Positions 1 to 32,192 of a stretch of DNA of 32,192 nucleotides are shown here, piece by piece; within the stretch, counting starts at the first letter, position 1, and each line of letters opens with the position of its first letter. Position numbers and translations under genes: made by a program. The stretch is from positions 1-32,192 of the IMG/VR virus record IMGVR_UViG_3300025699_000035; one strand, written 5' to 3'. A model generated the notes under the pieces. It was not told the origin of the DNA. It did not search any database and was given only the letters and a program-made list of their open reading frames with translations. This DNA comes from a virus.

Positions 1-1497
1 GAAGACACAAACGAATCTTTAGAAGAGGACGAATCAGAAAAGGAAGAAAGTGGCAACACTACTCCTGCAGCTCCTATTCATGACGAACATGAAGAGATCT
101 CTGAGACTGATGAGTTATTTAGATCTAACGAAAAAGAATTACTTGACGTAAACGAAGACGGTAGACAAACATTATTACTCAATGATTATAATCAGGCAGA
201 AAGAGATCGAATGATTATACCATACGCTAAACTTAAGCAATATAGAGAGCAAACACGAGCTCGTCAGAATAGGTATTGGAAAGAGACAGAAGTAACGTAC
301 AATGTTCGTGCTAAATGCGCATCGTATATGAAAGATGTAAAGAAAGCGGTACAACCTGCAGTAAGAGAATTTGAAATGAAGAAAGCTGCTTATCAATGGC
401 AGAGAGCATCAACTGCAAAAACTGGTTCAATCAATGTTGATAAGCTATATTCTTATAAGTATGATGAAGATATATTCTCACGTGTTACTCAAATGGCTGA
501 TGCCAAGAGTCATGGTCTTATGCTCTTAGTTGATTACTCCGGTTCTATGCATAATGTTCTCGGTAATGTTATTCAGCAGACTCTACACTTAATAACCTTT
601 TGTAAATCTGTTAATATTCCATTTAGTGTGCATGCCTTTACTACTTCGTATGAAAAGAAACAAACACGAACCGGTTGTATGGATTCCGATGATATGTCAC
701 TTATCGAATTGATTAATTCTGATTTAAATAAAAAGGATTTTGATGAAGCTGTATATAACCTAACGTTACGTCTTGTCACTGCTGGTATAATTGATATGTC
801 TAGTGATGTACTAAATAATTCAAAGATACCTCATCTATTTAATCCTAGAGAATATATAGGTGCTTGTGAAGAATATGGTTCAACTCCTCTTAATCAAGCT
901 TATATGGTTATGAACGATGTTGTTAAGAAGTTTGTTAATAGACATAAAGTGCAAAAGCTAAACTTTGTTACTATCACTGATGGCGATGCAAATAGAATAT
1001 ACACATCTCGTAATAAGATAAAGGCTATAGCGACTACACCGGCATTTCGCGACGGTTCGGCTATTAAAGTCCAAGTTGGTGGTAAGATTATCAATACTCG
1101 TACTGGTAAATTTATGACAACCGATTTATTAGATAATATTCGTAAGACCTATAATGCGAATACGATAGGATTCTTCATTGCTTCAAGAAGTTCTGATTTT
1201 AACTACAGAATTGTTGGTATTGAAATGGATAAGAACCCAGATACATATGTCGAAACACTTGAGGCTAAACGGCAAGCTGCTAAAGAATATAAAAAGTACA
1301 AGTGTGTTGAATTTAAAGATGTCTATGGTTACAACACTTACTATATGCTCAAAGGTGGAGATGGTGAATTAGATACTGTAGCTGATGAATTCAATCCATT
1401 AAATACTAAGTCTATAGGTAAAGACTTTAAGAAGTTTGCAAAATCTAAGAAAACAAATAAAGTGTTAATGCAAAAGATTGGAGCTGAGGTAGCCTAA
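1..1497 (+). CDS. VWA-domain protein, CobT-like (5' partial)
   Basis: The frame is open from base 1, so the gene begins upstream; the ATG at 211 is internal. The visible N-terminal part (about codons 1-70) is very rich in Glu and Asp, as in the acidic region of CobT-type proteins. A von Willebrand A domain follows: the MIDAS motif DYSGSM is encoded near 529-546 and ITDGD near 973. VWA proteins of this kind partner with MoxR/CobS-type AAA ATPases, and such an ATPase is encoded at 1876. By family analogy the pair would form a metal-dependent remodelling or chelatase-like machine. Its substrate in phage is unknown and there is no evidence here for cobalamin synthesis. The stop overlaps the next start. 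The VWA call is strong; the CobT-like label rests on context and the acidic region. Confidence 0.8.
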   Translation, partial: EDTNESLEEDESEKEESGNTTPAAPIHDEHEEISETDELFRSNEKELLDVNEDGRQTLLLNDYNQAERDRMIIPYAKLKQYREQTRARQNRYWKETEVTYNVRAKCASYMKDVKKAVQPAVREFEMKKAAYQWQRASTAKTGSINVDKLYSYKYDEDIFSRVTQMADAKSHGLMLLVDYSGSMHNVLGNVIQQTLHLITFCKSVNIPFSVHAFTTSYEKKQTRTGCMDSDDMSLIELINSDLNKKDFDEAVYNLTLRLVTAGIIDMSSDVLNNSKIPHLFNPREYIGACEEYGSTPLNQAYMVMNDVVKKFVNRHKVQKLNFVTITDGDANRIYTSRNKIKAIATTPAFRDGSAIKVQVGGKIINTRTGKFMTTDLLDNIRKTYNANTIGFFIASRSSDFNYRIVGIEMDKNPDTYVETLEAKRQAAKEYKKYKCVEFKDVYGYNTYYMLKGGDGELDTVADEFNPLNTKSIGKDFKKFAKSKKTNKVLMQKIGAEVA

Positions 1498-1781
1498 TGA
1501 ATGAACCAACTATACTCGATTGGATAAAGCAAGACTTCTCTAGTAACCCTCGAAGGTTCATTATTGAAGTCATTGCATGGATTCTAAGCATTAGCTGTAG
1601 TATCACTATGGCAATCACTGTACCTAATCCACCCTTGATTATTCTATATCCAATATGGATTACAGGATGTACACTGTATGCGTGGGCAGCATGGTCACGA
1701 AAGTCAACAGGCATGCTGGCTAACTATATGCTACTTGCATCTATTGATTTAATTGGGTTATATAGAATGGTTTTCTTATAA
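1497..1781 (+). CDS. small integral membrane protein, unknown function
   Basis: A 94-residue protein whose ATG overlaps the stop of the VWA gene, suggesting translational coupling. After a polar N terminus of about 20 residues it has hydrophobic stretches around residues 21-40, 45-62 and 74-94, consistent with two or three membrane helices. It sits between the VWA protein and the CobS-like ATPase, so it might tether that pair to the membrane, but nothing in the sequence proves this. No enzyme motif is visible and I do not recognise the family with confidence. Confidence 0.7.
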   Translation: MNEPTILDWIKQDFSSNPRRFIIEVIAWILSISCSITMAITVPNPPLIILYPIWITGCTLYAWAAWSRKSTGMLANYMLLASIDLIGLYRMVFL

Positions 1782-1812
1782 CAAAATGATCTAAATAAAG
1801 TGAAAATAAAGG

Positions 1813-1841
1813 TATACAATTACAGCTACATGTGATATAAT
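1813..1841 (+). promoter_or_regulatory. sigma-70-type promoter upstream of the CobS-like gene
   Basis: TATACA (1813-1818) and TATAAT (1836-1841) are separated by exactly 17 bases. A CTAAATA element (1791-1797), followed by GTGAAA, lies just upstream, as in the copies at 25887 and 26212. Transcription would start near 1848, ahead of the ATG at 1876. Confidence 0.8.
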
Positions 1842-1875
1842 ATACTTTATAAATTAATGAAACAGGACTTATATT

Positions 1876-3015
1876 ATGAAAATCTCTACAATGACTATCC
1901 TGAAAACTCTGGCTAATAACTACCCAGATACTACGGTTTTTCGTAAGAACATTATCGACACTACTGCTCGCAAAATGGGTTACACTGGAAAAGATTTTGA
2001 TTGTCTTATGACAAAAGAGAATCGAGTTAAGATTGGTTCTTATGACCTTTCTGCTGTATTACCAAAACCAACTGTTGAAGCTTCTCAACCAACGGCTGTA
2101 ATGTCTATGGTTGCTTCAGTTACGAATTCTGAAAAGACATTAGTTGAAGTTGATCCAACATTTGTTCCATGGGGACCATTTGCTGATATAACTAAAATTC
2201 TTAAATCTCAAATGTTTTTTCCAGTCTATATCTCTGGGTTGTCAGGTAACGGTAAGACGTTTATGGCTGAACAAGCTTGTGCTAAACTCAAGCGTCAAGT
2301 CATTCGAGTTCAAATCAATCCTGAAACTGATGAAGATGATTTGATTGGTGGTTTTAGACTTATAAATGGAGAGACAGTTTTCGCTAAAGGTCCAGTTCTA
2401 AAAGCAATGGAGTCTGGTTCGATTCTCTTACTTGATGAGATTGATCGTGCTACTAATAAGATTATGTGTCTTCAAGGTATTCTTGAAGGTAAACCAGTCT
2501 TGGTTAAAAAGACGGGTGATATTGTCAAGCCTGCTCCAGGATTCAACGTTATTGCTACGGCAAATACAAAAGGTAAAGGATCAGAGGATGGTCGCTTTAC
2601 AGCTGCTTCGATCATAGATGATGCATTCTTAGAACGATTCAATATCTCTATTGATCAAAAGTTTCCTTCTAAATCAATTGAAGAGAAGATCTTAAACCGC
2701 CACTTTGAGAAGTTTACTAGTAAACCTGATATTGACTTTGTTAATCATCTTGTCAATTGGGCTGATATCATTCGTAAGACTTTCTATGATGATGGCATTG
2801 ATGAAGTTGTTTCGACTCGTCGATTATGTCACATAGTACAAACATTCTCAATCTTTGATAACAAATCTAAGGCAATTGATCTTTGTATCTCCCGCTTCGA
2901 TGACGATACTAAGGAAGCATTCTTAGATCTCTACTCTAAAGTAGATGCTGGAGTCATTATCGAGCCACTTGATGAGCATGACCCGATGCGACATACAACT
3001 CATCATAGCTACTAA
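1876..3015 (+). CDS. cobS: CobS-like MoxR-type AAA+ ATPase
   Basis: A 379-residue AAA+ ATPase. An N-terminal helical region of about 100 residues is followed by Walker A GLSGNGKT (residues 121-128), Walker B ILLLDEID (183-190) and a sensor region with NVIATANTKG, then an Asp-rich segment and ERF arginine-finger-like residues. This layout matches CobS, the AAA subunit of aerobic cobaltochelatase. CobS-like genes are common in marine T4-like phages, where the role is unproven. The VWA gene two positions upstream is the expected partner. The start is preceded by CAGGA with good spacing, and a strong promoter lies upstream. A general remodelling ATPase, for instance in virion maturation or in host takeover, is as plausible as a cobalamin role. 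Confidence 0.85.
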   Translation: MKISTMTILKTLANNYPDTTVFRKNIIDTTARKMGYTGKDFDCLMTKENRVKIGSYDLSAVLPKPTVEASQPTAVMSMVASVTNSEKTLVEVDPTFVPWGPFADITKILKSQMFFPVYISGLSGNGKTFMAEQACAKLKRQVIRVQINPETDEDDLIGGFRLINGETVFAKGPVLKAMESGSILLLDEIDRATNKIMCLQGILEGKPVLVKKTGDIVKPAPGFNVIATANTKGKGSEDGRFTAASIIDDAFLERFNISIDQKFPSKSIEEKILNRHFEKFTSKPDIDFVNHLVNWADIIRKTFYDDGIDEVVSTRRLCHIVQTFSIFDNKSKAIDLCISRFDDDTKEAFLDLYSKVDAGVIIEPLDEHDPMRHTTHHSY

Positions 3016-3041
3016 TTAAACATAACACATAGGATAATATA

Positions 3042-3485
3042 ATGAAACAAGATACACAATTTGATGTAAACAAATATAAGTTCAGTGAAGGTCAGCTACT
3101 CGAAGATTTAACTGCTTATATTCAATCAACATATTCAGAGCACTATTCGAAGAACAAATTCCAATCCACAGAGTTCATTATCGATTGTGGCCATGGAGAA
3201 GGTTTCGCTTTAGGTAATGTACTTAAGTATGTTCAGCGATACGGTAAGAAAGGTGGCAAGAATCGTGCAGATCTCTTAAAGGTATTACACTATGCAATTA
3301 TTGCTTTAAGCGTACACGACCAAGAGATCGAAAAGCGAGCAATCAAATCAATAGAACCTGATGTGGATATGGATCCATATTGGGATGCTCGAGCTAATGA
3401 CCGCTTAAATTCTCATTACGGCCAACCCAAAACAGGTACTAGAGATAATGACAGTTATCGCCAAATGCCCACAGAATTCTTATAA
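3042..3485 (+). CDS. DUF3310-like protein
   Basis: 147 residues. The central segment, residues about 56-95, carries the pattern LGNVLKYVQRYGKKGG followed by DLLKVLHYA, which is characteristic of the phage DUF3310 family (small helical proteins sometimes annotated as nucleotide-kinase-like without biochemical proof). The C-terminal 40 residues are polar and low in conservation-type motifs. It follows the CobS-like gene after 26 bases, probably on the same transcript, and precedes the gp45 promoter. Confidence 0.6.
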   Translation: MKQDTQFDVNKYKFSEGQLLEDLTAYIQSTYSEHYSKNKFQSTEFIIDCGHGEGFALGNVLKYVQRYGKKGGKNRADLLKVLHYAIIALSVHDQEIEKRAIKSIEPDVDMDPYWDARANDRLNSHYGQPKTGTRDNDSYRQMPTEFL

Positions 3486-3494
3486 AAATAACAG

Positions 3495-3523
3495 TTTACA
3501 TTTGCACTAAAGTATGATATAAT
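3495..3523 (+). promoter_or_regulatory. sigma-70-type promoter for the gp45 operon
   Basis: TTTACA (3495-3500), 17-base spacer, TATAAT (3518-3523). The spacer contains CTAAAGTATGA, shared with the promoters at 8656 and 13675, so the three look like recent copies. It lies 27 bases ahead of the gp45 ATG. Confidence 0.88.
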
Positions 3524-3549
3524 ATATAATCTTAAACAGGAGAAACAGT

Positions 3550-4233
3550 ATGACAGTAAGTATTTCAAATGATACTCTATCTGTACTCAGGAACTTTTCA
3601 AGCATTAATCCTAATGTTGTGTTAAAGCCTGGACAAGAAGTTAAAACAATTTCAGAAGCCAAGAATATTCTTGCAGTGGCTGAGATTGCAGAAGACTTCC
3701 CTACAGAAATGGGCATCTACGATCTTAATGAATTTCTATCGGTGGTGAATCTGGTGAATGATCCCAAGCTAAACTTTGGTGATAATCATGTAGATATCGT
3801 TGGTGGTAACTCAAAGGTTAAGTATTTCTTTTCGGATTCAAGTATTTTAACGACACCTCAAAAGGACATTACCATGCCCAGCTGTGAGGTCGAAGTATCA
3901 TTTACCCATGATACCTTGTCGCAAATCCGTAAAGCCGCATCAGCATTAGGTCACAGTGAAATGTCAATCACTGCTACTGATGAAGGTGTAAATATTAAAG
4001 TATTTGACTCAAAGGATAGTTCAGCTAATATATATAATATACAGCTTGCAAATGATGCTGGTTACACAGAAGGTCAATTCGAATTCGTAATCAACATCAA
4101 CAACTTGAAGCTGCTAGATGGAGACTATGAAGTTAAAATCTCATCTAAACTTATTTCCGAATGGAAAAACACAACCCAAGCTGTAAGATATTACATTGCC
4201 TTGGAAAAAAATAGTAACTATAACTCTCAATAG
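3550..4233 (+). CDS. 45: sliding clamp (gp45), DNA polymerase processivity factor
   Basis: At 227 residues it is almost exactly the size of T4 gp45 (228). The N terminus, a helix followed by an acidic strand region (MGIYDLNEFLSVVNLV), and the two-domain beta-rich pattern fit the T4 clamp. The gene is the first of a gp45-gp44-gp62-regA-gp43 series, the canonical T4 replication cluster in conserved order, which makes the call secure. The clamp trimer encircles DNA, tethers gp43, and in T4 also activates late transcription. The TATAAATA late promoters in this window suggest the same link here. AGGAG at 3539-3543 sets the start. Confidence 0.9.
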   Translation: MTVSISNDTLSVLRNFSSINPNVVLKPGQEVKTISEAKNILAVAEIAEDFPTEMGIYDLNEFLSVVNLVNDPKLNFGDNHVDIVGGNSKVKYFFSDSSILTTPQKDITMPSCEVEVSFTHDTLSQIRKAASALGHSEMSITATDEGVNIKVFDSKDSSANIYNIQLANDAGYTEGQFEFVININNLKLLDGDYEVKISSKLISEWKNTTQAVRYYIALEKNSNYNSQ

Positions 4234-4242
4234 GAGAACAAC

Positions 4243-4506
4243 ATGTCAGAAGAAAACACAACAGAAGTGCAAGAAGAGGCCACAGAGGTTCAATTGTCAT
4301 TTGCTGATATCGCCGCCGTAGTACAAATTATCGATATTACTACAAAGCGTGGTGCATATGAAGGCGCTGAACTTGAAAGCGTTGGTAAAGTACGTAATCG
4401 CTTTGCCGCATTCGTAGAAGCTCAGCAGGCTGCTCAAGAACCAGAAGCTGGAAGCGCTACTGCCACAGACGAATCAGGTGATCCTGTCGAAGTCGAAGAA
4501 GTCTAA
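4243..4506 (+). CDS. small acidic protein between gp45 and gp44
   Basis: 87 residues, strongly acidic at both ends, with a central segment (LSFADIAAVVQIIDI then TKRGAYEGAELESVG) that looks like a conserved helical core. Small acidic proteins of this type sit next to gp45 in marine T4-like phages. I know of no function. It starts 10 bases after gp45 with a good ribosome site (AGGAGAA), so it is expressed with the clamp. Binding to a replication or transcription component is a guess from context. Confidence 0.7.
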   Translation: MSEENTTEVQEEATEVQLSFADIAAVVQIIDITTKRGAYEGAELESVGKVRNRFAAFVEAQQAAQEPEAGSATATDESGDPVEVEEV

Positions 4507-4533
4507 TTTAAAACAAACTAAAGGTCTTATATA

Positions 4534-4794
4534 ATGGTTACAAGTGAAAAGCAATTGCTCATCGAAGCTCTCAAAAAAGGTAGTGTTACCGTAACATTCA
4601 CTAAGGTTAATTCTGGTGAAATACGTGTAATGCCATGTACATTAAATCCCGAGGTACTTACTGCTAATGGCATTGATACCGTTACTGTCGAAAGTCAAAA
4701 ACCCACGAACGATCAAATCGTTTGCTGGTCTTTGGACAAAGATGCGTGGCGATCATTCAATGCTGATACAGTAGTTTCTTGGGAGGTCCTTTAA
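4534..4794 (+). CDS. WYL_2/Sm-like SH3-barrel protein (DUF2693 type)
   Basis: 86 residues. The pattern, a short N-terminal helix (LLIEALKKGSVTVTFTK), then RVMPCTLNPEVL, then WSLDKDAWRSFNADTVVSWEVL, is typical of the phage Sm-like SH3 beta-barrel family (PF10902, formerly DUF2693), found widely in T4-like phages. Its biochemical role is unknown; nucleic-acid binding is often assumed from the fold. The stop codon overlaps the gp44 start by one base, and its last codons contain the gp44 ribosome binding site (GGGAGG). Confidence 0.7.
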   Translation: MVTSEKQLLIEALKKGSVTVTFTKVNSGEIRVMPCTLNPEVLTANGIDTVTVESQKPTNDQIVCWSLDKDAWRSFNADTVVSWEVL

Positions 4795-5729
4795 TGAATG
4801 AATTTTTATGGGTAGAAAAGTATCGACCACAACGAATTAGCGACATAGTCTTACCTCGTATAATCAAAAAAACGTTTGAAGATATTGTTAAAGGAGGTGA
4901 CCTACACAATATGCTTCTTACCGGTACAGCCGGTCTTGGTAAGACTACTGTAGCTAAAGCGTTATGCAAAGAACTCGATCTCGATTATATTCTAATCAAT
5001 GGATCGGAAGAAGGCAATATCGATACGCTACGCGGAAAGATCAAAAAGTTTGCATCAACAGTTTCTCTTCAGGGTGGCTACAAAGTAGTCATCTTGGATG
5101 AGGCAGACTATCTTAACGCACAATCAACACAACCAGCACTTCGTGGATTCATTGAAGAATTCTCTTCTAATTGCAGATTTATTCTAACGTGTAACTTCAA
5201 GAATCGTATTATTGAACCACTACATTCTCGATGTACACCAATTGAATTCAATATTGCTAAGAAGGATCATCCAGCATTAATGGCTTCCTTTATGGAAAGA
5301 TGCGAAATGATACTCAAAGATGAAGGTATTGAATATGACAAAGCAGTCATTGCTGAAATCATTATGAAGTACTGTCCTGATTGGCGTCGTGTTCTTAATG
5401 AACTACAACGTTATTCAGCGTCAGGTGTAATTGATTCAGGCATCTTAGTTTCGATATCAGAAGTAAATATTGAAACTCTTATGAAGTCTCTTAAAGGTAA
5501 GAACTTTAAAGGTATGCGTCAATGGGTAGTTGATAACATTGATGTTGAACCTGCTGCACTATTCAGACGTATATACGACAACATGGGTGACTATATTGAT
5601 CCACAATCTATACCTCAACTTGTTCTTATCCTCGCTGATTATCAATACAAGAATGCATTCGTAGCTGATCATGAACTCAATGTGGTAGCATGCCTCACTG
5701 AAATCATGGCAGGGGTTCAGTTCAAATGA
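4794..5729 (+). CDS. 44: clamp loader large subunit (gp44)
   Basis: 311 residues (T4 gp44 is 319). AAA+ ATPase with Walker A GTAGLGKT (residues 44-51), Walker B VVILDEADYL (near 99-108) and the LHSRC arginine-finger motif typical of clamp loader subunits. Together with gp62 it opens the gp45 ring and loads it at primer ends. ATG 4794 is preferred over the in-frame TTG at 4779, because GGGAGG (4781-4786) lies seven bases before it and the product then begins MNEFLWVEKYRP, the usual gp44 N terminus. The stop overlaps the gp62 start, as expected for two proteins that assemble together. Confidence 0.95.
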   Translation: MNEFLWVEKYRPQRISDIVLPRIIKKTFEDIVKGGDLHNMLLTGTAGLGKTTVAKALCKELDLDYILINGSEEGNIDTLRGKIKKFASTVSLQGGYKVVILDEADYLNAQSTQPALRGFIEEFSSNCRFILTCNFKNRIIEPLHSRCTPIEFNIAKKDHPALMASFMERCEMILKDEGIEYDKAVIAEIIMKYCPDWRRVLNELQRYSASGVIDSGILVSISEVNIETLMKSLKGKNFKGMRQWVVDNIDVEPAALFRRIYDNMGDYIDPQSIPQLVLILADYQYKNAFVADHELNVVACLTEIMAGVQFK

Positions 5730-6103
5730 ACCCATTCGAATACATAAATGCCATCAACAATACCAAGAAAGACATCATGGTAGATGACATTGCTGAATCT
5801 AAATACACGCCGTTTATGGTCAATAGGAGCTTATCTTATTTCCCAGACACGGTGTTGTATGCCAACGAAATGAATATCCAACATCATATTGATAACCGCC
5901 TTCAATTTGATTTCTTTATAAATATAGTTAAGAAAAAGAAAAGGTTCTCTAAATGGTCTAAACCTGAAGAGATCTCTGATTTGAATGTCGTAAAAGAATA
6001 TTATGGTTATAGCAATGAAAAAGCTAAATCTGTATTATCATTATTTACTGATGAACACTTAACTGAATTGAGAAAAAGGATGAACAAAGGTGGAAAACAA
6101 TAA
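5726..6103 (+). CDS. 62: clamp loader small subunit (gp62)
   Basis: 125 residues, overlapping the gp44 stop by 4 bases. Sequence similarity to T4 gp62 (187 residues) is weak by eye, but position between gp44 and regA is diagnostic, and short gp62 versions are usual in marine T4-like phages. Features include NPFEYINAINNTKKDIM at the N terminus and a basic KKKKRFSKW segment in the middle. It joins four gp44 subunits to form the loader. The last codons contain AAGGA (6076-6080), which could serve as ribosome site for the next gene. Confidence 0.85.
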   Translation: MNPFEYINAINNTKKDIMVDDIAESKYTPFMVNRSLSYFPDTVLYANEMNIQHHIDNRLQFDFFINIVKKKKRFSKWSKPEEISDLNVVKEYYGYSNEKAKSVLSLFTDEHLTELRKRMNKGGKQ

Positions 6104-6518
6104 TCAACAAACTAGCCCGTGGACACCAGCTGACATGCTGGAAGTCAACCTAAACGAACCTGATGATTTTTTAAAGATCAAAGAAACATTAACTCGTATT
6201 GGCGTGGCATCTCGTAAAGACAATAAGCTATATCAAAGTTGTCACATATTACATAAGCAAGGTCGATACTTTATCGTTCACTTTAAAGAGTTATTCTTAT
6301 TAGATGGTAAGCCATCAAACTTAATTGAGAATGATATTCAACGCCGTAATACAATTGCTACGTTATTAAGTGATTGGGGTTTAGTCGAGATTGGTAGTGT
6401 TAACGCATTCGAAAGCCTCGATAAAGCTCCGTTAAGACAGATTAAAGTTATTCCTCATAAAGATAAAAATCTATGGGAACTATGTCCTAAATATAATATA
6501 GGCAATAATCCTAATTAG
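6090..6518 (+). CDS. regA: RegA translational repressor
   Basis: Clear RegA: residues 16-38 (MLEVNLNEPDDFLKIKETLTRIG; shown here in part) align with the T4 RegA N terminus, followed by YQSCHILHKQGRYFIVHFKE and NTIATLLSDWGL. RegA binds mRNA near start codons of early genes and autoregulates. The listed GTG start (6090) has AAGGA nine bases upstream and overlaps gp62 by 14 bases. The alternative ATG at 6135 aligns exactly with the T4 start but has only a weak GGA upstream, so the true product is 127 or 142 residues. Gene order clamp loader-RegA matches T4. Confidence 0.92.
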   Translation: MENNNQQTSPWTPADMLEVNLNEPDDFLKIKETLTRIGVASRKDNKLYQSCHILHKQGRYFIVHFKELFLLDGKPSNLIENDIQRRNTIATLLSDWGLVEIGSVNAFESLDKAPLRQIKVIPHKDKNLWELCPKYNIGNNPN

Positions 6519-6530
6519 GAGATAGTAATA

Positions 6531-7838
6531 ATGGCGATAAAAGATAAGTTTTCAAACGCAGCAAATGAAGCAGCAGGTATAATTGATGAATTGAGTATAG
6601 ATCATCATATTCAAGAAGAATTTCCTAATTTGGCTTCTAGCAATGGAGAAGATGAAAATTTGAGTATGTCAGAGTACGCAGCAGCTGCTGGAATCACAGC
6701 AGGGCAGCCAATTAAATTTTCTGATATGTTTGGTTTGTCTAACTTTGATAAGTTTTATTTAAAGCCAGGTTACAGAAAGCAATGGTACAAATTAGACACC
6801 CGATTTGTCCTTTCTCCACACGAATCAACACAATATGGCTTCGGTAATAAAAACAACTATATACATTTCCCCTACGTGTACTCACGTAATTATGCACAGG
6901 CCGAGCTCGGGTTTGGACAAGTTAATGCGAATATTCCTGCTATTGGATCTAGGAATACTAATCTTAAAATTCCTGGTTATAGCAGATGTGATATTAAACT
7001 AATAGACCATGCCGAAGAGCTTGATGATGACAGTTCTACGGTACTATATACTGAAGGATATCCTGATATTAGACTAGATATCAAATCGTATGACGAATAT
7101 CCTCGTTATACTTATGCAGCCCGCGACCTTAATCCTGACCTTTATGATCCTCATTGGAACTGGATGAAAATTACTGGTAGATGGGTCACTCGTTCTAATA
7201 ACACTTTACAGTCAATTCCGACTAGCTATTACTTTTGGAGAGGCGGCTCCGAGGTGCAAACTGACTCCTATGCTTCCTATGGTGTCTCGAATATACAATC
7301 TTGGACGTATCAAGACGCCTTAAATAACCCGGGTGGTCTTGTGAAATGTAACCATAATCAAACAATCACTAATCCTAGAGTGAATAAGATCTTTGAGACT
7401 GTCATGCCAAACGGTATATTTAACTCTAGGAATGATGATGTATTATATTGGGATAAGCCTACAACTATGGAAGAGGTCGCTGATAATTATATAAAATTTT
7501 TTGGACTGTACGGCACACCTAACCATGCGCCGATTTGGGGTACTAGATACGCAGATACTGATAATCGTCGTGACTTTAAGTTTTTCCCAGCTGGGTTCCA
7601 CAACGTCTCTTATTTTGGTGGTTCTGGTACAAAATCATACCGTTGGGTTGTACCTCAAGACGGCAGTGATAACTTTCAAGTAATGTATGGTAATGCTAGA
7701 AAATTTTCTGATGTTAGGTTTAGTACTAATGCAGAACACGCGGATAATGAATATACTATAGAATTTCTTGTCGATCATGATGAGAATCCATGGAAGTCGG
7801 CTAATACTGATGCAGGCGAATATTTTAAATATTTTTAA
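6531..7838 (+). CDS. unknown 435-residue protein, possibly structural
   Basis: I do not recognise this protein. It is rich in Tyr, Asn, Trp and Gly with no membrane segment, signal peptide or enzyme motif. An N-terminal helical part (residues 1-55) leads into AGQPIKFSDMFGLS, reminiscent of the short IxxSDxxG segments in phage tail and virion proteins. The rest looks beta-rich, with aromatic repeats such as YPRYTYAARDL and DPHWNWMKITGRW. It interrupts the replication cluster between regA and hsp20. A good ribosome site (TTAGGAGA) precedes ATG 6531. A virion or cell-surface role is inference only. Confidence 0.7.
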   Translation: MAIKDKFSNAANEAAGIIDELSIDHHIQEEFPNLASSNGEDENLSMSEYAAAAGITAGQPIKFSDMFGLSNFDKFYLKPGYRKQWYKLDTRFVLSPHESTQYGFGNKNNYIHFPYVYSRNYAQAELGFGQVNANIPAIGSRNTNLKIPGYSRCDIKLIDHAEELDDDSSTVLYTEGYPDIRLDIKSYDEYPRYTYAARDLNPDLYDPHWNWMKITGRWVTRSNNTLQSIPTSYYFWRGGSEVQTDSYASYGVSNIQSWTYQDALNNPGGLVKCNHNQTITNPRVNKIFETVMPNGIFNSRNDDVLYWDKPTTMEEVADNYIKFFGLYGTPNHAPIWGTRYADTDNRRDFKFFPAGFHNVSYFGGSGTKSYRWVVPQDGSDNFQVMYGNARKFSDVRFSTNAEHADNEYTIEFLVDHDENPWKSANTDAGEYFKYF

Positions 7839-7867
7839 ATATAAGTGATCTAAATATTATATTTTTT

Positions 7868-7902
7868 ACTAAAGTATTTTCACATAAGTATTATACTTTA
7901 GT
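7868..7902. repeat. 10-bp inverted repeat upstream of hsp20
   Basis: ACTAAAGTAT (7868-7877) and ATACTTTAGT (7893-7902) are perfect inverse copies with a 15-base loop; one further pair (7867/7903) extends it. The right arm abuts the TATAAATA late promoter. It may be a transcript-end hairpin of the 435-residue gene or an operator. No T-tract follows. Confidence 0.6.
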
Positions 7903-7909
7903 ATAAATA
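7902..7909 (+). promoter_or_regulatory. T4-type late promoter before hsp20
   Basis: Exact TATAAATA, the T4 late consensus, in a 137-base intergenic region, 67 bases ahead of the hsp20 ATG. A CTAAATA element also occurs at 7850-7856. No TTTACA-N17-TATAAT promoter is present here, so hsp20 may be expressed late. Confidence 0.6.
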
Positions 7910-7975
7910 AAAATGAACCGCTGAATATTCAGGGTTCTATTACTAACCTTGCTAATTTAAATAGGAGGTCAAAAA

Positions 7976-8431
7976 ATGACTAATGCAAGACTACACGTAC
8001 CACGTTCACTTTTTCTCGGATTCGAAGGTTTATTTGACGATTTAGAGAGGATTCATTCTTCTGCGCGCAATGGGGATAACTATCCACCTCATAACGTTGT
8101 GAAGATTGATGATGAGAATTTCCTCATTGAACTAGCAGTTGCAGGCTTTACTGAAGACGACTTAAACGTTGAAGTAAAGGAAGGCATACTGAAAGTTGCT
8201 GGAGAGATAAAAGACCAAGGGAATAATGAATACGTTCATAAAGGCATTTCGTCTCGCAGGTTCGAGAAATCATTTAGGATTTCAGAATTTGTAGTAATCG
8301 ACGATGCAGATCTAAGGAATGGCATACTTGTGGTGAAAGCCAGAGTTGAATTTCCAGAAGAGAAGCGTCCTAGGAAGATCAATATCGGATCTGCTGGGAC
8401 CTCAACCGAAAAAACCTTTATCCAAGATTGA
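7976..8431 (+). CDS. hsp20: Hsp20/alpha-crystallin small heat shock protein
   Basis: 151 residues with the alpha-crystallin domain at about residues 38-135: VVKIDDENFLIELAVAGF, DDLNVEVKEGILKVAGE, then the IbpA-like RRFEKSFRIS and LRNGILVVKARV. This is an ATP-independent holdase for partly unfolded proteins. Phage Hsp20 is a hallmark of marine T4-like phages, where it has been proposed to help capsid or tail assembly. It has a very strong ribosome site (AGGAGGT, 7963-7969). The short C-terminal tail ends with GTSTEKTFIQD. Confidence 0.93.
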   Translation: MTNARLHVPRSLFLGFEGLFDDLERIHSSARNGDNYPPHNVVKIDDENFLIELAVAGFTEDDLNVEVKEGILKVAGEIKDQGNNEYVHKGISSRRFEKSFRISEFVVIDDADLRNGILVVKARVEFPEEKRPRKINIGSAGTSTEKTFIQD

Positions 8432-8476
8432 TTCAGTTGAATACCAGTAGAATTAACTAATCTACTGGAGAGAATT

Positions 8477-8599
8477 ATGAAATATTTAAACCAAGATTCG
8501 ATTAAAGATGCTGGCGATAAGTGCAAACTCTGTGCTACTATTGCTACTTTCATTAGCGTGCCATATTTGTTAATATGGTTAGTTGCTGTAAGTCTTTAA
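8477..8599 (+). CDS. 40-residue membrane protein
   Basis: ATG 8477 has GGAG six bases upstream. The first 15 residues are polar (MKYLNQDSIKDAGDK) and residues about 19-40 form one hydrophobic helix. Two Cys (CKLC) precede the helix. A strong stem-loop follows immediately. Function unknown; it could be a small inner-membrane effector. Confidence 0.6.
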   Translation: MKYLNQDSIKDAGDKCKLCATIATFISVPYLLIWLVAVSL

Positions 8600-8613
8600 T
8601 CGTAACACCCTTC

Positions 8614-8637
8614 GATAGGCGACTTCGGTCGTCTATC
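8614..8637 (+). terminator. UUCG-capped hairpin before gp43
   Basis: A 10-bp stem (8614-8623 with 8628-8637, one G-U pair) closed by the exceptionally stable TTCG tetraloop, downstream of the small membrane gene and just before the gp43 promoter. The following bases (ACCTTTCAA) are only weakly T-rich, so it may be an imperfect terminator or a 3'-end stabilising structure. Confidence 0.6.
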
Positions 8638-8655
8638 ACCTTTCAAAAATAACAG

Positions 8656-8684
8656 TTTACATTTACGCTAAAGTATGATATAAT
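8656..8684 (+). promoter_or_regulatory. sigma-70-type promoter for DNA polymerase
   Basis: TTTACA (8656-8661), 17-base spacer, TATAAT (8679-8684); the region is nearly identical to the gp45 promoter at 3495, including an AATAACAG prefix. The expected start near 8691 leaves a leader of about 20 bases before ATG 8710. Confidence 0.88.
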
Positions 8685-8709
8685 ATACTTCTATTATGAA
8701 AAGGTGACT

Positions 8710-11217
8710 ATGAAATTCTATACTAATGTAACTCGTTATGGCAATCAACTACTCGTTCGTGGCTATGACGGTAATCGGCGATTCGCTGATAAAATCAAAT
8801 ACCAACCAACACACTTCGTATCGACAAACAAACCTACTGAATGGCAATCTCTATGTGGTAAACCCGTAGCGCCTATCACACATGATTCTATGCGTGAAGC
8901 TAAGGATTGGATTGAAATGAACAGTGGCGTCGTCGGCCGTAACATTTTTGGCAATGATCGATATATCTCTACGTATATCAATGATGCATATCCAGGTCAA
9001 ATCGAATTTGATCGTAACAAGATTAACGTAACTACAATCGATATCGAAGTTGAATCTGATGATGGATTCCCTGAACCTGAATCAGCAGAAAAAGCAATCA
9101 TATCAATCACAATTAAAAACAATATCGATGATACATATTACGTGTGGGCTCTAGGTGAATATGACGTAGAAAAGACACTTATGAAAGACCACCCTGTTAT
9201 CTACAAACGGTTCATCAATGAAGCTCAACTGCTTATGGCATTCACTGACTTCTGGCGTGGTCCTAATTGTCCTGATATCGTAACTGGTTGGAACTGCAGA
9301 TTCTTCGATATTCCATATCTTGTCAATCGTACAACCAAAGTCCTTGATGCTGAATTCGTTAAACGATACTCTCCGTGGGGTATGGTAGAATCACGTGATG
9401 TCACTCAGATGGGTCGCACTCAGCAGTCTTATGAACTTAAAGGCATAGCCATTATTGATTACCTCGAGCTCTTTAAGAAGTTCGGTTACTCTTACGGTCC
9501 ACAAGAATCATATAAACTCGACCATATTGCTCACGTAGTTCTTGGTGAAAAGAAACTATCCTACGAAGAACATGGAAACTTGCATACTCTCTATCTAAAC
9601 GATTATCAGAAGTTCATTGATTATAACATCAAAGATGTAGAGTTGGTTGATCGCTTCGAAGACAAGATGGGTCTTATTACTCTATGTCTCACAATGGCAT
9701 ATAAAGGTGGCGTTAACTATAATGATACCTTTGGTACAACTGCTATATGGGATTCAATCATCTATCGTGAATTGTTCCAAAAGAAAGTTGCTGTTCCATT
9801 CAGTGAAGTCAAATTCAAATCACCGTATCCTGGTGGTTATGTTAAAGATCCACAAGTAGGCCTTCACAAATGGGTTGTAAGCTTCGATTTGAATTCACTA
9901 TATCCATCATTGATTATGCAATATAACATGTCACCAGAAACAATCATCGAAGGCGAACGATGTAACGTTGACATTCAATCATTGCTTGATAAGAAAATGA
10001 CATTCGAAGGTAGCGGCAAATCGATTGGTGGTAATGGTCAAGTCTTTCGAACTGATAAGAAAGGCATCTTGCCTGATATCATCGATGGCATGTATACCGA
10101 ACGTGTTGGAATCAAACGTCAAATGCTTGATGCTCAACAAGCGTTACAGAATGCTGACAAGACTGATAAGCAAACCATATACAGTATCGAACGTGATATT
10201 GCCATTGCTGAAAACAGACAGATGTCTATCAAGATTCTTCTAAACTCTCTTTATGGTGCACTCGGCAACAAGTACTTCAGATTCTTTGATCAACGTATTG
10301 CTGAAGCTATCACATTGTCAGGTCAGCTATCGATCAAATGGGCTGAAGTTGCAATCAATGATTACCTTAACAAAGTACTTAAAACAGATAAAGATTATGT
10401 CATTGCAATCGATACCGATTCGCTTTATGTTAACCTAGACCCATTGGTAGAAGCTGTAAAACCTGCTAATCCTGTAGACTTTCTTGATACTGTTGCACAA
10501 AAGAAACTCGAACCAGCTCTTACTGAAGCATATACTAATCTATTCAATATGATGGGTGGCATTGAAAACAAGATGGTTATGGGTCGTGAAGTTATCGCTG
10601 ATACTGGAATCTGGACTGCTAAGAAACGTTACATCCTGAATGTACATGACAACGAAGGTGTACGTTATGCAGAACCTAAGCTCAAGATCATGGGTATCGA
10701 AGCTATCAAATCTTCCACTCCCATGCCATGTCGTGATGCTCTTAAAGACATCTTTAAGGTAATCATTGATGGTAGTGAATCGAAGACTCAAGCTGCAATC
10801 AAAGAGTTCAAGGACTACTTTGTGACACTACCTGCACATGACATTGCATTCCCGCGTGGTGTGTCTAAAGTCAAAGAATACAAAGACAACAAACTGATCT
10901 ATAAGAAAGGTACTCCTATTCATGTTCGCGGTAGTCTACTCTATAACAAACGTGTTAAGGATCTATCTCTTACGAAGAAGTATTCACCTATCAAAAACGG
11001 TGATAAGGTCAAATTCATCTATCTTCGTAAACCAAACGTCATCAAGGAAAACGTCATATCGTTTCCTGATTACCTACCATCTGAATTTGTAATCGATAAA
11101 TACATTGATTATGACTTACAGTTCCAGAAAACATTCCTTGATCCAATCGAACCGATCCTTGGTGCAATCGGCTGGTCTTCCGAAGAAAGAGCTTCCCTTG
11201 AAGACTTCTTTGGATAA
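8710..11217 (+). CDS. 43: family B DNA polymerase (gp43)
   Basis: 835 residues; T4 gp43 has 898. The N terminus (MKFYTNVTRYGNQLLVRGYD) resembles T4. The 3'-5' exonuclease Exo I motif TIDIEVES places Asp and Glu at residues 111 and 113 (T4 112 and 114). Polymerase motif A is FDLNSLYPSLI near residue 391, motif B KILLNSLYGALGNKYF near 511, and motif C IDTDSLY near 567. All catalytic acids are present, so it should be active. ATG 8710 is preferred over the GTG at 8704 because the AAGG ribosome site then has normal spacing. The C terminus (LEDFFG) ends in a likely clamp-binding peptide. It has its own promoter. Confidence 0.97.
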   Translation: MKFYTNVTRYGNQLLVRGYDGNRRFADKIKYQPTHFVSTNKPTEWQSLCGKPVAPITHDSMREAKDWIEMNSGVVGRNIFGNDRYISTYINDAYPGQIEFDRNKINVTTIDIEVESDDGFPEPESAEKAIISITIKNNIDDTYYVWALGEYDVEKTLMKDHPVIYKRFINEAQLLMAFTDFWRGPNCPDIVTGWNCRFFDIPYLVNRTTKVLDAEFVKRYSPWGMVESRDVTQMGRTQQSYELKGIAIIDYLELFKKFGYSYGPQESYKLDHIAHVVLGEKKLSYEEHGNLHTLYLNDYQKFIDYNIKDVELVDRFEDKMGLITLCLTMAYKGGVNYNDTFGTTAIWDSIIYRELFQKKVAVPFSEVKFKSPYPGGYVKDPQVGLHKWVVSFDLNSLYPSLIMQYNMSPETIIEGERCNVDIQSLLDKKMTFEGSGKSIGGNGQVFRTDKKGILPDIIDGMYTERVGIKRQMLDAQQALQNADKTDKQTIYSIERDIAIAENRQMSIKILLNSLYGALGNKYFRFFDQRIAEAITLSGQLSIKWAEVAINDYLNKVLKTDKDYVIAIDTDSLYVNLDPLVEAVKPANPVDFLDTVAQKKLEPALTEAYTNLFNMMGGIENKMVMGREVIADTGIWTAKKRYILNVHDNEGVRYAEPKLKIMGIEAIKSSTPMPCRDALKDIFKVIIDGSESKTQAAIKEFKDYFVTLPAHDIAFPRGVSKVKEYKDNKLIYKKGTPIHVRGSLLYNKRVKDLSLTKKYSPIKNGDKVKFIYLRKPNVIKENVISFPDYLPSEFVIDKYIDYDLQFQKTFLDPIEPILGAIGWSSEERASLEDFFG

Positions 11218-11225
11218 AAAAAAGG

Positions 11226-11254
11226 TTTACTTTTACTTAAAACTATGTTATAAT
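11226..11254 (+). promoter_or_regulatory. sigma-70-type promoter after gp43
   Basis: TTTACT (11226-11231), 17 bases, TATAAT (11249-11254), immediately after the gp43 stop and 26 bases before the next ATG. The -35 differs from the others by one base. Confidence 0.8.
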
Positions 11255-11279
11255 ATACATTCAAACAACGGAGAAAACT

Positions 11280-11597
11280 ATGCAAACTGTACAACTATTA
11301 AAACTCGTATCTGGTGAAGAACTCTTAGGTCGAGTATCACGTGATGACAACTCTAATTATCTAGACGCGGTATATACCATCACTATGCCAGTCACAATCG
11401 TTCAAGACGAAAGCAACATGGGCTTCGAGCCATTCATGCCTTATTCTGATTCTGATTCATTTGAAATCAGTGGTGATAAAGTTATTCTAGCAGCTAATCC
11501 TACTGTTTCGTTAAAGGATTACTATATTAATGCAACAACACCAGCTGAAACTGAATCAGTAATTGACTTGTCAGCAACATCAGGGATTATCGTATAA
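11280..11597 (+). CDS. small beta-rich protein, possibly Sm-like
   Basis: 105 residues. The start TVQLLKLVSGEELLGRV, followed by alternating hydrophobic strands and FEPFMPYSDSDSFEISGDKVIL, resembles the Sm-like small barrel proteins seen in phages (xxLxSGEElxGxV). Function unknown; RNA binding would follow from such a fold but is not shown. The stop overlaps the next ATG by one base, so it is co-translated with the MazG-like enzyme. Confidence 0.7.
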   Translation: MQTVQLLKLVSGEELLGRVSRDDNSNYLDAVYTITMPVTIVQDESNMGFEPFMPYSDSDSFEISGDKVILAANPTVSLKDYYINATTPAETESVIDLSATSGIIV

Positions 11598-12058
11598 TGA
11601 GTCAGAACTGGGTAAAAGATATTCACGAGATGCAAACAAAGTATGGCACTCGTGATTGGGTTAATGATAACCTTAATGCTAAGAAGAAGCTTCAAACCTT
11701 CCTTGATTTTCGTTTGGATTTTATTGAAGAAGAATTCGAAGAAACACTTAAAGCAGTTCATATCGATAAAGATCCTGAAGAAATCGTTGATGGTCTAATC
11801 GATATATGTGTTGTAGCAATTGGCACACTCGATGCATTTGGTGTTGATCCTTATAAAGCATGGGATGAAGTACATGAAGCTAATATGGCAAAAGTGATTG
11901 GTATTAAACCGTCACGTCCTAATCCACTTGGTGTACCAGATCTGGTTAAACCTGAAGGCTGGATGGCTCCAAACCATGTAGACAATCATGGTCTATTCAC
12001 ACATGTCGTAACTGAACAGTTAGGTTTATTTGATGACAATAGCACTGACAATATTTGA
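11597..12058 (+). CDS. MazG-like all-alpha NTP pyrophosphohydrolase
   Basis: 153 residues. Helical core with the metal-binding signatures EEEFEE (about residues 37-42) and EIVDGLIDICVVAIGTLDAFG (54-75), then AWDEVHEANMAKV, a typical MazG/dUTPase-like arrangement. These enzymes hydrolyse (d)NTPs to the monophosphate and PPi. T4 gp56, which removes dCTP and dUTP so that hydroxymethyl-dCTP replaces dCTP, belongs to the same structural class. With a dCMP hydroxymethylase at 14347, a dCTPase role is attractive, but substrate specificity cannot be read from the sequence. It overlaps the next gene by 26 bases. Confidence 0.8.
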   Translation: MSQNWVKDIHEMQTKYGTRDWVNDNLNAKKKLQTFLDFRLDFIEEEFEETLKAVHIDKDPEEIVDGLIDICVVAIGTLDAFGVDPYKAWDEVHEANMAKVIGIKPSRPNPLGVPDLVKPEGWMAPNHVDNHGLFTHVVTEQLGLFDDNSTDNI

Positions 12059-12956
12059 TAGCATATATGATAACAGTACTTCTAAACGAGTTGATTATAA
12101 TAACTTTGATCAATTCGAACAGATACTGTATAAGCTAGCAAACGAAAAAACATTCAAGCAAAAGAAAGATGCACCTCTTATCTCTCCAGCAACCTACGTT
12201 GAAAACTCTAAACGAGCCAATGCCAACGTAGTTGCTTGGGGTGGTTTTGGTATTGTTGATGTTGATGATTACGTAGGTAATGTTGAAGACATCCATAGAC
12301 AATACGAAGAGTATCGATACGTATGCTATTCAACTGCAAGCTCTACCAAAGAGAATCCTAAGTTTCGATTAGTATTCCCTTTGACTAAGTGGGTTGATAG
12401 TGAACAGATCAAGCATTTCTGGTATGCACTGAATAAAGAGATTGGTGATATCGCTGATGTTCAAACGAAAGATCTTTCTCGTATGTATTATATTCCAGCA
12501 ACGTATGAAGGTGCTTATAACTTTATCTTCTCTCATGATGGTAAGGTTATGAATCCTGATGAGTTAATGGAAAAACATCGATACATATCTAATAGTAGTG
12601 ATTCATTCTTTGATAGACTACCTCCTGCAATTCGCGAAGGTTTGATTGAACATCGTAAGCAACAATTAAATAATACAAACTTCAGTTGGTCTGGTTATGC
12701 AGATTGTCCTTTCGTAAACAAACGACAAGTTGAAGAGTATAAGGCTATCACTGGTGGTGGTTGGTATTATAAGATGTATCAGATTATGGTTTCTACAGCA
12801 AGTAACGCTATGAAACGTGGTTATCCAATCACAGCTCAAGAGATCGCATATATATGTCGTGACCTTGATAATAATACAGGCATGTGGTATGGGTCACGCG
12901 ATCTAAATAAAGAAGCAGATCGTGCAATTGAGTATATCTTTAGGAGTAACATATGA
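12033..12956 (+). CDS. AEP-superfamily primase/primase-polymerase-like protein
   Basis: 307 residues from ATG 12033 (an upstream in-frame TTG at 12030 is less likely). The centre has GIVDVDDYVG, a DxDD metal motif, then CYSTASSTKENPKFRLVFPL and DVQTKDLSRMYYIPATY. This order (DxD, S-rich turn, conserved R, second acidic/Arg segment) is that of archaeo-eukaryotic primases and small prim-pols. The C-terminal 120 residues are helical, perhaps a primase-C-terminal-like domain. It could replace or supplement T4 gp61 primase, which is not seen in this window. The assignment is from motifs by eye; alternatives are a catalytically inactive relative. Confidence 0.6.
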   Translation: MTIALTIFDSIYDNSTSKRVDYNNFDQFEQILYKLANEKTFKQKKDAPLISPATYVENSKRANANVVAWGGFGIVDVDDYVGNVEDIHRQYEEYRYVCYSTASSTKENPKFRLVFPLTKWVDSEQIKHFWYALNKEIGDIADVQTKDLSRMYYIPATYEGAYNFIFSHDGKVMNPDELMEKHRYISNSSDSFFDRLPPAIREGLIEHRKQQLNNTNFSWSGYADCPFVNKRQVEEYKAITGGGWYYKMYQIMVSTASNAMKRGYPITAQEIAYICRDLDNNTGMWYGSRDLNKEADRAIEYIFRSNI

Positions 12957-13117
12957 AACGTAACAAATACTGGAGACTATGGGCTAAGTCTCTTGGTGAA
13001 AAGGTTGGCACTACAGATCGTGAAGCCGATCATATAGCCATCATACGAAGTACCGTAGTCCTAGTCAATTTCGTAACATGTTTCTTTATTATCGCAGGAG
13101 TGATACATCAATGGTAG
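12953..13117 (+). CDS. 54-residue single-pass membrane protein
   Basis: Its ATG overlaps the preceding stop (ATGA) and TAGGAG lies seven bases upstream. A basic, Trp-containing N terminus (MKRNKYWRLWAKSLGEK) and DREADHIAIIR precede one hydrophobic helix at residues about 34-51. The same layout occurs in small proteins of other marine T4-like phages. Function unknown. The stop overlaps the next ATG. Confidence 0.65.
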   Translation: MKRNKYWRLWAKSLGEKVGTTDREADHIAIIRSTVVLVNFVTCFFIIAGVIHQW

Positions 13118-13230
13118 AATTATTCACGTTTATTATTTGTTTTGCAATAGGTCGATTTGCGTGGTTTGTCGCATGTCAACTAACTAATTATTTTGATGGT
13201 AAGGAGATTAATAATGACAACAGTAAGTAA
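13111..13230 (+). CDS. 39-residue membrane protein
   Basis: ATG 13111 lies inside the end of the previous gene with GGAG ten bases upstream. Residues 3-24 are hydrophobic (LFTFIICFAIGRFAWFVA), followed by a polar tail. The 3' end contains the ribosome site and start of the next gene. Very small, so support rests on spacing and hydrophobicity. Confidence 0.5.
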   Translation: MVELFTFIICFAIGRFAWFVACQLTNYFDGKEINNDNSK

Positions 13231-13690
13231 ATTTATCAATCAAATTAATAATCATAGATATGTCGTAGATGAGTGGTTACTCAATGCTTTAGAACAGGAG
13301 TATCAAAAAGGTTCTTATAGCAATAGGGACAATGTTGAAGCATTGGCTCTTGAACTTACGCTATATAAAGAATGCGGCTTTAGTAGACCATCTACATGGA
13401 GATATGACGTCAAACTATCTGAATCGTTATTCATTGATTTAAAACGTCGTCCAAAGTGGTCTAATAATATATCACTATCCGGTAAAGGTCACTTGGAAGA
13501 ATCTCATCGACTAGGTCAACTTACTCATATTGTAAGCTATACTCAAAACATTGAGAGTAATTATAAGATAGGAGATCTTCTTACATTTGATGCTGATGGT
13601 TACTTACCAGTCATGGAAGCATTAAACGTTGCACGGGATACGATGAGCTCTTACAAATTACTTGATAAAAAACGTTTACATTTGCGCTAA
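13214..13690 (+). CDS. hypothetical protein, 158 residues
   Basis: Not recognised. ATG 13214 has AAGGAG eight bases upstream, better than the earlier in-frame start at 13193. The product is soluble and mostly helical in its first half (VSKFINQINNHRYVVDEWLLNALEQEY), with a central basic-aromatic stretch. The last codons are also the -35 and spacer of the next promoter, so the C terminus (KKRLHLR) has been shaped by, or shapes, that promoter. Confidence 0.7.
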   Translation: MTTVSKFINQINNHRYVVDEWLLNALEQEYQKGSYSNRDNVEALALELTLYKECGFSRPSTWRYDVKLSESLFIDLKRRPKWSNNISLSGKGHLEESHRLGQLTHIVSYTQNIESNYKIGDLLTFDADGYLPVMEALNVARDTMSSYKLLDKKRLHLR

Positions 13691-13703
13691 AGTATGATAT
13701 AAT
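13675..13703 (+). promoter_or_regulatory. sigma-70-type promoter for the nucleotide-modification operon
   Basis: TTTACA (13675-13680), 17-base spacer with CTAAAGTATGA, TATAAT (13698-13703). It overlaps the 3' end of the preceding gene and lies 30 bases before ATG 13733. It is the third copy of the promoter type at 3495 and 8656. Confidence 0.88.
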
Positions 13704-13732
13704 ATATGTATATTAACGAGGAATATTAATAA

Positions 13733-14347
13733 ATGAAAGAATCTTTAAAAGTATTACAGGAATGCGCTGATCTACAGCTCAAAAAATCTAATGATTACCA
13801 AAACCCTAACTCAAACATTGTTCAAGCTGACTACTATCCACGTGGTGTTGCTACAATCCTTGATACAGTATATGGTAAAATACTCCGTATGTATTCAGTT
13901 CTTGAAGCAATGGAACATGATAAAGATTATAATCCCAACTTTGAATCGCTTGAAGATTCAGCAAAAGATCTAATCAACTATAGTTCATTCATTGTTGCTT
14001 ATATCCGTGGTGAAGTTGAAGGCCAATCAAATGATCGTGACTTCTTGAATCGTAAAGTAGAAGTTAAATCTTCTAATAAAGGAACATGGGATAGCTTCTT
14101 TGATAGTCATTGGTCCTCAGATGATCAGGTATGGCCTGATGAAATGCTAGACCTAACTGTAAATAATGGTAAATGCGAAGATCCTTCGCTACGTGTAAGT
14201 GGTGTTCCATTGCCAATTGATTCTGATTCAGTATACTTTCGAAACTTAAACACTGAACCAACTTACCTTGGTGATAACCATTGGCTGCGTAGTGATGGTA
14301 CAACATTCGAGAATGCACATCGACCTAAACCTAAGGATGCTAAATAA
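13733..14347 (+). CDS. DUF1599/Nmad1-like protein
   Basis: 204 residues. The N-terminal half (residues 1-100) has CADLQLKKSNDYQNPNSN, then ILDTVYGKILRMYSV and LEDSAKDLINYSSFIVAYI. This L.KK..DY ... K..R ... D..KDL.NY pattern is that of DUF1599, which I recall being named a nucleotide modification associated domain. The C-terminal half (about 110-204) is polar and of unknown fold. It is the first gene after a strong promoter, and its stop overlaps the start of dCMP hydroxymethylase, which fits a role in base modification or nucleotide sanitation. No biochemical function is known to me. Confidence 0.6.
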   Translation: MKESLKVLQECADLQLKKSNDYQNPNSNIVQADYYPRGVATILDTVYGKILRMYSVLEAMEHDKDYNPNFESLEDSAKDLINYSSFIVAYIRGEVEGQSNDRDFLNRKVEVKSSNKGTWDSFFDSHWSSDDQVWPDEMLDLTVNNGKCEDPSLRVSGVPLPIDSDSVYFRNLNTEPTYLGDNHWLRSDGTTFENAHRPKPKDAK

Positions 14348-15021
14348 TGATAATGCAAAATGTTGAAGATATTCGTCAATACTTTGTTGATGAACTAGAA
14401 GCAGAAAACTTTACAACTGATCGTACCGGTTCTAAAACAATTGAGCTACTTGGCGCATCATTTATTGCTGATGAAAATGCAATCTTCGGTACTCCAAATG
14501 AAGACTACATTCAAAAAGAACTTGAATGGTATGATAGCGAATCGACTAATATCTATGATATATCGAATGAGCCTCCTAAAGCATGGAAGATGACAGCCAA
14601 TGATCATGGTGAAATCAATTCAAACTATGGTAATCTAATCTATAATGCTAAACACTACAAGCAATACTATAACGTATTAAGTGAATTGCGTGGCAATGAG
14701 GATTCACGCCGTGCATCGATGGTATATCAACGTCCTTCTATATGGGTTGATTATGATGCTAATGGTAAGAATGATTTCATTTGTACGAATGCAGTAACGT
14801 ATTATATTCGTGATGATCAACTTCATTGTGTAGTTCAAATGCGATCTAATGATGTGGTCTTTGGTTATAAGAATGATTTCGCATGGCAAGAACATGTGCT
14901 ATATCACTTATGTCAAGATATAAATGACTTTCAAGGTAGACCACCAATTACAGTTGGTAATATCCATTGGCAGGTTCAGAATCTTCACGTATATGAGAGG
15001 CACTTTGATCTTGTCAAATAA
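14347..15021 (+). CDS. 42: deoxycytidylate 5-hydroxymethylase (gp42)
   Basis: 224 residues, close to T4 gp42 throughout: GSKTIELLGASFIADE, DYIQKELEWY, GEINSNYGNLIY, DFICTNAVTYYIRD and MRSNDVVFGYKNDFAWQ. The nucleophilic Cys is residue 146 (T4 Cys148). Asp177 corresponds to T4 Asp179, the residue that replaces the thymidylate synthase Asn and favours dCMP over dUMP. The enzyme would convert dCMP to 5-hydroxymethyl-dCMP with methylene-tetrahydrofolate. It ends at HVYERHFDLVK and lacks the last roughly 20 residues of T4 gp42. AAGGA is nine bases before the ATG. Its 3' end overlaps the dCMP deaminase gene. Confidence 0.95.
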   Translation: MIMQNVEDIRQYFVDELEAENFTTDRTGSKTIELLGASFIADENAIFGTPNEDYIQKELEWYDSESTNIYDISNEPPKAWKMTANDHGEINSNYGNLIYNAKHYKQYYNVLSELRGNEDSRRASMVYQRPSIWVDYDANGKNDFICTNAVTYYIRDDQLHCVVQMRSNDVVFGYKNDFAWQEHVLYHLCQDINDFQGRPPITVGNIHWQVQNLHVYERHFDLVK

Positions 15022-15457
15022 ATGGGATAAACGTTATATGGAATTGACCGAGGTGGTAGCATCTTGGTCAAAAGATCCATCAAAGAAAATAGGTGCCGTA
15101 GCCATTGGTTCTAAAGGTCAAGTATTGGCTCAAGGATTCAATGGCTTTCCTCGTGGCATCGATGATACTGATGAGCGATTAAATGATCGTTCTAAGAAGT
15201 ATAAGTATGTCGTCCACGCTGAAATGAACCTCATATATAATGCTACGTTCAATGGGATATCCCTTGATGGTTCAACCGTTTATATACATGGTTTGCCTCT
15301 TTGCTCTGAATGCGCAAAGGGTCTTATTCAAATCGGCGTGAAACGAATCGTAATGTGCAAAAACTCATTAGAAAACTCTGATGAAAAATGGCTAGAATCA
15401 TTTGAGCTCACTATACAATTACTTAACGAGGCAGGAATACATTGGAAAACCATATAG
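15011..15457 (+). CDS. cd: dCMP deaminase
   Basis: 148 residues. Zinc-dependent deaminase with HAE in YVVHAEMNLIYNA and PLCSEC for the second and third zinc ligands; FNGFPRGIDDT is typical of dCMP deaminases. It converts dCMP to dUMP, feeding the ThyX encoded at 24915. I choose the TTG at 15011, preceded by GAGG (14997-15000), because the product then begins MSNKWDKRYMEL, the usual N terminus. An ATG at 14993 is in frame but has no ribosome site. It overlaps the hydroxymethylase gene by 11 bases; the two enzymes compete for dCMP. Confidence 0.93.
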   Translation: MSNKWDKRYMELTEVVASWSKDPSKKIGAVAIGSKGQVLAQGFNGFPRGIDDTDERLNDRSKKYKYVVHAEMNLIYNATFNGISLDGSTVYIHGLPLCSECAKGLIQIGVKRIVMCKNSLENSDEKWLESFELTIQLLNEAGIHWKTI

Positions 15458-15475
15458 ATACTAACACAACATTAA

Positions 15476-15485
15476 CTCACGTGAG
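15476..15485. other. 10-bp palindrome upstream of the inositol-phosphate synthase gene
   Basis: CTCACGTGAG is a perfect palindrome in the 84-base gap between the deaminase and inositol-phosphate synthase genes. This gap has no TTTACA-N17-TATAAT promoter. It could be an operator, or coincidence. Confidence 0.3.
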
Positions 15486-15541
15486 CTACTCTGATCCAGT
15501 CAAATCTCTCACATAAAAAAACTGATATAAAGGAGAAAATT

Positions 15542-16822
15542 ATGTCAAAAATTAATATCGCTATCGCAGGCGTAGGTAACTGTTCATCGGCACTTATTCA
15601 AGGTGTCCAATATTATAACGAAAAACCAGAAGACACTATCGGCTTGATGTTTCAAGACATTGGTGGTTATTCAGCTCCAGATTTTAATTTTGTAGTTGGC
15701 TTCGATGTTGATTCACGTAAGGTAGGTCGACGATTAAATACTGCAATCTACGCAAAACCCAATTGTAACATGGAAGTATTTCCTCCAGGTCACGACATGA
15801 GTTGTATTGCTAACGAATCAGTAGTATATCGATCACCAACCCTTGATGGTATTGCACCTCATATGAATGATCTAAATGAAAATATTTCGTTTTTAGAAGA
15901 TACAGAAACAGCTCCAATTACTGCTTCTGAATATCGTGATATTCTTAAAGCTCGTAATGTTGACGTCTTACTTAACTATATGCCAGTAGGTTCAGAAGAA
16001 GCAGCTCAATGGCATATCGAAAATGCTATTCGTGCAGGAGTACATGTTGTTAACTGTATGCCAACTTATATTTCTACTAAAGACGCTATGGAATTAGAAC
16101 AGCTTGCTATCGAACACGGTGTAACAATCGTTGGTTCTGATATGCGTTCTGATTATGGCGCGTCTCGTTTATCTGAAGTCCTTCAAGGATCTATTATGGA
16201 TTCAGGTCTATTAGTTACTCAACATATTCAAGAAAACAAAGCTTGTGGTACAACACAAGGCGATATGCGTAGAACTGGACGTACTGCTAATACTGATTTT
16301 CTAAACATGGCAACTAAAGATCGTTTAAAGAATAAACATATCTCAAAAGAAAATGTTCTTAATGGTCAGGCTGCAGTACGTGGTAAAGATATTGCTGGTC
16401 TTACAATGTATGCTGGTCCATCTCTTACAGTTTTCCAAAAACCAGGTGATGAGTATATTGGATCTGATAATAAGATTGCTAATATCGATATGGTGTTTTG
16501 GGGTTGGGCAGGAGCTCGTTATGAATTGACTGCTCGATTATCTGTTCAAGATTCTCCTAACAGTGCTGGTATCGTATATGATGCTATTCGATTCTGTAAA
16601 GTAGCGGCTGAAATGGGTATTGTTGGTTACTTACGTGGTCCATCAGCATGGTCACAGAAGACTCCACCTCAACAGCTTAAAACTGCAGATTCTAAGTTCG
16701 AATGTGATGCATTAGCTCGTAGAGTTCTAACTGATATTACTCGTCCACAACTTAAAGAAAATAATCCTAAAGTTGAGAACCTAACTTATACATTCCAATC
16801 AGGTGAAAATGATTATGACTAA
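15542..16822 (+). CDS. ino1: myo-inositol-1(3)-phosphate synthase-like protein
   Basis: 426 residues, longer than the roughly 360 of actinobacterial Ino1. N-terminal NAD-binding Rossmann motif AGVGNCSSALIQG (residues 9-21), then NYMPVGSEEA, TANTDFLNM (248-256) and QDSPNSAGIVYDAIR (336-350), all hallmarks of the prokaryotic inositol-phosphate synthase family. The enzyme turns glucose-6-phosphate into inositol-phosphate through NAD-linked oxidation, aldol cyclisation and reduction. The family motif GDDxKSQ reads GSDMRSDYGAS (198-208): the usual Asp is Ser and the Lys is Arg, so activity or product may differ. It heads an overlapping gene series with a phosphatase and DNA-modification-type proteins. 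The strong ribosome site AAAGGAG precedes the ATG. Confidence 0.85.
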   Translation: MSKINIAIAGVGNCSSALIQGVQYYNEKPEDTIGLMFQDIGGYSAPDFNFVVGFDVDSRKVGRRLNTAIYAKPNCNMEVFPPGHDMSCIANESVVYRSPTLDGIAPHMNDLNENISFLEDTETAPITASEYRDILKARNVDVLLNYMPVGSEEAAQWHIENAIRAGVHVVNCMPTYISTKDAMELEQLAIEHGVTIVGSDMRSDYGASRLSEVLQGSIMDSGLLVTQHIQENKACGTTQGDMRRTGRTANTDFLNMATKDRLKNKHISKENVLNGQAAVRGKDIAGLTMYAGPSLTVFQKPGDEYIGSDNKIANIDMVFWGWAGARYELTARLSVQDSPNSAGIVYDAIRFCKVAAEMGIVGYLRGPSAWSQKTPPQQLKTADSKFECDALARRVLTDITRPQLKENNPKVENLTYTFQSGENDYD

Positions 16823-17216
16823 ATTAATTAACACTTTTGATATAGTATATCAAATTAACACTTTTGATATAGATGGTGTAATATATTTTGGTGAAGAATT
16901 TACAGGAGTAAGACCTGGAGAAAATGATGTTATTATCACAGGTCGTTCATATACACAACGAGAAGAAACAGAAACTATGCTTAAATCTCGCGGCATATAT
17001 AATACTGTTATGTATAATCCCATTAGCCGAGACCATGAGTCATACTCTAGAGAAGAAAGTGGTCGTCACAAAGCTCGTTGTATTGAAACTCTAAAAGAAA
17101 CATATGATATTGGACTTCATTTTGAAGATGATCCTGTTCAAATCGAAGAAATCAAAAAGGTCCATTCAGAATTGAACGTAATTCATTTAGTAAGAGAGGG
17201 TCTCATTGGCTACTAA
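16815..17216 (+). CDS. HAD-superfamily phosphatase-like protein
   Basis: 133 residues from ATG 16815, which overlaps the end of the synthase gene; in-frame GTG 16803 and ATG 16809 are alternatives. Motif I FDIDGV holds the two catalytic Asp, motif II is VIITGRS, motif III is probably the Lys in GRHKARC and motif IV is HFEDDPVQIEEI. It is a small, cap-less HAD fold. Next to an inositol-phosphate synthase it could dephosphorylate inositol-phosphate or a modification intermediate, but substrate cannot be inferred from sequence. The N terminus carries a 9-residue tandem duplication (INTFDI repeated), so the first copy is extra. Confidence 0.75.
   Translation: MTKLINTFDIVYQINTFDIDGVIYFGEEFTGVRPGENDVIITGRSYTQREETETMLKSRGIYNTVMYNPISRDHESYSREESGRHKARCIETLKETYDIGLHFEDDPVQIEEIKKVHSELNVIHLVREGLIGY
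16826..16872 (+). repeat. tandem duplication at the HAD motif I
   Basis: A 20-base sequence beginning AATTAACAC occurs at 16826-16845 and again at 16853-16872, offset by 27 bases (9 codons, in frame). It doubles the peptide INTFDI; only the second copy continues into the catalytic DIDG. Confidence 0.9.
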
Positions 17217-18267
17217 TAACTATAACTATGATTGGTGGTCTTATGATAAAGACCTCATGCTTGATTTTAATCATTTCTTAAAGAAAATCAATGATAGAGC
17301 TGCTATTCAACAAGGCTTTACGACTGATCAATACGAAAATCTAAATCGCCACGGAGTAGTAGATTATGGACTAGGTGAGAACGTTGAGTACTTTCATCCA
17401 ACTATTACTTTAGATGATCGTATGAGATTCATTGGTACTGAAATTGCAACATCCAATATGAGTGATACCAATATCGTTGGTAACACAATCATATCTCATT
17501 TCTATGGAGCTCGTGGTGTTCACTGGGTAGTATCAGGAAAGGAAGGAACCTTCGTTGATTTTGACCGTATTGCTGATGGTGATGATGACTATATTAAGTC
17601 TTTACGAAATAATGTAGATAAAGCTATTAAGAATAAACAGCCAATCTGGGGAACAACTGAACTTCATACTTCTATTCAAACATCTGGTAGAAACTATTGT
17701 CGTAAAAAGTATAATGATCCTGATCGTAAGTTTCATCCAGTTGATGTGAGTGAATGGGTTGCATCTTTTAAAGATTCTAAAATCATTGAAGGTATGTTAG
17801 CAGCAAAGGATCTTTATGAAGTGTTTACTCTATTGCGAACATTGCCTGGAGTTGGAGAATACTATGGATTCCATTGCGCAACTTCAACATCGGTTTTACC
17901 TCAAATGAAGTATCATCATGATCAACGATTTGTTGCTCCTGGCCCTGGTGCAGTTTATACGATAAAACTCTTATGGCCAAATGTTCCTAATAAGTATCTT
18001 GCTGAAGCAATTTATTTTATGAGAGAAAACGCAGCTGAAATTGGTTTGACTAAGGATGTTACATTCCATGAATCTGCATATAATATTGAATTAGACAATG
18101 GTTCACATTTATTTAAAGAACAACAGAATGGATTAAAGTACTATGGTACTGAGGTTCTATGTTGTCAGTATGGTGTATATCTGCAGATAAGAGATGACGA
18201 AAAAGCTTGCGGTCGAAGGAAGGTATCAAGAGTAAAACAACAGAATACCCTATCGGAGTTTATGTAA
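17206..18267 (+). CDS. DNA hypermodification-type HhH protein (aGPT-Pplase/HMUDK-helical family)
   Basis: 353 residues. TTG 17206 is the likely start: GAGAGGG ends five bases upstream and it overlaps the HAD stop. A helix-hairpin-helix TLPGVGEYYG lies at residues 212-221, followed by HHDQRFVAPGPGAVYTIKLLWP (237-258), the D...FV.PGPGA signature that I associate with alpha-glutamyl/putrescinyl-thymine pyrophosphorylases and the helical domain of 5-hmdU DNA kinases (PF18723). The middle has RNYCRKKYNDPDRKFHP. In thymine-hypermodifying phages such proteins displace the pyrophosphate on a modified hydroxymethyl base with an amine. No P-loop kinase is fused or adjacent. The family call is by motif; it could also be a DNA glycosylase-like protein. 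Confidence 0.65.
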   Translation: MATNNYNYDWWSYDKDLMLDFNHFLKKINDRAAIQQGFTTDQYENLNRHGVVDYGLGENVEYFHPTITLDDRMRFIGTEIATSNMSDTNIVGNTIISHFYGARGVHWVVSGKEGTFVDFDRIADGDDDYIKSLRNNVDKAIKNKQPIWGTTELHTSIQTSGRNYCRKKYNDPDRKFHPVDVSEWVASFKDSKIIEGMLAAKDLYEVFTLLRTLPGVGEYYGFHCATSTSVLPQMKYHHDQRFVAPGPGAVYTIKLLWPNVPNKYLAEAIYFMRENAAEIGLTKDVTFHESAYNIELDNGSHLFKEQQNGLKYYGTEVLCCQYGVYLQIRDDEKACGRRKVSRVKQQNTLSEFM

Positions 18268-18989
18268 TGGAATATCAAACATTTAAAGATGTTATTTGTA
18301 GAAAGGGAAGTGGTACTGATAGAAAAATGATAAATGATTGTATACAAAATTACAAATATTTTAATTTTACACCAGGATCGATTGTATTAGATTTTGGAGC
18401 TAATATTGGTGGATTTGCTCATATGTGTAAACATGATAACGTAGAGAAGTATGTTGGGTTTGAAGCTGATCCGGATAATTTTACAGTTCTTTCTAAAAAT
18501 ATTCCGGATCATGGAATAATACATCATGCAGCAGTATCGCATTTACATGATGACACAATTACATTTCATAGAACTCCAACAGAAAAAGGTGCATGCTCGG
18601 GTACAGTCACACCAAGTAGAAATACAATAAAAAAAAGATCATTAAAATATGACGTAACAAACCACTTCATCGATGATATAATAGAATTACATAAGCCAAC
18701 GCATCTTAAAATGGATATTGAAGGAACTGAATTTGATTGGTTTAAACTAAATAATGGTAAAATACCAGAATGCATAAATGAGTTTGCTTTAGAATTTCAT
18801 AATCATGAAAAGGTTTATAAATTTGTAGAATTGTGGTATAATACTATAGTAGAAGATTTTGATATTATTAACGTTGCTCATGCAACAGGGTTTAGAAATA
18901 ACATACCTTTTGAAATACCAGAACTTGGTATTAAAGAAGAAAGGGGTGGAAAACTGTGGGGCATTGACATATTTATGAGAAGAAAATGA
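18267..18989 (+). CDS. FkbM-family SAM-dependent methyltransferase
   Basis: 240 residues from ATG 18267, which overlaps the preceding stop (TAATG) and has GGAG eight bases upstream; the longer in-frame start at 18207 is rejected. SAM-binding motif I VLDFGANIGGF, then VGFEADPDN (motif II) and LKMDIEGTEFDWF, the FkbM signature. FkbM enzymes O-methylate sugars, peptides and lipids. In this cluster it may methylate a hydroxyl of the group attached to DNA, or a surface glycan instead. AT-content is higher than in neighbouring replication genes (many AAA/ATA codons), compatible with separate acquisition. Confidence 0.85.
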   Translation: MEYQTFKDVICRKGSGTDRKMINDCIQNYKYFNFTPGSIVLDFGANIGGFAHMCKHDNVEKYVGFEADPDNFTVLSKNIPDHGIIHHAAVSHLHDDTITFHRTPTEKGACSGTVTPSRNTIKKRSLKYDVTNHFIDDIIELHKPTHLKMDIEGTEFDWFKLNNGKIPECINEFALEFHNHEKVYKFVELWYNTIVEDFDIINVAHATGFRNNIPFEIPELGIKEERGGKLWGIDIFMRRK

Positions 18990-19969
18990 AGAATATAATT
19001 AATTGTCCATTTATACCAATAGCAAAACGTCATGCTTCTCATAGAGGAGCTCAAGGTGTTATATATGGTGATATGATTAAACAAAAATATGGCCATTGCG
19101 ATGTTAACTATGGTGGTGAAATTGTAGATCATAATCAATATGACAACCTATGGGTATATCATGGCAGCGATTACAGTGGTGGTCTTAACATGTTTGGTGG
19201 TGTTTATGGGTTTCCATATGTTCAAAACACTGTTAACTTTTCTAAATTTAAAGGCCAAGTCTATTCTATAGGGATAGACTTTCCGCCATATCATGAAATG
19301 CTTAAGAATAAACTAGAATCAGCTAAAAGAGAAGTTCAACCTGAATGGGAACATGTTGATTTAGAAAATCTTAAAAGAATGCATGATACAGCAATAAGAG
19401 TCGATTATCCTAATCCAACTGATAAGCTTGTCATTGGTGATAGCCATTCTATATGTATGTACCGGCCTGGTTGGACAGTTAATAGTGTTCCATTCAAAAC
19501 TCTTAACGGAGCTTTAAAAGAAGGATTTGATTCTTTTATTCCACATGATTATAAAGAACTTCATTGCTATTTTGGTAATATCGATGTGCGTCATCATATT
19601 ATTAGATTAGAAGCTTCTATCATAGATTTAGCTGATAGATATATGGAAGAGGCTGGTAAATATAATGCTAAGATATATGAACTTCTACCAATTGAGAATG
19701 AATCTAGAAAAATACCACAATCAGGGTATCACAAAGGTCAACCATTCTGGGGTTCATGGCAGGAAAGAACTGATATTCGTAATCAGTTTAATGACTATAT
19801 CGAAAAGGAATATGGCATCATACGATGGACTGATAAGCTCTATAATAATATTGGTGAGCTTGATTTTAAGTATATGGAAAAACCAAAGTCTATTCATTTA
19901 TCTCGTGAATTCTATCCGTACTGGAATGGGATTCAATCTAACAACAATACACTAGAGGAATTTTTTTAA
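18986..19969 (+). CDS. SGNH/GDSL-like protein
   Basis: 327 residues, overlapping the methyltransferase stop by 4 bases. The C-terminal part begins with LVIGDSHSICMYRPG (block I, nucleophile Ser in GDSHS), has YFGNIDVRHH (block III, G.N.D) and SIHLSREFYPYW with a candidate catalytic His, although the usual Asp of D..H is not evident. The first about 150 residues form a separate domain of unknown fold (GDMIKQKYGHCDVNYGG, MFGGVYGFPYVQN). SGNH proteins hydrolyse or transfer acyl and carbohydrate esters. Here it may trim or acylate the same substrate that FkbM methylates. Confidence 0.65.
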   Translation: MKNIINCPFIPIAKRHASHRGAQGVIYGDMIKQKYGHCDVNYGGEIVDHNQYDNLWVYHGSDYSGGLNMFGGVYGFPYVQNTVNFSKFKGQVYSIGIDFPPYHEMLKNKLESAKREVQPEWEHVDLENLKRMHDTAIRVDYPNPTDKLVIGDSHSICMYRPGWTVNSVPFKTLNGALKEGFDSFIPHDYKELHCYFGNIDVRHHIIRLEASIIDLADRYMEEAGKYNAKIYELLPIENESRKIPQSGYHKGQPFWGSWQERTDIRNQFNDYIEKEYGIIRWTDKLYNNIGELDFKYMEKPKSIHLSREFYPYWNGIQSNNNTLEEFF

Positions 19970-19970
19970 A

Positions 19971-21158
19971 ATGGCAACTTGGGCAAGTATAGTACCACTT
20001 ATTGGTGGAGAAACAATTGCAATGGAGAATGTGTTCGGTAAACGACCTGAGTATATTTTGTCATATAGTGCGTTTGCAAGTAATGATTCTCAAATACTGA
20101 ATCACTATAATAATGAAGTACCATATCACGTGATTGATGAAGGTAATGGTAAGACTGACTATGTTGATATAGTCAATACAGTATGTCCATGTGCTGGTCT
20201 TTCTTCGTTATCTCCACAAGCCAATTCAAACAGTGCTATGAATAACTGGATGTATGAATCAGCAGAATATGTGTTGGGTAAGGTTAAACCTAAAGTATTC
20301 TGGGGAGAGAACGCACCAAGACTTGCATCTAAGATGGGTGAACCTGTTGTTAAACGTCTTCGAAAGATTGCTGAAGATCATGGGTATGTTTTTAGCATAT
20401 ATAAAACTAAGAGCATATTGCATGGTCTGTCACAAGTTCGAGACAGAACTTTTTACTTTTTTTGGAAAGGAGACCTAGTGCCACTCCTTGGCTACGTTAG
20501 TGAGCCACACATTACTATTGAAGATCATATCCGTTCTATCGAAAGACGCGAAGATGATCCAATGAACGTACTAACAAACGATAAAAAACCATCTGATAAT
20601 CCTTACTATCGATACGTATTAGAAGTTATTGAGGGTGGTATTACGCATTCTGAGTTTCAAGATAAGATCGAAAAAACAACTAATCCAATGGGCTATATTG
20701 AAGATCATACTAATTATAAAGTTGTTGCTGAGTGGATGCGTGAACAAGGTTACGATAATGTTGCTAAGAAATGTGATAGACAATATCATAAGCTTAAAGC
20801 TGGTGGTAACATTATGCGTAAGACTACAGAGATTCCTAAGGGTAAAATAGGTGCCTTTGTAGGTCATATGCCAACGTGTCTTACTCATCCAGATGAAGAC
20901 CGTTATTTAACTGTTCGTGAAGCTATGTCAATTATGAAGCTTCCAACAGATTTTCAACTGATAAATCCCAAAGCTAATCTAAATCATATATGTCAAAATG
21001 TTCCTGTTACAACAGCAGAGCATCCAGCGCGCATGATAAAGAAATGGCTTGAAGGAAATCTTGATTCAATTGAAACTAAATTCTTAGTCGAAGACAATAA
21101 GAAACGTACTTATGATTATGAAAATAAAGGTTTACAATTGGATGAATTTATGATATAA
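19971..21158 (+). CDS. C5-cytosine DNA methyltransferase-like protein
   Basis: 395 residues. Motif IV CPCAGLSS holds the catalytic Cys at 74, motif VI is ENAPRL (113-118), motif VIII QVRDRTFYF (155-163), and a C-terminal LTVREAMSIMKLPTDFQL with HICQNVPV fits motifs IX-X and a target recognition region between. Motif I is unusual: instead of DLFAGxGG the start reads VPLIGGETIAMENVFG. The catalytic residues suggest a working C5 enzyme. In a phage that makes hydroxymethyl-dCMP, a plain 5-methylation role is puzzling. It closes the modification block and its final codons form the promoter of the bS21 gene. Confidence 0.8.
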   Translation: MATWASIVPLIGGETIAMENVFGKRPEYILSYSAFASNDSQILNHYNNEVPYHVIDEGNGKTDYVDIVNTVCPCAGLSSLSPQANSNSAMNNWMYESAEYVLGKVKPKVFWGENAPRLASKMGEPVVKRLRKIAEDHGYVFSIYKTKSILHGLSQVRDRTFYFFWKGDLVPLLGYVSEPHITIEDHIRSIERREDDPMNVLTNDKKPSDNPYYRYVLEVIEGGITHSEFQDKIEKTTNPMGYIEDHTNYKVVAEWMREQGYDNVAKKCDRQYHKLKAGGNIMRKTTEIPKGKIGAFVGHMPTCLTHPDEDRYLTVREAMSIMKLPTDFQLINPKANLNHICQNVPVTTAEHPARMIKKWLEGNLDSIETKFLVEDNKKRTYDYENKGLQLDEFMI

Positions 21159-21159
21159 T
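21131..21159 (+). promoter_or_regulatory. sigma-70-type promoter for rpsU and uvsX
   Basis: TTTACA (21131-21136), 17-base spacer, TATAAT (21154-21159). It overlaps the last codons and the stop of the methyltransferase gene. The ATG of rpsU is 28 bases downstream. Confidence 0.85.
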
Positions 21160-21186
21160 ATACTATTAATCAACAAAGAGAAAACT

Positions 21187-21423
21187 ATGCCTAAGGTAAT
21201 TTTAAACAAAAACAAAACCAAAAAACCAATGCCGTTCGATGTAGCATTACGCAAATTCAGCAAGATCGTTGAAGAAGCTGGTATTTTACAGAAAGTAAGA
21301 GAGAAGGAATATTACGAGAAGCCAACATCAAAGCGTCGTCGTAAAGGAAAGGAAGCAGTGAAGCGTCAAAGCAGATTGAATGCAGAGAATCCAATGAACC
21401 AACGTAATAATAGGAAGTACTAA
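21187..21423 (+). CDS. rpsU: ribosomal protein bS21 homologue
   Basis: 78 residues aligned by eye with E. coli bS21: PFDVALRKFSKIVEEAGILQ and REKEYYEKPTSKRRRKGKEAVKRQ match the bacterial protein, including FYEKPT-type and basic C-terminal regions. bS21 sits near the anti-Shine-Dalgarno end of 16S rRNA in the 30S subunit and helps initiation. Phage-encoded bS21 is known from several marine phages and could enter host ribosomes to favour phage mRNA. The N terminus has a few extra basic residues (NKNKTKKPM). It has its own near-consensus promoter and lies one base before uvsX. Confidence 0.95.
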   Translation: MPKVILNKNKTKKPMPFDVALRKFSKIVEEAGILQKVREKEYYEKPTSKRRRKGKEAVKRQSRLNAENPMNQRNNRKY

Positions 21424-21424
21424 T

Positions 21425-22483
21425 ATGAGTGTTATGGATAAATTAAAGAAGAATTCTAAGATCAAGGAAACTTCTATTCTAAACGAAAGCATATTCTTTT
21501 CAGTAAAAGATCAAGTTGCAACTGAGGTGCCAATGGTTAACGTTGCATTATCAGGTGATCCAGATGGTGGTCTATCATCAGGTCTTACTGTACTTGCTGG
21601 TCCATCAAAGCATTTTAAAACATCATTTGCTTTATTGATGGCTGCAGCTTATCTAAAAAAACATAAAGATGCTGTTTGTTTATTCTATGATTCAGAGTTT
21701 GGTTCACCTCAATCGTACTTTGAAACATTTGGTATCGATGCGAGCCGTGTACTACATACTCCTATCGTTGATGTTGAGCAACTTAAGTTTGATCTAGTTG
21801 GTCAATTAGATAATATTGAACGTAAAGATAATGTAATTATCGTAATCGATTCAATTGGTAACCTTGCTTCTAAGAAAGAATTACAAGATGCTAAGGATGA
21901 GAAATCAGTTGCTGATATGTCTCGTGCTAAAGCTCTTAAAGGTCTATTCCGTATGGTAACACCATATCTAACAATGAGAAACATCCCATTGCTAGCTATC
22001 AACCATACATACCAAGAAATGGGTCTATTTCCTAAAGCAGTTGTTTCAGGCGGTACGGGTATCTATTACTCAGCCGATAACATTTGGATCTTAGGTCGTC
22101 GACAGAATAAGACTGGTACTGAAGTAACTGGTTATGACTTTGTTATTAATGTGGAGAAATCAAGGTTTGTTAAAGAGAAATCTAAAGTGCCTATTCAAGT
22201 TTCTTGGGATGGCGGTATTGAGTCTCATTCAGGTTTGCTTGATGTCGCTCTTGATGGTAATTACGTTGCTAAGCCTTCTAATGGTTGGTATTGCCGTGTT
22301 GATCGTAGTACCGGTGAATTGGTGCAACCAAAGGTTAGGGAAAAAGAAACTCTAACACCAGAATTCTGGGAACCTATCTTTAAGGATACTGATTTTAAAA
22401 CGTATCTAACTGAGAAATATCAAATAGGTGCTAAACAATCTAATGAAAAAAACCGTTTACAAGAGGATGAAAATGAGTTATAA
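21425..22483 (+). CDS. uvsX: UvsX, RecA-like recombinase
   Basis: 352 residues (T4 391). Walker A GPSKHFKTS (residues 59-67) is the T4-type variant rather than the RecA GPESSGKT form; Walker B is VIIVIDSIGN, and RAKALKGLFRMVTPYLT with LLAINHTYQEMG fits the RecA core. It forms filaments on single-stranded DNA for strand exchange and recombination-dependent replication. The order uvsX-small genes-gp41 follows T4. TAGGAAG lies upstream of the ATG. The acidic C terminus (RLQEDENEL) overlaps a further promoter-like sequence. Confidence 0.95.
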   Translation: MSVMDKLKKNSKIKETSILNESIFFSVKDQVATEVPMVNVALSGDPDGGLSSGLTVLAGPSKHFKTSFALLMAAAYLKKHKDAVCLFYDSEFGSPQSYFETFGIDASRVLHTPIVDVEQLKFDLVGQLDNIERKDNVIIVIDSIGNLASKKELQDAKDEKSVADMSRAKALKGLFRMVTPYLTMRNIPLLAINHTYQEMGLFPKAVVSGGTGIYYSADNIWILGRRQNKTGTEVTGYDFVINVEKSRFVKEKSKVPIQVSWDGGIESHSGLLDVALDGNYVAKPSNGWYCRVDRSTGELVQPKVREKETLTPEFWEPIFKDTDFKTYLTEKYQIGAKQSNEKNRLQEDENEL

Positions 22484-22484
22484 T
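22456..22484 (+). promoter_or_regulatory. promoter-like sequence at the uvsX 3' end
   Basis: TTTACA (22456-22461), 17-base spacer, TATAAT (22479-22484). It overlaps both the uvsX end and the first codons of the next gene, so transcripts would start near 22491, inside that gene. It could serve the 22762 gene and gp41. Confidence 0.6.
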
Positions 22485-22793
22485 AGTATATCTGAAAGCG
22501 ATTATGGATATGTCGAAAATCCAGAATCTGATTTATATGGCGTCAAGTTAAGTTCTGGCAAATGGAAAAACGTTGTTGTAATATACGGCAAAGTTTCTAT
22601 TAGAGAAAATGTTGAATCTGGTATAGCTACGTTATCATTTACGTATCAAATTAAAGATTCAACTAACTCATATCAAATCGACGAACTCGAATCGAGTGAA
22701 GAGTTTAAGAATTACTTAGGTGATATCCTATCCCATATTATAAACAGCAAAGAGGAAGCAAATGAAAACACGATTGATTCAAGCATTGATTAA
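22473..22793 (+). CDS. hypothetical protein, 106 residues
   Basis: ATG 22473 follows GAGG by six bases and overlaps the uvsX stop by 11 bases; the earlier in-frame start at 22428 has no ribosome site. The protein has a beta-rich centre (WKNVVVIYGKVSIRE, TLSFTYQIKDS) and an acidic C terminus. Its place between uvsX and gp41 is where marine T4-like phages carry small conserved genes. Function unknown. Confidence 0.7.
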   Translation: MSYNSISESDYGYVENPESDLYGVKLSSGKWKNVVVIYGKVSIRENVESGIATLSFTYQIKDSTNSYQIDELESSEEFKNYLGDILSHIINSKEEANENTIDSSID

Positions 22794-22962
22794 GAATGCT
22801 GAAGGTAATATTGCCAAGCATAAGTTAAACGTTGAAGTGTTTCTTAATAATCCATCTGGTGTAGCTGAGCATTCAGACTACATTGAAACGATTCAGAATG
22901 AGATCGATAAAGTTTCTCATTATGAAGACCAGATTGAAACTATTAACAAACACTTTGGATAA
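22762..22962 (+). CDS. small helical protein, 66 residues
   Basis: Starts inside the previous gene (32-base overlap) with GAGG upstream. Predicted to be a helical hairpin: KTRLIQALIKNAEGNIAKHK, then NPSGVAEHSDYIETIQNEIDKV. A recurring small gene near gp41 in T4-like phages; function unknown to me. Confidence 0.7.
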   Translation: MKTRLIQALIKNAEGNIAKHKLNVEVFLNNPSGVAEHSDYIETIQNEIDKVSHYEDQIETINKHFG

Positions 22963-22969
22963 TAACTAA

Positions 22970-24349
22970 TTGAAAAATGAAATCCCAACACATATACTTA
23001 ACCACTTACTTAATAACGAAGACTTTTGTCGGAGGGTAGTACCATATCTTAAGAAAGAATATTTTGAAGGCGAGCACACGATTGTATTTGATTTAATTAC
23101 AGACTTTGTTCGTGATCATAATAAGTTACCTACGAGTAGAGTGTTGGAGATTGAAATCAAAAAGGTTTCAGCTCCTGATGAAACACTCACTCGAGCATAT
23201 GACTTGATTCAAGAAATCTCAGTTAAGTCTGATATCGATACAGATTATCTCATAACTGAATCAGAGAAATGGTGTCGTGATAAAGCAATCTATGGTGCCA
23301 TCATGAACTCTATTCAGATTATTGATGGTAAGAACCAAGAGATGACTGAAGGTGCTATCCCAGAAATTCTACAAGAAGCTCTGGGTGTGTCCTTCGATCA
23401 AGCTATTGGTCATGATTATATCAATGATGCTGATTCACGATTTGATTTCTATAACAATGAAGAAGAAAAGATACCATTTGATCTTGATCTGTTTAACAAG
23501 ATGACAAAGGGTGGTTTACCTAATAAGACTTTGAATATAGCGCTAGCAGGTACAGGTGTTGGTAAGTCTCTATTCATGTGTCATATGGGTGCCAATGCAA
23601 TATCTGAAGGTAAGAACGTATTGTATATCACAATGGAAATGGCAGAAGAACGTATCGCAGAACGTATCGATGCTAACTTAATGGATATACCTATCCAACA
23701 ATTAGGTGAATTACCTAAGAATGTATTTGATGAAAAGATCAAAAAGATTGCAAAAGGTTCCATTGGTAAACTAATCGTTAAACAATATCCAACAGGTGCT
23801 GCTCATGTCGGTCACTTTAGAGCTCTACTCAATGAGTTAAAGCTTAAAAAGAACTTCACGCCCGATATGATCTTCATTGATTATTTAAACATATGTTCAT
23901 CTGCAAGAGTTAAGAATACTTCAGCCAATAGTTATACCATTATCAAATCTATTGCTGAAGAATTACGTGGCCTTGCAGTAGAGTTTGATTTGCCTATTAT
24001 GAGCGCAACACAAACAACAAGATCTGGCTTTGGTAATACCGATGTTGGTCTTGAAGATACTTCTGAATCATTTGGTTTGCCAGCAACGGCTGATCTTATG
24101 TTTGCTCTTATCTCTACTGAAGAGCTTGAAGGACTTAATCAGATCATGGTGAAACAATTAAAGAATCGCTATAATGATCCGACTAAGTATAAACGTTTTG
24201 TAGTCGGTATTGATCGGGCTAAGATGAAGCTATATGATGTAGAAGAATCAGCTCAAGATAATATCATGCAAGACATGGCTATTCCAGACAAGCCAATTAA
24301 TAGTTTTGGAAACAATGAAAAGTCAGATTTTAGTGGCTTCACAATTTAG
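22970..24349 (+). CDS. 41: replicative DNA helicase (gp41)
   Basis: 459 residues (T4 475). N-terminal helical domain with YLKKEYFEGEHTIVF, then the DnaB-like ATPase: Walker A AGTGVGKS (193-200), NVLYITMEMAEERIAERIDANL, Walker B DMIFIDYLNICSS and SATQTTRSGFG. It forms the hexameric 5'-3' helicase at the fork. The only plausible start is TTG 22970 with a weak GGA ten bases upstream, which would keep translation modest. The gene follows uvsX as in T4. Confidence 0.95.
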   Translation: MKNEIPTHILNHLLNNEDFCRRVVPYLKKEYFEGEHTIVFDLITDFVRDHNKLPTSRVLEIEIKKVSAPDETLTRAYDLIQEISVKSDIDTDYLITESEKWCRDKAIYGAIMNSIQIIDGKNQEMTEGAIPEILQEALGVSFDQAIGHDYINDADSRFDFYNNEEEKIPFDLDLFNKMTKGGLPNKTLNIALAGTGVGKSLFMCHMGANAISEGKNVLYITMEMAEERIAERIDANLMDIPIQQLGELPKNVFDEKIKKIAKGSIGKLIVKQYPTGAAHVGHFRALLNELKLKKNFTPDMIFIDYLNICSSARVKNTSANSYTIIKSIAEELRGLAVEFDLPIMSATQTTRSGFGNTDVGLEDTSESFGLPATADLMFALISTEELEGLNQIMVKQLKNRYNDPTKYKRFVVGIDRAKMKLYDVEESAQDNIMQDMAIPDKPINSFGNNEKSDFSGFTI

Positions 24350-24362
24350 GATATATAATAAT

Positions 24363-24740
24363 ATGAAAAAGACCTTAGCAACATTAGCATTAGTAGCAAC
24401 TGCATCAGTACAAGCTGGTCCATACGCTAAATACATTCACGTATTAGATTACACTGATAGTGAGAAAGATGATAGCACTGAGCATCTTCGTCTTGGTTAT
24501 GAGACTGAAGGAAGCTTTTACGCTGAAGCTGGTGTAATTACGAATCATCTCGATCGAGGTGTAGCAGCTGAATTCGGTTATGTTTATGAGTTGGTTGAAG
24601 GGTTTACCTTTGATCTTAATTGGGAAGGTGTTAAGCGTGACAATAGTAATGATGTGATGAACGAAGATGGTGTTATTGAACATGTTGGTAGCAACAAGTT
24701 AGTTCATCAATTTGAAGCAGAAATTAAATTTAACTTTTAA
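24363..24740 (+). CDS. secreted outer-membrane-like protein
   Basis: 125 residues from ATG 24363. A clear signal peptide MKKTLATLALVATASVQA ends in an AxA-like site before GPYAKY. The mature part alternates polar and aromatic residues (LRLGYETEGSFYAEAGVI, VAAEFGYVYEL, FTFDLNWEGVKR) and ends in EAEIKFNF, with the terminal Phe typical of outer-membrane beta-barrels recognised by the Bam machinery. It could alter the infected cell surface, for example to block superinfection, but this is inference. It lies between gp41 and ThyX. The longer in-frame start at 24306 would remove the signal peptide from the N terminus and is rejected. Confidence 0.7.
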   Translation: MKKTLATLALVATASVQAGPYAKYIHVLDYTDSEKDDSTEHLRLGYETEGSFYAEAGVITNHLDRGVAAEFGYVYELVEGFTFDLNWEGVKRDNSNDVMNEDGVIEHVGSNKLVHQFEAEIKFNF

Positions 24741-24751
24741 AGGAGAATATT

Positions 24752-24913
24752 ATGAATTGGTTAAAATCAAGATTAAAAGAACGATCAACAATGGATGGTG
24801 CAGCAATGGTAGCAGCTTGTGGTGCTGTTATTTTATTTGGTGATCTAGCACAACTATTCGCTATGGCGGGTGTAGTGTATGGTCTATTAACAATCTTTAC
24901 ATCGGAAGACTAA
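24752..24913 (+). CDS. 53-residue membrane protein
   Basis: AGGAG precedes ATG 24752. A basic amphipathic start (MNWLKSRLKERSTMDG) is followed by two short hydrophobic segments (AAMVAACGAVILFG and LFAMAGVVYGLLTIF). Function unknown; the N-in basic residues suggest an inner-membrane hairpin. Ends one base before thyX. Confidence 0.65.
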   Translation: MNWLKSRLKERSTMDGAAMVAACGAVILFGDLAQLFAMAGVVYGLLTIFTSED

Positions 24914-24914
24914 T

Positions 24915-25571
24915 ATGAAAGTAAATCTAGTTTCTTATTCACGAGTACCAGATGACAGTGAACTACCAGATGATATGCTACAGCTCGTAGCGTATTGTGC
25001 ACGAGTATCGAATCCCAGTAATCAAAACAATACTGAGACTTCAGAGAAGCTAGTTAAGTATCTTATTAAGCATAAACATTGGTCACCTTTAGAGATGGTC
25101 AATGTTTGCTTAGAGATCGATACTACTCGTGATATTGCACGACAGTTATTACGTCATAGATCATTTACGTTTCAAGAGTTTTCTCAACGATATGCTAATC
25201 CTGATGAGGGGTTTGATAATATGTTTGAGAAGCGTGAAGCTCGATTACAGGATGAAAAGAATAGACAAAATTCTGTAGTGACTGATGATGAAGCTATTGC
25301 ACATGAATGGTTTAGGATTCAAAGTCGAGTAGAATGGATGTCGATGAGATGTTATAAGGAAGCTTTGAAGTTAGGCATTGCAAAGGAACAAGCAAGAGCA
25401 TTACTTCCTGAAGGTCTTACAAAGTCTCGTCTATATGTGAATGGTACGTTACGTTCATGGTTACATTATATTGACTTACGTTCGTCAAATGGAACACAGC
25501 TTGAGCATTGTGAGATTGCAAAGGCATGTGGAGAAGTTATATATAAACTATTCCCCATGGAAGAGGATTAA
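24915..25571 (+). CDS. thyX: flavin-dependent thymidylate synthase ThyX
   Basis: 218 residues. Diagnostic ThyX motif RHRSFTFQEFS (RHRx7S) followed by QRYANP, and a C-terminal LPEGLTKSRLYVNGTLRSWLHYIDLR. It makes dTMP from dUMP with methylene-tetrahydrofolate, FAD and NADPH, and would use the dUMP produced by the dCMP deaminase at 15011. ThyX instead of T4-type td is usual in marine T4-like phages. GGAAG lies seven bases before the ATG. Confidence 0.95.
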   Translation: MKVNLVSYSRVPDDSELPDDMLQLVAYCARVSNPSNQNNTETSEKLVKYLIKHKHWSPLEMVNVCLEIDTTRDIARQLLRHRSFTFQEFSQRYANPDEGFDNMFEKREARLQDEKNRQNSVVTDDEAIAHEWFRIQSRVEWMSMRCYKEALKLGIAKEQARALLPEGLTKSRLYVNGTLRSWLHYIDLRSSNGTQLEHCEIAKACGEVIYKLFPMEED

Positions 25572-25574
25572 CTA

Positions 25575-25646
25575 ATGAACGACCACGATGATTTATTCTT
25601 TTATTTAGCGATAGCAATCGTGGTCGTTTATATGATAGTCTATTAG
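25575..25646 (+). CDS. 23-residue hydrophobic ORF
   Basis: MNDHDDLFFYLAIAIVVVYM... is an acidic start plus one membrane helix. GAGGA lies nearby upstream. It may be a genuine micro-protein, but the sequence also forms a perfect 10-bp inverted repeat (25580-25589 with 25617-25626), so it may be only an RNA structure ahead of the tRNAs. Confidence 0.35.
   Translation: MNDHDDLFFYLAIAIVVVYMIVY
25580..25626 (+). repeat. 10-bp inverted repeat before the tRNA genes
   Basis: CGACCACGAT (25580-25589) and ATCGTGGTCG (25617-25626) are perfect inverse copies separated by 27 bases. No T-tract follows, so it is not a standard terminator; it might affect processing of the tRNA transcript. Confidence 0.65.
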
Positions 25647-25652
25647 TATTAC

Positions 25653-25728
<76 letters not shown>

Positions 25729-25733
25729 ATTAT

Positions 25734-25809
25734 TCCGCCTTAGCTCAGTTGGTAGAGCAAATGACTGTTAATCATTGGGTCGCTGGTTCGAGCCCAGCAG
25801 GCGGAGCCA
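25734..25809 (+). tRNA. tRNA-Asn (GUU)
   Basis: 76 bases with encoded CCA. Acceptor TCCGCCT pairs AGGCGGA; anticodon loop CTGTTAA gives GTT; T-loop TTCGAGC. It starts five bases after the Thr tRNA, so both probably come from one transcript. Confidence 0.96.
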
Positions 25810-25820
25810 ATATATGACCT

Positions 25821-25879
25821 TGGACCGTTATATCAGAATGACTGCGCTGTAAAGACAGTCCCATCTTCAGGGCCCACCA
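25821..25879 (+). ncRNA. degenerate tRNA-Tyr-like element
   Basis: Only about 59 bases, starting 11 bases after the Asn tRNA and ending in CCCACCA. It has a Tyr-type anticodon loop CTGTAAA (anticodon GTA) inside the stem GACTG/CAGTC, but two mismatched pairs lie between stem and loop. Ends TGGACC/GGCCCA pair with one A-C mismatch. No normal D-arm or T-arm can be drawn. It may be a decaying tRNA, an armless tRNA or a tRNA-derived small RNA. Confidence 0.4.
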
Positions 25880-25886
25880 TATAACT

Positions 25887-25966
25887 AAAAGTTATAAGCC
25901 TTATAACGAAATAATCTAAATAAAAGTGAAATAAACCTTTACATCTGCCTGCAGCTATGATATAAT
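25887..25966 (+). repeat. 80-bp hairpin-plus-promoter module, copy A
   Basis: Begins AAAAGTTATAA, forms a GTTATAA-GCC-TTATAAC hairpin (25891-25907), then GAAATAAT, CTAAATA (25916-25922), AAAGTGAAA and a sigma-70-type promoter. The same order and length recur at 26212-26291. Confidence 0.85.
25938..25966 (+). promoter_or_regulatory. sigma-70-type promoter after the tRNA genes
   Basis: TTTACA (25938-25943), 17-base spacer, TATAAT (25961-25966), 31 bases before ATG 25997. A CTAAATA element lies 16 bases upstream of the -35. Confidence 0.85.
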
Positions 25967-25996
25967 TATCTTATAAATTAAACAAGGGATATAAAG

Positions 25997-26206
25997 ATGA
26001 ATAACGTTTATAGAGTTTTGAATAGAGATGTTAGCATTCGAATCAATCGAGATAACATTCCACCTAAGCGTTTTGAAGTTACTATCAACAACAAAATCTT
26101 TACTTACGGTTACTTACCAGATGCTGTTGATAGAGTTAGAGAAGCCGCACCAGAGTTGATCGCTTCAAACTTAAAAGATATTATCAAAGAAAAGATCTGG
26201 TTCTAA
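25997..26206 (+). CDS. hypothetical protein, 69 residues
   Basis: A small basic protein with a beta-like first half (YRVLNRDVSIRINRDNIPPKRFEVTI) and a helical end (AVDRVREAAPELIASNLKDIIKEK). AAGGGA precedes the ATG and a strong promoter drives it alone, suggesting an early host-takeover role, but no homologue is recognised. Confidence 0.7.
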   Translation: MNNVYRVLNRDVSIRINRDNIPPKRFEVTINNKIFTYGYLPDAVDRVREAAPELIASNLKDIIKEKIWF

Positions 26207-26211
26207 TAACC

Positions 26212-26291
26212 AAAAGTTATAACCCTTATAACGAAATAATCTAAATAAAAGTGAAAAAAAGGTATACATTATCATTTACATATGATATAAT
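26212..26291 (+). repeat. 80-bp hairpin-plus-promoter module, copy B
   Basis: Second copy of the 25887 module: AAAAGTTATAA, hairpin GTTATAA-CCC-TTATAAC (26216-26232), CTAAATA (26241-26247), GTGAAA and promoter, all in the same spacing. Confidence 0.85.
26263..26291 (+). promoter_or_regulatory. sigma-70-type promoter
   Basis: TATACA (26263-26268), 17-base spacer, TATAAT (26286-26291). It resembles the promoter at 1813 and, in its spacer (TTATCATTTAC), the one at 26505. It precedes ATG 26328. Confidence 0.85.
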
Positions 26292-26327
26292 ATACTTATA
26301 AATTAATCAAACAGGAAATACTATATT

Positions 26328-26489
26328 ATGATGAATAACCTAGAAGCTCGTGACATGAAGCGTGAAGAAGAACTTTATCTTCAAGCTCAGTACGATAAAG
26401 AGATGGCCAACTATAGCGAGCCAGTTTCTTTTGATATGTGGAAAGCTGCCAAAGCAGTAGTTGCTAGATATGACAAGAAAAGTAAATAA
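26328..26489 (+). CDS. hypothetical protein, 53 residues
   Basis: ATG 26328 or the adjacent ATG 26331; AGGA lies about 11 bases upstream. A charged, helical protein (LEARDMKREEELYLQAQYDKE) ending in KAAKAVVARYDKKSK. The 3' end merges with the next promoter region. Its leader (AAACAGGAAATACTATATT) is repeated before the gene at 26570. Function unknown. Confidence 0.6.
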   Translation: MMNNLEARDMKREEELYLQAQYDKEMANYSEPVSFDMWKAAKAVVARYDKKSK

Positions 26490-26504
26490 AAGTGAAAAAA
26501 AAGG

Positions 26505-26533
26505 TTTACATTATCATTTACCTATGATATAAT
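26505..26533 (+). promoter_or_regulatory. sigma-70-type promoter
   Basis: TTTACA (26505-26510), 17-base spacer, TATAAT (26528-26533), preceded by TAAATAAAAGTGAAA. Promoter and leader together duplicate 26256-26330. Confidence 0.85.
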
Positions 26534-26569
26534 TATCTTATAAATTAATTAAACAGGAAATACTATATT

Positions 26570-26848
26570 ATGAAATTATCTGCAAATATGATCAAAGCAA
26601 TCGGTTCAATCAATTCATTAGAAGAAATGAATGATGTTATTGAACTGATTAAGTTAAAGCAAAAATCACTTAAAACTGAAATTCGTGCTAAAACTAGATT
26701 TTCTATTAAAGTTGGTTCTAACGTTATCGTAGAGTCACGTGATGGTGATATTAAAGGTGTGGTTGTTAAAATCAATCGTACTAAAGCTATTGTTGATATG
26801 AATGGTTCTAATTGGAACGTTCCACTTACTATGATCAAAGCTGCTTAA
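26570..26848 (+). CDS. small KOW/SH3-like protein, 92 residues
   Basis: An N-terminal helical hairpin (MIKAIGSINSLEEMNDVIELIKLKQKSLKTE) precedes a small barrel: KVGSNVIVESRDGDIKGVVVKINRTKAIVDM and WNVPLTMIKAA. The barrel resembles KOW or Tudor-like nucleic-acid-binding modules found in small T4-like phage proteins. A role in transcription or translation is possible but unproven. It is driven by its own strong promoter. The stop codon lies in the loop of a hairpin. Confidence 0.7.
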   Translation: MKLSANMIKAIGSINSLEEMNDVIELIKLKQKSLKTEIRAKTRFSIKVGSNVIVESRDGDIKGVVVKINRTKAIVDMNGSNWNVPLTMIKAA

Positions 26849-26857
26849 TCGCAGCTT
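26838..26857 (+). terminator. hairpin at the end of the KOW-like gene
   Basis: Stem AAGCTGC/GCAGCTT (7 bp) with loop TTAATC that contains the stop codon. The following CATCCTCCTCCTTCTAATT is pyrimidine-rich rather than a pure T-tract, so termination would be partial. Confidence 0.5.
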
Positions 26858-26892
26858 CATCCTCCTCCTTCTAATTATTGAGAAACGACTAT

Positions 26893-27171
26893 ATGAATTC
26901 ATTCCAACTTGTTAAAAACACTCTTAATGATATTGCTACGGAAGACGCGATATCTCTTGAAGAAAGACTTAATACATATCGTAAGCTTATTAAGCGTTAC
27001 GCCACTGATGAGCAAATAGAATCTTATGACAAAGCTTTAGGCTTTGGTTGGTATTTAACTTTTGCTGATAATGATTCTATTGAATTAGAAAAGCTAGGTC
27101 TTAAAAGTACTCTTGTTATATATCGTGATGGTTCATCTTCACGTGAACGTCGTCTAATATCAAACGTATAG
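26893..27171 (+). CDS. hypothetical protein, 92 residues
   Basis: ATG 26893 is chosen over an upstream in-frame TTG at 26878; neither has a strong ribosome site. The protein is helical (LVKNTLNDIATEDAISLEERLNTYRKLIKRYATDEQIESYDKALG) followed by a short beta part ending LVIYRDGSSSRERRLISNV. Not recognised. Confidence 0.6.
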   Translation: MNSFQLVKNTLNDIATEDAISLEERLNTYRKLIKRYATDEQIESYDKALGFGWYLTFADNDSIELEKLGLKSTLVIYRDGSSSRERRLISNV

Positions 27172-27181
27172 GAATATCATT

Positions 27182-27472
27182 ATGAATAAACGTACTTCAA
27201 AATCATATCAATTCACTGCTGATGTTAACGATATCAACTCAATGTTTAGAATCCACGAGTTACGTAACCACATTAAGAGCGTCAATCAATTATCCAGAGA
27301 CTCAGTTGAGGGTCGTGGAATGGAATACAGAGTTGAAGTTCGTGGACGTCTAGGTAAGAACAACCCTGCGTACGAAGCATCATATAAGAATACTCGTAAT
27401 GGCACCAGCTATATTCGTCTTGAAGACGCAACTCGATTGGATGTATACATATATGAAAGATACCAAGCCTAA
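27182..27472 (+). CDS. hypothetical basic protein, 96 residues
   Basis: TAGGA precedes ATG 27182. A basic protein (several Arg/Lys-rich stretches such as YRVEVRGRLGKNNPAYEASYKN and ATRLDVYIYERYQA), likely alpha/beta. Overlaps the next gene by 20 bases. No family recognised; nucleic-acid binding is possible from charge only. Confidence 0.65.
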   Translation: MNKRTSKSYQFTADVNDINSMFRIHELRNHIKSVNQLSRDSVEGRGMEYRVEVRGRLGKNNPAYEASYKNTRNGTSYIRLEDATRLDVYIYERYQA

Positions 27473-27674
27473 TTTAGAAGCTCGTATAGCGAAAGCTTTT
27501 GGTGTCACTTGGAGGGATCACGTGTTAGTTAAGTGTTCACGCTGCAAAGGCCTTATGAGTCATCATATAGTATCAGATGATGCCGTGTGTGTAGGCTGTG
27601 AAATTAAAGAGCGATGTGACTGCGGTGAACCACTAACTCAAGAGCATTATGCTCATATGACTAAAGGATATTAA
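27453..27674 (+). CDS. zinc-ribbon-like small protein
   Basis: 73 residues from ATG 27453 (ATG 27441 is an alternative). It has CSRC, CVGC and CDCG (pattern C-x2-C ... C-x2-C ... C-x-C), suggesting one or two zinc sites. Similar small Cys-rich proteins in phages bind nucleic acids or host proteins. The N terminus (KPNLEARIAKAFGVTW) is helical. Confidence 0.65.
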   Translation: MKDTKPNLEARIAKAFGVTWRDHVLVKCSRCKGLMSHHIVSDDAVCVGCEIKERCDCGEPLTQEHYAHMTKGY

Positions 27675-27675
27675 A

Positions 27676-28065
27676 ATGGATAATGATGTAACATTACTAT
27701 ATAACGGATTAATGACACCTGACGGAACTATTATAGAGTCTCGTCACCGTCATGATTATAAGACATATGAAGATGCTAATGGTAAATCATATATGATCGA
27801 TGGCGGTACAGCTTATGTTCGATGCTCTGCTAATGGTGATGAGACACATTTATCTGTTTGGTCTAATGATGAACACGAGCTTATTCGTGAGCATGCTGAG
27901 TGGGGTACGTACGGTATCAATGGAGATCAACCTTTAGAGTATGTTAAGATTAAAGATATGTCAACCGAACATCTTGAAGCTTGTGTAAAAACACATCAAA
28001 GTCCTGGTCGCATGTCTAATGTATTTGTTGCTGAATTAAACTATAGGAAATCAAATGAAAGTTAA
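27676..28065 (+). CDS. conserved phage protein, 129 residues
   Basis: Soluble protein with SRHRHDYKTYEDANGKSYMIDGGTAYVRCS and EWGTYGINGDQPLEYVKIKDMSTEHLEACV. I believe this pattern (RHRHDY ... DGG ... WGTYG) is a conserved family in several phage groups, function unknown. Ends overlap the next ATG by 11 bases. Confidence 0.7.
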   Translation: MDNDVTLLYNGLMTPDGTIIESRHRHDYKTYEDANGKSYMIDGGTAYVRCSANGDETHLSVWSNDEHELIREHAEWGTYGINGDQPLEYVKIKDMSTEHLEACVKTHQSPGRMSNVFVAELNYRKSNES

Positions 28066-28612
28066 AATAGGTCCATATCCAGATCACAGATGGTATCATA
28101 ATTACTTGCATGATTGGTTTGGATATTCGCCAAAAGCAAAAGTAAAAGTTAAGATTGATAAGTATGATACGTGGAGTATGGACACTACACTAGCTCATAT
28201 CGTTATCCCTATGCTGTATCAACTAGCGAAGACTAAGCATGGATCACCTATGGTTGATAATGAAGATGTGCCTCTTGAGTTACGCACGACTCATGAAGAT
28301 GCAATTGAGGAGCAGTTGGTTAGTCATGGCATTGATGATAGTGTTCATGAGCGATGGGATTGGGTAATGACTGAGATGATCTTTGCCTTTGAGTCTAAGT
28401 TGACCAACTGGGAAGATAAGTACTCTAGTGGTGAGATCAATTATGATAGTATTCCAGTTATAGGTAAAGATGGAACCGAGATTGGATACACTTGGGAAAA
28501 AGGTGAAGGTCATACCTACAAACTAGATATTGACGGGCTACATGCAGAGCAAGCACGTGTTGCAAACGGCTTTAGATTGTTTGGCAAATATTACGAAGGA
28601 TTATGGGATTAG
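28055..28612 (+). CDS. conserved phage protein, 185 residues
   Basis: Begins VKIGPYPDHRWYHNYLHDWFGY; the centre has VKIDKYDTWSMDTTLAHIVIPMLYQLAKTKHG followed by an acidic helix and HERWDWVMTEMIFAFESK. A family seen across T4-like phages without known function. No catalytic motif stands out. Its last residues (FGKYYEGLWD) are aromatic. Confidence 0.7.
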   Translation: MKVKIGPYPDHRWYHNYLHDWFGYSPKAKVKVKIDKYDTWSMDTTLAHIVIPMLYQLAKTKHGSPMVDNEDVPLELRTTHEDAIEEQLVSHGIDDSVHERWDWVMTEMIFAFESKLTNWEDKYSSGEINYDSIPVIGKDGTEIGYTWEKGEGHTYKLDIDGLHAEQARVANGFRLFGKYYEGLWD

Positions 28613-28617
28613 AAATT

Positions 28618-28731
28618 ATGTTATTAGAATTTATGTATGGGTTTTTGTTATCATTTGCTATGATACTATCAATCATCACAGCCACTATTATAGTTACTAA
28701 AACTTTTTTGTGGATTAACCGAAGATTATAA
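28618..28731 (+). CDS. 37-residue single-helix membrane protein
   Basis: ATG 28618 directly after the previous gene. MLLEFMYGFLLSFAMILSII.. is one long hydrophobic helix ending in WINRRL, a positively charged C-terminal anchor. Weak ribosome site (GGGATTAGA). Function unknown. Confidence 0.5.
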   Translation: MLLEFMYGFLLSFAMILSIITATIIVTKTFLWINRRL

Positions 28732-28734
28732 TCA

Positions 28735-28914
28735 ATGCTTAGTCCTATACTGTGTACTCTTTGTTTAACGATGGCAGAACCAATGTCAACAATGGACAAA
28801 CTAAGACAAGATTATGATATGGAGTGGACAATCATATATGGTAAGAAGTCATATTTCCATATTGATCTAAGCGATAAAGATTACTTTGAAATAACATTCA
28901 CTAAGCATTTTTAA
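28735..28914 (+). CDS. hypothetical protein, 59 residues
   Basis: ATG 28735; later in-frame ATGs at 28771, 28783 and 28792 are possible. A hydrophobic Cys-containing start (MLSPILCTLCLTM) followed by a soluble alpha/beta part (YDMEWTIIYGKKSYFHIDLSDKDYFEITF). No clear ribosome site, so moderate confidence. Confidence 0.45.
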   Translation: MLSPILCTLCLTMAEPMSTMDKLRQDYDMEWTIIYGKKSYFHIDLSDKDYFEITFTKHF

Positions 28915-28924
28915 TAGGACAATT

Positions 28925-29284
28925 ATGATAACTTATAGCACGAATTGGATGGGTCCAATAGCAACACGATGGTATGAGGATAGAGATATTCCGTTTGAGA
29001 TCAGAGAAACTTCTGGTAAAATACTGCCTAAAACTGAGTACAAACACTTCTTAGAATCGTATTCTTGTGGTCGCATAGATATATATGGATTAGATGAAAG
29101 TGAGCATTGGAGTGGTAAGTCTGAGTACAGTGTTGCTCCAATGCGAACTGAAGATTGGAATGCTTTTGGTGATTGGTTGGATGAGTTGGAAACTTACGAG
29201 TTGGCTACATACGAAGAACTGATCGATCAATTCGAGCATTACATCGGGAAAGCGATAAGGTGGGTAGAAAATGCAGACTCCTGA
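28925..29284 (+). CDS. conserved phage protein, 119 residues
   Basis: AGGACA precedes the ATG. ITYSTNWMGPIATRWYEDR, CGRIDIYGLD and FGDWLDELETYELATYEELIDQFE form a distinctive pattern seen in many phages with small early-gene clusters; function unknown. Overlaps the following ATG by 14 bases. Confidence 0.75.
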   Translation: MITYSTNWMGPIATRWYEDRDIPFEIRETSGKILPKTEYKHFLESYSCGRIDIYGLDESEHWSGKSEYSVAPMRTEDWNAFGDWLDELETYELATYEELIDQFEHYIGKAIRWVENADS

Positions 29285-29582
29285 TAGTTGGGTCGTACTG
29301 AAGATAACCGCAGAGACTGGTGTCATCTACAAAGTCTTAGCAGGATGGAGCGGTGGTTATCTTGATGGTGATTCTTGGCGATTGAATAGTGGCATTAGTA
29401 TAGTCTTTGAGAGAGAAGATAGTGTAGACTTCTACGGTAATAGTGGATCACTGTATCGTTGTCGTAAAGGTTCTTACGGACTAAGAATGGGTACAGCAGG
29501 AATCTACAATGATATAATATCACGCTTTGGCGACAAAGTAGAGATGATGCCTGAAGACACAGATTGGAAAAATTTACTATGA
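29271..29582 (+). CDS. phage protein, paralogue of the 30496 gene
   Basis: 103 residues. WVVLKITAETGVIYKVLAGWSGGYLDGDSWRLNSGI, then GNSGSLYRCRKGSYGLRMGTAGIYNDII and GDKVEMM. The order W.VL ... VLAGW ... G..WR.S/NSGI ... G..Y ... A...II ... G..VEM recurs in the gene at 30496, so the two are diverged duplicates. Function unknown. Confidence 0.7.
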   Translation: MQTPDSWVVLKITAETGVIYKVLAGWSGGYLDGDSWRLNSGISIVFEREDSVDFYGNSGSLYRCRKGSYGLRMGTAGIYNDIISRFGDKVEMMPEDTDWKNLL

Positions 29583-29875
29583 CAGATCCTAAAGATAAGA
29601 AACCTGAGCTTGATTGGACAGATGATGAGTACTATGAAGGCGCTTGGAGTTGGGTAGACGAGCTCGAGCTCAAATATGAAGACAATACATTGGAGGATTC
29701 ATTGGTAGAACTGAATAACGTTAATCGACTTGAGATTATAGATCAAACTGGTCGTGCATATACACACCATCTAACCAAAAATGAAAGTGTTCGATATAGT
29801 CTACAGGATGATAATCGAACACTTAAAATATTTATTGCAAATATACTCGAGGTGATAAAGAATGACAATGCCTGA
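29579..29875 (+). CDS. conserved acidic phage protein, 98 residues
   Basis: ATG 29579 overlaps the previous stop. Acidic and Trp-rich start (LDWTDDEYYEGAWSWVDELELKYED) and LEIIDQTGRAYTHHLTKNES, then NRTLKIFIANI. This pattern is common in phage early-gene clusters; no function known to me. Confidence 0.7.
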   Translation: MTDPKDKKPELDWTDDEYYEGAWSWVDELELKYEDNTLEDSLVELNNVNRLEIIDQTGRAYTHHLTKNESVRYSLQDDNRTLKIFIANILEVIKNDNA

Positions 29876-30194
29876 TGAAAGAAGAAATGCCGTAAACATT
29901 ACTAGGCAGTTTCTATTGGACTTACTTGATCCAAAGAAAACTCCGAGAGTACCGAGTGCAATAAGAAAGGAAGCTGGTCGATGTCTAAGACATTATCCAG
30001 GTGAATACTATATGGAGAAAGCTCGAGAACAAGCACCAGAACTATTTGGAGATTGGGACGATTACTACGTTAAAGATGAACAAGCGCCTGAACCATTCGG
30101 TGATGGGGGTGATTACTACGTTAAAGGTGAAGAAGTGCTTTCACCATTCGGTGATGGGAATTGGGATGCCCACATCATACATAATGATGGATGA
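29862..30194 (+). CDS. BPSL0761-like protein with 17-residue repeats
   Basis: 110 residues. The N-terminal half (MTMPDERRNAVNITRQFLLDLL, TPRVPSAIRKEAGRCLRHYP) matches the BPSL0761 family pattern. The C-terminal half is a tandem repeat: residues 58-74 and 75-91 share AP(E)xFGDxxDYYVKxE, and a third partial unit follows. The frame ends after an odd AHIIHNDG tail. Another DYYVK unit exists after the stop in a different frame. Function unknown. Confidence 0.65.
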   Translation: MTMPDERRNAVNITRQFLLDLLDPKKTPRVPSAIRKEAGRCLRHYPGEYYMEKAREQAPELFGDWDDYYVKDEQAPEPFGDGGDYYVKGEEVLSPFGDGNWDAHIIHNDG

Positions 30195-30213
30195 CTACTA
30201 CGTTAAAGAGGAA
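30033..30213 (+). repeat. 51-bp tandem repeat array
   Basis: Units begin at 30033, 30084 and 30135; each encodes an FGD...DYYVK segment. The sequence GACTACTACGTTAAAGAGG at 30193 is the end of a further unit, now beyond the stop and shifted by one base. Confidence 0.75.
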
Positions 30214-30220
30214 AATGAGA

Positions 30221-30499
30221 ATGAGTAAGTTTGTTTTAGTAGAATGTGTTAGTACTTTTCGTATGCGATATGCTGTAGAATTAAATGACGATGATCCAGT
30301 CGAATGGGCACTTGATACTGTAGTGATGAATCCTGATAATGAATTAGGTCAACAGCATCTTGGTGAACAAATAGTTTCACATCGAGTAGTAACAACTGAT
30401 GAGATTGTCGAACTCGCTAAAGAAGATAGTCCTGTAGGTCATTGGTCTAAAGATGATGTATTAAATAAACTCACGAATAGAATTAAGGATGATGTATGA
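30221..30499 (+). CDS. conserved phage protein, 92 residues
   Basis: ATG 30221 has GAGG nine bases upstream; the longer frame from 30191 reads the repeat remnant and is rejected. FVLVECVSTFRMRYAVELNDDDPVEWALDTVVM and HLGEQIVSHRVVTTDEIV match a small conserved phage family without known function. Confidence 0.7.
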   Translation: MSKFVLVECVSTFRMRYAVELNDDDPVEWALDTVVMNPDNELGQQHLGEQIVSHRVVTTDEIVELAKEDSPVGHWSKDDVLNKLTNRIKDDV

Positions 30500-30891
30500 G
30501 TAAGTTAGGAAGCGAACCTTTGATGTTTAATCCCACTGCACCAGAACAAAATATAGTTCCGGAATATTGGGTGTTAATGAAAATGCAAGTCGATCGTGAT
30601 GTATTCTTCCAAGGACCTAATATGGTTATCCTTGCTGGTTGGGGCGCAAAACAACTAGATATTCCATTTTCTGATGGGCGGTGGAGACGATCAACTGAGA
30701 TCATCTCTATTACTAATTCAAAAGATAAGTATATAGTTAAGACTGAATCAGGATCAGAGTATATTCTAAATAAGTTAAGTGAGAAGGTACATCCTTTAGC
30801 CGAAGGTGCTTATAAAGCCATTATCGATCATGGTGGCGAACAAGTCGAAATGCTAAACTATTTTATGCAACCTGAGGATGGTGCGCTATAA
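30496..30891 (+). CDS. phage protein, paralogue of the 29271 gene
   Basis: 131 residues. YWVLMKM, VILAGWGAKQLDIPFSDGRWRRSTEI, TESGSEYILNKLSEKVHPLAEGAYKAII and GGEQVEML follow the same layout as the 29271 protein, with about 20 extra N-terminal residues. Stop and next start overlap (TAATG). Function unknown. Confidence 0.7.
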   Translation: MSKLGSEPLMFNPTAPEQNIVPEYWVLMKMQVDRDVFFQGPNMVILAGWGAKQLDIPFSDGRWRRSTEIISITNSKDKYIVKTESGSEYILNKLSEKVHPLAEGAYKAIIDHGGEQVEMLNYFMQPEDGAL

Positions 30892-31055
30892 TGGATATCG
30901 CAACTCTTGTCATAGTTTTTATATGTGTTAGTGGTGCAACTATTACGGCATACTCTAAGGGTGTTATGAATGGAGCTGAAGCCACAATATCAATATTAGA
31001 AGCACAAAAAATTATAAAAGTTGACGATGATGGAGACATAAAACCGTATAAATAG
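30891..31055 (+). CDS. 54-residue membrane-anchored protein
   Basis: An N-terminal hydrophobic helix (IATLVIVFICVSGATITAY) is followed by NGAEATISILEAQKIIKVDDDGDIKPYK. Its final codons encode the TATAAATA late promoter. Small proteins with this layout recur in T4-like phages. Function unknown. Confidence 0.65.
   Translation: MDIATLVIVFICVSGATITAYSKGVMNGAEATISILEAQKIIKVDDDGDIKPYK
31047..31054 (+). promoter_or_regulatory. T4-type late promoter
   Basis: Exact TATAAATA at the 3' end of the preceding gene, 31 bases before ATG 31086, followed by an AT-rich start region. In T4 this is read with gp55 and gp33 and activated by the gp45 clamp. Confidence 0.75.
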
Positions 31056-31085
31056 TTATAATATTTAATATTTACGAGGCTCATA

Positions 31086-32192
31086 ATGAGAAACTTTAAT
31101 TCTTTTCAACGACATTTAGATTTACTTAATGAAAATCTTTCAGAACTGGAATATAATGGCAATGATAACTCATTCGCATTAGGAGTCTTAGAACAAATCG
31201 ATTCTCAAATAAGCTCTATAAAATCTAATATCGAAATTGATGTTAGACCTGCTAAACAAAGTGGTAAGAAATTAGGCGTAAGTCAAACAATGCCTGATAA
31301 AGATAGAGAAAAATTCTCAGCACTCGCTCGAGATATCATAGACAAAACCGAAGATCTTACTCTTATGATGGGTAGTGTTCCAGGTGCACGTAAAGAAAAG
31401 GACTATGCATTTAAACATAAGGATATGAAAAAATATATCTATGTGAATAATAGGCCTGATGGTGCTCGTGGTGCATTAGGTGATGATCCTCATGAGCTTA
31501 TGACCGCAGCTTTATGTCTATTTCCTAAACAGCATAATATAACTAATTCAGATGAAATGGATGCCTTAGTAGAACTCATACAAGGACAACTTAAAAATGT
31601 TAAAGGATATAAGCCAAGTCAAGTCAGCTCTTTAAAAGATGATTACGCCAATTTAGCCATGGCTGTTTCTGCTGCTAACTCGATTATTAGTGCTGGATAC
31701 GGCAATGCAGATAAAGTATATCTTACAGGCCAAGCTTGGGATGACGATGTAAAACAGTTTCAAGTTACAAAGTATGGAATGAAAGATTTTAATTCATCTG
31801 ATTTTATTATTAAAAAGGGTGATAATTTCCTTGGTGTGTCTTTAAAGAAAAAGAAAAGAAGTACTCAAGGTGATCCAACACTTATCAATAAAGCATTCAC
31901 TACGTTACTTAGTGGAAAGGAATTCGATAAGTTAAGAAAGCAAATTGATAAAGATGCTGGTGAGTTCTATGTTCATGTAATCAATTTAGCTGCTAAGTTA
32001 AAAATACTTTCACCAGAGTTGATGCAAGACATTAAGAAGAATAAGCCTACTCCTAAGAATTGGAAACAATATATTCAAAGAATACCAAATGACTTAGTGA
32101 ATAGAGTATTAAAAGGTAAGAGAACGCTATTCGGTGATATGGCTCAAACTGTTATTAACAATAGCGATCTGATCGCAAATCAGTTAGTTCAA
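31086..32192 (+). CDS. conserved T4-like late protein (3' partial), unknown function
   Basis: Open from ATG 31086 to the end of the window (369 codons so far). GAGG precedes the start. The N terminus (NFNSFQRHLDLLNENLSEL) is helical. The middle has ADKVYLTGQAWDDD, YGMKDFNSSDFIIKKGDNFLGVSLKKKKR, DPTLINKAFTTLL. I recall this GMKDFNSSD...GVSLKKK segment from other marine T4-like phages, where the protein is uncharacterised. Asp followed by a Ser-x-Lys strand loosely recalls PD-(D/E)xK nucleases, but the acidic residue is missing. A late promoter suggests a virion or assembly role. Confidence 0.7.
   Translation, partial: MRNFNSFQRHLDLLNENLSELEYNGNDNSFALGVLEQIDSQISSIKSNIEIDVRPAKQSGKKLGVSQTMPDKDREKFSALARDIIDKTEDLTLMMGSVPGARKEKDYAFKHKDMKKYIYVNNRPDGARGALGDDPHELMTAALCLFPKQHNITNSDEMDALVELIQGQLKNVKGYKPSQVSSLKDDYANLAMAVSAANSIISAGYGNADKVYLTGQAWDDDVKQFQVTKYGMKDFNSSDFIIKKGDNFLGVSLKKKKRSTQGDPTLINKAFTTLLSGKEFDKLRKQIDKDAGEFYVHVINLAAKLKILSPELMQDIKKNKPTPKNWKQYIQRIPNDLVNRVLKGKRTLFGDMAQTVINNSDLIANQLVQ

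Follow-up and report, generated by a model that had tools for sequence, protein, structure and literature searches.

A candidate early cytosine hypermodification island with predicted cyclitol-supply genes in a T4-like virus fragment

Several described phage systems for decorating DNA bases offer points of comparison for the locus reported here. In T4, where the gene order is 43-42-bgt-uvsX, hydroxymethylcytosine (hmC) is produced through gp42 and glucosylated by beta-glucosyltransferase (BGT). The arabinosylation genes of RB69 occupy the same polymerase-uvsX slot, the decoration of its 5-arabinosyl-cytosine being made by the phage, and RB69 employs a 5-hydroxy-dCMP synthase (PMC13390438). Thymidine hypermodification, as in PaMx11 (PUGT/ADDT) and ViI-type systems, involves HhH-fold DNA transferases that place amino acids on activated 5-hydroxymethyluracil, with HMUDK_hel proteins and a P-loop DNA kinase. 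For gene-42 phages without glucosyltransferases (44RR, 31, 25) the final modification was left open (PMC2993671).

The DNA analysed (the window) was a stretch of 32,192 nucleotides, IMG/VR record IMGVR_UViG_3300025699_000035, which is a T4-like virus fragment. An ORF check located nine co-directional, adjoining or overlapping + strand ORFs at 13733-21158, as the initial annotation had placed them. The block lies between a T4 gp43-type DNA polymerase (8704..11217, +; 37% to Moby DNA polymerase) and a UvsX recombinase (21425..22483, +; 54% to Moby UvsX), the left and right landmarks of the T4 gene 42/beta-gt slot, and occupies the equivalent of that slot. An early-promoter-type repeat (GTTTACA - 17 nt - TATAAT) matching 11 of 12 consensus positions stands directly 5' of the island (13659..13706, +) and the same repeat type is found at the island end (21115..21162, +), both being consensus matches only; nine copies, including that at 13659..13706, are spread across the whole window. 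The block also occurs in many other IMG/VR viral contigs. This recurrence, together with the strong early-promoter-type repeats at both ends, argues that the island is not a chance arrangement.

The hydroxymethylase of the island (14353..15021, +; PF00303 8.5e-18) is a gp42 homologue of the T4 type, as annotated, with T4 gp42 itself as its top PDB match (1b49, 5.3e-71). The thymidylate-synthase fold, the catalytic Cys and the Asp179 that replaces the synthase Asn were all found, and the Asp179 equivalent and the Cys are present in 67/67 homologues. The enzyme is predicted to make hm5dCMP, and since a T4-type hydroxymethylase carries the cytosine-specifying Asp throughout this set, strong homology points to cytosine, as hmC, as the modified base. 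The hydroxymethyl-pyrimidine originally proposed thus kept its hydroxymethylation gene and was narrowed to cytosine. An RB69-type 5-hydroxycytosine was disfavoured by the identity of the enzyme, 51% to T4 gp42 vs 25% to RB69 ORF048c; unlike in RB69, an arabinose isomerase was not found. ThyX is also encoded in the window, so the hydroxymethylase is not required for dTMP. The dCMP deaminase (15005..15457, +; PF00383 1.4e-17, phrog_174 3.7e-38) was likewise identified as annotated. The first ORF (13733..14347, +) matched unnamed phage families only (phrog_1485 6e-12; phrog_18404 1.9e-8) and had no Pfam or NCBIfam match, leaving the label of a DUF1599-like, all-alpha NTP-pyrophosphatase-looking protein unconfirmed and resting on appearance.

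Downstream lie two genes that would supply a cyclitol. The product of 15542..16822 (+) is a homologue of myo-inositol-1(3)-phosphate synthase (MIPS; PF01658 5.2e-7, phrog_33138 3e-106, PDB 1gr0 1.4e-48), which bears out the inositol-phosphate synthase-like label. It scored 6.5e-58 and 196.6 bits against NCBIfam INO1, below the equivalog cut-off of 638 bits; on these scores it is a member of the INO1 superfamily and not the mycothiol orthologue. Lys265, Lys269, Lys311 and Lys373 are invariant across 13 viral homologues, and we take these four conserved lysines to be active-site residues, as in yeast MIPS. The window enzyme has a short insertion near the catalytic region that is absent from mycobacterial INO1 and the Cr30 and Moby enzymes, and its product could therefore differ. 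The following gene (16809..17216, +) encodes a HAD phosphatase, predicted to act on inositol phosphate. The protein had no significant PDB sequence match, and the family label is supported by HAD motifs I-IV (DxDGV, TG[RK], Lys, DD), which 38 homologues, drawn from three modification settings, retain. In 92/104 groups HAD stands 3' of MIPS at a distance of no more than 2.2 kb, an order seen in all three settings.

The next protein (17206..18267, +) is an HhH-fold HMUDK_hel protein, a candidate cyclitol:hmC-DNA transferase or base-presenting partner. It matched PF18723 at 8.5e-10 and 38.9 bits, against a curated cut-off of 25 bits, and 40/41 homologues matched the same family (E up to 0.1). The HMUDK-helical part of its aGPT-Pplase/HMUDK-helical label therefore stood; the ADDT Pfam family, PF18724, had no match among the 41 homologues, although the AF2 model (pLDDT 90) is closest to an ADDT-class member, the phage DNA glycinyltransferase PUGT (8z2n, Z 11.2). 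HMM searches that might have moved the HhH protein and the synthase into unrelated families assigned the former to the helical family of 5-hmdU DNA kinases and showed the latter to be a true relative of MIPS. Glu316, Cys320 and Gln321 are each conserved in 41/41 HhH homologues and Asp239 in 39/41. An E-x3-C-[QK]-aromatic motif, present in 41/41, is common to the HhH protein and PUGT, but a similar motif occurs in the kinase-associated gp50 and is no proof of transfer, and profile-profile comparison with ADDT (P 9.5e-4) was suggestive only. HMUDK_hel is itself a kinase-associated family, PaMx11 gp50 adjoining a P-loop kinase, and by this analogy the HhH protein may merely present the base to a partner, which counts against a transferase role. 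No P-loop or DNA kinase was recognised among the island proteins and ten other proteins scanned from the window, itself a fragment; a leaving group, if needed, is not accounted for by any recognised island kinase.

The gene at 18986..19969 (+) encodes an SGNH-fold protein (AF2 pLDDT 90) with a probable T4-BGT-like N-terminal domain. The model supported the SGNH-like label, with the fold extending over residues about 139-320 (Z up to 13) and the Ser, Gly, Asn and His blocks of SGNH hydrolases in place. Gly151-Asp-Ser-His154, Gly197, Asp200, Arg202-His-His204 and His304 are invariant in 40/40 sequences, while the DxxH-block Asp is missing, position 301 being mostly Lys or Gln. The BGT-like N-terminus, an addition to that label, is probable but faint: the kinship rests on 13 of 40 homologues that match Pfam T4-Gluco-transf (best value 6e-5) and on a profile match spanning 49 columns (P 7.4e-5), since the family HMM run directly against T4 BGT did no better than against shuffled BGT. 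The GT-B fold with a UDP-glucose domain that defines T4 BGT was not found, the C-terminal half being modelled as the SGNH fold. In cellular genomes the family is nearly absent (12 matches, mostly metagenome-assembled fragments).

Two methyltransferase homologues complete the island, both consistent with their labels. The FkbM-family gene (18267..18989, +; TIGR01444 2.3e-16, PF05050 4.7e-10) is optional, occurring in about half of HhH+SGNH loci, and its product may O-methylate the added group. The last gene (19971..21158, +; PF00145 2.1e-17) encodes a C5-cytosine-methyltransferase homologue with intact catalytic motifs; PC, ENAP and QxRxR, as expected of the class, are invariant in 26 homologues and motif I reads PLIGG, not FxGxG. 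Its nearest relative in the phage collection is a cyanophage gene outside such an island, and so does not explain its role.

The distribution of these genes was examined in 78 non-redundant viral loci retrieved with MIPS as the sole query. A DNA-base-modification gene lay near MIPS in 75/78: HhH and/or SGNH in 42, ADDT in 25 (18 of these with a TET/JBP oxygenase) and QueC in 8. In the remaining three the sequence ends beside MIPS, and two of them have a hydroxymethylase. The TET/JBP + ADDT islands (for example loci L208 and L256; Caulobacter phage Cr30 for ADDT) resemble the present island in that MIPS and HAD adjoin a DNA transferase, and differ in the ADDT family, in TET/JBP hydroxylation and in lacking SGNH. 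The 7-deazaguanine clusters of the Menderaviruses Moby and Ps15 both contain MIPS, with HAD adjoining in Moby, but their chemistry is that of purines (QueC, QueE, transglycosylase). As a counterpoint, among 70 loci retrieved with SGNH, MIPS was present in 37 and absent in 33; a separate HhH gene occurred in 33, all among the 37 with MIPS. The SGNH partners in MIPS-less loci (families of about 405 aa and about 360 aa) gave no significant HhH or ADDT match.

Among Aeromonas phages the HhH domain and an SGLT-type symporter coincide exactly, both occurring in one set of 19 records. In 44RR, from which MIPS and HAD are absent, the symporter gene immediately precedes one for an SGNH-HhH fusion, an arrangement that fits import, as opposed to synthesis, of the same supply, and thus a free, unphosphorylated acceptor. 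Against this, the symporter is nearest vSGLT and labelled a galactose transporter in some records, and may carry a sugar. In Aeromonas phage 25, SGNH is accompanied by a UDP-galactopyranose mutase; the p227nc of this phage, tested as an HhH protein, had no match.

The reading that we favour, and regard as moderately probable, is that the island is an early-expressed cytosine hypermodification pathway in which a free cyclitol from MIPS and HAD is put on hmC by the HhH/SGNH pair. The T4-type hydroxymethylase would provide hm5dCMP and, from it, hmC in DNA, as its strong homology indicates. MIPS would convert glucose-6-phosphate to inositol phosphate, given its homology and context, and HAD would strip the phosphate to leave a free cyclitol, most simply myo-inositol. 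The HhH and SGNH/BGT-N proteins, the candidate bond-forming enzymes, would jointly attach this to the 5-hydroxymethyl of hmC in DNA, by a route related to that of the amino acid transferases described above, and FkbM, where present, would methylate the product. The decoration would take the place of the T4 glucose and shield virion DNA from restriction. The unusual, possibly inositol-derived group first suggested in place of glucose is favoured as predicted chemistry, MIPS and HAD adjoining base-modification genes in nearly all viruses checked; the inositol reading is strengthened by the pairing in 75/78 loci and by HAD following MIPS in three settings. With T4 the pathway would share its hydroxymethylase, slot and BGT-like N-terminus, but it has no recognised UDP-glucose-transferase donor domain and adds MIPS, HAD, HhH, C5-MTase and FkbM. 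With thymidine hypermodification it would share the transferase class, HMUDK_hel and the proposed addition of a free small molecule to a 5-hydroxymethyl pyrimidine; the base is cytosine, however, the supply a cyclitol and not an amino acid, the Pfam family HMUDK_hel and not ADDT, and a P-loop DNA kinase was not recognised.

A different division of labour within the pair is somewhat unlikely, namely that the bond is really formed by SGNH/BGT-N, for instance as a transferase, of acyl or other type, that acts on the hmC hydroxyl, while HhH only binds the DNA and flips the base for it, the part that HMUDK_hel appears to play for the kinase of thymine systems. The invariant catalytic-type SGNH residues, the 44RR fusion, the wider spread of SGNH than HhH and the kinase beside HMUDK_hel in PaMx11 all suit this arrangement, yet it is the separate HhH gene and not SGNH that tracks MIPS/HAD, so that HhH looks cyclitol-specific. 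HhH alleles are also exchanged on their own between near-identical phages, as suits an enzyme that determines chemistry or target. It is unlikely that MIPS makes a cyclitol other than myo-inositol, or that its product is attached still phosphorylated. The MIPS family does include a five-membered-cyclitol-phosphate synthase (6k96, 1.1e-25), and the window-type insertion leans the same way; INO1 1gr0 is nevertheless the top match, the four lysines are invariant, the HAD neighbour points to dephosphorylation, and insertion-type and canonical MIPS both occur in the same island type, suggesting the same product.

Plain hmC, or hmC to which SGNH, as a remodelled beta-glucosyltransferase, adds a conventional sugar drawn from the nucleotide-sugars of the host, would accord with the BGT-like N-terminal match and the mutase of phage 25, but we consider it quite improbable: the C-terminal half is an SGNH fold and not a GT-B donor domain, a nucleotide-sugar gene was not found in the island, and MIPS and HAD would be left without explanation. 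The pairing of MIPS with three kinds of DNA-modification gene in 75/78 loci, the other three being cut, makes it highly improbable that MIPS and HAD have some other task in infection, as osmolyte providers or in host lipid or thiol metabolism, and share an early operon with the island genes by chance, even though MIPS is a common metabolic enzyme and that of Menderavirus was handled as an acquired bacterial gene with no DNA link drawn (PMC9025141).

The favoured attachment of a free cyclitol to hmC may belong to a wider pattern, which is quite possible but advanced tentatively: viral MIPS and HAD would form a portable cyclitol-supply cassette joined to three DNA-base chemistries (hmC with HhH/SGNH, TET/JBP-linked ADDT and 7-deazaguanine), inositol-decorated DNA would be a widespread, unrecognised class, and in its hmC version the SGNH-HhH pair would replace the kinase-based route. 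Literature searches turned up nothing joining inositol with phage DNA modification, though phage MIPS may have been mentioned in passing before. Because inositol and glucose share the formula C6H12O6, the inositol ether of hmC and glucosyl-hmC have identical elemental composition, and inositol-hmC could already have been mistaken for the glucosylated base where only mass spectrometry was used. Cultured 44RR, Cr30 and Menderavirus make the predicted modification testable, and, if the reading is true, so is the question of the hmC cap in 44RR, 31 and other Aeromonas phages of this kind (PMC2993671). The pathway would then also provide a new enzyme pair to write chemical tags on DNA, and the DNA of many uncultured T4-like viruses would bear inositol, a tag predicted to serve, apparently, as armour against bacterial defences.

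The nine plus-strand genes claimed in the initial annotation were all recovered as open reading frames spanning 13733–21158, in a virus record of 32,192 bases that also carries T4-type replication genes. Their order is a DUF1599-looking protein (a putative label), dCMP hydroxymethylase, dCMP deaminase, a myo-inositol-phosphate synthase homologue (MIPS), a HAD phosphatase (HAD), an HMUDK_hel-family protein (HhH), FkbM, an SGNH-fold protein (SGNH) and a C5-MTase homologue. A GTTTACA-17-TATAAT promoter-type repeat lies immediately upstream of the first gene and a second copy at the end of the last, with only weaker promoter matches between them, so that the island looks like a single early transcription unit. 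Nine copies of a 48-nt T4-early-promoter-like repeat (GTTTAC ... TATAAT), at 1797, 3479, 8640, 11210, 13659, 21115, 22440, 26247 and 26489, probably mark early transcription units. In the window the polymerase gene is followed by the island, then uvsX and gp41, compared with 43-42-beta-gt-uvsX-41 in T4; in RB69 the arabinosylation genes are situated between 43 and uvsX. The island therefore occupies the cytosine-decoration slot of T4-like phages, equivalent to that of gene 42/beta-gt or of the arabinosylation genes. Elsewhere, the window encodes an HSP20/alpha-crystallin family protein upstream of the DNA polymerase (7976–8431), adjacent tRNA genes for Thr(TGT) and Asn(GTT) (25653–25809), and a run of about six mostly overlapping small plus-strand ORFs of ~100–130 residues each (28925–30891), within which internal repeats of 36–51 nt occur at 30027–30224.

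The hydroxymethylase, an identity strongly supported by sequence, is T4-type, with 51% identity to T4 gp42 compared to 25% to RB69 ORF048c. Its catalytic Cys and dCMP-specifying Asp, the latter being the residue that makes gp42 dCMP-specific, were kept in 67 of 67 homologues. The window also encodes ThyX. On these grounds together, the base on which the pathway starts is expected to be hydroxymethylcytosine (hmC). The Mosigvirus (RB69-type) enzyme has been described as a 5-hydroxy-dCMP synthase (2026 paper, PMC13390438).

The identities of MIPS and HAD are likewise strongly supported: MIPS matches mycobacterial INO1 (1gr0, 1.4e-48), with four lysines invariant across 13 viral homologues, and all four HAD motifs are present in the phosphatase (38 homologues). 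The window-type viral MIPS (15542–16822) has a short insertion at about residues 233–247 that is not in the mycobacterial INO1, Cr30 or Moby enzymes. Because loci fetched with SGNH or HhH are biased samples, co-occurrence with DNA-modification genes was counted solely in MIPS-fetched loci, as 78 non-redundant groups comprising the best-scoring of several hundred loci. Of these best-scoring groups, 42 carry HhH and/or SGNH, 25 carry the amino acid:DNA transferase ADDT, accompanied in 18 by a TET/JBP oxygenase, and 8 carry QueC. In the three groups that have none of these the contig breaks off next to MIPS, and two of the three include the hydroxymethylase. Across all groups, 104 had enough sequence after MIPS for HAD to be visible, and 92 of these carry it no more than 2.2 kb downstream. 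Two cultured phages agree with this pairing of MIPS/HAD with predicted DNA-modification genes. Caulobacter phage Cr30, annotated mostly as hypothetical proteins, carries MIPS and HAD close to ADDT (PF18724, 1.3e-52) and to a gene for a TAGT-like protein (L004, 6732–11257), and Stenotrophomonas phage Moby has MIPS-HAD within a QueC/QueE cluster with a transglycosylase (L003, 8995–13621). MIPS and HAD also lie in or beside 7-deazaguanine genes (QueC, QueE, transglycosylase) in the viral loci L219, L234 and L270, hinting, as in Moby, at a cyclitol-decorated deazaguanine.

In the proposed pathway free inositol would be the donor and would be attached to hmC, with HhH providing the cyclitol-specific step and FkbM an optional methylation. 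The HhH model (pLDDT 90) had as its best PDB match the PaMx11 DNA glycinyltransferase PUGT (Z 11.2), the remaining matches, mostly 6–10, including DNA glycosylases and queuine salvage enzymes. PaMx11 also encodes gp50, which shares the HMUDK_hel Pfam assignment of HhH and adjoins a P-loop kinase. A Glu-x3-Cys-[Gln/Lys]-aromatic motif is common to HhH, many ADDT proteins and PUGT, but since a similar motif occurs in the kinase-adjacent gp50, the family alone fits either a transferase or a base-presenting partner. A kinase for hmC activation was not recognised among the island proteins. The SGNH fold, across about residues 139–320 of the model, is strongly supported, and all 40 sequences share Ser153, Asp200, His203, His204 and His304. 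The N-terminus of this protein resembles T4 beta-glucosyltransferase by Pfam (13 of 40 members, best 6e-5) and by profile match (P 7.4e-5), but the plain HMM score of the family against that enzyme was not above shuffles, which makes the resemblance probable rather than certain.

Aeromonas phage 44RR has gene 42 and lacks glucosyltransferase genes; the final modification in such phages was left open by a 2010 review (PMC2993671). 44RR has neither MIPS nor HAD, and encodes a 795-residue SGNH-HhH fusion immediately downstream of an SGLT-type symporter, and the HhH domain and the symporter occur in the same 19 Aeromonas records (19/19). This suggests that HhH requires a free polyol, obtained from MIPS and HAD or by import, although the closest solved relative of the symporter is vSGLT, so that its substrate in 44RR could possibly be a sugar. 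Aeromonas phage 25 (L006, 4776–8047), an hmC-type phage with no known glucosyltransferase, has adjacent genes for UDP-galactopyranose mutase, a GT-looking protein and SGNH.

Among 70 SGNH-fetched loci, a biased sample, MIPS was present in 37, HAD in 36 and HhH in 33; the 33 loci without MIPS include 44RR and phage 25. In the ten of these examined in detail SGNH was followed by a ~405-residue family, and most also had a ~360-residue family and/or a ~298-residue protein, two of the latter weakly matching a PLP-enzyme family. Five MIPS-less loci (L307, L363, L342, L361 and L334) have the ~405-residue family after SGNH, the ~360-residue family with an E-x3-C motif in several, and PLP-like, Lysine_decarbox/SLOG-like or CitG-like enzymes; they possibly represent another DNA decoration system. 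HhH is itself exchanged between close relatives: window positions 17217–18232, nearly all of the gene at 17206–18267, are replaced in the close relative L009 (9162–10244) by a 27% relative, the near flanks being 94–97% identical, and the same pattern was seen in 30 of 945 locus pairs. Given its occurrence both with and without MIPS, SGNH looks like a shared core, for which MIPS-HAD-HhH would be one exchangeable chemistry module.
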